A stretch of DNA of 47,888 nt from Pseudomonadota bacterium (lineage in GTDB: Bacteria; Pseudomonadota; Gammaproteobacteria; Burkholderiales; JAJZUU01). Below are positions 1-47,888 of this stretch, piece after piece. The stretch lies in NCBI GenBank assembly GCA_021848325.1, contig JAJZUU010000016.1, forward strand, positions 1 through 47,888. The letters are read 5' to 3'. The notes below the pieces were generated by a model. That model did not search any database. It saw only the letters and a program-made list of their open reading frames with translations, and had not been told where the DNA came from. Positions within the stretch are counted from its first letter, which is position 1; each line of letters begins with the position of its first letter. Position numbers and translations under genes: made by a program.

Positions 1-346
1 CCTGACCGGTCCATATTTCGCCGCTTTTTTGGTCAATAGAACGACTATTGACCTGCAAAATCGACAAAATCTGTCCTCGACCAGCCGAATTTTCGCTTCG
101 ATTCTTCAAGTCCGACAGGCTCCTAGGTTCAAGAATCTCATCTGTGACCAAGGCTGCCGAACCGGCAGCCACGGGGAATGGGTGTTCCCCCGGACCGGCC
201 CGGGGTCACGCTCAGCCGGTAAAGGCCTGATGTTTCCAGGGCTGATTACTTTTCCCCGAAACGCCCCCACGCTTCGCGTCCGGTTCCGGGTAAAATGACC
301 GCCAGCGGCCGGTGATGGCCCGGCGCAAACACAGCAAAGGAAATCG
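1..346. other. Left-edge region without a gene
   Basis: No convincing coding sequence is visible before the MFS gene at 347. The region holds a 23-bp inverted repeat (31-53, listed separately) and a GC-rich hairpin at 152-170 (arms GGCTGCC/GGCAGCC, loop GAACC) that has no T-run. The short open frames here have no plausible ribosome binding site or recognisable protein sequence. Confidence 0.6.
31..53. promoter_or_regulatory. Perfect inverted repeat, operator-like
   Basis: Arms GGTCAATAG (31-39) and CTATTGACC (45-53) are perfectly complementary around the spacer AACGA. Size and symmetry suit a dimeric repressor of TetR type, but no regulator gene is in view. The MFS start lies about 290 bp downstream, so the site may serve that gene or a gene left of the window. 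The role is inference; the repeat itself is directly visible. Confidence 0.45.
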
Positions 347-1681
347 GTGGGCACTGGCAAAGGAAGACGCACAACAAGGGAAGACGAGGGCCAGGGGCGA
401 CTGCGCACGCTGCTGCGGGCGTTTCGGCATCGCAACTACCGGCTTTTTTTCACCGGCCAACTGGTGTCCCTCACCGGGACCTGGATGCAGTCAGTGGCCC
501 AGGCCTGGCTGGTGTACCGGCTTACCCATTCCGCGGTACTGCTGGGGCTGGTCGGGTTCGCCGGCCAGATCCCGGTATTTCTGCTGGCAGCCCTGGGAGG
601 TACCGTGGCGGACCGCCGCAACCGCCGCACCCTGCTCATCGTCACCCAGACCTGCTCCATGTTGCTCGCGTTCACTCTGGCGGCCCTCACCCTGGCGGGC
701 TGGGTCCAGGTGTGGCACATCTTCGTGCTGGCGGTGCTGCTGGGGATGGTCAACGCTTTCGACATCCCCGGACGTCAATCCTTCGTAATCGAGATGGTGG
801 GCCGGCAAGACCTGCTCAACGCCATCGCCCTGAATTCCTCCATGATCAACGGTGCCCGCATCGTCGGCCCCGCCCTGGCCGGGCTGCTGGTGGGCGCGGT
901 GGGCGAAGGCTGGTGCTTCGCTCTCAACGGCGTAAGCTATCTGGCGGCGATCGCCGCCCTGGCGCTGATGCATCTCGCGCCCCGTCCGAAGGCGGCTGCC
1001 CATGGCTCGGCCCTGGCCCACATCGCCGAGGGCTTCCATTTCGCCTGGCGCACCGAGCCGATCCGGGCACTGCTGCTGCTGATCGGCCTGGTGAGCCTGA
1101 CCAGCATGCCCTACATGGTACTGATGCCGGTGTTCGCCGCCAAAGTCCTGCACGGCGGGCCGGAGGGCCTGGGCCTGCTGATGTCCGCCGCCGGCAGCGG
1201 CGCCCTGGTCGGGGCGCTCACCCTGGCGGCCCGGCGCGGGGTACACGGGCTGGGGTGCTGGGTGGCCTTCGCCGCGGCGGGTTTCGGCGGGGGGCTGATC
1301 GCCTTTTCCCTGTCTCGCTCCTTCTGGCTATCGGCGGCCCTGCTGGTGCCGGTGGGCTTTTTCATGATGGTGCAGATGGCCTCCTCCAACACCCTGATCC
1401 AGGCCATGGTGCCGGACCGCCTGCGCGGCCGGGTGATGGCCCTCTATTCCATGATGCTGATGGGCATGGCTCCGTTCGGGGCACTGATCTCCGGGATGCT
1501 GGCAGAGCGCCTGGGCGCCCCGGCGGCGGTCGGGATGGGGGGTGCGGTATCCGTCCTCGGGGCGGGTTGGTTCGCCCTGAGGCTGCCGTCCCTGCGGGTC
1601 AAGGCGAGGGAGTTGATCGTGGCCCAGGACATGGCGGGTGGAGAACCGCCGGACAAAATGACGGGCAAAGGGGTGGGGTGA
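347..1681 (+). CDS. MFS transporter, EntS/MFS_3-like exporter
   Basis: A 444-residue polytopic inner-membrane protein. The N-terminal FRHRNYRLFFTGQLVSLTG and the following TWMQSVAQAWLVYRLT are typical of the MFS_3 group, which includes the enterobactin exporter EntS. A loop GGTVADRRNRRTLL after the second helix matches the MFS A-motif region. About twelve hydrophobic segments follow to near residue 415. The start is GTG at 347, preceded by AAAGG at 336-340 with six bases of spacing; no better start was found. The family exports siderophores, drugs or metabolites by proton antiport, and the substrate here cannot be read. It stands alone: the next gene is on the other strand after a 324-bp gap. 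Family sure, substrate unknown. Confidence 0.88.
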   Translation: MGTGKGRRTTREDEGQGRLRTLLRAFRHRNYRLFFTGQLVSLTGTWMQSVAQAWLVYRLTHSAVLLGLVGFAGQIPVFLLAALGGTVADRRNRRTLLIVTQTCSMLLAFTLAALTLAGWVQVWHIFVLAVLLGMVNAFDIPGRQSFVIEMVGRQDLLNAIALNSSMINGARIVGPALAGLLVGAVGEGWCFALNGVSYLAAIAALALMHLAPRPKAAAHGSALAHIAEGFHFAWRTEPIRALLLLIGLVSLTSMPYMVLMPVFAAKVLHGGPEGLGLLMSAAGSGALVGALTLAARRGVHGLGCWVAFAAAGFGGGLIAFSLSRSFWLSAALLVPVGFFMMVQMASSNTLIQAMVPDRLRGRVMALYSMMLMGMAPFGALISGMLAERLGAPAAVGMGGAVSVLGAGWFALRLPSLRVKARELIVAQDMAGGEPPDKMTGKGVG

Positions 1682-2005
1682 TTATCCCAGTAACGGCAGC
1701 CGACCGCTCAGTCGGGGTTTCCGCATCATGATTCCAATGTACTTTTGCATAATTCCAGGGGACTCTTCGGGGTATTCATACGGTAGTTTTCTTGTTTCTG
1801 GCAATGTTTTCGTCATTTATTCCGGCTTTTTTCACTCGCCGAATCGGGTAAAACGAATACGTGGCAACCCTCCGGGCCGCGGCTGCTTTGCGCACATGCC
1901 GGTGTCGCAAGCCGCTTGTTGTGAATGGCACAACGGCGCGTCTTGCTTCGTGGCCTGTGCGCAAATCAGTCACGGCAAATGTCCAGGTTATTGTTTCTCG
2001 ACGCC
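1682..2005. other. Intergenic region holding a partial repeat copy
   Basis: Between two convergent genes. The first 180 bp (1682-1862) contain a weak hairpin at 1700-1715 (CCGAC/GTCGG followed by only three Ts) and A+T-rich DNA without a gene. The remaining part is the dispersed repeat copy at 1863-2005. Confidence 0.6.
1863..2005 (-). repeat. Truncated copy of the dispersed palindromic element
   Basis: This stretch is the near-identical reverse complement of the first ~142 bp of the element at 47517-47746. It keeps one terminal repeat (1977-2005, ending CGACGCC) and the internal stem (CTGCTTTGCGCACA at 1883-1896, pairing with 1956-1969 with one mismatch). It lacks the second stem-loop and the other terminal repeat, so it is either truncated or a shorter family member. 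Its outer edge abuts the TAA stop of the patatin gene at 2006-2008. An open frame of about 47 residues runs through both copies, but it follows from DNA conservation and has no ribosome binding site. Confidence 0.85.
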
Positions 2006-5000
2006 TTAGTGACCACCTTCCTCGGTTGAGCGGCCAGGTGTGGCGGCCGCTTCGTACCGCACGGATTCGAACAAGCGCTCGAAGCGCAATTTATCGTCCG
2101 TGGAAAAGGGTTCGGCGCTGCCCGAGGGCATATTGCCGATGCGGCAGCCTTTGATCAGCCCCTTTTTGTGGCGCATCTCCGCCAACGCCCGGCGCGCGAG
2201 CCCCATCTTGCGCAAGTGGTCGCGAATTCTGAAATAGACAATCTCCTCTGCGCGGTTTAGAACGGCGAACCCGACTGTAAATCCGAGCGGAGCGGCCACC
2301 GGCTTGCCCTGCAGTTCCTTGCCTTGCTTTTCCTTGTCCTGAAGCTGCAGGCGCAGCACGATCACGGTACCTTCTTCTTCCAGTTCCTGGTTGCCCCGGA
2401 AGAACTCGTCGATCAGGCCGCATTCCAAAGCGTTCAGATCTTTCCTGGCGTCTGCCACGGACTTGGCATCGCCGACACGGACCGCGCCCATGTCCAGGTC
2501 CAGCCGGAGCTTGCAGAAGCTCTGGAAGCGCGCCCCGTAGGTGCCGGCGCACACGGCCCATGTGGCCTGGAACATGGGACACCAGGACCAGTGCTTGAAC
2601 AGGTTGATCCAGCCCCGGTTGTCGGGGTGGGCGTATTCGTGTTCCAGGTCGAGGTCGAGATAGACGTCCTCCATGAGCTGCATCATGGCGTTGCACAGGT
2701 AGAAGCCGTTGCGGAATGTTTTTTCGTCCGTGGGCAGCCAGGGCCGCTCGCGCCCGCTCAGTGCTCCGGGGCCCCCGGCCTGTTCCAACTGCAGTTCCGC
2801 CTCAAAAACGGACAACACGTCGGCGGTGAGCGAACTCTCGTGGATGCCGGTCGCCAACCACTGCCCGGGGTGTTTTTCCCCCGTTTCGTGGTCCCTGATC
2901 TGGCTGACGACCTCGTCCCATTCCGGGTAGAAATTCCGGTCGAGGAAGGCGAGGGTTGGGTCGGTGCGCAAGCGCTCGTAAATCTTGTCCAGGGTCTCGG
3001 CGTGCTTGGTGAACGCCGCCGCCCCTGCGCTTCGGGGATACCACGCTTGACGCAGGTTCACGAAAATCCCCTCCAGATCGCCGTGGCATTTCTCCGTCTT
3101 CCCTTTGTTGCCGGCACCGGTTCTTTCCGCGTCCACCATCTCCAGCGCCGGTTTCAGCACCGCGTCGGCGATGTGGTAGCCCAGATTCCGGTAGCTTTCG
3201 AACTGGCTCTCGTCGAACCACTGGTCGGCCGTCGGCTGTTGCGGGAAGCCTTTGTTGCGGGCGGCATACTGCAGGATGTCCGCCGGCTCGTCGCCGCTCA
3301 GGGAGGGTTTGATGTAGAGCAGCATGCCGGGCTGGGCGCCCTTGTCCACGTCCTCGTAATGGATGAGGCCCACCACGCCGTGCACAGCACTGCGGCCCGA
3401 ATCGCCGGCGGGGCGCAGTTGATCCGGCTGAAGCTCGATGCGGATGCCGAAATCGGTGTAGCACTTGCGGATCGCGTTGCCCAGGTCGTCGAAGCGATAG
3501 TCGTCGTCGGCCGCCGCGTCTGACGCCACGATGTAGCGGCAGCGGCGCCGCACCAGCTCGTAGATGCCCAGATTCTCGAAATGGCCCCCGTCGCTGAGGT
3601 ACACGAAATTATTGTCCTTGTCGGCGCTGCCTGTCAGTTCCTTGAACAGATACCACGGCGCAAAACACGGGTCCGACTTTTGCCACTTGGCGTTGGACGG
3701 ATTGGCGCACCAGCGCCCCAGCCGGACGTTGAACACGGTGAGCAGGAAGGCGATGGCGGGCACAGTATGATAGCCCATGTTGGGGCTTGCGGCCGCCCCC
3801 GACACGGCCATGGCGCTGCCCAGCCGAACGCCCTTCGGCACCGTTTCGCTGCCATATTTGGCGGTCAGTCGATAATTCCCCTTTTGTTCCTCCAAGTTTA
3901 TCTGGTAATAGCCGGAGTAAAGGGGGCTGAAAATAAAGGACGCGGCCTTGCGGGTCTGCCAGGCGAGTTCCTCGCCCGCTGCCAGATTCAGCGCGGCATT
4001 GATGATGGGATAAGGCCGCTGCACTAGCCTGCTCAGCGGCAGATCGTCGTTCGGGTCGAAGCCGGTATAGGAGTCGCTGCGGCGCTCGGATTCCTTCCGG
4101 GCCGCGCCCAGGTAGCAACGGGTCAAGCGGTGGTGATAGAAATTGTGAAGGGAAAACACGTTCACGTTGACCCGCCACCCCAGGAGGCCGGCCACCAAGA
4201 CGCATGCGCCAAATAGGGCCAACAGAGGAAGCAAGTCCGTATTGCCGCTTGAGCAGGAGTAGACGGCCACCAATTGGGGGAAGGTATAGTAGTAAGGGTC
4301 CACTCCCCGGGGGCACGCGGTGGAAAAGCTTGCAAGAAGATTGTCCAGGCCGGCGGACAGCAGCAGGAACACCCCCGCCAGGAACACATAAGGGCCGATC
4401 CGCGCCAGCAGTTCCAGCCAGCGGCGGCCGTTCGTCCCGCCCGCGCCGGTCGCCGGGCTCTTCGCTGCAAACAGGCTGCCGAGGGTGGTGACGATCCAGC
4501 CGACGCCGACCGAGCCAAGCCAGGCAGGGGCCATTGTGACGGCCCATGCCAGCAATGGCGCCGCCAGGAATACGACGGCAAACAGCAGCGTCCAAATCAC
4601 CTGCACCCGCAGCAATTGCCCGCCGAGACGTGCCCACCATTCCCGCTGGAACCCGGAGAATCCCCGTTCCATCAATCCGATGAACAACACCGCAGTCAAG
4701 GTGAACACCGTGAGAACGAGCGGTCCCGCCAGGGTCGGCACCAGCCAGGTCCACTGCAGCGAGTCACCGCTGCCGATCAAAGCCAACACCCCGCCGTCGC
4801 TCCCGGTGTAGATCCCGAAAACATGAGCGATGAAGTCGGCGAGTAACTTCAATAGGGCGCCGCCAAGGGCGCCGGCCCCAACGGATGCGAACAGCCACCT
4901 CCACCGGCCCGATTTATGCGCCTCGCTCGATTGATCGACTTCTCGCCGCAACCGCCGAGCGCCGATAGACCCGACAGCCAAAGCCGCCACGAGCAGTACG

Positions 5001-6199
5001 ATGGCCTTCCAGACCCAGTGCCAGCACTGAAGACCGTTGAGCGCCGCGTAGACCAGGTAGTAACTGCCGGCCCACGAGGCCAGAACGAGGGGTAATACAA
5101 CGGTAACCAGAACCCCCCATGACCCTTGCAGCGAGCAAGGTTTCTTCCGGTCGCAAGTCAAGTTCCAGATGGCAAAAACGATCGCGACGACCAGGCAGAG
5201 CCACGCCGCGAGGACAGCCATGCCGAAGCGGGGCTCGACGTTCTGAAGCAGACCTCCGGCCCATGGGACCATGCCCTGCCCCACCCGATTCACCAACCGC
5301 GGCAGCAGCAGGATCACCCCGAGGATTGCGGCCAGCAGGGTCTGATTGAGCAGCAGATTGCGCAGATAGGTGCTGACCGCGGCCAGGGTGTCCAGACCCA
5401 GAACGCCCAGCCTGGGGGTAAGATAGTTGCTGTACGATCGTAAAAACCGGATGTGTTGCGACTCGCCATGGTCCTTGCCGGGCTTGGCACATTCATCCTC
5501 ACTGTGGTTGTCGGGCTTGGAAAGCTCGTCCTCTACGGCCTCCAGTTGTTTGCCGCGATGACGGAGCAGGGCGGACAACCATCCGCCGATATAGCCCCCG
5601 CCCGATACCGTGGAAAGATAGTCGAAGCACCCCAGCATGCGGTGCTTTGCCAGGGCCTGCAACACTCCCAGGTTGAAGGTCGCGCTGCGGATGCCCCCGC
5701 CGGAAAAGGCGAGGCCCGCCAGCCTCGCCTCGTGAGCACGGGAAAGCGGGGCGCCGCCAGAGCCCCGTTCCATGATGCCGGGTATGGCGCCGAGCTCGGC
5801 CCGGAGGACCGTCTCGAACGCCACCAATGACAACTCATCCAGCATGCTCCTGGTCTTTTCCCCCAGTATTCCCTCCCTTTCCCGGATTCCGTACTTATTC
5901 TGAAACTTCCTCAGGGCCTTTTCGGTATCTTCCTCGGAAACGTTGACGCCGTCCTTAAGGCAACCCTGCTCGGATAGCACAAGCTGGTAGGGTAGAAGTT
6001 CGTCCAGCAGCAGCGGGATGAGTTCGTTACTTGGAGTGCCGTCTTCCTTAAGCCCTTGCCTTTCCTGCAACTTCTTGATGGCCTGCTCGGTTTTGCATTC
6101 CTCTTTGCCGTTACCGTTGTGATAGTCCCCGAGAAGCTTCAGCAAGCGCTGAATGCGCTCGATATCCACCGTGGGTTCAGGTACCTCTTCGGTTGCCAT
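2006..6199 (-). CDS. Large polytopic patatin-family phospholipase
   Basis: A 1397-residue protein with an unusual layout. Residues ~1-130 hold two short repeats resembling peptidoglycan-binding-1 motifs (TEQAIKKLQERQGL; TEKALRKFQNKYGI). The patatin core begins near 167 with GLAFSGGGIRSATF (oxyanion loop) and has the nucleophile region STVSGGGYIGGW, with Ser199 the probable nucleophile. The catalytic Asp lies in YLSDGGHFENLG (Asp870). Between Ser and Asp, roughly residues 285-690, are about ten hydrophobic segments, so the lipase fold is split by a membrane domain. The C-terminal ~400 residues are not recognised. ATG at 6199 has a GGGAGGGAG leader. It lies 52 bp after the second patatin gene in the same direction. 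The family is acyl hydrolases acting on lipids; the substrate is unknown. Confidence 0.85.
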   Translation of the reverse strand: MATEEVPEPTVDIERIQRLLKLLGDYHNGNGKEECKTEQAIKKLQERQGLKEDGTPSNELIPLLLDELLPYQLVLSEQGCLKDGVNVSEEDTEKALRKFQNKYGIREREGILGEKTRSMLDELSLVAFETVLRAELGAIPGIMERGSGGAPLSRAHEARLAGLAFSGGGIRSATFNLGVLQALAKHRMLGCFDYLSTVSGGGYIGGWLSALLRHRGKQLEAVEDELSKPDNHSEDECAKPGKDHGESQHIRFLRSYSNYLTPRLGVLGLDTLAAVSTYLRNLLLNQTLLAAILGVILLLPRLVNRVGQGMVPWAGGLLQNVEPRFGMAVLAAWLCLVVAIVFAIWNLTCDRKKPCSLQGSWGVLVTVVLPLVLASWAGSYYLVYAALNGLQCWHWVWKAIVLLVAALAVGSIGARRLRREVDQSSEAHKSGRWRWLFASVGAGALGGALLKLLADFIAHVFGIYTGSDGGVLALIGSGDSLQWTWLVPTLAGPLVLTVFTLTAVLFIGLMERGFSGFQREWWARLGGQLLRVQVIWTLLFAVVFLAAPLLAWAVTMAPAWLGSVGVGWIVTTLGSLFAAKSPATGAGGTNGRRWLELLARIGPYVFLAGVFLLLSAGLDNLLASFSTACPRGVDPYYYTFPQLVAVYSCSSGNTDLLPLLALFGACVLVAGLLGWRVNVNVFSLHNFYHHRLTRCYLGAARKESERRSDSYTGFDPNDDLPLSRLVQRPYPIINAALNLAAGEELAWQTRKAASFIFSPLYSGYYQINLEEQKGNYRLTAKYGSETVPKGVRLGSAMAVSGAAASPNMGYHTVPAIAFLLTVFNVRLGRWCANPSNAKWQKSDPCFAPWYLFKELTGSADKDNNFVYLSDGGHFENLGIYELVRRRCRYIVASDAAADDDYRFDDLGNAIRKCYTDFGIRIELQPDQLRPAGDSGRSAVHGVVGLIHYEDVDKGAQPGMLLYIKPSLSGDEPADILQYAARNKGFPQQPTADQWFDESQFESYRNLGYHIADAVLKPALEMVDAERTGAGNKGKTEKCHGDLEGIFVNLRQAWYPRSAGAAAFTKHAETLDKIYERLRTDPTLAFLDRNFYPEWDEVVSQIRDHETGEKHPGQWLATGIHESSLTADVLSVFEAELQLEQAGGPGALSGRERPWLPTDEKTFRNGFYLCNAMMQLMEDVYLDLDLEHEYAHPDNRGWINLFKHWSWCPMFQATWAVCAGTYGARFQSFCKLRLDLDMGAVRVGDAKSVADARKDLNALECGLIDEFFRGNQELEEEGTVIVLRLQLQDKEKQGKELQGKPVAAPLGFTVGFAVLNRAEEIVYFRIRDHLRKMGLARRALAEMRHKKGLIKGCRIGNMPSGSAEPFSTDDKLRFERLFESVRYEAAATPGRSTEEGGH

Positions 6200-6251
6200 G
6201 ATCTCCCTCCCATCTGCGGCTCGCTCCGCGGCCCACGCCGGCTGGATCGGC

Positions 6252-7382
6252 CTACAGGTTGCGGCCGTCGAGATACGCCTTCATGGTGTCCAGCCCGGCC
6301 TGGATCAGCGCCTGCAGGCGCTCGTCGCTCATGTCGAACTCGGTGGTGCCGTAACCCTTGGCCGGCAGCCGGCACACCTCGCCCTGGTGGGCGACGATGG
6401 CGGCCTTGTCGTGGGCGTCGGTCATGGTATCCACCAGGCGCTGGATGCGCTGTACCGTCCTGAGCCGCTTCACGTTGTCCAGCAGGCCGCCCTTCAGTTG
6501 CTCTGTGCCGGCCGGCGCGGACGGCTCGGGCGCGCCGGGGACGGGGAGCGCCTCGTCGATGAGGAAGCCCATATTGGACACGGCGTCCGGGTCGGTATCC
6601 CCCATCAGGGCCCGGGTGTGGTCATCCTTGGAACTCAAGAGATCGATGGGGAAATTGGACAGCACGCCGCCGTCGACCACGGTATGGCCGCTGATGTCCG
6701 CTCCCCGGTAGGTGCCCCACTCCCGCTGCCAGACCACCTCCTGCCACACGAACGGGATGCTCATGGACATACGCACCGCCCAGGCCACCGGGCAGCGCGG
6801 GGCGGTGCGCCGGTTGAGCACCAGCATCTCCCGGCCCGCGGTGTCGGACGCCACCAGGGTCAGGTCGCTGCCGGTCCTTTGGGCGAACGCCTCCAGGGTG
6901 GCGCCGGCCAGGTTGCGCCCGTCCGCGTCGAGCTTCTCTCTCATCCATTCCAGGAATTTCGTTCCGTGGTACAACCCGCCCCGTTCCACGAAGGAGAACA
7001 TCTCCCGGTAGGCGTCCACCTTCATCAACTGGTCGAAGATGCGCTCGTCGATCTCTCCCTCGGCCATATCGGGAATCCAGGGCAGGTCCACCTGCTTGAA
7101 GATGGCATAGGTCACGCTGTCGCGGATGTCCGCTTCCGCGAAATCCTCGGCGATATCCATGAAGGTGGAAAAGCGCGGCTTGCCGTCGGGCAGCTTTTCG
7201 TTGATCGCCCGGTCCATGTCGGCCGCCTTGTAGCCGGCGGCCATCAGGGTCGCGGTGATCGCCCCGGCCGAGGTCCCGACGAAGCGCCGGGCGCGGTGGC
7301 CGCGCGTCTCGAACTCCCGCAGGGCGCCGACGAACACCGCGCCCTTCGCCCCCCCGCCTTCGAATACCAGATCGAATTCCAT
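6252..7382 (-). CDS. Patatin-like phospholipase (RssA-like)
   Basis: A 376-residue protein with the complete patatin signature: the glycine-rich oxyanion loop FEGGGAKGAVFVGAL (residues ~8-21), the nucleophile elbow GTSAG with Ser38, and the catalytic Asp in VVDGGVLSNFP (Asp237). The open frame extends upstream to 7553, but ATG at 7382 is preferred because AGGAGG lies five bases before it and the conserved fold starts at once. A second ATG three bases upstream is possible. No signal peptide or membrane segment is evident, so it is probably cytoplasmic or peripheral. It is upstream of the large patatin gene by 52 bp, probably in one operon, and divergent from the catalase gene. The lipid substrate cannot be inferred. 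Confidence 0.88.
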   Translation of the reverse strand: MEFDLVFEGGGAKGAVFVGALREFETRGHRARRFVGTSAGAITATLMAAGYKAADMDRAINEKLPDGKPRFSTFMDIAEDFAEADIRDSVTYAIFKQVDLPWIPDMAEGEIDERIFDQLMKVDAYREMFSFVERGGLYHGTKFLEWMREKLDADGRNLAGATLEAFAQRTGSDLTLVASDTAGREMLVLNRRTAPRCPVAWAVRMSMSIPFVWQEVVWQREWGTYRGADISGHTVVDGGVLSNFPIDLLSSKDDHTRALMGDTDPDAVSNMGFLIDEALPVPGAPEPSAPAGTEQLKGGLLDNVKRLRTVQRIQRLVDTMTDAHDKAAIVAHQGEVCRLPAKGYGTTEFDMSDERLQALIQAGLDTMKAYLDGRNL

Positions 7383-7546
7383 CATCTCCTCCTCACCTGT
7401 GGGCCATGGCCACATCCCCTTCCGGATGCCGCTCTCCATCCATTTATTCATCATAGCAGGCGGCGACGGGGATATTCCGGGGGGAAGTTTTCGATGTCGG
7501 CGCCCAGCCGGGTCTATAGTTGAATACCTTACGGGCGAGGGATTTG

Positions 7547-7583
7547 ATAGCATTTAACTATTGACATAATTGTAACAATCAAT
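7547..7583. promoter_or_regulatory. OxyR-like binding site upstream of catalase
   Basis: Four quarter-sites occur with the spacing of the known OxyR consensus: ATAG (7547-7550), 7 bp, CTAT (7558-7561), 7 bp, ATTG (7569-7572), 7 bp, CAAT (7580-7583). The first two match fully and the last two at three of four bases. A candidate promoter follows directly. OxyR activation of katA from such a position is established in other proteobacteria; here it is inferred. Confidence 0.6.
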
Positions 7584-7612
7584 TTTACCAATAGTCCGCC
7601 GCCCCCTATTCT
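7584..7612 (+). promoter_or_regulatory. Candidate catalase promoter
   Basis: A weak -35 TTTACC (7584-7589) and -10 TATTCT (7607-7612) are separated by 17 bp and lie immediately downstream of the OxyR-like site, the usual geometry for an activator-dependent promoter. The stronger-looking TTGACA at 7561 lies inside the OxyR-like site and has no good -10 partner. Confidence 0.4.
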
Positions 7613-7684
7613 TGTACCTGAAGCCGGGACGAAGCGCCCGGCCCCGGGGCAGACGCCCCGCCAACCAAGCCACAGGAGACTCTC

Positions 7685-9136
7685 ATGACCAACCGCAAAA
7701 CCATGACCACCGCCGCCGGCACGCCGGTCGCGGACAACCAGAACACGCTCACCGCCGGACCCCGCGGCCCGGTGTTGATGCAGGATTACCAACTGATGGA
7801 GCGCATGGCCCACTTCAACCGGGAACGGGTGCCGGAGCGGGTGGTCCACGCCAAGGGCGCGGGGGCCTACGGGACCTTCACCGTGACCGGCGACATCTCG
7901 AAATACACCCGCGCCAAGCTGTTCGACAAAGTGGGCAATCGGTGCGAGACCTTCGTGCGCTTCTCCACCGTGGCGGGCGAACTGGGCTCGGCGGATACGG
8001 TGCGCGATCCGCGCGGCTTTTCCGTGAAGTTCTATACCGAGGAAGGCAACTGGGACTTGGTGGGCAACAACACCCCGGTGTTTTTCCTGCGCGACCCGCT
8101 GAAGTTCTCGGACTTCATCCACTCGCAGAAGCGCAATCCCGCCACCGGGCGGCGCGACCCCGTGATGCAGTGGGATTACTGGTCGCTCTCCCCCGAGTCC
8201 CTGCACCAGGTGACCACCCTGTTCAGCGACCGGGGCATCCCGGCCACCCTGCGCCACATGAACGGCTACGGCAGCCACACCTTCAGCCTGTGGAACGCCG
8301 GCGGCGAGCGCTACTGGGTGAAGTGGCACCTGAAGACCATGCAGGGCATCCAATGCCTGCCCAATGAAGAGGCCGCCCGCATCGCCGCCGAGAACCCGGA
8401 CTTCCACCGCCAGGATTTGTACGAGGCCATCGCCCGCGGCGACTACCCCCGCTGGAAGGTCCAGGTGCAGGTCATGCCGGAGAGGGACGCGGAAACCTAC
8501 CGCATCCACCCGTTCGACCTCACCAAGGTATGGCCCCACAAGGACTATCCCATGATCGAGGTGGGCGTGCTGGAGTTGAACCGCAATCCGGAGGACTACT
8601 TCGCCGAGGTGGAGCAGGCCGCGTTCGAGCCGGGCAACATGCCTCCCGGCATCGGGGCATCGCCCGACAAGGTGTTGCAGGCGCGCCTGTTGTCCTACCC
8701 GGACGCCCACCGCTATCGCATCGGCATCAACTACGCGGCCCTGCCGGTCAACAAGCCGCGCTGCCCGGTGCACACCTACCACCGGGACGGCCACATGCGC
8801 TTCGACGGCAACGGCGGGGGGGCGGTCAACTACCAGCCCAACAGCTTCGGCGGGCCGGCGGACGATGCCGGCTACCGGGAGCCGCCGCTGCGCATCTCGG
8901 GCGAGGCGGACCGCCACGACCACCGGGCGGGCAACGATGACTACGGCCAGGCCGGCGACCTCTTCCGTCTCATGAGCGAGGAGCAGCAGGCGCAACTGGT
9001 GGGCAACATCGTGGGGGCCATGAGGCCGGTGCCGCGGGAGATCCAGGTTCGCCAGATCGGCCACTTCGCGAAGGCGGACGCCGAATACGGCCGGCGCGTC
9101 GCGGAAGGGCTTGGGATACCCCTGTCCAGGGCTTGA
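7685..9136 (+). CDS. katA: Monofunctional heme catalase
   Basis: A 483-residue small-subunit catalase that converts hydrogen peroxide to water and oxygen in the cytoplasm. The catalytic triad is intact: distal His55 in [13 protein letters not shown], Asn128 in [11 protein letters not shown], and the heme-ligating Tyr338 in [14 protein letters not shown]. The spacing agrees with bovine catalase (His75, Asn148, Tyr358). The length fits the ~480-residue clade without the C-terminal flavodoxin-like domain of large-subunit enzymes. ATG at 7685 has AGGAG eight bases upstream. No signal peptide is visible. Regulation by OxyR is suggested by the upstream site. A small membrane protein gene follows after 75 bp and may be co-transcribed. 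Family very sure; the symbol katA is by similarity. Confidence 0.96.
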
Positions 9137-9211
9137 CGACGGGGCAAGACGATCCCCGGCCCCCCGGGGGTCGCCCCTGCCACATCGAGGAACACGGACG
9201 AAGGAGGCGTT

Positions 9212-9358
9212 ATGAATACCGATACGGATGTTTTACCCGACAGACCGTCCGCTTCGTGGCCGGCCAGGATCGGCCGGCTGGGATTCTGGTTTTTCCTGGC
9301 GAAGGGGCTCGCCTGGTCGGCCGGAGTGCTGTGGCTGGGCGGCCGGGTGCTGGGCTGA
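9212..9358 (+). CDS. 48-residue single-span membrane protein
   Basis: ATG at 9212 is preceded by GGAGG with five bases of spacing and ends at TGA 9356-9358. The product has a polar N-terminus (MNTDTDVLPDRPSASWPARI) followed by an aromatic and glycine-rich hydrophobic segment (LGFWFFLAKGLAWSAGVLWL, residues ~23-43) and a short basic end. I do not recognise a function. It lies between the catalase gene (75 bp upstream) and the convergent metallo-hydrolase gene (stop 11 bp away). The strong ribosome binding site and the clean membrane segment support it as a real gene; its role might concern oxidative stress or the envelope, but that is only context. Confidence 0.6.
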   Translation: MNTDTDVLPDRPSASWPARIGRLGFWFFLAKGLAWSAGVLWLGGRVLG

Positions 9359-9369
9359 CCAAAAAGGCC

Positions 9370-10008
9370 CTACGCCCCCTCGCCCACGAAGGGGTTGTCG
9401 CGGCGCTCCTCGCCGAAGGTGGACAGGGCGCCGTGCCCCGGCACGAAGGTCACGTCGTCCCCCAGGGGGAACAGGCGCTCCCGGATCGAGCGCACCAGCG
9501 CGTCATAATCGCCCCGGGTCAAATCGGTGCGGCCGATGGCCCCCTTGAACAGCACGTCGCCGACGAAGGCGGTGCGGCCGGCCGCGGCGAAAAACACCAC
9601 GTGGCCGGGGGTGTGGCCCGGGCAGTGCAGCACCTCCAGGGTCACGCCGCCGAAGGCGATCCGCTCGCCGTCCTGCAGCCAGCGGTCGGGCAACAGGGGC
9701 TCGCTGGGGGGAAAACCGAACATGGCGGCCTGCTGGGGCAAGGCCCGCAGCAGGAACTCGTCCTCCCGCTGGGGACCCTCCACCGGGATGCCGAGCTGCG
9801 CCGCCAACTCCCCCGCCGCCCCCACGTGGTCCAGGTGGCCATGGGTGAGCAGCAACTTCTCCAGGACGAGCCCCCGCTCCGCGGCGGCCGCCAGCAGCCG
9901 CTCCGCCTCGCCGCCGGGATCGATCAGCACGGCCTTGCGGGTCTGTTCGCACCAGACCAGGGAACAGTTCTGCTGGAAAGGGGTGACGGGGATCACGAGA
10001 AATTGCAT
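9370..10008 (-). CDS. Metallo-beta-lactamase-fold hydrolase, YcbL type
   Basis: A 212-residue cytoplasmic protein of the glyoxalase II-like branch. The metal motif LLTHGHLDHVG (THxHxDH), the later HCPGHTPGH, GDVLFKGAIGRTD and the terminal VPGHG carry the expected His and Asp ligands. Members such as YcbL hydrolyse thioesters like S-lactoylglutathione. The frame stays open to 10458, but that part overlaps the DyP gene; ATG at 10008 begins the conserved MQFLVIPVTPFQQNCSL. A TATAAT sits only six bases before this ATG, so a transcript from it would be leaderless or nearly so; no clear ribosome binding site is present. It is otherwise 65 bp downstream of the peroxidase gene and could be read through from it. 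Confidence 0.9.
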   Translation of the reverse strand: MQFLVIPVTPFQQNCSLVWCEQTRKAVLIDPGGEAERLLAAAAERGLVLEKLLLTHGHLDHVGAAGELAAQLGIPVEGPQREDEFLLRALPQQAAMFGFPPSEPLLPDRWLQDGERIAFGGVTLEVLHCPGHTPGHVVFFAAAGRTAFVGDVLFKGAIGRTDLTRGDYDALVRSIRERLFPLGDDVTFVPGHGALSTFGEERRDNPFVGEGA

Positions 10009-10073
10009 GAAAGCATTATAACCCACCGCTGCCGGCCGCAGCGGGGTGCCGGCGGGTCCGTTTTCATTCCGGG

Positions 10074-10955
10074 CTACAGGCCCAGCGCGCTCAGGTCGGG
10101 GCGCCCGTGCGCCAGCGGCGGACACCAGAAGTAGCCGCCGGAAACCGGGCGGGTGAAGGTGAACAGGGCATCCGAGATGCCGTCCTCGGCCCCCGCCATG
10201 CGCCCGAGCAAGGCCTCGAACGCGTCGAACGATTTGCCGAAGGCCACGAAAACCAGGCCGGCCCGGGTCTCGTCGGACCATGGCATGGAGCGCCGGAGAA
10301 TGAAGGCCTCCGGTTCGAAGCTCTCCTGGGCTACCCGTTTCACGTGGGCCGACGGCGGGGCGTCGTCGATTTCCTCGTTGTCGCTCTTGCGGCGGCCGAT
10401 GGTGTGATCCCGTTCCTGCGGGGTGGCCGACTCGAACCGGTCCAGGTCGTGGACCCATTGCTGCACCGCCACGAAGCTGGAGCCGTCCAGCCCCGCGCCC
10501 CTGCCTTGCACCGCGGCCGCCTCTACCGCCTCCCCGTCCTTGGGATTCTCGGTCCCGTCCTCATACCCGGTAAGGTCGAGGCTGGGGCCGTACCGGAAGG
10601 CGTCCACCACCTCCTCGACCCGGAACGCCGGCGCGAGCGCCCGCGCCACCGCGCGGCCGCGGTGCAGCAACTCGCCCCGGTCCTCCCCCCTTAGCCAGCA
10701 CCACAACGCCCGCGGGGTGGAAGGCACTTCGAACCCCGCCCCCGCATAGACGGGGAGCGAATGCAGCCCGTCGATGGCGCGGCCCAGGGCCCGCACCAGG
10801 GGTTCGCCGAGCCCGATCACCACCGTCTCCCCGTCGCTGACGGCGCGCAGGGACTGCAAGGCCGGCCGCGGGTCCGCTCCGGGCGTGACGGAAAACGTGA
10901 GATAACGGGCAAGTTGCGGAATGGGGGCAAGAATGCCGGGTTGGACCGAGTTCAT
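10074..10955 (-). CDS. DyP-type peroxidase (class B, YfeX-like)
   Basis: A 293-residue heme peroxidase. The defining GYEDGTENP motif contains the catalytic Asp133, and His204 in PSAHVKR is the probable proximal heme ligand; the C-terminal FTRPVSGGYFWCPP is also characteristic. The family oxidises dyes, phenolics or porphyrinogens with hydrogen peroxide. There is no Tat or Sec signal, so the enzyme is likely cytoplasmic or encapsulated, but no encapsulin gene is in the window. The start at 10955 (MNSVQPGILAP) has AAGGAGG just upstream and is preferred over an ATG seven codons earlier. It lies close to catalase and upstream of the metallo-hydrolase, which suggests a peroxide-defence neighbourhood. 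Confidence 0.92.
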   Translation of the reverse strand: MNSVQPGILAPIPQLARYLTFSVTPGADPRPALQSLRAVSDGETVVIGLGEPLVRALGRAIDGLHSLPVYAGAGFEVPSTPRALWCWLRGEDRGELLHRGRAVARALAPAFRVEEVVDAFRYGPSLDLTGYEDGTENPKDGEAVEAAAVQGRGAGLDGSSFVAVQQWVHDLDRFESATPQERDHTIGRRKSDNEEIDDAPPSAHVKRVAQESFEPEAFILRRSMPWSDETRAGLVFVAFGKSFDAFEALLGRMAGAEDGISDALFTFTRPVSGGYFWCPPLAHGRPDLSALGL

Positions 10956-10978
10956 AGTACCTCCTTTTCGATGCACCG

Positions 10979-10984
10979 ATTATA
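10979..10984 (-). promoter_or_regulatory. Candidate -10 for DyP peroxidase
   Basis: A perfect TATAAT on the minus strand lies about 24 bases before the DyP start codon. The only upstream -35 candidate, TGAAAC with a 16-bp spacer, is weak. Position and the absence of another gene in the 84-bp gap make it a reasonable promoter. Confidence 0.4.
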
Positions 10985-11039
10985 GCCCGTAGCGCGGCGG
11001 GTTTCAGGAAACGGAGGAGCGCGGCGTGCTTGGTTTCGG

Positions 11040-12119
11040 TTATTGCGCGTGGCCGTGACGGTGGTGAATGTCCGGCAGGTGCCGGTGGCTATGGATCAGC
11101 GGCTGGTGTTCGTGCCAGTGGCTATGCGGTTCCTCGCCGTCCCAGCCGTTGGGATGAGGGTGGCGGTGGTGCTCGTCGTGGACATGGCCATGCCGGTGGG
11201 CCTGATAGCTGTGGTGATGCTCGTGCTCATGCCGCTCGGACAGGACCAGCCAGGTGGCGAGCACCATGAGGCCGACCGCCAGCACGAACAGCGGGGAGGC
11301 GGGCTCTCCCAGCCATAATACCGCGAGCGTCGCCCCGAAGAAGGGCGCGGTGCTGAAATGCGCCCCCGTCCGGGCGCTACCCAAGTGGCGCAGGGCGAGG
11401 ATGAACAGCACCAGACTGACCCCGTAACTCAGAAAGCCGAGCAGCATCCCGCCCATGAGGGTCGCGGCCGACGGCAGGTGCCCCCCCTGCGCGAGGCCCA
11501 GGGCGAGATTGATGCCGCCCGCGACAAGGCCCTTGCCCATGGCGATAAAACCCGGATCGCCGGTCGAGATATTGCGGGTAAGATTGTTGTCCAACCCCCA
11601 CATCAGGCACGCCCCGACAATGGCGAGCGAGCCCGGCGACAGACTGAATCTGGCACGGGGATCGTAGGACAGCAGCAGCCCCCCCGCCAGCATGAGCAGC
11701 GCAGCCAGCCACACGCGCCGTCCCACCGCTTCCCGGAACAACAGCCCCGCCAGCAGCGTGGTCAGCACGCCCTCCAGGTTCAGCAGCAACGCTGCCGAAC
11801 TTGCGAGACTTGTTTGCAGCCCCCACATCAACAGTAGCGGCCCGAGCACCCCGCCGCTCAGGATTGCGCCGCCAAACCAGCCCCAATCCTTCCCGTGCAG
11901 CCCGATACGCGGCAACCCATCCCCCCTTCCCCGGATCAGCCGGCGCGCGAGCCACAGCGCCAGCAACCCGAGGCCGCTACCGAGATAAAGCAAGCCGGCC
12001 AGTATTTGCGCGGAGGTATCGGCGAGCAGCAGCTTGGCAATCGGCGGGCTCGCGCCGAACAATGCCGCCGCCAGCAGGGCCAGCAAGGCGTAACGCTGAA
12101 GGGAAAGATCGATTATCAT
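11040..12119 (-). CDS. DMT/EamA-family transporter with histidine-rich tail
   Basis: A 359-residue inner-membrane protein. Ten hydrophobic segments form the two EamA repeats (first around residues 8-135, second around 155-290). After the last helix comes a hydrophilic tail of about 65 residues containing 24 histidines in HxH, HHH and DEHH clusters. Such tails bind divalent metals such as Ni, Zn or Co in other proteins, so metal handling is plausible but unproven; the transported substrate of DMT proteins is otherwise varied. The start at 12119 (MIIDLSLQRYALL) places the first helix directly after the N-terminus; an in-frame ATG at 12161 is possible and neither has a clear ribosome binding site. 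A candidate extended -10 promoter lies at 12248. Confidence 0.85.
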   Translation of the reverse strand: MIIDLSLQRYALLALLAAALFGASPPIAKLLLADTSAQILAGLLYLGSGLGLLALWLARRLIRGRGDGLPRIGLHGKDWGWFGGAILSGGVLGPLLLMWGLQTSLASSAALLLNLEGVLTTLLAGLLFREAVGRRVWLAALLMLAGGLLLSYDPRARFSLSPGSLAIVGACLMWGLDNNLTRNISTGDPGFIAMGKGLVAGGINLALGLAQGGHLPSAATLMGGMLLGFLSYGVSLVLFILALRHLGSARTGAHFSTAPFFGATLAVLWLGEPASPLFVLAVGLMVLATWLVLSERHEHEHHHSYQAHRHGHVHDEHHRHPHPNGWDGEEPHSHWHEHQPLIHSHRHLPDIHHRHGHAQ

Positions 12120-12490
12120 GGGTGGAGATGTGCCGAAACTGGCCAAGCTTGGCGCTCCCATGCATTCCCGGCTTCCCGAGCGTATCGTGTCGCCGATTCA
12201 CCGATCGGCCCGCACGGCATGGCAGCAGAAATATGCTTTATTTTCAAATTATACCAGAAACGGCGGTTGACCGGGTTGGAGTGTGCGATTTTGCGAGTTG
12301 GGCGAAATCGCCCATCCCTGCCAACCCCGCTTCGGGGTGCGGGGCAAGACGTGACAAGGTGCCGTGGCCGGACGACCGCAACGACGAGCAACAACGCGGC
12401 CTGGCGACAATAGGGATTTTTTTACCTATCGGTATTCCGGAAGCACTACACTACGATCATCATAGAACCAGGGGGTACGAGGGAGCGAAC
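12120..12490. other. Divergent intergenic region, DMT transporter / amidohydrolase
   Basis: A 371-bp spacer with no convincing gene. It contains the candidate DMT promoter at 12248-12256, a GGGCGA/TCGCCC hairpin near 12300 and a CCCCG-CTT-CGGGG hairpin near 12327. The amidohydrolase ribosome binding site GAGGGAG lies at its right end. Confidence 0.5.
12248..12256 (-). promoter_or_regulatory. Extended -10 promoter candidate for DMT gene
   Basis: On the minus strand the bases read TGG followed by TATAAT, which is a full extended -10 element. No good -35 is present, which extended -10 promoters tolerate. It would give a leader of about 120 bases before the start at 12119. Confidence 0.45.
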
Positions 12491-13669
12491 ATGTCCGTCA
12501 TTGCCGGCATCCAGCAGAACCGGGACCGCCTCGTCGCGCTGCGGCGGGACATCCACGCCCACCCGGAAACCGCGTTCCAGGAGTGGCGCACCAGCGACCT
12601 GGTGGCCGAGGTGCTCGCAGCGGCGGGGATCGAGGTGCACCGGGGGCTTGCCGGCACCGGGGTGGTAGGCATGCTGCGGGCGGGAGGGAGCGAGCGGGCC
12701 GTCGGCCTGCGCGCCGACATGGACGCCCTGCCGCTGCAGGAGCAGAACCCGTTCCCCCACCGTTCCCGCTTCGACGGCAGGATGCACGGCTGCGGCCACG
12801 ACGGGCATACCGCCATGCTGCTGGGGGCGGCGGAGTACCTGGCCGCCACCCGCCGCTTCGACGGCACGGTCTATTTCATCTTCCAGCCGGCTGAAGAAGG
12901 GGAAGGCGGGGCGCGGGTGATGATCGAGCAGGGCCTGTTCCAGCGCTTCCCCATGCAGGCCGTGTTCGGGATGCACAACTGGCCGGGCTTGGCGGCCGGG
13001 CAGTTCGCGGTGATGGCCGGCCCGATGATGGCCTCGGCGGACCAGTTCGAGATCGCCGTGCGCGGCCGCGGCGCCCACGCCGCCATGCCCCACCAGGGAG
13101 CCGACCCGGTGGTGGCCGGCAGCGCCTTGGTGCAGGCGCTGCAGACCATCCCCAGCCGGACCCTGGACCCCCTGGACGCGGCGGTGGTGAGCGTCACCCA
13201 GTTCCACGCCGGGGATGCCTACAACGTGATCCCGGAACGGGCAGTACTGGGCGGCACGGTGCGGGCGTTCCGCCCGGAGGTGCGGGACGCGGCGGAGGCG
13301 GCCATGGAGCGGATCTGCAACGGCATCGCCGCCGGGTTCGGCGTGGAGGCGGATCTCGACTACCGGCGCGGCTACCCGCCCACCGTGAACTCGGCGGCGG
13401 AGGCGGAGCTGTGCCGCGCGGTGGCGGCCGACCTGGTGGGCGAGGCCAACGTGCGCGCCGACCTGCGGCCGTCCATGGGGGCGGAAGACTTCTCTTTCAT
13501 GCTGCAGGCCAGACCGGGCTGCTACGTGTGGCTTGGCAACGGCCTGGGGGAGGGGGGCTGCATGCTGCACAGCCCCCACTACGACTTCAACGACGATATT
13601 CTGCCCATCGGCGCGAGCTACTGGGCGCGCTTGGCGGAACGCCTGCTGCCGACGCCTAGCGGATCTTGA
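12491..13669 (+). CDS. M20-family amidohydrolase (hippurate hydrolase-like)
   Basis: A 392-residue cytoplasmic metallo-hydrolase of the M20D branch that includes hippurate hydrolase, N-acyl-amino-acid amidohydrolases and IAA-amino-acid hydrolases. Visible metal and catalytic motifs are LRADMDALPLQE, MHGCGHDGHTAMLLGAA, FQPAEEGEGGARVM and the terminal LHSPHYDFND. The dimerisation domain runs from about residue 180 to 300 (AVRGRGAHAAMPHQG). ATG at 12491 has GGGAG just upstream; the open frame reaches further left, but that part is not conserved in character. Hydrolysis of an N-acylated amino acid is likely; the acyl group is not predictable. It is monocistronic as far as visible, 173 bp before arsD. 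Confidence 0.92.
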   Translation: MSVIAGIQQNRDRLVALRRDIHAHPETAFQEWRTSDLVAEVLAAAGIEVHRGLAGTGVVGMLRAGGSERAVGLRADMDALPLQEQNPFPHRSRFDGRMHGCGHDGHTAMLLGAAEYLAATRRFDGTVYFIFQPAEEGEGGARVMIEQGLFQRFPMQAVFGMHNWPGLAAGQFAVMAGPMMASADQFEIAVRGRGAHAAMPHQGADPVVAGSALVQALQTIPSRTLDPLDAAVVSVTQFHAGDAYNVIPERAVLGGTVRAFRPEVRDAAEAAMERICNGIAAGFGVEADLDYRRGYPPTVNSAAEAELCRAVAADLVGEANVRADLRPSMGAEDFSFMLQARPGCYVWLGNGLGEGGCMLHSPHYDFNDDILPIGASYWARLAERLLPTPSGS

Positions 13670-13760
13670 CCCGATATCGGCTCCAGAGATGGCCGGCCGC
13701 CGCGATTTTCTCCGGCAGGCCGCGTCCCCCGAACCGGCCGCAGGCCCGGGATTTTGCCCC

Positions 13761-13799
13761 TTGCTATATACGTTTTGCCATATATATGTAATCATACAT
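13761..13799 (+). promoter_or_regulatory. A+T-rich promoter/operator region before arsD
   Basis: A short A+T-rich island in otherwise GC-rich DNA contains repeated TATATA motifs and a symmetric site ATGTA (13786-13790), ATCA, TACAT (13795-13799). It lies 44 bp before the arsD start. ArsR/SmtB proteins and ArsD itself bind such dyads in ars promoters, but no arsR gene is in the window. The dyad is visible; regulator identity is inferred. Confidence 0.4.
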
Positions 13800-13842
13800 C
13801 CTTCCTTGCCACCCCGTGGCGCAGCCACCCAGGAGATATTTT

Positions 13843-14211
13843 ATGAACAAGCTCGAAGTGTTCGACCCGCCCATGTGTTGCTCGAGCGGTGTATGCGGCC
13901 CCCAAGTCGATCCCGTTCTGCCGCGTTTCGCGGCGGACATCGCCTGGCTCAAGGAACGCGGCGTCGAGGTCCACCGCTACAACCTGTCGCAGCAGCCCCA
14001 CGCCTTCGCGGCAAACCCGGAGGTGGCCCGGGCGCTGGAAAAGGGCACCGAAGTGCTGCCCATCATCGCCATCGACGGCCGCATCGTCGGCACCGGGGGC
14101 TATCCCTCCCGGGCGGACCTGGCCCTCCATCTGGGCATTGCCGCCGACATCCCGGTGCTGGCCGCAACCGGCAAGGGCGGCGGTTGCGCGCCCGGCTCGG
14201 GTTGCTGCTGA
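13843..14211 (+). CDS. arsD: ArsD arsenic metallochaperone / trans-acting repressor
   Basis: A 122-residue cytoplasmic protein. ArsD binds As(III) or Sb(III) and hands it to ArsA, and in some plasmid operons also acts as a weak repressor. The key Cys12, Cys13 and Cys18 are in MCCSSGVCGP at the same positions as in E. coli plasmid ArsD, and a second cysteine cluster ends the protein (GGGCAPGSGCC). ATG at 13843 has AGGAG seven bases upstream; a short upstream extension of the frame is not used. It is followed by arsA after 38 bp. No arsR, arsB/acr3 or arsC lies nearby, which is unusual. Confidence 0.95.
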   Translation: MNKLEVFDPPMCCSSGVCGPQVDPVLPRFAADIAWLKERGVEVHRYNLSQQPHAFAANPEVARALEKGTEVLPIIAIDGRIVGTGGYPSRADLALHLGIAADIPVLAATGKGGGCAPGSGCC

Positions 14212-14249
14212 CCTCTTCCGACGCCACGCGCATTCACCGGAGAAACCCC

Positions 14250-16004
14250 ATGCTGATCGACGAACTGGCCACGCGCCACCTGTTCTTTACCGGGAAGGGC
14301 GGGGTCGGCAAGACCTCCATTTCCTGTGCCACGGCGGTGGCCCTGGCGGAGCGCGGCAAACGGGTGCTGATCGTGAGCACCGATCCGGCCTCGAACCTGG
14401 ACCAGGTGCTGGCCACGCCCCTTTCGCCGCGGCCCACGGCCATTGCCGAGGCGCCCGGCCTGTTCGCCGCCAACCTGGATCCGGAAGCGGCGGCGCGGGA
14501 ATACCGGGAGCGGGTGGTAGCGCCCTACCGCGGCATCCTGCCGCAAGCGGCGCTGAGCAGCATCGAGGAGCAGTTGTCCGGCGCCTGTACCGTGGAGATC
14601 GCCGCTTTCGACGAATTCGCCAAACTGCTGGGCGACGCCGAGGCGAGCCGCAACTTCGACCATATCGTGTTCGACACCGCCCCCACCGGGCACACCTTGC
14701 GCCTGCTGAAGCTGCCCGCCGCGTGGAGCGACTTTATCCAGGGGAGTACCGGCGGCACCTCCTGCCTGGGGCCGCTGGCCGGGCTGCAGGCGCAGCATGC
14801 CCTGTACCGGGCGACGGTGGAGACCCTGGCCGACGCCCGCCGCACCACCGTGGTGCTGGTAAGCCGCCCCGACCATGCCGCCCTGGCGGAGGCGGAGCGC
14901 ACCCGGGGGGAGTTAGCGGAAATCGGCATCACCAACCTGCGCCTGGCGCTCAACGCGGTGTTCGCGGCGAACGACCCCCAAGACCCCATTGCCCGCGCCC
15001 TGGAGGCGCGGGGCCGCAAGGCCGTTGCCGCCATGCCGGCGGGGCTCGCCGCGCTGCCCCGCAGCGAACTGGGATTGATGGCCGGTGCGCCGCTGGGGGT
15101 GCCCGCCCTGCGCGCCCTGCTGGGCGCCGGACAGGCCCCGTCGCGCCACGGGTGGGCACAAGGCGGGCGGGACCGGTTGCCGCCGCCGCTCGTCTCCCTG
15201 GTGGAGCAACTCGCCGCGTCCGGGCGCGGGGTGGTGATGACCATGGGCAAGGGGGGGGTGGGCAAGACCACGGTGGCCGCGGCCATCGCCACGGAACTGG
15301 CCCGGCGCGGCCATCGGGTACTGCTCACTACCACCGATCCCGCCGCCCACGTCGCCTCCGCGGTGGGCACGCCAGTGCCGGGGCTGCGGCTGAGCCGCAT
15401 CGACCCGGCGCAGGAGACCCGGCGCTATGCCGAGGAGACCCTGGCCCGGGCGGGCAGGGACCTGGACACCCAGGGGCTGGCCTTGCTGGAAGAGGACCTG
15501 AAATCGCCCTGCACCGAGGAGGTGGCCGTGTTCCGCGCATTCGCGCAGACCGTGGCCGAGGGGGGCGAAGGCTTCGTGATCCTCGACACCGCCCCCACCG
15601 GGCATACCATCCTGCTGCTGGACGCCGCGGAGTCTTACCACCGGGAGGTAGCGAAGGCGGGCAGCGAGCTGCCGGAGGCGGTGCGCAATCTGTTGCCCCG
15701 GCTGCGGGACCCGTCCTATACCCGGGTCCTGATCACCACCCTGGCCGAGGCCACCCCGGTCCAGGAAGCGGAGCGGCTGCAGGCCGACCTGCGCCGGGCC
15801 GGCATCGAGCCCTTCGCCTGGGTGATCAACCAGAGCTTCCTGGCCAGCGGCACGGCCGACCCCTTGCTGCTGGAGCGCGGTCGTTGCGAAGCGCCCTTCG
15901 TCGAACGGGTGCAGCGCGAACTGGCCACCCGCTGCGCCCTGGTCCCCTGGCTGGCCGAGGCGCCCACGGGAGAAGGGCTGGCGGGGCTCATGCGCGCCGC
16001 CTGA
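14250..16004 (+). CDS. arsA: ArsA arsenite-stimulated ATPase
   Basis: A 584-residue tandem ATPase that drives arsenite efflux when bound to the pump ArsB and receives As(III) from ArsD. Both halves have a P-loop (FFTGKGGVGKTS near residue 12 and MTMGKGGVGKTT near 330) and a DTAPTGHT signal motif. The metalloid-binding cysteines are retained: Cys113 (SGACTVEIAAF), Cys172 (GGTSCLG) and Cys421 (LKSPCTEEVAVF). Length matches the ~583-residue family. GGAG lies seven bases before ATG 14250. The gene forms a two-gene unit with arsD. Its membrane partner is not encoded in the window, so it must lie elsewhere or another function applies. Convergent with cysS, whose stop is 15 bp away. Confidence 0.96.
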   Translation: MLIDELATRHLFFTGKGGVGKTSISCATAVALAERGKRVLIVSTDPASNLDQVLATPLSPRPTAIAEAPGLFAANLDPEAAAREYRERVVAPYRGILPQAALSSIEEQLSGACTVEIAAFDEFAKLLGDAEASRNFDHIVFDTAPTGHTLRLLKLPAAWSDFIQGSTGGTSCLGPLAGLQAQHALYRATVETLADARRTTVVLVSRPDHAALAEAERTRGELAEIGITNLRLALNAVFAANDPQDPIARALEARGRKAVAAMPAGLAALPRSELGLMAGAPLGVPALRALLGAGQAPSRHGWAQGGRDRLPPPLVSLVEQLAASGRGVVMTMGKGGVGKTTVAAAIATELARRGHRVLLTTTDPAAHVASAVGTPVPGLRLSRIDPAQETRRYAEETLARAGRDLDTQGLALLEEDLKSPCTEEVAVFRAFAQTVAEGGEGFVILDTAPTGHTILLLDAAESYHREVAKAGSELPEAVRNLLPRLRDPSYTRVLITTLAEATPVQEAERLQADLRRAGIEPFAWVINQSFLASGTADPLLLERGRCEAPFVERVQRELATRCALVPWLAEAPTGEGLAGLMRAA

Positions 16005-16019
16005 GACCCGCCGGCGGCT

Positions 16020-17399
16020 TCAGTCGCGCCGCCAGACCGTGCCCTGAGGGGTATCTTCCAGCACGATGCCCGCATCCGCCAACTCCTTGCGGATGCGGTC
16101 GGCCTCGGCGAAGTTCTTGGCCTTGCGCGCCGCCACCCGGTCCGCGATGAACTGCTCGATCCGCTCCGGGGTACAGGCCCCGGCACCCGCCGCCGCGCCC
16201 TGAAGATAGACCGCGGGCTCGCTCTGCAGCAGTCCGAGCACCCCACCTAATGCCCGCAGCAGACCCGTTTGGCGCGGGGATTTTCCCCGGTTCGCCTCGT
16301 TCGCCAGATCGAACAACACGGTGATCGCGCCGTGGGTGTTGAAATCGTCCTCCATCGCCTCGCGGAAGCGAGCCGCGTAGGGATCGGCCCAGTCGATCTC
16401 CAGCGCCTGCGGAGGGATGTCCCGCAGGGTGATATAGAGACCGTCCAGGGACTGCTTGGCGTCCTTGAGGTGCTGATCGGAATAGTTGAGCGGGCTGCGG
16501 TAATGGGCGCGCAGGATGAAAAAGCGCAGCACCTCGGGATGGTAGCCGGTCTTTTCCAGCACCTCCCGGATGGTGAAGAAATTACCCAGGGACTTGGACA
16601 TCTTCTCGTTGTCCACTCGCACGAAGCCGTTGTGCACCCAGTAATTCACGAAGGTGTGGCCGTGCGCCCCTTCCGACTGGGCGATCTCGTTCTCGTGGTG
16701 GGGGAACTGGAGGTCCTGGCCGCCGCCGTGGATGTCGAAATGCTCCCCCAGGTAGTGCTCGCTCATCACCGAGCACTCGATATGCCAGCCCGGCCGGCCC
16801 TTGCCCCACGGGGAGTCCCAGGCCGGCTCGCCGGGCTTGGCGGCCTTCCACAGGACGAAGTCGAGGGGGTCGCGCTTGTGGGGCTCCACTTCCACTCGCT
16901 CCCCGGCGCGCAGGTCTTCCAGGGACTTGCCGGAAAGTTTGCCGTAGCCGGGGAATTCGCGCACCGCGTAGTAAACGTCGCCGTTGTCCGCGGCATAGGC
17001 CAGTCCCCGCCGCACCAGGGTCTGGATCATGTCCACCATGGCCGGCACGAACTGGGTCGCGCGGGGCTCGTGGCTGGGCGGCTCGACGCCGAGCAGGGCG
17101 GCGTCGCGATGCATGGCGTCGATGAAGCGGGCGGTCAGGCGGTCGATGGGCTCCCCGTTCTCGGCAGCCCGCCTGATGATCTTGTCGTCCACGTCGGTGA
17201 CGTTGCGCACATAGTCGACCTCGAAGCCGGAGGCCCTGAGCCAGCGGCTCACCGTGTCGAACACCACCAGCACCCGGGCATGGCCCAGGTGGCAATAGTC
17301 GTAGACGGTCATGCCGCATACGTACATCTTGACGCGGCCGGGGACCATGGGGACGAAGTCCTGCTTCTCTCTGGCCAGGGAATTGTAGATCCTAAGCAT
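16020..17399 (-). CDS. cysS: Cysteinyl-tRNA synthetase
   Basis: A 459-residue class I synthetase that charges tRNA-Cys in the cytoplasm. It shows the zinc-binding [17 protein letters not shown] with the HIGH-like HLGH, further zinc ligands in HIECSVM and HHENE, and the KMSKSLGN loop. The C-terminal [25 protein letters not shown] is typical. Length is normal. ATG at 17399 begins the conserved [12 protein letters not shown]; the leader AGAAAGCGAGAA is only a weak ribosome binding site. It lies 61 bp downstream of gltX in the same direction, so the two are probably co-transcribed. Confidence 0.97.
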
Positions 17400-17460
17400 T
17401 TCTCGCTTTCTGCACCCTCTCGGGAACCCGGGCGACGTCCCCTCCCCGCCTGCGGGGGCG

Positions 17461-18876
17461 TCAGTCTATGTCGGTGGAAAGCACGTGCTCGGACAGCCGG
17501 CGCCGTGCCCGCTCGAAGCCCATCAAGGGGAACAGGCGCGGCATCTCGGGGCCGAAGGTCTGCCCGGTAAGCGCAGCCCGCAGCGGCAGGAACAGCCCCT
17601 TGCCCTGGGCCCCGGTGGCGGCCTTCACCCGGTCGGCGAAGACCTTGAAGTCCATCTCCGGGGTGAGCAATTCCGCCGCCTGGCGGAAGAACGCCGGGGC
17701 CGCATTGTCCAGAACCGCCCTCGCCTCCGGCGAAAGGGGCAGGGCATCGGCGTAGACCGCCTCCGCCCAGATCTTGGCGTCGTGGGGAAACAGAACATTG
17801 TCGCGCACTGCCGTCGCGAACGCCCGCGACTCCCCTTCGGGCACGAACTCCCTGACCGCATCCCACATCCAGCGGGCAAGGAAGTCCGGGGCCGCCGCCA
17901 ACACCGCCTGGGTCTGCCAATAATCCAACTGGGTGCGGTCGTAGCGGGCCGGCGCCCGCCCCAAGTTGGCGATATCGAACAAGGCCGCCAGTTGGTCCAG
18001 CCCAAGCAGGCCGCTGGCGCCGTAGGTATGCCCGAGGCGCGCCAGGTAGTTGTTGACCGCATCCGGGAAATAGCCGATCTCGCGCAACTCCTGCACCGAC
18101 ATGCTGCCGCTGCGCTTGGACAGGGGCGCCCCCTTCGGGTCCACGATCAGGGAGATGTGGCCGTAACCTGGCACCGGCAGGTCCAGCGCCTGCAACAGGG
18201 CGATCTGGCGCGGCGAATTGGTGAGGTGGTCCTCCCCCCGCAGCACATGGGTCACTCCCATCACGGCGTCGTCGATAGCGTTCACAAAGAAGAACGCAAA
18301 GGTGCCGTCGGAGCGGCGGATAATGAAATCACCGATGTCGTCGCTGGGAAATCTTTGCGCCCCGCGCACCATGTCCTGAAATACGATGGTTTCGCCCTTG
18401 GGCATGCGGAAGCGCACCGTGTACGGCAACCCCTCCTGCTTTTTCCTGGCCGCCTCGTCCGGCTTGAGATGGGCACACCTACCGCTGTAGCGGGGAGGCT
18501 TTCCGGTCGCCGCCTGCACCTTGCGCGACACCGCCAGCTCCGCGGCCGAGCAGAAGCACGGATAGACCTTGCCCTCGTGCTCCAGCCGCTGCAGGTAGTC
18601 CTCGTAGACCGCGCTGCGCCGGGACTGGAAATAGGGCCCCGCCGCCCCTTCCCCCCCGGCGCCCTCCTGCCAGTCCAGACCGAGCCAGCGCAGGTCTTCC
18701 TGCAGGTGCTGCACGTATTCGGCGCGGCTGCGTTCCTGGTCGGTATCCTCGATGCGCAGCAGGAACGTTCCTCCTTCCTTGCGCGCCAGCAGTGCATTGA
18801 ACAGGGCCGTGCGCACATTGCCGAAGTGGAGCAGCCCGGTTGGGCTGGGGGCGAAGCGGGTCTTGAGGGAGGGCAT
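17461..18876 (-). CDS. gltX: Glutamyl-tRNA synthetase
   Basis: A 471-residue class I synthetase that charges tRNA-Glu. The HIGH-equivalent is [13 protein letters not shown], and [13 protein letters not shown] follows. A zinc-knuckle-like set of residues (CFCSAAEL and RYSGRCAHL) is present around residues 105-140. The second signature reads APLSKRSGS instead of the usual KLSKRHG, and LLHFGN replaces the more common HxGGARTA; these features place it in a divergent bacterial GluRS group. Whether a second gltX exists elsewhere, or whether tRNA-Gln is also charged, cannot be seen. ATG at 18876 starts the conserved [14 protein letters not shown] without a clear ribosome binding site. Upstream of cysS. 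Confidence 0.94.
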
Positions 18877-19132
18877 TCGGAGCCAAGTAATAATTGTGGA
18901 TTGACCGGGGTTCTTGTTAGAATTCGGGCTATTCTGCTAGTACACCAACCCATAAGTTGCGTACATGCCGAGACGCGCAACCGCGCACCGAGTGCGCGAA
19001 ACGAACCGCAGCCATAGCCGTAGGGATGAGCGACAAAGCAATCGGGGATGCGAGGCGCGTCGAAACATAGCAAAACTTAATTGGGTTGTCGCACTAATTT
19101 CGTTAAACCGTTAAGGTCGAAAGTATAGCATA

Positions 19133-20344
19133 ATGGCTTCGATGCGCATTGCCCCAGTCTTGCTCGCCTTGCTCGCAAGCACACTTCTCGCCGCGGCCCC
19201 GGCACTCGGCGCGGACGAGTCGCACGTGGGCGTAGCGGTTTCGCCGCAAACCCCTGCCCGGGTCACAGCCCCGGCGCCCCCCGCGGACGGGTTGCAGGAG
19301 GCCCGCCGACTGGTCAAACAGGGGCAGACGGCCCAGGCCATGGAACAGGTCGACCGCTACCTGAAGATCCACCCCAAGGACGCCCAGGCGCGTTTTCTCA
19401 AAGGGCTGCTCCTTACCGAGCAGCACAAGACCACGGAAGCGATCAAGGAATTCACCGACCTGACCCGTGACTACCCGGAACTGCCCGAGCCCTACAACAA
19501 TCTGGCGGTCCTGTACGCCGGCCAAGGCGAGTACCAGAAGGCAAAATTCGCGTTGGAGGCGGCCATTCGCACCCATCCCAGCTATGCCACCGCCCAGGAA
19601 AATCTGGGCGACATTTACGCAAAAATGGCGAGTCAGGCCTACGACAAGGCGCTGCAACTGGACCGCTCCAACACCACCGCCCAGACCAAGCTGGCGTTAA
19701 TCAGGAACATCTTCACCCCCCCCGATTCCGTGGGAGTGGCGCCGCAGCCCGCCGCCGAGCCCGCCAGGCTACCGCCGATGGCCGCTGCAGGCGAAACGAA
19801 AGTGGCGCCCCTTCCGGCGCGGGTGGCAACGGCCAAGGCCCCGGTAGCGAGCCCGTCTCTCCCAACGTCAAACAAGGCCGCAGCAGTCGCGCCGAAACCG
19901 GCAGCGGAGAGTCATGCCAAGAGCGGCACACACCAGGCGAACGGGGAAAAGGCGGAGAAGGAGGAATCCGGGCACGCCGCCAGGGAGCCCGCCGCGGCCG
20001 AGAAGGCGGAGGTACTGAAGGCGCTTGACGCCTGGGCCAAGGCCTGGTCCGCCAAGAACGTGAAAGGCTATCTGGCCGCCTACGCCAAGGGCTTCAAGAC
20101 CCCGGACGGAGAAAAGCGGGCGAAGTGGGAGGAAACCCGCAGGCAGCGTATTTCCGCACCGAAGACGATCCACGTGGCCATTGTGGATCCCAGGGTCAGC
20201 CTAACGGGTGCCAAGCGGGCCGCGGTCTCCTTCAAGCAGGTCTATCGCTCGAATACGCTGAAGACCTTGACCACCAGAAAGTCCATGACAATGGTAAAAT
20301 CCGGGGAGAGGTGGCTGATCGTGGAAGAGAAGGTCGGCCGTTGA
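19133..20344 (+). CDS. Periplasmic TPR protein with Cds6/NTF2-like C-terminal domain
   Basis: A 403-residue exported protein. A signal peptide (cleavage near PALGA/DES, residue ~24) is followed by tetratricopeptide repeats at about 50-190 (EARRLVKQGQTAQAMEQVDRY; EPYNNLAVLYAGQGEYQKA; AQENLGDIYAKMASQAYDKA). An Ala/Pro/Lys-rich linker spans ~195-285. The last ~115 residues form a compact domain (VLKALDAWAKAWSAKNVKGYL to WLIVEEKVGR) that also ends the next protein and resembles the Cds6/NTF2-like domain found with L,D-transpeptidases. ATG at 19133 is used; ATG at 19142 is an alternative, and neither has a clear ribosome binding site. It is 16 bp before the transpeptidase gene, so a scaffold role for that enzyme is plausible. 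Confidence 0.85.
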   Translation: MASMRIAPVLLALLASTLLAAAPALGADESHVGVAVSPQTPARVTAPAPPADGLQEARRLVKQGQTAQAMEQVDRYLKIHPKDAQARFLKGLLLTEQHKTTEAIKEFTDLTRDYPELPEPYNNLAVLYAGQGEYQKAKFALEAAIRTHPSYATAQENLGDIYAKMASQAYDKALQLDRSNTTAQTKLALIRNIFTPPDSVGVAPQPAAEPARLPPMAAAGETKVAPLPARVATAKAPVASPSLPTSNKAAAVAPKPAAESHAKSGTHQANGEKAEKEESGHAAREPAAAEKAEVLKALDAWAKAWSAKNVKGYLAAYAKGFKTPDGEKRAKWEETRRQRISAPKTIHVAIVDPRVSLTGAKRAAVSFKQVYRSNTLKTLTTRKSMTMVKSGERWLIVEEKVGR

Positions 20345-20360
20345 GATTGTCGTTGACACG

Positions 20361-21614
20361 ATGGGCGACACCCTGAGAAGCGTAGCGAAGTACTGCCTGT
20401 TGCTGATTCTTGCGCTTGCGGCGCCGCCAGCCGCCATCCCCATGGGCGGTCCGGTGCCGCGGCCTCTGGACCTCATCGCGGCCAGCCCTTCGAGGCCGCC
20501 TTTCTCCGGGCGTCTCTCCCCCGAATCCCTCCTCGTCAAGAGCCTGCTGGAAATCCAGCACGCGCGGATGGACAAGGCCTTGAGCGACATCAACGCGGTA
20601 CTCAGGCTCAATCCGAACTTCAAGCTCGCCCACCTGATAAAGGGCGACTTGTTGCTGGCGCGCGCCCAGGCCATCACCAACCTGGGAAACGTCCCCAATG
20701 CGCCGGCGCAACAGGTGGCCGGCCTGCGGGACGAGGCCAGGGTGCGCCTGCAGCGCTATCTGGAGCAGCCGCCGCTCAACCTGATTCCGCGCTACCTGCT
20801 GCAGTTGCAGCCGCAACAGAAATACGCGATCGTGGTGGATACCAGCAAATCGCGGCTTTATCTGTTCAAAAACCAGGACGGCGTGCCCCGCTACGTGGCC
20901 GATTATTATGTCACCAGCGGCAAGAACGGCGCGGAGAAGGTAAAGGAGGGCGATGAGCGCACCCCGATCGGGGTCTATTTCGTCACTTCCAGCCTATCGA
21001 AAACCCAGTTGGGCGACTTCTACGGACCGGAGGCCTTCCCCATCAGCTATCCCAATGAATGGGACAAGAGGATGGGCAGAAACGGCCACGGGATCTGGCT
21101 GCACGGCACGCCGGGCAGTACCTACAGCCGCCCGCCGCGGGCCAGCAGCGGCTGCGTGGTGCTCACCAACCCCGATCTGAACGCATTGGGCAAAGTCCTC
21201 CAGATCGGCCTGACGCCGGTAATCATCAGCGACGGCATCGACTGGATCGACGCCGAGGAATGGCGCGAACAGCGAAAAACGCTGGAGCATCAGTTGGAAA
21301 CCTGGCGCCGCGACTGGGAAAGCATGGATACCGCCCGTTATCTGTCCCATTATGCCAAGGATTTTCGTGCCGGCGCGCAGGACCTCACCCAGTGGGCCCG
21401 GCAAAAGCGGCAGGTCAACGAGCACAAATCATGGATCAAGGTTAATTTGTCCCGGGTAAGTATTTTCGGCTATCCTGGCAAGGACGATATGGCGGTGGTA
21501 ACCTTCGACCAAGACTACAAAAGCAACAACCTGAGTAACCAGATGCGCAAGCGGCAGTACTGGAAGCTGGAAAACCACCGCTGGAAGATCGTTTACGAAG
21601 GCGCCGTGGGGTGA
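20361..21614 (+). CDS. L,D-transpeptidase (YkuD) with NTF2-like C-terminal domain
   Basis: A 417-residue exported enzyme. After an N-terminal signal or anchor segment (YCLLLILALAAPPAA) come TPR-like helices (~60-135) and the YkuD domain (~150-285), which crosslinks murein stem peptides or attaches proteins to them. The catalytic signature HGTPGSTYSRPP..ASSGCVVLTN contains His248 and Cys265. Residues ~300-417 form a domain homologous to the end of the preceding protein (W..W, YL..YAK.F, VSIFGY, F.QDYKSN.L, W.IV.E). ATG at 20361 follows the previous stop by 16 bp and has no good ribosome binding site, suggesting coupling. Upstream of ppiA in an envelope operon. Confidence 0.92.
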   Translation: MGDTLRSVAKYCLLLILALAAPPAAIPMGGPVPRPLDLIAASPSRPPFSGRLSPESLLVKSLLEIQHARMDKALSDINAVLRLNPNFKLAHLIKGDLLLARAQAITNLGNVPNAPAQQVAGLRDEARVRLQRYLEQPPLNLIPRYLLQLQPQQKYAIVVDTSKSRLYLFKNQDGVPRYVADYYVTSGKNGAEKVKEGDERTPIGVYFVTSSLSKTQLGDFYGPEAFPISYPNEWDKRMGRNGHGIWLHGTPGSTYSRPPRASSGCVVLTNPDLNALGKVLQIGLTPVIISDGIDWIDAEEWREQRKTLEHQLETWRRDWESMDTARYLSHYAKDFRAGAQDLTQWARQKRQVNEHKSWIKVNLSRVSIFGYPGKDDMAVVTFDQDYKSNNLSNQMRKRQYWKLENHRWKIVYEGAVG

Positions 21615-21654
21615 GCTGCGTGCTTGCCCCGTCGCGAAATCGCCAGGAGGAGCT

Positions 21655-22278
21655 ATGCGAGTTATTTTCGGAATTATCGGCCTGCTGCTGTGTATCAACG
21701 CGCAGGCGGCCAACCCGTTGGTGGAGGTAAAAACCAGCCTGGGAGACATCATGGTCGAACTTTTTCCGGGCAAGGCGCCGATTACCGTGAACAATTTTCT
21801 CGACTATGTGAAAAGCGGCTTCTACCGCGGCACTGTGTTCCACCGGGTGGTGAACCGCTTCGTGATCCAGGGCGGCGGCTACACCCCGGATTTGCGCCCT
21901 AAACCCACCCTCCCGCCGATCCCGGACGAAGCCGACAACGGCCTGAGCAACGATGCCGGGACGATCGCCATGGCGCGAACCCGCGACCCCAATTCCGCAA
22001 CCTCGCAGTTTTTCATCAACGTCGACAGAAACCTGTTCCTCGACCATCACGGCTCGGACCCCGACTATTACGGCTACTGCGTGTTCGGCAAGGTGGTAAA
22101 GGGCATGGATGTGGTGGCAAAAATCGCTGCGGTGCACACCGCTGCCGAGGGTCCCTTCGCCTCCGACGTCCCGGTTCAGCCCGTGGTCATCCAGGAAGTC
22201 ACCCTGATTCCCCAGAAAGCCGCGCCTCAACTGCACCACAAGACACACAAGCGCAAGAAAAGGAAAACCCATGGTTAA
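21655..22278 (+). CDS. ppiA: Periplasmic peptidyl-prolyl cis-trans isomerase (cyclophilin)
   Basis: A 207-residue cyclophilin. The N-terminus [18 protein letters not shown] is a Sec signal peptide with cleavage after AQA. The isomerase core shows the bacterial cyclophilin motifs [51 protein letters not shown] and [15 protein letters not shown]. The last ~20 residues are strongly basic ([14 protein letters not shown]), an extension not usual in PpiA. ATG at 21655 has AGGAGG a few bases upstream. The stop overlaps the start of ppiB by eight bases, so the two genes are translationally coupled. The symbol is assigned by location and similarity. Confidence 0.93.
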
Positions 22279-22762
22279 GCTCCATACCAACTTCGGCACC
22301 ATCACCCTCGATCTGGACGCGGAAAAGGCGCCGGCCACGGTGGAAAACTTTCTCGAGTATGTGAACAGCGGTTTCTTCAACAACACCCTATTTCACCGGG
22401 TCATCGACGGTTTCATGATCCAGGGCGGCGGCTTCGAGCCGGGCATGCAGCAGAAGCCCACCCGCCAGCCCATCAACAACGAAGCCACCAACGGCCTCAA
22501 GAATACGCGCTACACCATCGCCATGGCCCGGACCCCCAACCCGCATTCGGCCACCAGCCAGTTCTTCATCAACGTTGCGGACAACGATTTCCTCAATTTC
22601 ACCGCGCCCAACGCGCAAGGCTACGGCTACTGCGTGTTCGGCAAGGTAGTGGAAGGACAGGAAGTGGTGGACATGGTCAAGAAAGTGAAGACCGGGAACA
22701 ACGCCGGCCACCAGGACGTGCCCCTGGAAGACGTCGTTATCGAAAGCGCCGAAGAGTGCTGA
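22271..22762 (+). CDS. ppiB: Cytoplasmic peptidyl-prolyl cis-trans isomerase (cyclophilin)
   Basis: A 163-residue cyclophilin without a signal peptide, the usual PpiB length. Motifs are [54 protein letters not shown] and [18 protein letters not shown]. Its ATG lies inside the end of ppiA (eight-base overlap), so it is translated from the same message. The close likeness to the upstream protein shows a tandem duplication in which one copy is exported and one is not. The next gene, lpxH, starts about 56 bp on. Confidence 0.95.
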
Positions 22763-22818
22763 CCGGAAAGGGATAATACGCGGCTTCCTCGCCCCCCGTG
22801 CCGCATCCCGCTTTTCCG

Positions 22819-23541
22819 ATGAAACCCACCCTGTTCGTCGCCGACCTGCACCTTTGCCGTGCCAGGCCGGACATCAGTCTGGCCTTCTTCCGCTTTCTGA
22901 CCGACACCGCTCCCGGCGCGCAGGCACTGTACATCCTGGGCGACCTGTTCGAGTATTGGGCGGGGGACGACGACCTGGCCGACCCCTTCAACGCCGAGGT
23001 GGCCAGCGCCCTGGCGGCCCTGGGCGAGAACGGCGTGGCCGTGGCCCTGATGCACGGCAACCGCGATTTTCTCCTGGGCGAGGTGTTCGCCCGGGCAAGC
23101 GGAACGAGCCTGCTGCCAGATCCCTCCCTGATCGACCTGTATGGCACGCCCACCCTGCTCATGCACGGCGACACCTTGTGCACGGCGGACAGGGCCTATA
23201 TGGAATTCCGCATCAAGGTGCGCGATCCGCTGTGGCAGCAGGCGTTTCTGGCCCGGCCGCTGGAGGAGCGCGAGGCGATCATCCAGGGAATGCGCCGGGA
23301 AAGCACGCGGGAACAGGCACACAAAGAGCCCGACATCTTGGACGTAAGCCCAGATGCGGTGGCCGCTGCCTTGCGGCGGCACCACTACCCCCGCCTCATC
23401 CACGGCCACACCCATCGCCCTGCGCGGCACTCGGTCCAGGTGGACGGCAGGACCTGCGAGCGCTGGGTATTGCCCGCCTGGTATGGGCGCGGCGGATATC
23501 TGTGCTGCGATCCCTCGGGATGCCATGCGCTTCCGGCCTGA
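22819..23541 (+). CDS. lpxH: UDP-2,3-diacylglucosamine diphosphatase
   Basis: A 240-residue calcineurin-like phosphoesterase that makes lipid X from UDP-2,3-diacylglucosamine in lipid A synthesis at the inner-membrane surface. Metal motifs are intact: FVADLHL, LGDLFEYW, MHGNRDF, LMHGDTL and HGHTHRPA. The family nearly always begins just before TLFVADLHL, so ATG at 22819 is chosen; a GTG seven codons upstream (22798) is possible. Neither has a strong ribosome binding site. It closes the plus-strand envelope operon and is convergent with the next gene. Confidence 0.94.
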   Translation: MKPTLFVADLHLCRARPDISLAFFRFLTDTAPGAQALYILGDLFEYWAGDDDLADPFNAEVASALAALGENGVAVALMHGNRDFLLGEVFARASGTSLLPDPSLIDLYGTPTLLMHGDTLCTADRAYMEFRIKVRDPLWQQAFLARPLEEREAIIQGMRRESTREQAHKEPDILDVSPDAVAAALRRHHYPRLIHGHTHRPARHSVQVDGRTCERWVLPAWYGRGGYLCCDPSGCHALPA

Positions 23542-23618
23542 GCGCGCCCACCATTCGCCTTGGCGACAAACCCGCCGCCATTTTCTCGGCCCCGCGCCGG
23601 CCGCCCCATCGAACCCCG

Positions 23619-24332
23619 CTACTTGAGCCCTTTGTCTCCTTGTTCCCCAGCGCCGGCCGCCGGGCGCGAACCGTCCAGGTTCACCCGGCGAAAGTTCGCC
23701 GGAATCCGGAACAACTCCGGTTTGAGCTCTACCGTACGATAGTCCAACAAGTGACGGCTCCTGCCATTGTGGGAGACCTGCTCCAGCGCTAATCCATGTT
23801 TCAGGTCACGGCCGATTTCCAGTACGTATTGCGCCAGTTCGCACGGGTCCCGCAGACCCGGAGGGGTAGAGCGGTAGGTGCGCGCCTGGGTCGCCGCCAG
23901 GGTCTCCAGATATTCGCGCAGCGCCGCCACCGCATCCGGCAACACACCCTGAACCGTAATGGCTTGGGAGCACAGTACGTTGTTGACGTAAAGACTGACC
24001 TGCCTGGCTCGTTTGCCCCGTTGGGGCAGGTCCTTGACCTCCTCGCGCACCTGCCACTTGGCCGGCCGGGCCAGGGACACCTTGCCCGCGTCGATCTGCA
24101 TCACCTCGCGGGAATCGCGCAACACGTTGGAGATGCGCCTGGCCGCGCGGTCCAGGATCAGGTAGTCGTCACCGTCCTTGCCGTTGTCGATGCGCAGGTA
24201 GTCCTTGGTGACAAGAATGCGCGTGAGATAGGGTGGGGAGCCCGGGTCCTGGTCGCGATAATCGAGTTCCGTCATGGAGGCCGCCCAAACCGGGCCGCAC
24301 AGCATCCACAGAAGCGCCACGCGCACCCACAT
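23619..24332 (-). CDS. Periplasmic protein of unknown function, coupled to metZ
   Basis: A 237-residue protein with an N-terminal signal peptide (MWVRVALLWMLCGPVWAAS, cleavage after WAA). The mature part has a beta-rich look (YLTRILVTKDYLRIDNGKDGDDYLILDRAARRISNVL), two cysteines (VLCSQ and DPCELA) and no membrane segment. I do not recognise a family; the beginning resembles proteins that describe a lipid- or metal-binding beta barrel, but that is a loose impression. Its ATG follows the metZ stop by three bases, so it is translated from the same message. No functional link to methionine synthesis is evident. Confidence 0.75.
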   Translation of the reverse strand: MWVRVALLWMLCGPVWAASMTELDYRDQDPGSPPYLTRILVTKDYLRIDNGKDGDDYLILDRAARRISNVLRDSREVMQIDAGKVSLARPAKWQVREEVKDLPQRGKRARQVSLYVNNVLCSQAITVQGVLPDAVAALREYLETLAATQARTYRSTPPGLRDPCELAQYVLEIGRDLKHGLALEQVSHNGRSRHLLDYRTVELKPELFRIPANFRRVNLDGSRPAAGAGEQGDKGLK

Positions 24333-24335
24333 GGG

Positions 24336-25505
24336 CTAGGCCAGTCCCCGCTTGAGGTCGGCCTGAATGTCCGCCACCGCCTCCAGCCCCACCGCCACCC
24401 GCAATAGGCCGTCGCCGATACCCGCCGCCGCCCGCTGTTCCGGGGTAATGCGTCCGTGGGTCGTAGTGGCGGGGTGAGTGATGGTGGTCTTGGTATCCCC
24501 CAAGTTGGCGGTGATGGACAGCATGCGGCAGCCGTCGACCACGCGCCAGGCGGCCTCTTTTCCGCCCCTGACCTCGAACGAGACGATGCCCCCGCCGCTC
24601 TTCTGCTGCGCCATGGCCACCCCATGCTGCGGATGGGATGGGAGCCCCGGATAAAAGACCCGTTCCACCCGGGGCTGCTGCTCCAACCAGCGGGCCAGCG
24701 CCAGGGCGCTCCGGGAGTGGGCCTCCATCCTGATGGCGAGGGTCTCCAGGCCTTTCAGGATGAGCCATGCATTGAACGCGCTGAGGGTGGGCCCCGCAGT
24801 GCGCAGGAAACCATACACCCCTTCCATGAGCTGGCGACTGCCGAGCACCGCCCCTCCCAGGACTCGGCCCTGCCCGTCCAGATATTTGGTGGCGGAGTGG
24901 ATCACGATATCCGCCCCCAGGTCCAGGGGGCGCTGCAGGACGGGGGTGCAGAAACAGTTGTCCACCGCCAGCCAGGCCCCCGCCTGATGGGCGATTTCCG
25001 CTACCGCCGCGATGTCGCACACCTCGGTCAACGGGTTGGAGGGGGTTTCCAGGAAGAACAGCCGGGTGTTGGGCCTGACCGCGGCACGCCATGCCGCAAG
25101 GTCGGTGGCCGGCACGAAGGTGGTGTCCACCCCGAAGCGTTTCAGGATGTTGCCGAACAACTGTACCGTCGAGCCAAAAATGCTCTGGGAGGCGACGATA
25201 TGGTCGCCGCCGGCCAGCAGCCCCATGACGCAGGACAGGATGGCCGACATCCCGGAGGCGGTGGCCACGCAGGTCTCCACCCCCTCCAGCGCCGCCAGCC
25301 GCTCCTGGAACGCGCTGACCGTGGGATTGGTGAAGCGGGAGTAGATGTTGCCCGGCTCCTCACCGCAAAAGCGCGCCGCGGCTTGGGCCGCGCTGTCGAA
25401 CACGAAACTGGAGGTCAGATACAAGGCCTCGGAGTGTTCGTTGAACTGACTGCGGTGGATGCCGGTCCGTATCGCCAGCGTCTCAAGCTCGAAATCGTGC
25501 TCCAT
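24336..25505 (-). CDS. metZ: O-succinylhomoserine sulfhydrylase
   Basis: A 389-residue PLP enzyme of the Cys/Met metabolism family. It makes homocysteine directly from O-succinylhomoserine and sulfide. The PLP lysine is Lys207 in SATKYLDGQGRVLGG; YSRFTNPTVSAFQERLAALEG and GDTKTTITHPATTTHG are family signatures. The N-terminus LETLAIRTGIHRSQFNEHSEALYLTSSF fits MetZ rather than MetB or MetC. The position next to purF is the same as in Pseudomonas and many betaproteobacteria. ATG at 25505, 32 bp after the purF stop, so probably read with purF. Confidence 0.94.
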   Translation of the reverse strand: MEHDFELETLAIRTGIHRSQFNEHSEALYLTSSFVFDSAAQAAARFCGEEPGNIYSRFTNPTVSAFQERLAALEGVETCVATASGMSAILSCVMGLLAGGDHIVASQSIFGSTVQLFGNILKRFGVDTTFVPATDLAAWRAAVRPNTRLFFLETPSNPLTEVCDIAAVAEIAHQAGAWLAVDNCFCTPVLQRPLDLGADIVIHSATKYLDGQGRVLGGAVLGSRQLMEGVYGFLRTAGPTLSAFNAWLILKGLETLAIRMEAHSRSALALARWLEQQPRVERVFYPGLPSHPQHGVAMAQQKSGGGIVSFEVRGGKEAAWRVVDGCRMLSITANLGDTKTTITHPATTTHGRITPEQRAAAGIGDGLLRVAVGLEAVADIQADLKRGLA

Positions 25506-25537
25506 GACTGCCTTTCCGCTGCGGTTCAGCAGCTATA

Positions 25538-27061
25538 TTATTGAACGGCCCCCAAACTCAGGTCAAGCTGGCACGTGGCGGGCGACGCGTTGCCCGCCAG
25601 GGCGCCGTCGCAGCGCAGGGCCTCGACGGCGGCCAGGTATTCCGGCGTGACGTCGCCGGTGATATAGCGGCCGTCGAAACAGGAAGTCTCGAACGAAGTG
25701 ATAGCCGGATTGGCCTTGTGCACGGCGGCCACCAGGGCATCCAGGTCCTGGTAGATCACCGCGTCCGCCCCGATCAGCCGCGCGATCTCCTCTTCCGTGC
25801 GCCCGGTGGCCAGCAGTTCCTGGCGGGTCGGCATGTCTATGCCGTAGACGTTGGGGAAGCGCACCGGCGGGGCGGCCGAAGCGAAATACACCTTGCGCGC
25901 CCCCGCCTCCCGCGCCATCTGCACGATCTGCTGGCTGGTGGTTCCGCGCACGATGGAGTCGTCCACCAGCAACACGTTCTTTCCCTTGAATTCGATACCG
26001 ATGGCGTTCAACTTCTGGCGCACCGACTTCTTGCGCATGGCCTGTCCGGGCATGATGAAGGTGCGGCCGATGTAGCGGTTCTTGATGAAGCCCTCGCGAT
26101 AGGTGAGGCCCAGGCGGTTGGCGAGCTGCATGGCGCTGGGACGGCTGGTGTCCGGGATCGGGATCACCACGTCGACGTCCAGGGGGACCAGAATGCGGCG
26201 CACTTTCTCGGCCAGACTCTCTCCCATGTAGAGCCGGGTCTCGTAGACGGAGATGCCGTCGATCACCGAGTCCGGGCGCGCCATGTACACGTACTCGAAA
26301 ATGCAGGGGTTCCGGGAAGCCGCCTCGGCGCACTGCCGGCTGTGGAAGTGGCCCGCCTCGTCGATCAGGATCGCCTCCCCGGGGGCCACGTCGCGCAGGA
26401 GCTTAAATCCCAGGGTATCCAGAGCCACGCTTTCGGAGGCCACCAGATACTCCGGCCCCGCCTCGGTCTCGGCTCGCCCCACCACGATGGGACGGATGCC
26501 GAACGGGTCGCGGAATGCCAGCAGGCCGTAGCCGGCAATCATCGCCACCACCGCGTACGCACCCCGGCAGCGGCGGTGCACCCCCGCCACCGCGGCGAAA
26601 ATGGCGCCGGGGTCCAGCTTCTGGTTGGCGGCGCTTGCCCGCAGTTCGTGGGCCAGGACGTTGAGCAGCACCTCCGAATCGGAGTTGGTGTTCACGTGGC
26701 GCAGGTCCTGGCGGAACAGTTCGATCTTGAGCTGCTCGGCGTTGGTGAGATTGCCGTTGTGGGCCAGCACGATGCCGAACGGCGAATTGACGTAGAACGG
26801 CTGGGCCTCCGCGGGCGAGGAAGCGCTGCCGGCGGTGGGATAGCGCACATGGGCGATCCCCATGTTCCCCACCAGGTTGCGCATGTCCCGGGTGCGGAAC
26901 ACGTCCCGCACCAGGCCGCTGCCCTTGTGCATGTGGAAGGTGTTGCCCTCGGCGGTCACGATCCCGGCCGCGTCCTGACCGCGATGCTGCAGAACCTGCA
27001 ACCCGTCGTACAGCAACTGGCTGATCGTGGTCCTCGCTACCCCACCAATAATCGCACACAT
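25538..27061 (-). CDS. purF: Amidophosphoribosyltransferase
   Basis: A 507-residue cytoplasmic enzyme for the first step of purine synthesis, making phosphoribosylamine from PRPP and glutamine. The N-terminal glutaminase (class II) uses Cys2; [21 protein letters not shown] and HNGNLTN are present. The PRPP loop is [18 protein letters not shown]. The N-terminus reads MCAIIGG where most members have MCGI, a small change next to the nucleophile. No propeptide is present, as in the Gram-negative type. Located between cvpA and metZ, the classic order. ATG at 27061. Confidence 0.96.
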
Positions 27062-27178
27062 ATCCGGGCTACCCGCAATCGATCGTGGACAGACGCCCTG
27101 CGCCCCCTGCCGGAGCAGGGCCGCAGGACTTGAAGAGATGCCGGGGCGATCGTGAAAAAGCCCGGCAGTTGGATGATC

Positions 27179-27670
27179 TCAGTCATAATTGATGCGTCGG
27201 GACAGTCCTTCCGGCAGCCATGGCTTCAGGTTCATGGCCAGGGCCTCCAGGGGCGCGCTGAACATCGCGTTGCGCCAATACCTTTGGCGCGGCACCGAGG
27301 TCAGGCCGGCCAGCAGCACCAGCACCATGACGATCAGGCCCCCCCGTGCCAAGCCGAACAAGGCACCCAAACCCCGATCAAGCAAACCGAGCCCGATGGT
27401 CTTCACCAGTTCCGACAAGGCGATGGTAAGCAGACTCATCAACAGCAGCGCCACCAGGAACAGGATCACGAACGCCGCCAGCAGGCGCAGCGACTCGTCG
27501 GGAATCCCATTGGGCAGCAGGGGCGCCAGTTGCACCGTGTAGATGTTGGCCACCCAGAACGCCACCACCCAGGACAGCAGCGCCAATACCTCCCTGACCG
27601 CGCCGCGCATCACGCTGAGCAATACGGAGAAGCCCACAATCAGTAGAGCGGCGTAGTCGAAAACCGTCAT
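27179..27670 (-). CDS. cvpA: CvpA family membrane protein
   Basis: A 163-residue inner-membrane protein with four hydrophobic segments (from DYAALLIVGFSVLLSV to GLIVMVLVLLAGLTSV). CvpA is needed for colicin V production in E. coli and affects envelope stress resistance; the biochemical role is unclear. The conserved GAVREVLALLSWVVAFW and LLDRGLGALFGLARG fit the family. It sits directly upstream of purF (117-bp gap), as in most proteobacteria, and downstream of the SPOR gene (79-bp gap). Confidence 0.92.
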   Translation of the reverse strand: MTVFDYAALLIVGFSVLLSVMRGAVREVLALLSWVVAFWVANIYTVQLAPLLPNGIPDESLRLLAAFVILFLVALLLMSLLTIALSELVKTIGLGLLDRGLGALFGLARGGLIVMVLVLLAGLTSVPRQRYWRNAMFSAPLEALAMNLKPWLPEGLSRRINYD

Positions 27671-27749
27671 CGGCGCGAAGAATCAGACAACAAAAAGCCA
27701 GCCCGGACGGGGAACCGCGCTACCCATCCACCCGTGCGCGCAGCCATTG

Positions 27750-28448
27750 CTACCCCTTTCCGGCAGCCTTGCGCCCCTTATCCTGCACCATCTTGGGCAC
27801 CACCTCGCCGCCCTTGATGCCCAGGGCCTGGAGGTGGGCCTTCGCCTTCTCGGCCTCCTCCTTCGTGCCATACGGTCCGGCACGGACCCGGGTCTTGTCG
27901 CCGGACGGGGTCTTCAAGACCTCGATGTAACCCTTGACCTTGTGGGCGGAGAGCTTGGCCAGCAGTTGTTTGGCGTTGGCCGGGTTGGAAAAGGCGCCCA
28001 ACTGGACCACGAACATCTCCATTTGGCGCGGCTCCTGCTCCTTGGCCGCCGGCGCCGGTTTGGCGGGAGCGGCGTGGGTCTCCGGTTTCTTGGGCGCCGC
28101 CGTGGTGGCCGCTTCGGCGGCCGGCGCGGCGACCGGCTTTGGCGCCACCGCTGCCGCCGGCGGCTGCGCCGGCACCGCCGCCACGTCGGCGGCGTGAGGC
28201 TCGGACTGCTGAGCCGGTGCCGCGGCCGCCGGCGGCGCAGCGCCATCTTTTCCGGGCAGGGGGGCGAAATCGTTGGCGCTACGCTCGGGAATGCGGATAT
28301 CGATATCCTGGCTGACCGGCTTGGGCTCCCGGTCCAGCACCATGGGCAGGAACACCACCGCCAGCAGCACCAGGGCAACGGCCCCCACGAGACGGCGCCG
28401 TGCGCGCTTTCTCAGATGGATCTCTTCATCAGCAATGGATTTGGCCAT
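27750..28448 (-). CDS. SPOR-domain membrane protein, DedD-like
   Basis: A 232-residue bitopic protein. A basic cytoplasmic start (HLRKRARRRLVG) is followed by a membrane segment (AVALVLLAVVFLPMVL, ~21-38), a long Ala/Pro-rich periplasmic linker (~65-145) and a C-terminal SPOR domain (MFVVQLGAFSNPANAKQLLAKL to VRAGPYGTKEEAEKAKAHLQAL). SPOR domains bind denuded septal glycan, so a division-related role like DedD is expected. The place between folC and cvpA is where dedD lies in E. coli and Pseudomonas. ATG at 28448 is eight bases after the folC stop. Confidence 0.9.
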   Translation of the reverse strand: MAKSIADEEIHLRKRARRRLVGAVALVLLAVVFLPMVLDREPKPVSQDIDIRIPERSANDFAPLPGKDGAAPPAAAAPAQQSEPHAADVAAVPAQPPAAAVAPKPVAAPAAEAATTAAPKKPETHAAPAKPAPAAKEQEPRQMEMFVVQLGAFSNPANAKQLLAKLSAHKVKGYIEVLKTPSGDKTRVRAGPYGTKEEAEKAKAHLQALGIKGGEVVPKMVQDKGRKAAGKG

Positions 28449-28456
28449 CCCCGTCC

Positions 28457-29740
28457 CTAGACTGCCTGGCTCTGTCCTTCACCCCCGCAGGGTTGACGCA
28501 ATACCGCTGCGACCGTGTAGAAGGAACCGAAAACGATAATTCTATCATTTTCCTTCGCCAGGATACAGGCACGGCGGTAAGCGTCGTCGACACTGGGGAA
28601 CAATTCCGCCCCCTCCCCCGCGCCCTGTGCCCGCAGCGTCTGCAGCAACTCCCCTGCCTTGGCGCCGCGGGGCTCCCGGATATCGGCCAGCAGCCAGCGG
28701 CCGATATGTCTCTTGGTGGCTTGCACCACCCCCGCGACGTCCTTGTCCGCCAGCATGGCGAATACCGCAATGGTGTCACCGCTGCAGGGCATGGCCGCCA
28801 GGTTGGAGGCCAGGGCCGCCGCGGCATGGGGGTTGTGGGCCACATCCAGGACCACGCTGGGAGTGCCGGGCAGGACCTGGAAGCGACCGGCCGGCAGGGC
28901 GTCGAGCAGGCCGCGCCGGACGTCGGCCGCCGTCACCGGAAGGCGCTCCCTAAGCTCGTCCAGGGCGGCCAGGCAGGCGGCCCCGTTATTGAGCTGGAAG
29001 GCGCCGCGCAACGCCGGGTACGGCAAGCCGTAACGGCTGCCCCTGGGCCCGCGGTAGCGCCACTGCGCGGCCTCGGCCTCCGGACCGAAATCCCGGCCGA
29101 TGCGGTACAGGCGGGCCCCCACTTCCTGCGCGTAGCTTTCGACCGTCGCCGGTACCTCGGGTTCGGCGCAGATCGCCGGCCTGGCGCAACGGAATATGCC
29201 CGCCTTCTCGCGGCCGATGGCCTCCCGGGTGGAGCCCAGATAGTCCACATGATCCAGGTCGATGCTGGTGATCACGGCGCAATCGGCGTCAAACGCATTG
29301 ACCGCGTCCAAACGCCCGCCAAGTCCCACCTCGAGCACTGCCGCCTGCACCCCCGCGTGGATGAAGTGCCACAATGCGGCCAGGGTACCGAACTCGAAAT
29401 AGGTCAGCGGGACATCTCCCCGCGCCTGCTCGACCGCCGCAAATGCGCGGCACAGAGCCGGATCCTGCGCTTCGCACCGATTCACCCTGACCCGTTCGTT
29501 GTAGCGCAGCAGATGGGGAGAGGTGTAGCACCCCACGGTATAGCCGGCCGCCGCCAGGACCGCCTCCAGCATGGCGCAGGTGGAGCCCTTGCCGTTGGTA
29601 CCGGCCACGGTGATGATGGGAAAGGTCGGAGCCAGGCCCATGCGGTCCCGCACCCGGGCTACCCGCTCCAGCCCCAGGTCGATGGCGCTGGGATGCAGTC
29701 CTTCGATCCGGGCGAGCCATTGGGCTAAGGTGTTTGGCAT
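28457..29740 (-). CDS. folC: Folylpolyglutamate / dihydrofolate synthase
   Basis: A 427-residue Mur-ligase-type enzyme that adds glutamate to dihydropteroate and to folates. The P-loop is VAGTNGKGSTCAMLEAVL; YTSPHLLRYNERVRVN, FEFGTLAALWHF, VLEVGLGGRLDAVNAF and VITSIDLDHVDYLG are family hallmarks, and VLDVAHNPHAAAAL marks the C-terminal domain. Length is normal. ATG at 29740, 46 bp after accD. The genes accD-folC-SPOR-cvpA-purF follow the well-known proteobacterial order and are probably one operon. Confidence 0.96.
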   Translation of the reverse strand: MPNTLAQWLARIEGLHPSAIDLGLERVARVRDRMGLAPTFPIITVAGTNGKGSTCAMLEAVLAAAGYTVGCYTSPHLLRYNERVRVNRCEAQDPALCRAFAAVEQARGDVPLTYFEFGTLAALWHFIHAGVQAAVLEVGLGGRLDAVNAFDADCAVITSIDLDHVDYLGSTREAIGREKAGIFRCARPAICAEPEVPATVESYAQEVGARLYRIGRDFGPEAEAAQWRYRGPRGSRYGLPYPALRGAFQLNNGAACLAALDELRERLPVTAADVRRGLLDALPAGRFQVLPGTPSVVLDVAHNPHAAAALASNLAAMPCSGDTIAVFAMLADKDVAGVVQATKRHIGRWLLADIREPRGAKAGELLQTLRAQGAGEGAELFPSVDDAYRRACILAKENDRIIVFGSFYTVAAVLRQPCGGEGQSQAV

Positions 29741-29786
29741 GGGTCTAGCAACAGGGACGTCGCGACAGCCGGCGGCGGAGCCGCGC

Positions 29787-30656
29787 TCAACCCGCCGGCG
29801 GCAAGCGCAGCATCAGGGTCAGCAGGTTGGTCAGGCGGCCGCGCAATTCGCGCCGGTCCACGATCATATCGATGGCGCCGTGTTCCAGCAGGAATTCCGC
29901 ACGCTGGAAGCCCTCCGGCAGGGTTTCGCGCACGGTCTGCTCGATCACCCTGGGGCCGGCGAAGCCGATCAACGCCCCCGGCTCGGCGATAATGGCGTCT
30001 CCCAGCATGGCGAAACTGGCCGACACTCCGCCCATGGTAGGATCGGTCAGGACCGATATGAACGGCAGCCGGGCCTCGGCCAGCCGGGTCAGCGCCGCGC
30101 TGGTCTTGGCCATCTGCATCAGGGAAAACAGCCCCTCCTGCATGCGCGCCCCGCCACTGGCGGAAAAACACACAAACGGCAGATGGTGCTCGATGCAGGC
30201 GTGGACCCCCCGCACGAAGCGCTCCCCCACCACCGAGCCCATGGACCCACCCATGAACTTGAATTCGAAGACCGCCGCCACCAGAGGCACGGTCTCGACG
30301 CTCCCCTGCATGACCACCAGGGCGTCGTTCTCGTCGGTGCTCATCTGCGCGTCCGCAAGGCGGTCGATGTAGCGCTTGCTGTCCTTGAACTTGAGGATGT
30401 CCACCGGCAGCACTTCGTCCCCGATCTCGTGGCGGCCTTCCCCGTCCAGCAGCATGTCCAGCCGCGCCCGCGCCGAAATGCGGTTATGGTGGCCGCACTT
30501 GGGGCACACCTCCATGTTTTTTTCCAGGTCCGCGCGGTACAGCACCGCCTCGCAGGTGGGGCACTTGCTCCACAGGCCCTCCGGAACCACCTTCTTGCTA
30601 TTGCCGCTGACCTTGCGCTGAATCTTGGGGGGCAATAGCTTCTGAAACCAGCTCAT
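29787..30656 (-). CDS. accD: Acetyl-CoA carboxylase carboxyltransferase subunit beta
   Basis: A 289-residue subunit that, with AccA, transfers carboxyl from biotin to acetyl-CoA in the first step of fatty acid synthesis. The N-terminal zinc ribbon has Cys32, Cys35, Cys51 and Cys54 (CPTC and CPKC). The crotonase-type core includes [38 protein letters not shown] and [18 protein letters not shown] at 30656 has GAGGA about nine bases upstream, directly next to the 50-bp palindrome at 30670-30719. The palindrome separates it from trpA, so its expression may be partly independent of trp. Confidence 0.97.
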
Positions 30657-30669
30657 GTCCTGTCCTCAG

Positions 30670-30719
30670 GGGCTCGTTAATGAATAACTTGGACGTCCAA
30701 GTTATTCATTAACGAGCCC
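30670..30719. repeat. Perfect 50-bp palindrome between trpA and accD
   Basis: Two 25-base arms are fully complementary about the centre 30694/30695 (GGAC|GTCC). I checked all 25 pairs. Each arm aligns without gaps to the terminal repeat of the element at 47517-47746 with 19 of 25 identities, including the shared core AATAACTTGGAC in the same outside-to-inside order. In RNA it would form a long hairpin ending about five bases before the accD ribosome binding site. It has no T-run and is not a standard terminator. Confidence 0.95.
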
Positions 30720-30749
30720 TTAACGTTGTGCGCCGACGAAAGGGACGGC

Positions 30750-31550
30750 CTACTCGCCGTCCATGGCCTCGCGGATGCCTTTCACCAGGGTGGAGAGGTT
30801 CTCCAGCAGCTTGTCCCGGGGAGAGGTCTCGATTTCCTGCACCACGCGGCTGCCGATCACCACGGCGTCGGCGATGCCCGCGATGGCCTTCGCCGTGGCC
30901 GCGTCGCGGATGCCGAACCCCACTCCCACCGGCAATCCGCAACTGGTGCGGATACGCGGTATCTTTTGCGCCACCTCGGCCAGATCGAGGTGGGCGGCAC
31001 CGGTGACCCCTTTCAGCGACACATAGTAGATGAAACCCCGCGCCAACTCGGCCACCTGCCGGAAACGCGCCTCCGGGGTGGTGGGGGACAGCAGGAAAAT
31101 CGGATCCAGGCCGTGCCGCTGGAGTATCTCGACGAATTGCCCGCTCTCCTCCGGCGGGTAGTCCACCACCAGCACGCCGTCCACGCCGCAGGCCTCGGCC
31201 TGCGCCGCGAATGGCTCATAGCCCATGTGCTCGATGGGGTTGGCGTAGCCCATCAGCACCACCGGCGTGGTTTGATCGGTATTGCGGAACTCGGCGACCC
31301 GTCCCAGTACCGTCCCCAGGCCCACGCCGTGCTTCAGGGCGCGTTCGCTGGCACGCTGGATGGTGGGGCCGTCGGCCATGGGATCGGAAAACGGCACCCC
31401 GAGCTCCAGGATGTCCGCCCCCGCGGCCGCCAGGGCGTGCATAATGGGAACGGTGAGGGCGGGTTCCGGGTCGCCGGCGGTAACGAACGGCACCAGGGCC
31501 TTGCGCCCTTGCTTGCGCAGCCGGTTAAAAGCGCTTTCTATGCGAGACAT
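30750..31550 (-). CDS. trpA: Tryptophan synthase alpha chain
   Basis: A 266-residue TIM-barrel subunit that cleaves indole-3-glycerol phosphate to indole and glyceraldehyde 3-phosphate. The catalytic Glu49 ([11 protein letters not shown]) and Asp60 ([10 protein letters not shown]) are at the standard positions; [10 protein letters not shown] and [14 protein letters not shown] are also typical. The open frame extends to 31730, but the added part is a shadow of the trpB end; ATG at 31550 ([12 protein letters not shown]) is the family start. It follows trpB by 52 bp and precedes the palindrome and accD. Indole is channelled to TrpB. Confidence 0.97.
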
Positions 31551-31602
31551 GTAATTCCATTCCGACAAAGGCCGCGGCGGCGGGGCGTCCCGTTGCTCCG
31601 GC

Positions 31603-32802
31603 TCAAAACCTGATCCCGGACAATTCGGCCACGGTGGCCATGTCCTTGTCCCCGCGCCCCGACAGGTTGACCAGCAGGATCTGCTCCCGGGCCATCCCGG
31701 GGGCGATCTTGGCGGCGTAGGCCAGGGCATGGCTCGACTCCAGCGCCGGCATGATGCCCTCGAAGCGGCACAGGTCGTGGAACGCCTGCAGCGCCTCGCC
31801 GTCGGTCACCGCCACGTATTCGGCGCGGCCGCTGTCCTTCAGCCAGGCGTGTTCCGGACCCACCCCGGGATAGTCCAGCCCGGCGGAGATCGAATGGGTC
31901 TCCTGGATCTGTCCGTTCTCGTCCTGCATCAGATAGGTACGGTTTCCGTGCAGTACCCCCGGGCTGCCTGCGGAAAGAGGCGCCGCGTGCTTGCCCGTGT
32001 CCAGCCCCAGGCCCGCCGCCTCCACTCCGACCAGGCGCACCGAGGGGTCGTCCACATAGGGATAGAACAACCCGATCGCATTGGAGCCGCCCCCCACGCA
32101 GGCAATCAGCGCGTCGGGCTGGCGCCCGGCGAGTTCCTGCATCTGGACCTTGGCCTCCTGCCCGATGACCACCTGGAAGTCCCGCACCATCATGGGATAG
32201 GGATGCGGTCCCGCCGCCGTGCCGATGATATAAAAGGTGTTTTCCACGTTGGTCACCCAGTCGCGCATGGCCTCGTTGAGGGCGTCCTTGAGGGTCTTGG
32301 AGCCGCTTTCCACCGGCACCACGCTCGCCCCCAGCAACTTCATGCGATACACGTTGCTGGCCTGGCGCCTGACGTCCTCCGAGCCCATATACACCACGCA
32401 CTCCAGGCCGTAGCGCGCGGCGACCGTGGCCGACGCCACCCCGTGCTGCCCGGCCCCGGTCTCCGCGATCACCCGCGGCTTGCCCATGCGCCTGGCCAGC
32501 AGCGCCTGGCCCACGGTGTTGTTGATCTTGTGGGCGCCGGTATGATTGAGGTCCTCCCGCTTGAGGAAGATCTGCGCGCCGCCGAGCTGCTGCGACCAGC
32601 GCCTGGCATGGTAGATGGGGCTGGGGCGCCCCACGTAGTGCTTGAGCTCGTGAGCGAGTTCCGCCTGGAAATCCGGGTCGTCGCGGCATTGCTCGTAGCG
32701 GCCGCGCAACTCGTCCAGGGCGCTCATCAGGGTCTCCGCCACGAATATGCCGCCGTAGCGGCCGAAATGGCCGTGCCGGTCCGGTAGATCATACATCTGC
32801 AT
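31603..32802 (-). CDS. trpB: Tryptophan synthase beta chain
   Basis: A 399-residue PLP enzyme joining indole and serine. The PLP Lys92 lies in [29 protein letters not shown] at the start, [16 protein letters not shown] and [14 protein letters not shown] are family signatures. The frame is open to 32841, but ATG at 32802 has AAGGAG six bases upstream and starts the conserved [14 protein letters not shown]. Its first 14 bases overlap the end of trpF, so the pair is coupled. Next is trpA. The trpF-trpB-trpA order without trpE/G/D/C here is the split arrangement usual in beta/gammaproteobacteria. Confidence 0.97.
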
Positions 32803-33412
32803 TGCGCACTCCTTGCATGAATGCAGCAAGCTTGGCTGCATCCTTGATTCCCTTCGCCGCCTCGACGCCGCTGCTCACGTCCACCGCCCACGGCCCGACC
32901 CGTTTGATGGCGGCGGCCACGTTGCCGGGCTCGAGCCCCCCGGACAGGACCACCGGCAGCGGCAGCCCGCGCGGGATAAGGCCCCAGTCGAAGGAGCGGC
33001 CGGTGCCCCCGTGCTGCCCTTCCACGAAGGCGTCCAGCAACAGCCCCTTGGCGTCGCAATAACGGGTTGCATATTGTAGCAAATCCAGGCCCGGTTTGAC
33101 TCGCACCGCCTTGAGGTAGGGCACGCCGAAGCTGCGGCACAATTCGGGCGCCTCTTCGCCGTGGAACTGCAACAGGTCCGGGCGCACGGCCGCCAGCGCC
33201 GCCTCCACCTGCTCCCGCCGGGGGTTGACGAACAGGCCTACGGTGCTGACGAAGGGGGGCAGGGCGCGGCCGATGGCCGCCGCCTGCGGTAAGGCGACAT
33301 TGCGCGGACTTTGCGCGAAAAACACCAGGCCGATGGCGTCCGCCCCCAGGCGCGCCGCCAGCAGGCCGTCCTCGATGCGGGTGATGCCGCAGATCTTCAC
33401 TCGTGTGGGCAT
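32789..33412 (-). CDS. trpF: Phosphoribosylanthranilate isomerase
   Basis: A 207-residue TIM-barrel enzyme for the third step of tryptophan synthesis. The catalytic Cys is in [12 protein letters not shown] (residue 8), and the acid in [44 protein letters not shown] and [15 protein letters not shown] support the assignment. It is a stand-alone TrpF, not fused to TrpC. ATG at 33412; the stop overlaps the trpB start by 14 bases. It lies 37 bp downstream of truA. Confidence 0.96.
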
Positions 33413-33449
33413 AGGGTCGAGAGGGAAGGTGAGAAGTACAAATACAGGA

Positions 33450-34244
33450 TTACGCCAAAATTAGTTGCCGGGGGGTAAACTCCGGCAGGCCCCAATGCGG
33501 GTCATAGCCGATCCCAGTCAGGTACAGGCCGTCCGGGGCAAAGGTGGGCGCAGCCATGCCGCGGTCGCCCCCTTCCAGCAGCACCCCCATCCAGGAAGGC
33601 GGGTATTTTCCCTTGCCCACATACACCAGGCTGCCCACGATGTTGCGTACCATGTGGTGCAGGAAGGCGTCGGCGCAAAGCTCGAAAACGAACACGTTGC
33701 CCCGTTGGCTGACGGTGATCCGGCGCAGGTCCTTCACCGGGGACTTGGCCTGACATTGGGCGGCGCGGAAAGCGCTGAAGTCGTGCACCCCGGCCGCCAG
33801 CGCCGCTGCCGCCTGCATCGCCCCCAGGTCCAACGGGGCGTGGTGCCAGCCCGCCTTGCCCTCCAGTATCGCGGGGCGCACCGGCTGGTTGAGCAGCAGG
33901 TAGCGGTAGCAGCGTTCCCGCGCGCTGAAACGGGCATGGAACTCGTCCGGTACCGGATGGGCCCATTGGACGGCGATGGTTGGCGGCAACAAGGTGTTCA
34001 CGCCGCGCACCCAGGCCGGAACGGGGCGGTATGCCCCGGTGTCGAAGTGCACCACCTGGGCCAGGGCATGCACGCCTGCATCCGTGCGCCCGGCGCTCGC
34101 CGACCGGACAGGGTGCCCGGCCATGGCCGACAACGCCTGTTCCAGCCGGTCCTGCACGCTGCATCCGCCGGGCTGGGTCTGCCAGCCGCAAAAACGGCTC
34201 CCGTCATACTCGAGACCGAGGGCTATTCTCACTGCAACAGCCAT
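33450..34244 (-). CDS. truA: tRNA pseudouridine(38-40) synthase
   Basis: A 264-residue enzyme that forms pseudouridine in the anticodon stem at positions 38-40. The catalytic Asp55 is in SAGRTDAGVHALAQVVHF; LEYDGSRFCGWQ, FHARFSARERCYRY and DAFLHHMVRNIVGSLVYVG are family signatures. ATG at 34244 overlaps the end of the CbiQ-like gene by 16 bases; a GTG at 34232 would give the classic four-base GTGA overlap and begins exactly at RIALGLEYDG, so it is a fair alternative. Either way the two genes are coupled. It sits in the usual fimV-truA-trpF order. Confidence 0.95.
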   Translation of the reverse strand: MAVAVRIALGLEYDGSRFCGWQTQPGGCSVQDRLEQALSAMAGHPVRSASAGRTDAGVHALAQVVHFDTGAYRPVPAWVRGVNTLLPPTIAVQWAHPVPDEFHARFSARERCYRYLLLNQPVRPAILEGKAGWHHAPLDLGAMQAAAALAAGVHDFSAFRAAQCQAKSPVKDLRRITVSQRGNVFVFELCADAFLHHMVRNIVGSLVYVGKGKYPPSWMGVLLEGGDRGMAAPTFAPDGLYLTGIGYDPHWGLPEFTPRQLILA

Positions 34245-34843
34245 CCCGCCAGGGCCACCGCCGCAGCCAGCGCCAGCAGATCACCCCAGTCGAAGCGGCC
34301 GATCACCAGCGTCACCCGGGCGGGCCCCGCAGGCATCCGGCCGAGCGCTTCCTGCAGGCCCTTCCATCCCCTGCCGTTCTGCAGTTGGCTCAGCCGTTCC
34401 GCGTAGTCCAGGGTGAGCCAAGTGCGCAGGGCGATGCGGTCCACATCGAGCCCGAGCCCCCGGCCGGGTCGCAACAGCACGTACAGGCCCTGCAACAGGT
34501 CGTTTCTCGGCGTGGTGGCAAGCAGGACGGAGAGCCCGGCGAGCAGCAGGGCCAGTCGCCAGGCCTGCATGGCACCCGCCTGAAGACCCTGCCAGGTAGG
34601 GCTCCAGGCGCCCCAGGACGGGGCTACGGTGCTTCCGGGGGAGGCAAATCCGTAGATCAATATCAGCGAGAGGAACAGCCAGCGGGTGCGGCGCAACAGA
34701 CGCCGAAGGCCGCGCGCCTTGCCGAATACGGCCAGAGCCAGCACCCCGGCGCTCGCCCCGGCCAGGGCGAAGGCACCAAGAAACTGGATGGACACCGCCA
34801 GGATAACCCACAGCAGTACCTTGGTCGCGCTATGAAGTCCCAT
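34229..34843 (-). CDS. CbiQ/EcfT-like transmembrane protein
   Basis: A 204-residue hydrophobic protein with about five membrane segments (LLWVILAVSIQFLGAFALAG; ALAVFG; WLFLSLILIYGFA; LALLLAGLSVLLAT; LLALAAAVALAGWLL). A cytoplasmic stretch (RNDLLQGLYVLLRPGRGLGLDVDRIALRTWLT, here in parts) resembles the coupling helices of EcfT/CbiQ, the transmembrane coupling subunit of energy-coupling-factor vitamin and metal transporters. No ATPase (EcfA) or substrate subunit is nearby, so this is an orphan. Homologous small membrane proteins at this location between fimV and truA are, to my knowledge, seen in betaproteobacteria. The overlap with truA suggests coupled translation. Function uncertain. Confidence 0.7.
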   Translation of the reverse strand: MGLHSATKVLLWVILAVSIQFLGAFALAGASAGVLALAVFGKARGLRRLLRRTRWLFLSLILIYGFASPGSTVAPSWGAWSPTWQGLQAGAMQAWRLALLLAGLSVLLATTPRNDLLQGLYVLLRPGRGLGLDVDRIALRTWLTLDYAERLSQLQNGRGWKGLQEALGRMPAGPARVTLVIGRFDWGDLLALAAAVALAGWLLQ

Positions 34844-34890
34844 CCGTCAGGAAACACTCCCGGGCCCCGGGCTCCCCCTCGGCACCCCGA

Positions 34891-37620
34891 TCAACCCAGC
34901 TCCGCAAGCAGCGCCTGGGCGTCGCCCTGTTGCCGGGAATCACCCTCCTGGACCACTTCCTGCAGAATCTCCCGGGCCCCCTCCTTGTCTCCCATCTCCA
35001 GGTAGGCCTTGGCCAGGTCCAGCTTGGTGGCCACTTCATGCCATTGCTCGCTCTCCGGCTCCACCGTCTTCTCTGCCTCGGCGGCCACGGTGGGGGCCCC
35101 TTCCAGGTCCAGGCTGATGCCGGAGAAGTCCAGTTCATGGGAGGGCTGGGCCGGGCTCTCGACGGGCGCAGGCACCTCATCCAGGTTGAAGTCGAAGTCC
35201 AGAACGGGCTCTTCGGCCGGGGCTTCCAGGACGATCGACTCCTCGTCGGGGCCAACGCCCTTCGCTTCCTCGGGGCTGAAGTCGAAATCCATGGAATGCT
35301 CTATCTCTACGGCGCCGGAGGCCTCCGCAGATTCAACGGGTTCAACGGCGGGCGCTTCCGTCGTACCGCCGAAATTCTTCTCGATCGCTTGGGGGATAAT
35401 GGTATCCAGGTCGAAGCTCAGTCCTGCGCCTTCCTCGTCCGGGACGTCGGCCTCGGGCGCTTCCGGTGCTGCGGCGATCTCGGGCTGGCGTTCCGCATCA
35501 GGTTCGGAGACAGGCGTCTCCGCTGGCGCGAAGTCCATCTCGAAATCGAGGGTGTCCATAACTGCCGGGGCCTTCTCCGGGGCTTCCGGTTTCTGTTCAC
35601 CGGCGGAAAGCAGGTCCTGGTCCAGATCAAACTCCAGGTCGGGCGAGGTGTCTTCCAGTTCCTTGCCGGTCGCGAGGGCTTGCTGGCCCGCCGCATCCAC
35701 CACCGCCGCCGCTACCGCGGCTCCAGCCACCGCCGCCACCTTGCCGGGCGCTTCATGTTCCGCTGCCCCCCGGGCCTGCCCGTACAGGGGGTTGTTCGGG
35801 TCCAGTTCGCGTCCCAGTTCGGCGGCCCTGTCCCAGATCGGGTTGGGCTTCCCGCCGATGGCCGCGTATAGTTCGCTCGCCAGGGTCTCGAAGGCCACCA
35901 GGTTCTTGCGGGCGGCGTAGATTTCCAGCAGCTTGAGGTGGATCTCGTGGCGGTTGGGGTCCTTCGACACAGCCTCCTTCAGGATTTCTTCGGCTTGCGC
36001 GTCCCGCCCATAGGCCATGTAGACCTCGGCCTCGGCGATCGGGTCCACGTCATTGGTATCGATGGTGCCCAGCCCCGCCTGGCTGAAGTCCGTAAGGAAG
36101 GAGGTATCCCCGGTATCGATCACACCGCCGGCGGTTTCCCCGAGCACGGTGTTCGCCTTGAGATCGCCCCCGGTCATAATGCTGTCTTCGAAACTGGTCA
36201 GACCCTTCCTGCGCCGGTTGCCCAACATCACCAGCCAAAGCAGTCCGGCCAACAACACCGCCGTACCCCCCGCCAGGTACAGCGGGTTGTCGATGATCTC
36301 CCGGTACCAGGGGGACTCTGCCGGTTTCGGCAGCGGCGCCGCCGCCTTCGGCTTGACCGCCGGTTTCGGCACGGCGGGCTTGGCGGCGGGCGCTGGCTGG
36401 GATACGGCCGGTTTCGCGGCCGCCTCTACCGGTACCGGTTTCGTTGCGGGCACCGGTGTCGGAGCGGCGGGCGCAGGCTGCCCTTTCGCCGCTTCCGCCT
36501 GTTTCTGCAGTTCGGCCATGCTCTGGCTCTTGAGCGCCAGCAGCTTTTGCATCTCCTGGATGTTTTTCTCCAGGGCGGCGATGCGGGCGTTGGTCTCCTG
36601 GATGGTCTGCTGCCGGGCAATGGCGTCCTCCTGGAGCGAGTTGACGCGGTCTTGCAGGGTCTTGAGCTGGGCGTCCGGGGCTCCGGCTTCCCCGGGCGTC
36701 GCGCCCTTGGACAGTTTCAAGACGTCCCGGGACACGGGCTTGCCCGTTGCGGCCTTGTCTTCCACCGCAGCGGAAATCTTGCCGGCAACCGCTTGCTTCG
36801 GTGCCTGCTCCCGTTGCGTCTGCGCCGCCGCCACCACCGCTGCAAGTTTCTGCCGGTAGGCGTGCCAATCGGCGGCCTGCGCCCGAATCTCCTGTTTCGC
36901 CTGGGGCTGGCCAACCGACGCCAGTTGCTCCCCCTCGGGTATCCGCAGGATGCGCCCAGTCTTCAGGCGATTCATGTTATTCCCGGCAAAGGCATCCGGG
37001 TTCGATCGGTACAACCCCACCAGAACCTGGTCCAGACTGATACCTTCCGCCTTGACGCCGCGCGCGATCTTGGTCAGGGTGTCGCCCTTCTTCACCGGAC
37101 CATAGGTGGCCGCCCGCGGCCGGGCCGGCCCTTCCTCGGCCATGGCCGGCTTGGGCGCAGCGGCGGGAAGGGGCTTGACCGAGGGCGCGGCGACCGGGGT
37201 CAGCGGTCGTGCATCACTGAAGGCGGGTGGGTCGAGCAGAATCGTGTATTCCCGCACCAAGCGCCCCGATGCCCAGTTGAGTTCTATCAGCATATCCAGG
37301 AAAGGATCGTTGATCGGCTCGGCAGAAGATATCTTGATGTAAGGCTGGCCGTCGGCCCTCTTGGCGATGACGAACCTGAGGGTGCGCAGCACTGGAGCGC
37401 GGGCGACGTTCGCCTGCTTGAAGGCGTCCAGCGAAGCCAGTTGCGCGGCAAGTGAAGTGACGTCTTCATTGGAATCCGTCAGCAGGTCGACTTCCGCCCG
37501 AAGGGGCTGGCCCAAGGCGGAGGTCACGGTCAGTTTTCCCAACCCTGCAGAATAGGCGGTTAGCGGCAGGAGCAGCAATCCGCCGGCTATCAGGCTCGCT
37601 TTAATTATAGTGTTACGCAC
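34891..37620 (-). CDS. fimV: FimV-family pilus/polarity hub protein
   Basis: A 909-residue inner-membrane protein. After a signal peptide (ASLIAGGLLLLPLTAYSAG) comes the FimV N-terminal region (LGKLTVTSALGQPLRAEVDL), a LysM domain near 165-220 (VKKGDTLTKIARG), a coiled coil at about 310-385, a proline/alanine linker, one membrane span near 445-465 (LYLAGGTAVLLAGLLWLVML) and a very acidic cytoplasmic tail. A tail TPR segment (AEEILKEAVSKDPNRHEIH) and the C-terminal FimV motif (LDLAKAYLEMGDKEGAREIL) are clear. FimV organises poles, type IV pili and cAMP signalling in Pseudomonas. GTG at 37620 with GAGGGTGG upstream is chosen; an ATG at 37656 is possible. Confidence 0.93.
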   Translation of the reverse strand: MRNTIIKASLIAGGLLLLPLTAYSAGLGKLTVTSALGQPLRAEVDLLTDSNEDVTSLAAQLASLDAFKQANVARAPVLRTLRFVIAKRADGQPYIKISSAEPINDPFLDMLIELNWASGRLVREYTILLDPPAFSDARPLTPVAAPSVKPLPAAAPKPAMAEEGPARPRAATYGPVKKGDTLTKIARGVKAEGISLDQVLVGLYRSNPDAFAGNNMNRLKTGRILRIPEGEQLASVGQPQAKQEIRAQAADWHAYRQKLAAVVAAAQTQREQAPKQAVAGKISAAVEDKAATGKPVSRDVLKLSKGATPGEAGAPDAQLKTLQDRVNSLQEDAIARQQTIQETNARIAALEKNIQEMQKLLALKSQSMAELQKQAEAAKGQPAPAAPTPVPATKPVPVEAAAKPAVSQPAPAAKPAVPKPAVKPKAAAPLPKPAESPWYREIIDNPLYLAGGTAVLLAGLLWLVMLGNRRRKGLTSFEDSIMTGGDLKANTVLGETAGGVIDTGDTSFLTDFSQAGLGTIDTNDVDPIAEAEVYMAYGRDAQAEEILKEAVSKDPNRHEIHLKLLEIYAARKNLVAFETLASELYAAIGGKPNPIWDRAAELGRELDPNNPLYGQARGAAEHEAPGKVAAVAGAAVAAAVVDAAGQQALATGKELEDTSPDLEFDLDQDLLSAGEQKPEAPEKAPAVMDTLDFEMDFAPAETPVSEPDAERQPEIAAAPEAPEADVPDEEGAGLSFDLDTIIPQAIEKNFGGTTEAPAVEPVESAEASGAVEIEHSMDFDFSPEEAKGVGPDEESIVLEAPAEEPVLDFDFNLDEVPAPVESPAQPSHELDFSGISLDLEGAPTVAAEAEKTVEPESEQWHEVATKLDLAKAYLEMGDKEGAREILQEVVQEGDSRQQGDAQALLAELG

Positions 37621-37709
37621 AATGCCACCCTCATCATCATTGGCCAGAGTAACCACACTAACATCATAGAGTTAGAGATGCAAGCTAAGCTCTCGCATTA
37701 CATTAGCAT

Positions 37710-38735
37710 TCAGCCCAGATATTTTTCAATCAAAATCTCCGCGATCTGCACGCTGTTGAGCGCGGCGCCCTTGCGCACATTGTCGCTGACCACCCACAGG
37801 TCCAGGCCCAGGGGATGGGAGATGTCCTCCCGAATACGCCCGACATAAACCGGGTCGTGCCCGGAGCCTTCGGTCACCGGCGTGGGATAACCACCCGGTT
37901 TGCGCTCGTCCATCACCACCACCCCGGGCGCCTTCTCCAGCAGCTTTCTCGCCTCCGCGGCGGTGATCTTGTTGCGGGTTTCGATGTGCACCGCTTCCGA
38001 ATGGCCGTAGAACACCGGCACCCGCACCGCGGTCGGGTTGACCAGGATGGTGTCGTCTTCCATGATCTTGTTGGTCTCCCATACCATCTTCATTTCCTCT
38101 TTGGTGTAGCCGTTGTCCTGGAACACGTCGATATGGGGTAGCACGTTGAAGGCGATCTGCTTGGGATAGACCTCGCACTTGATTTCCCGCTGGTTGAAGA
38201 TGGCCCGGGTCTGCTCGGCCAGTTCCTCGATGGCCTCCTTGCCGGTGCCGGATACCGCCTGGTAAGTAGCCACGTTGATGCGGGCGATGCCCACCGCGTC
38301 GTGGATCGGCTTCAGCGCGACCAGCATCTGGATGGTGGAGCAATTGGGGTTGGCGATGATGCCCCGCTTGGTGTGCCGGGCAATGGCATGGGGATTGACC
38401 TCCGGCACCACCAGCGGAATGTCTTCGTCATAGCGAAAGTGGGCGGTGTTGTCGATCACCACGCAGCCTGCCGCGGCGGCCTTGGGCGCGTACTCGGCGG
38501 AGACGGTGCCGCCGGCGGAAAATAGCCCGATCTGCGCCTTGCTGAAGTCGAAGCCGGCCAGGTCCTGCACCACCACCTCCCTGCCCATGAACTCCACGGT
38601 ACTGCCGGCCGAGCGGCTCGACGCCAGGGGATAGATCTCGCCCACCGGAAATTTGCGCTGCTCCAGGATCGACAGCATGGTCTCCCCGACCGCTCCGGTT
38701 GCGCCAACCACGGCCACATTGTAGGTCTTGCTCAT
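37710..38735 (-). CDS. asd: Aspartate-semialdehyde dehydrogenase
   Basis: A 341-residue NADPH enzyme that reduces aspartyl phosphate to aspartate semialdehyde, the branch point to lysine, threonine, methionine and diaminopimelate. The Rossmann start VAVVGATGAVGETML and the catalytic Cys132 in ANPNCSTIQM are intact; YQAVSGTGKEAIEEL is typical. Length and sequence fit the short type found in Pseudomonas rather than the 370-residue E. coli type. ATG at 38735. It is 193 bp downstream of leuB with a strong hairpin between, and 89 bp upstream of fimV. Confidence 0.97.
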   Translation of the reverse strand: MSKTYNVAVVGATGAVGETMLSILEQRKFPVGEIYPLASSRSAGSTVEFMGREVVVQDLAGFDFSKAQIGLFSAGGTVSAEYAPKAAAAGCVVIDNTAHFRYDEDIPLVVPEVNPHAIARHTKRGIIANPNCSTIQMLVALKPIHDAVGIARINVATYQAVSGTGKEAIEELAEQTRAIFNQREIKCEVYPKQIAFNVLPHIDVFQDNGYTKEEMKMVWETNKIMEDDTILVNPTAVRVPVFYGHSEAVHIETRNKITAAEARKLLEKAPGVVVMDERKPGGYPTPVTEGSGHDPVYVGRIREDISHPLGLDLWVVSDNVRKGAALNSVQIAEILIEKYLG

Positions 38736-38783
38736 CGAATTACGCCCTCACACAAAACGCGGTGGGGTTCCGGCATCATCCCC

Positions 38784-38825
38784 TGCGCCGGTTCCGGGGC
38801 CTCTTCCCGCCCCGGAACCGGCGCA
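38784..38825. repeat. Strong GC-rich hairpin between leuB and asd
   Basis: Two perfect 17-base arms (38784-38800 and 38809-38825, inner pairs GGGGC/GCCCC) enclose the 8-base loop CTCTTCCC. No T-run follows on either strand, so it is not a typical intrinsic terminator. It may act as a transcript-processing or pausing structure between leuB and asd. It is unrelated in sequence to the repeat family at 47517. Confidence 0.8.
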
Positions 38826-38928
38826 CGGCGAACCGTGCCGAACCGCACTGCACAATTAATAAATCGGTTCGTCCGGGCGCTACCTCAGGTTATCGGAGAA
38901 AGCGCCATATTCTTTAGCTTGGAAATGC

Positions 38929-39993
38929 TTACAGGGCGGCCACCACCGCGTCGCCCATCCGCCCGGTGGACACCTTGTCGGTCCCCGGGACGAAGATGTC
39001 CGCGGTACGCAGGCCTTGGGCCAGCACCTTGCGAACCGCGGTTTCGACCCGCTGCGCCGCGTCCTCCAGGTTGAAGGTGTAGCGCAGCATCATCGCCGCC
39101 GACAGGATGGTCGCCAGAGGGTTGGCGATGTCCCTGCCGGCGATATCCGGCGCCGAACCATGGATCGGCTCGTACATCCCCTTGTTGGCCCCGTCCAGGG
39201 AGGCCGAGGGCAGCATGCCGATGGAGCCGGTAAGCATGGAGGCCTCGTCCGACAGAATGTCGCCGAAGATGTTGCCGGTGAGGATCACGTCGAACTGCTT
39301 GGGGTTGCGCACCAGTTGCATGGCCGCGTTGTCCACGTACATGTGGGACAGCTCCACCTCCGGATAGCCGCGGCCCACCTCGATCACCACCTCCCGCCAC
39401 AGCTCGCTGGTCTCCAGCACGTTCGCCTTCTCCACCGAGCACAGCCTGCGCTTGCGCTTCATGGCGGTCTTGAAACCGCTGTGGGCCACGCGCCGGATCT
39501 CCGACTCGCTGTACACCATCGTGTTGAAGCCTTCCCGCTCCCCCTGGGCGTTGACCCGGATGCCGCGCGGCTGGCCGAAATAGAGGTCGCCGGTGAGTTC
39601 CCGCACGATCAGCAGGTCCAGGCCGGACACCACCTCCGGCTTGAGGGTGGAGGCGTCGGCCAGTTCCGGGTAGACGAAAACCGGACGCAGATTGGCGAAC
39701 AGGTTGAGTTCCTTGCGGATGCGCAGCAACCCTTGTTCCGGGCGCTGGGGACGGGGCAGCTTGTCGTACTGGTAGCCCCCAACCGCCCCCAGCAGCACGG
39801 CATCCGCCTCCCGGGCCAGTTTGAGGGTGGGCTCGGGCAAGGGGTCCCCGGCGGCGTCGTAGCCGGCGCCGCCGATGGGCGCTTCCACCATCTCGAATTT
39901 CAGGCCGTCGCGCTGCAACGCCTGCAGGACCTTCACCGCCTGGGCGGCAACCTCGGGGCCGATCCCGTCGCCCGGCAAGACTGCGATCTTCAT
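38929..39993 (-). CDS. leuB: 3-Isopropylmalate dehydrogenase
   Basis: A 354-residue NAD-dependent oxidative decarboxylase in leucine synthesis. The start [15 protein letters not shown], the basic region [16 protein letters not shown], the metal-site region [11 protein letters not shown] and [13 protein letters not shown], and [29 protein letters not shown] are diagnostic. ATG at 39993. It follows leuD by 89 bp in the leuC-ecn-leuD-leuB order. Confidence 0.97.
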
Positions 39994-40082
39994 GGTATCC
40001 AGTTTCCTTACTTATTGGTTGGTGCCGCGCGCGGCAAGAGACGCCCCGGACGGGTCCGGTTCCGGGGAGCGGCGTCGCCGCT

Positions 40083-40721
40083 TCAGGCGAACAGCCACGG
40101 CGCCTCGCGCCGCCTCCGCTCCTCGTACGCCCGGATCTTGTCCACGTGGCGCAGGGTCAGGCCGATGTCGTCCAGCCCGTTCAACAGGCAATGCTTGCGG
40201 AACTCGTCCACCGCGAAGCGGAACACCTCCCCGGCGGGGGTGCTGACGGTCTGACCTTCCAGGTCCACCACCAGACGGTAGCCCGGGGTGGCCTCCGTTT
40301 CACCGAACAGGCGGTCCACCAGGGCCGGCTCCAGCACGATGGGCAGCAGCCCGTTCTTGAAGCAGTTGTTGTAGAAGATATCCGCGTAGCCGGGGGCGAT
40401 GATGGCGCGAAAGCCGTAGTCCGCCAAGGCCCAGGGCGCGTGTTCCCGGCTCGAGCCGCAGCCGAAATTCTCCCGCGCCAGCAGGACCTGCGCCCCCCGG
40501 TAGCGCGGCTGATTCAGCACGAAATTCGGGTTGAGCGGCCGCCTGGAGTTGTCCATCCCCGGCTCGCCGTGGTCCAGATAACGCCACTCGTCGAACAGGT
40601 TGGGCCCGAACCCGGTGCGCTTGATGGATTTCAGGAACTGCTTGGGGATGATGGCGTCGGTGTCCACGTTGGCGCGGTCCAGGGGCGCCGCCAGACCTTC
40701 GAGGCGGGTAAATTTTTCCAT
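40083..40721 (-). CDS. leuD: 3-Isopropylmalate dehydratase small subunit
   Basis: A 212-residue swivelling subunit that pairs with LeuC to isomerise 2- to 3-isopropylmalate. Signatures are [60 protein letters not shown] (shown in parts elsewhere) and [10 protein letters not shown]. The open frame extends upstream to 40808, but that part overlaps the lipoprotein gene; ATG at 40721 starts the conserved [16 protein letters not shown]. Its A is the last base of the lipoprotein stop (TAATG), so translation is coupled. Confidence 0.96.
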
Positions 40722-40864
40722 TATTTCGCCATTTCCTTGTCCGCCGATTTCTGGAGCACCTCGCCGCCCTTCTGAATGTCCTTGCCCAGACCGGCCATGG
40801 TGTTGCACCCGGCCAACAAGAGCAGCCCCGACGCCGCAATCAAAGCAACCAGTTTCTTGAACAT
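40721..40864 (-). CDS. Entericidin EcnA/B-like small lipoprotein
   Basis: A 47-residue protein: signal sequence [20 protein letters not shown] with lipobox LLAGC (Cys20), then [20 protein letters not shown] and a short charged end. The GKDIQKGGE pattern is the hallmark of entericidins, small envelope lipoproteins first described as an antidote/toxin pair in E. coli; here there is only one gene. AGGAAAG lies before the ATG at 40864. It sits between leuC (28 bp) and leuD (TAATG overlap), an insertion I know from betaproteobacterial leu operons. Whether it has any toxic role is unknown. Confidence 0.9.
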
Positions 40865-40892
40865 GTATCTTTCCTCGCTTGCAACAGACAAA

Positions 40893-42296
40893 CTAAATCC
40901 GCCGCACGTCCACGAAGCGGCCCGCCACCGCCGCCGCCGCGGCCATCGCCGGGCTCACCAGGTGGGTCCTGCCGCCGGGTCCCTGACGGCCTTCGAAGTT
41001 GCGGTTGGAGGTGGAGGCGCAGCGCTCCCCCGGCTCCAGGCGGTCGGCATTCATGGCCAGGCACATGGAACAGCCGGGCTCGCGCCACTCGAAACCGGCC
41101 GCGATGAACACCTGGTCCAGCCCCTCCTGCTCCGCCTGGCGCTTGACCAGGCCGGAGCCCGGCACCACCATGGCCAGCCTCACGTTGGCCGCCAGCCGCC
41201 GCCCCCGCACCACCTGGGCCGCGGCCCGCAGGTCCTCGATCCGGGAGTTGGTGCAGGAGCCGATGAATACCTTGTCGATGGCGATCTCGGCAATCGGGGT
41301 GTTGGGCGCAAGCCCCATGTAGGCCAGGGCCCGCTCCATGCCGTCGCGCTTCACCGGATCGGGTTCCCGCGCCGGATCGGGCACCCGCCCGTCCACCGCG
41401 GCCACCATTTCCGGCGAGGTGCCCCAGGTGACCAGGGGCGCGATGCGGGCGGCGTCCAGGCGCACGACCCGGTCGAACCGCGCCCCGGGATCGCTCACCA
41501 GGGTGCGCCAATAGGCCGCTGCCCGGTCCCACAGCTCGCCCCGGGGGGCGAAGGGGCGGCCCCGGACATAGGACAGGGTGGTTTCGTCCACCGCCACCAT
41601 GCCGGCCCGGGCCCCGGCCTCGATGGCCATGTTGCACAGGGTCATGCGCCCTTCCATGGAAAGGGAGCGGATCGCGCTGCCGGCGAACTCGACGGCGTAG
41701 CCGGTGCCGCCCGCGGTGCCGATCTCGCCGATGACCGCGAGGGCCACGTCCTTGGCGGTGACGCCCTTGCCCAGGCGGCCGTCCACCATGATCTGCATGA
41801 CCTTGGACTTTTTCGTCATCAGGCATTGGGTAGCCAGCACGTGCTCCACCTCGCTGGTGCCGATGCCGAACGCCAGGGCGGCGAAGGCGCCGTGGGTGCT
41901 GGTGTGGGAATCCCCGCACACCACGGTCATGCCGGGCAGGGTCGCCCCCTGTTCCGGCCCGACCACGTGCACGATGCCCTGACGCGCGTCGCCCATCCTG
42001 AATTCGTTGATGGCGAAATCGGCGCAGTTGCGGTCCAGGGTCTCCACCTGCAGGCGGGACACCGGGTCCTTGATCCCGTCCTGCCGGTCCTTGGTGGGCA
42101 CGTTGTGGTCGGCCACCGCCAGCACGGAGGCGGTGCGCCAGGGCTTGCGGCCGGCCAGGCGCAGGCCTTCGAAGGCCTGGGGGCTGGTTACTTCGTGCAC
42201 CAGGTGGCGGTCGATGTAGAGCAGGGTGGTGCCGCCGGCCTCCTCGTGCACCACATGCTGCTGCCACAACTTGTCGTAGAGGGTCTGCGCGCTCAT
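40893..42296 (-). CDS. leuC: 3-Isopropylmalate dehydratase large subunit
   Basis: A 467-residue aconitase-family subunit with a 4Fe-4S cluster. The cluster cysteines are in [13 protein letters not shown] and [25 protein letters not shown] at the start, [46 protein letters not shown] (in parts) and [16 protein letters not shown] are family motifs. ATG at 42296; a candidate promoter element lies at 42323-42331. First gene of the leu group, directly after the MFS gene (27 bp). Confidence 0.97.
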
Positions 42297-42322
42297 GTTG
42301 CGGGAATCGTCAAAAGACTCAG

Positions 42323-42331
42323 ATTATTGCA
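42323..42331 (-). promoter_or_regulatory. Extended -10 candidate before leuC
   Basis: On the minus strand TGC is followed by AATAAT (five of six matches to TATAAT), overlapping the stop codon of the upstream MFS gene. The start point would lie about 20 bases before the leuC ATG. No clear -35 is present. Tentative. Confidence 0.3.
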
Positions 42332-43493
42332 TAAGGCGCCCGGGACGGATAGGGGGCGGATCGCGCACTTTCCAGGCCGCCAGGGCCAGGGCCAGCAAGG
42401 CGCAGCCGGCGGCGATGGTGTAAGTCAGGCCCGGCCCCAGGGCGTCCCAACTGTAGCCGCTGTACAGCCCGCCCACGGTGCCGCCCGCGCCGGACGCAAC
42501 GCTGTTGTAGATGCCCTGCCCCCGCGCCTGGTGCCGCCCACGGAAATAGTGGTGGATCAGCGCCACGGCCGAGGCGTGATAGGAACCGAAGGTGGCCGCG
42601 TGCAGCACCTGGGCGAACAGCATCAGCCCCACCCGGTCCACGCCCCAGGCGATGATCAGGAAGCGCACCACCGCCATGGCAAGGCTGAACAGCAGGATGC
42701 GCTGCAGCGGGAACACCCGGAACAGTCGCGGCATCCACAGGAATACGCCGATCTCGGCCACTACCCCGAGCGCCCACAGCCAGCCCACGTCGCTCTTGCT
42801 GTAGCCGTGGTCCACCAGATAGATGGTGTAAAAGGTGTAGTAGGGCCCGTGGGCCGCCGCCATAAGGAAGCTGGCGGCGATCAGCGCCAGTACCTGGGGC
42901 TGCCTGACGATGTGCCACACCGGCAGATGGTCCGTGTCGTGAGGCACTACCCTGGCCTCCGGGACCCGCCCCGACAGCAGCACCAGCCCTGCCATCACCC
43001 CCAGCACCGCCCACAGCAGCACGCGGATGGGAGTGAAGTCGAGTACATAGCCCAGGCCCACCACGGCGACGATGAAGCCGATGGAACCCCACAGCCGGAT
43101 CCGCCCGTAGCGCTCGGTGCGGGCCCCCAGATGGCTCAGGGTGATGGCCTCCACCAGCGGCAGGGCGGCGCTCCAGAAGAAGCTCATCAGGGACATCACC
43201 GCAAACAGCCAGAGGAACCCGGTGCCGAAGAATACCCCGACATAGCAGGCCAGGCTCATCGCCGCGGCCAGCCGCACGATGAATACCCGTTTGCCGTAAT
43301 GGTCGGCGATCCAGCCCCACAGGTTGGGGGCGAAGATGCGCATCCCCTGCAGCAGGGACATCAGCACCCCGATCTGGAAGGCGTCGAACTCCAGCGACTT
43401 GAGATAGAGCCCCCAGAACGGGGACATGGCGCCGACGAAAGCGAAATAGAAAAAGTAATAGCCGGACAGGGGCCAGTAGGGAAGGTTCTGCAT
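42324..43493 (-). CDS. MFS transporter, HcaT/LacY-like
   Basis: A 389-residue inner-membrane protein with about twelve hydrophobic segments. The start MQNLPYWPLSGYYFFYFAFVGAMSPFWGLYLKSL (here in part) and GYGRIRLW-like ERYGRIRLWGSIGFI match the MFS_1_like group, which includes the phenylpropionate permease HcaT, LacY and nucleoside symporters. The open frame extends to 43835 but overlaps aroC; ATG at 43493 is the natural start. It lies 46 bp downstream of aroC and 27 bp upstream of leuC. Location between aroC and leuC is not informative about substrate. Confidence 0.88.
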   Translation of the reverse strand: MQNLPYWPLSGYYFFYFAFVGAMSPFWGLYLKSLEFDAFQIGVLMSLLQGMRIFAPNLWGWIADHYGKRVFIVRLAAAMSLACYVGVFFGTGFLWLFAVMSLMSFFWSAALPLVEAITLSHLGARTERYGRIRLWGSIGFIVAVVGLGYVLDFTPIRVLLWAVLGVMAGLVLLSGRVPEARVVPHDTDHLPVWHIVRQPQVLALIAASFLMAAAHGPYYTFYTIYLVDHGYSKSDVGWLWALGVVAEIGVFLWMPRLFRVFPLQRILLFSLAMAVVRFLIIAWGVDRVGLMLFAQVLHAATFGSYHASAVALIHHYFRGRHQARGQGIYNSVASGAGGTVGGLYSGYSWDALGPGLTYTIAAGCALLALALAAWKVRDPPPIRPGRLMQ

Positions 43494-43539
43494 CGGGCGC
43501 ACATTCACGAGGAAGGGCCGGGGCGGGCGGCCCCGCTGC

Positions 43540-44649
43540 TCACTCCCCGCCGGGGGCCGCGCCCGGGATCTTCGGGGTGGGGCACACCACGTCCGCGTTC
43601 TGGGCCCGGTGGCGCAGGGCGTGATCCGCCAAAACGATGGCCAGCATGGCCTCGGCGATGGGGGTGGCGCGGATGCCCACGCAGGGGTCGTGGCGGCCGT
43701 GGGTCTCCACCGTCGCCGGATTCCCCTCCTTGTCGATGGAGCGGCGCGGCAGGCGGATGCTGGAGGTGGGCTTGATGGCGATATGGGCCACGATGTCCTG
43801 GCCGCTGGAGATGCCCCCCAGCACCCCGCCCGCATGATTGGACAGGAAGCCTTCCGGCGTCAGTTCGTCGCCGTGCTCGCTGCCCTTCTGCTCCACGCAG
43901 GCGAAACCGGCGCCGATCTCCACGCCCTTGACCGCGTTGATGCTCATCAGGGCGTAGGCGATGTCGGCGTCCAGCCGGTCGTACACCGGCTCGCCCCAGC
44001 CCACGGGCACGTTCTCCGCCACCACGCTCACCTTGGCGCCGACGGAATCGCCGGATTTGCGCAGCCGGTCCATGTAGGTCTCCAGTTGCGGCACATAGCC
44101 GGCGTCGGCCACGAAGAATGGATTGTCGTTCACCCCCTGCCAGCTCTTGAACGGCACCTTGACCGGGCCCAACTGGGACAGATAGCCGCGGATCACGACG
44201 CCATAGCGCTCCTTGAGCCACTTCTTGGCGACCGCCCCGGCCGCCACCCGCACCGCCGTCTCGCGCGCGCTGGAACGGCCGCCCCCGCGGTAGTCGCGGA
44301 TGCCGTATTTCTGCCAGTAGGTGTAGTCGGCGTGACCGGGGCGAAAGGTGTCCATGATGTTGCCGTAGTCCCGGCTGCGCTGGTCCTCGTTGCGGATCAG
44401 CAGGGCGATGGGGGCGCCGGTGGTCCGGCCCTCGAACACCCCGGACAGGATTTCCACCGTGTCCGACTCCCGCCGCTGGGTGACGTGGCGCGAGGTACCC
44501 GGCTTGCGCCGGTCCAGCTCGACCTGGATATCGGCCTCCCCAAGCGCCATGCCCGGGGGGCAGCCGTCCACCACGCAGCCGATGGCCGGGCCGTGGGACT
44601 CGCCGAAGGAGGTGACGCAGAACAGCTTGCCGAGGGTGTTGCCGGACAT
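43540..44649 (-). CDS. aroC: Chorismate synthase
   Basis: A 369-residue reduced-FMN enzyme that converts EPSP to chorismate, feeding the tryptophan genes downstream and the other aromatics. Signatures: [49 protein letters not shown] and [17 protein letters not shown]. The frame is open to 44907, but ATG at 44649 starts [10 protein letters not shown], the conserved N-terminus. Its ribosome binding site is weak. An extended -10 candidate is at 44687-44695. Head of the long minus-strand block. Confidence 0.97.
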
Positions 44650-44686
44650 ATCTATAATCAACTCGTGACAGGACAGGACTGGCGCA

Positions 44687-44695
44687 AGTTTAGCA
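44687..44695 (-). promoter_or_regulatory. Extended -10 candidate for aroC
   Basis: The minus strand reads TGC followed by TAAACT, an extended -10 with four of six hexamer matches, about 38 bases before the aroC start. No convincing -35 is visible. Confidence 0.35.
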
Positions 44696-44933
44696 TATCC
44701 CCGCCCTCCCGAAGGCTGGCCGGGGCTCGACATCCCGGGCCGAGGATTCCCGCTCCCCATGAATATCCGCCAACTCGCCGTCGAAGAAACCCCAGCCGGC
44801 CTCGGCAGCGGCCCTGGCCTTCGCGGCGGCCATGCCGGTGCCGGAGGAATTGCGCAAGCGCGTCGCCGCGGCCTCTCGCACCGCCGCGAAAGCGGGTAAA
44901 CTATCACCCCATCCCGTCCTGAAGGAGACCGCG

Positions 44934-45043
44934 ATGAAGGCCGTCTTGCAAACCGCCGCCGGCGGCCCGGAAGTGCTGCCGGCGGCCCGGACTATCTCGA
45001 GAGCGGGCACACCCGCGGCAAAATCGTGCTTGCCATCAAGTAG
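44934..45043 (+). pseudogene. Internally deleted MDR/quinone-oxidoreductase remnant
   Basis: ATG at 44934, with AAGGAG six bases upstream, begins [15 protein letters not shown], the typical N-terminus of zinc-independent MDR enzymes (NADPH:quinone oxidoreductase type). About twenty codons later, in another frame, the DNA encodes YLESGHTRGKIVLAIK followed by TAG at 45041-45043, which looks like the C-terminus of the same family. The ~300 codons between are missing. Two direct copies of GCCGGCGGCCCGGA (44958-44971 and 44978-44991) lie at the junction. The frames do not match across it, so no functional protein is made. Confidence 0.65.
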
Positions 45044-45046
45044 GCG

Positions 45047-45442
45047 ATGAAATTCCTGCCCTACATCCTGATCGTCCTGTCCGCGCTGCCGCTGCTGGCG
45101 CGGCTGTTTCTGGCCCGGCGCGCGCGCCGCATGGAGGGGGCGGCGATCCCCTTCAACGATCCGGAGGTGAAGGACAAGCTGCGCCGTCACGGCCGGGTGC
45201 TGCTGTATTTCTTCAGCCCCCACTGCGGGCCGTGCCGCGCCATGACGCCGATCGTCGACCGGCTGGCCGCCCGCCACGGCAACGTGGTGAAGCTGGACGT
45301 GGCTCAGGCCGCCCCCATCGCCCGCAGCCTGGGCATCCTGGGGACACCGTCCACGGTCCTGCTCAAGGATGGCAAGGTGGCCCAGGTGGTAACCGGGGCC
45401 GCCTCCGAAAAGCGGCTGGAGGCCCTGCTGGCCGGAGACTGA
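45047..45442 (+). CDS. Membrane-anchored thioredoxin-like protein
   Basis: A 131-residue protein with one N-terminal membrane segment (FLPYILIVLSALPLLARLFL, in part) and a thioredoxin fold. The active site is FFSPHCGPCRAMTPIVDRL, with the standard CGPC pair, and the cis-proline region is GTPSTVLLKDGKV. Positive residues after the membrane segment (ARRARR) suggest that the redox domain faces the cytoplasm, so a reductant role is more likely than periplasmic oxidation; this is inference. ATG at 45047 is three bases after the TAG of the deleted oxidoreductase, so it was once, and may still be, read from that gene's promoter. Confidence 0.88.
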   Translation: MKFLPYILIVLSALPLLARLFLARRARRMEGAAIPFNDPEVKDKLRRHGRVLLYFFSPHCGPCRAMTPIVDRLAARHGNVVKLDVAQAAPIARSLGILGTPSTVLLKDGKVAQVVTGAASEKRLEALLAGD

Positions 45443-45449
45443 ACGGGGT

Positions 45450-46922
45450 TCAGCCGGCCTTGGCCGCCGCCTCCCGCCGCAGCAGCGCGAGCCCCAGCCC
45501 CACCCCGAAGCCGGTCACGTCCTCCGCCACCGCCCCCAGGCCGCCCTTGCAGTTGCTGGCGGACAGGTCCACGTGCAGCCACGGGGTATCATCCACGAAG
45601 CGCTGCAGGAAACGCGCCGCCAGGATGTGATCCGCCTCTCCTTCCAGGGTGCACTGCTTGACGTCGGCGATCTTGCTCTCCAGGGCCTCCTCGTAATCGG
45701 CATCCAGGGGGAAGGCGCAGACCCGCTCGCCGCTCTCCCTGCCCGCCTCCAGTGCCGCCGCCAGCAGCGCTTCCCGGTTGCCGAACACGCCGCTGTAGCG
45801 GGTGCCCAGGGCGGTCACGCAACCGCCGGTCAGGGTGGCGAAGTCCACGATCAGCCCCGGTTTCTCCTTGGCGGCCAGGGTCAGGGTGTCGGCCAGGACC
45901 ATGCGTCCCTCGGCGTCGGTGTGCACCACCTCGATGGTGGTGCCGTTGAGGGCGGTCACCACGTCGTTCTGCTTGTAGGCGCGGGGGCTGATGTGGTTCT
46001 GGGCCAGCGCCAGCCAGCAGTCGACCGCGCGGTCGAGCCCGCTGCGGGTGGCGGCCAGCAAGAGCCCCAGGGCCACGGCCGAGCCGTTCATGTCCTCGTG
46101 CATGCCGTGCATATAGCGGGCCGGCTTCAGGTTGTGGCCGCCGGTGTCGAAGCAAATCCCCTTGCCCACCAGGGCCACCCTGCCCCGGGCCTTGTCGGGG
46201 GCGTAGCGCAGGCGCACGATGGCGGCGTCCTCCTCGGCGCTGCCCTGGGCCACCGCCACAAAGGCGCCCGCCCCTATCTTGCGCAGCCGCCTGAGGTCGT
46301 ATTCCTCCAGCTCCCAGCCGTGCTCCCGGGCCAGCTTCCGGATGCGCTCCCGGTACAAGCCGGGGGTCAGCTCGTTGGCGGGCAGCATGGTCAGTTCCCG
46401 GGCCAGCAGGTTGCCCTCCGCCTGGGCCCGCAGGGAGGCGAATCCCTCCCTGTCGCGATAGCCGTAGAGGGCGATCCTGGACAGGGGTTTTTTCTCCCCT
46501 TTGCGCTTGCGCACCGGCAGCGGCGCGCCGTTTACCCAGGCCCCGTAAAGGGCGGTCTGTGCCCCGTTGCGGCGCTCCTCCTCGCCGCCGAACACCGCCA
46601 CCGCCAGCTCCCGCGGATGCTCCCGCAGCAGTAGTTGCAGCGCCTTGCGCAGCGCCGTCTGCTGCTCGAAACGGGACTTGCCCCCGTCCAGGGCGACCCA
46701 GGCCGCCACCCCGCCGTGCTCCAGGTCGGCGCTCACCGGCTCGCCGCACAGGTCGGCGAACTTGGCGCCGCGGCGCGCCAGGACGGCGCGCAGCCGTCCC
46801 GCGCACGGGATATCGGCGGGCAGTCCCTGCCCCGCCTTGAAGGGAAGCACGAACAGCAGGTGGGAAAATCCGGCCACCTGCTGGTCGCTGATGGTCTTTT
46901 CGCTCTGGATAAGTTTTTTCAT
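45450..46922 (-). CDS. M17 leucyl aminopeptidase family protein
   Basis: A 490-residue cytosolic dinuclear-metal peptidase. The metal and catalytic residues of E. coli PepA have counterparts: VGKGICFDTGGHNLKP (Lys and Asp ligands, catalytic Lys), MHEDMNGSA (Asp ligand) and VVHTDAEGRMVLADTL (Asp, Glu and catalytic Arg). The last motif is usually NTDAEGRL, and FDTGG is usually FDSGG, so this is a divergent subgroup rather than classical PepA. N-terminal ~170 residues are poorly conserved, as usual. ATG at 46922 has GAGGAG five bases upstream; an extension to 46979 is unlikely. Convergent with the thioredoxin gene (7-bp gap). Confidence 0.92.
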   Translation of the reverse strand: MKKLIQSEKTISDQQVAGFSHLLFVLPFKAGQGLPADIPCAGRLRAVLARRGAKFADLCGEPVSADLEHGGVAAWVALDGGKSRFEQQTALRKALQLLLREHPRELAVAVFGGEEERRNGAQTALYGAWVNGAPLPVRKRKGEKKPLSRIALYGYRDREGFASLRAQAEGNLLARELTMLPANELTPGLYRERIRKLAREHGWELEEYDLRRLRKIGAGAFVAVAQGSAEEDAAIVRLRYAPDKARGRVALVGKGICFDTGGHNLKPARYMHGMHEDMNGSAVALGLLLAATRSGLDRAVDCWLALAQNHISPRAYKQNDVVTALNGTTIEVVHTDAEGRMVLADTLTLAAKEKPGLIVDFATLTGGCVTALGTRYSGVFGNREALLAAALEAGRESGERVCAFPLDADYEEALESKIADVKQCTLEGEADHILAARFLQRFVDDTPWLHVDLSASNCKGGLGAVAEDVTGFGVGLGLALLRREAAAKAG

Positions 46923-47116
46923 CACGCTCCTCGATCTGGATGGGCGCCGACCCGCGCCGCCGTCAAGCAGCGGCCGCAAAACGCCTTATTCTATCCCATC
47001 CCCCGTCCCTGCGGCCCTGCCGAGCGACGAAAAACCACTACAATGAAACTGACGAGCGGCTGGAACAGGCGCCGCCGCCACGGCCACCGTACCCAACATG
47101 AAACGGGAGAACATCC

Positions 47117-47386
47117 ATGCCTGAAAAAGACCCTTTGGAAGCCGTGCTGGAAACGGTACAACAGAACCGTTATTCCGACAGTTCCCTCTATCTGGCCGAC
47201 GTCGTGGCCAGCCTGGCCCTGGGCGGCACCCACCGCAAGGTGGACCTGTCCCGGTTCGGCCTCCTGGACGAGCCGGCCCGGCTGCTGGTATTCAACCTCA
47301 TCACCGCCAAGGTGAAGGAAGGCTACCCGCAGGAGGCCTGGGAGAAAACGGCGGACAGGATCCTGGAGACCACGCGCGGACGGTAA
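47117..47386 (+). CDS. Small conserved-looking protein of unknown function
   Basis: An 89-residue acidic, helical protein (MPEKDPLEAVLETVQQNRY; SSLYLADVVASLALGG; RFGLLDEPARLLVFNLITAK). No signal peptide, membrane segment or known motif. GGGAG lies nine bases before ATG 47117, and a TACAAT-like -10 is near 47037. Codon use is like that of neighbouring genes, which supports a real gene. Its neighbours (divergent aminopeptidase, palindromic element) give no hint of function. Confidence 0.7.
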   Translation: MPEKDPLEAVLETVQQNRYSDSSLYLADVVASLALGGTHRKVDLSRFGLLDEPARLLVFNLITAKVKEGYPQEAWEKTADRILETTRGR

Positions 47387-47839
47387 ACCGGCGGCCAAGC
47401 CGGACGCAAATATATGATCGTCATGCGCGGCCGGCTACTGCGCCTTATTCGTTCCGATTCCGTTAAGACCCTGCCCGGCGCTCCCTGGCCAGGGTCGGGC
47501 GCGCCTGCTATATTAAGGCGTCGAGAAATAATAAGTTGGACATTTGCCGTGACTGCTTTGCGCACAGGCCACGAAGCAAGTCGCGCCGATGTGTCACTCA
47601 CAACAGGCGGCTTGCGACACCGGCATGTGCGCAAAGCAGCCGCGGCCCGGAGGGTTGCGGCGAATCCGCGCGTCTGCGGCGTTGCGAGCCTTGCATCCAT
47701 CGCGGATTCGCCGCAACAAATGTCCAAGTTATTATTTCTCGACGCCCAAGCCTTGCTCAATGAAGCAAAGCACGCGCGTGCACACGGAAACCGGGTGCTT
47801 CTCGACAGCACGGGGACACCACACTCAGGAGAACATGCC
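47387..47839. other. Intergenic region with palindromic element
   Basis: A 453-bp spacer before fbaB. A GACCCTG/CAGGGTC inverted repeat lies near 47467-47497, and the complex repeat element occupies 47517-47746. The last ~90 bp contain the fbaB leader with AGGAG at 47827-47831. No gene was found. Confidence 0.6.
47517..47746. repeat. 230-bp element with terminal inverted repeats and two stem-loops
   Basis: Terminal inverted repeats 47517-47545 and 47718-47746 match at 28 of 29 bases and end in GGCGTCGAG. Inside are two perfect stems: CTGCTTTGCGCACA (47553-47566) with 47626-47639, and a 17-base arm at 47654-47670 with 47701-47717. The single strand could fold into a three-stem cloverleaf. A truncated inverted copy lies at 1863-2005 and a minimal palindromic relative at 30670-30719. 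No transposase is encoded, so it is MITE-like; no clear target-site duplication is seen. The flank outside the left end is TAA, as in the other two loci. Confidence 0.88.
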
Positions 47840-47888
47840 ATGACCGATATCGCCGCATTATTGGGCAGCGAGGCCGAGACCTTGCTGG
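47840..47888 (+). CDS. fbaB: Class I fructose-bisphosphate aldolase, N-terminus only
   Basis: The gene runs off the right edge; only 16 residues are visible, MTDIAALLGSEAETLL. This closely resembles the start of E. coli FbaB (MTDIAQLLGKDADNLL), the DhnA-type class I aldolase that cleaves fructose 1,6-bisphosphate through a Schiff base in glycolysis and gluconeogenesis. ATG at 47840 has AGGAG eight bases upstream. The catalytic part is outside the window, so the assignment rests on the N-terminal match. Confidence 0.75.
   Translation, partial: MTDIAALLGSEAETLL

Follow-up and report, generated by a model that had tools for sequence, protein, structure and literature searches.

What is the exact palindrome that lies between trpA and accD, and how did it come to be there? 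Within the window, that is, the whole stretch of 47,888 nucleotides analysed here, positions 30670-30719 consist of two 25-nt arms that are 100% complementary, with spacer 0 and mismatches 0. Since the next pair outward (G at 30669, T at 30720) is mismatched, the palindrome is exactly 50 bp long; a chance origin is negligible (about 48,000 positions × 4^-25). On the minus strand, the accD start codon ATG (30656) follows 13 nt past the palindrome end, and a Shine-Dalgarno-like GAGGA (30667-30663) lies outside the hairpin. The trpA-accD spacer, from the stop side of trpA (30750) to the accD start codon, measures 93 nt, or 43 nt minus the palindrome. A preliminary description of this DNA had reported a perfect 50-bp palindrome just before the accD ribosome binding site, and both statements were confirmed. 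The features are the following:

30670-30719, no strand: perfect palindrome, two family-B 25-bp terminal repeats head to head, interior 0 (sequence comparison)
30670-30694, plus strand: left arm, the family-B terminal inverted repeat GGGCTCGTTAATGAATAACTTGGAC, 25/25 against the ends of full-length copies, C80 and C48 among them
30695-30719, minus strand: right arm, the family-B terminal inverted repeat in opposite orientation (match to family-B ends)
30666-30669, no strand: left flank TCAG at the expected TNA target duplication, differing from the right flank (other copies TTA/TTA, TAA/TAA)
30720-30722, no strand: right flank TTA, the expected TNA-type target site (flank comparison)
29787-30656, minus strand: accD, acetyl-CoA carboxylase carboxyltransferase beta, downstream gene (Pfam Carboxyl_trans, Zn_ribbon_ACC)
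30750-31547, minus strand: trpA, tryptophan synthase alpha, upstream co-directional gene (Pfam Trp_syntA, E 1e-87)
47517-47746, plus strand: family-A MITE of 230 bp, the "element" of the preliminary description; interior 77% to family B, inverted; ends differ
1864-2005, minus strand: partial family-A copy with a single end only (sequence comparison)

The palindrome had been taken for two terminal repeats of the window's own element (47517-47746) that met head to head once the interior had gone, given 19 of 25 matching positions and a shared core. Counted by eye, the arm indeed agrees with the inward-read right end of that element at 19/25 positions, and AATAACTTGGAC is common to both. A search of the source genome (3.0 Mb, 119 contigs), however, revealed that the arm is identical over 25/25 positions to the terminal inverted repeat of another MITE family, family B. 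Thus, the joined ends stood, but the parent had to be replaced: the window's family-A element was rejected because it matches at 19/25 positions only, against 25/25 for family B. The terminal inverted repeats of family B are common to many non-coding copies. Its full-length copies in the source genome, 266 bp each (C80:12653-12918, C48:17274-17539, C72:1617-1882, C70:87140-87405), are flanked by TTA/TTA or TAA/TAA, and 3-bp TNA target-site duplications of these two kinds are found at most family copies. Family A also has many copies in the source genome; their interior, when inverted, is about 77% similar to the family-B interior, but their ends differ. Among the family-A matches listed, none was an interior-free palindrome. 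Many contigs (C38, C61, C76, C99, C104) start within a copy of this abundant family, which has thus broken the assembly. The genomes compared here are drafts, and their contigs often end within these repeats.

The palindrome might have occurred nowhere else, a case that the preliminary description had counted against its own proposal; instead, it recurs in the source genome and in other betaproteobacteria. The source genome holds three interior-free palindromes (C5, C25, C19) and a fourth (C111) that is broken by an insertion. The palindrome at C25:3464-3513 is identical to the window copy and flanked by TTA/TTA, while that at C19:22571-22620 carries the variant AACGGATAAC in both arms and a decayed outermost base. 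At C111:3098-3315 (L012) the right arm is split by an unrelated repeat of about 167 bp with ends like ATCCGCAGATTA/ATCTGCGGAT. An exact 20-mer search gave no match in 84,980 species, and a less strict gapped pattern matched at 10 loci from four assemblies. Sulfuricella sp. T08 has a 48-bp palindrome (TAA/TAA), MAG SKS1.bin42 one of 47 bp (TAA/TAA), and MAG FK3.bin53 two, of 46 bp (TTA/TTA) and 45 bp (TAA/TAA). Nitrosomonas halophila Nm1 has about 12 palindromes, about 12 near-full-length copies of 256-268 bp and several intermediates. Judging by the named matches, the source organism probably belongs to Burkholderiales as GTDB defines that order. Most of the palindromes have 3-bp TNA duplications on their flanks. 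No exact 3-bp target-site duplication surrounds the window copy (TCAG on the left, TTA on the right), a point that weakens the case for its insertion; unequal TNA flanks are also present at some clear MITE copies. No phage or plasmid carrier was found in viral contigs or phages, and one weak match, to the interior only, came from an Azotobacter plasmid.

The Sulfuricella T08 locus is empty in a congener (GTGAAATAATTCAGCGCTGCC versus GTGAAGTAA[48 bp]TAATCAGCGCTGCC). Sequence was therefore inserted in T08, and the TAA duplicated on insertion doubles as the stop codon of the gene upstream. Comparison of this one locus within the genus showed an empty site or other repeats, and no full element. 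Among mechanically called ORFs, palindromes follow directly after an ORF at L062:1761 (Sulfuricella T08), L056:5773, L069:1945 and L072:2134; as the TNA target site (TAA) coincides with the stop codon, the latter is preserved on insertion. At the same stop-codon site, T08 congeners carry different inverted-repeat sequences of about 200 bp (L170, L171, L173), a pattern that a hotspot of palindromic insertion would give.

The DNA fold predicted for full-length elements consists of a terminal stem of about 30 bp and two long internal hairpins of about 95 bp each (-104.7 kcal/mol for an N. halophila copy, -117.2 kcal/mol for a source-genome copy). When the shortened N. halophila elements were aligned to a 267-bp copy as reference, the deletions matched this structure. 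Hairpin 1 is lost in L087 (deletion 32-124), and hairpin 2 in L085 and L088 (both 129-230) and in L086 (136-240). In the 10 simple N. halophila palindromes both hairpins are gone: 20-30 left bases are kept and the sequence resumes at 237-249, so the two breakpoints lie opposite one another at the top of the terminal stem. All deletions above 150 bp (10/10) fall into this 20-30/237-249 corner, which by our arithmetic represents about 6% of the deletions of such size that spare 18 bp per end. The microhomology at these junctions is 0-3 bp; a 4-bp microhomology (ACGT) is possible at the junction in the source genome. Corner and short microhomology together form the pattern that a polymerase jump across the folded stem top would give. 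As in nearly precise excision, the terminal repeats both survive, and short direct repeats close to the ends mark the limits of the lost interior.

The arms of the palindromes also differ from the ends of interior-containing elements in how they have mutated. Within the outer 18 bp, departures from the N. halophila consensus were symmetric in eight cases and asymmetric in five (8/5) in palindromes of that species, compared with 0/12 in its interior-containing copies (Fisher p 0.0016). Half of the symmetric sites (4/8) represent one shared G/A position, which varies on one end only in full elements; the test is small, and without this position the contrast (4/4 versus 0/6) is only suggestive. 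Palindromes outside N. halophila, scored against the N. halophila consensus, showed seven symmetric departures and one asymmetric. The 8/5 versus 0/12 contrast points to hairpin-templated correction; template switching that rewrites one arm from its partner is the simplest reading of the symmetry. At L069, L073, L079, L090 and L099, one flank reads TTA and the opposite one TAA, so that the two are complementary; correction may reach beyond the arms into the target duplication. The preliminary description had argued that long perfect palindromes are usually unstable and that retention therefore suggests recent origin or function. As an argument for function this is weak: 50 bp is short, and hairpin-templated correction would explain the symmetry equally well or better.

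We thus consider it probable, at roughly 0.7, that the palindrome is the end product of a collapsed non-autonomous, hairpin-rich MITE that targets 3-bp TNA sites. At full length (about 266 bp), the element, a terminal stem of about 30 bp bearing two hairpins of about 95 bp, would fold while single-stranded during replication. By replication slippage, the polymerase would then jump the hairpin bases at very short direct repeats, so that one hairpin is lost, or both. Loss of both would yield a 45-56-bp palindrome of two terminal repeats with the target duplication still flanking it. Later, the palindrome may have been copied against itself by template switching in its own hairpin, and the symmetry would persist without selection, since whatever mutates in one arm would tend to be carried over to its partner. 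The window copy presumably took this path of collapse, be it in place or before it arrived; its unequal flanks (TCAG/TTA) favor neither course.

Alternatively, in line with the independent minimal unit that the preliminary description had offered as its second option, the bare palindrome might itself be mobile, in which case two abutting terminal repeats would suffice for a transposase and the 50-bp unit would have jumped into the trpA-accD spacer after one founding collapse. We regard this as unlikely, although several observations favor it over separate collapses. All four source-genome palindromes share the 8-bp centre GGACGTCC at unrelated sites with different flanks, which counts against independent collapse, and this is not the centre of longest microhomology: the best microhomology in that genome (7 bp) predicts a 54-bp product, which is absent, and GGACGTCC corresponds to the second-best product (4 bp). 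Moreover, three pairs of N. halophila palindromes share a junction at unrelated sites whose flanks have no homology; for two shared low-homology pairs, simulation with varied microhomology bias gave P 0.0002-0.011, coincidences that lose weight if stem geometry restricts breakpoints strongly, as it may, far beyond the assumption of the simulation. One MAG contains a palindrome and no other match to the TIR pattern. Shared centre and shared junctions are more readily explained by the spread of one founder palindrome than by collapses that were all independent. On the other hand, at least seven different junctions occur among the 10 simple N. halophila palindromes, indicating repeated separate collapses as the origin of most. 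DNA is stiff, so two ends 50 bp apart should pair poorly in cis, and those palindromes in which an arm is damaged (L067, L070) should not move. The broader proposition, that bare head-to-head terminal-repeat pairs of 45-56 bp are still mobilised in trans after collapse and spread to new TNA sites, is a tentative one that we hold to be rather unlikely.

Could the palindrome instead serve the genes around it? Co-option as an RNA element of the trpA-accD transcript (an RNase III site, a stabilising hairpin or an attenuator, for example) would agree with its place between co-directional genes just before the ribosome-binding motif of accD, with its symmetric arms and with the predicted RNA fold, a 23-bp stem in a region of -60.5 kcal/mol (z -8.3). 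A Rho-independent terminator was rejected, as there is no T run on either side and a terminator scan finds none there; an Rfam search of the palindrome matched no known RNA family, and the Shine-Dalgarno-like motif remains outside the hairpin. Furthermore, other copies occupy unrelated contexts. The gene order trpA-accD is kept in 29 relatives, all of other families, with a median spacer of 43.5 nt compared with the 43 nt of palindrome-free spacer here, and none of these (0/29) has the palindrome, which argues against a conserved role. The preliminary description had named absence in close relatives as evidence against function, and as far as these 29 other-family relatives reach, the palindrome is absent. 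A role as RNA element thus appears very unlikely. The perfect two-fold symmetry would also suit a protein-binding site or an unrelated regulatory palindrome whose likeness to transposon ends is accidental; this is barely conceivable, being contradicted by the 25/25 identity to MITE ends, the target duplications at most copies and the one empty site. The most economical reading is that the trpA-accD copy, as a collapsed family-B element, is most likely a neutral passenger, by which the mRNA would be lengthened by 50 nt and gain a strong hairpin.

The proposed collapse resembles several known systems. IS5 / PIF-Harbinger MITEs likewise have TIRs starting with GGGC, TTA/TAA duplications, no coding capacity and many copies, and PHIS elements make 3-bp target-site duplications, TNA included. 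Unlike these MITEs, the family-B palindromes have no interior at all and no transposase with these ends was found: in the draft genomes searched, matches to PF01609, PF13340 and PF13359 (DDE_Tnp_1, DUF4096, DDE_Tnp_4) were without family-B-type ends. The assignment of family B to IS5 can be taken as a lead. Tourist/Correia-type MITEs are short TIR elements in intergenic DNA, like those described here, but they retain an internal segment. A literature search for MITE palindromes of the interior-free kind returned nothing specific.

Nearly precise excision of Tn10, a replication-linked process that requires neither RecA nor transposase, leaves a remnant palindrome of about 50 bp. There, as here, the interior is lost between short repeats near inverted ends and the palindrome stays behind with the target duplication in place; copy-choice evidence for this process (Foster, Kleckner and colleagues; d'Alencon et al.) is summarised in PMC12524634. 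Unlike in Tn10, the events proposed here, as read from sequence comparison, are recurrent natural ones in small hairpin-built MITEs that lose hairpin by hairpin. Correction of quasipalindromes by template switching is documented in E. coli (PMC7202029), and template switching has been proposed as upkeep of RNA hairpins (PMC8794818). In both quasipalindrome correction and our case a mutation of one arm is copied to the other, but the former was followed in mutation assays, while we infer the latter from comparison of natural sequences only. The palindromes would provide a natural series, from the full element through loss of one hairpin and of both to corrected arms, that bears on two processes known mainly from laboratory assays, namely DNA loss between inverted repeats and hairpin-templated correction. 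The series also calls for caution: perfect, covarying intergenic palindromes need not be selected regulatory hairpins, because mutation alone can give symmetric substitutions. If the bare palindrome does move, it would mark the minimum that a transposase requires, and the interior-free units of 45-56 bp would be among the smallest transposable units known.

Two minor observations were made. In N. halophila (contig C136), L099:1842-1866 is a 25-bp stub (GGGCTCGTTA..TAACGAGCCC). Its symmetry continues outward through the flanking CAGCATATAA/TTATATGCTG, and a T run comes next; the stub resembles a terminator that has developed out of a collapsed element. Elsewhere in the window, two similar genes stand in tandem at 21961-22670, sharing blocks of 73-84% identity at a distance of 553 bp; they are probably cyclophilin-type peptidyl-prolyl isomerases.
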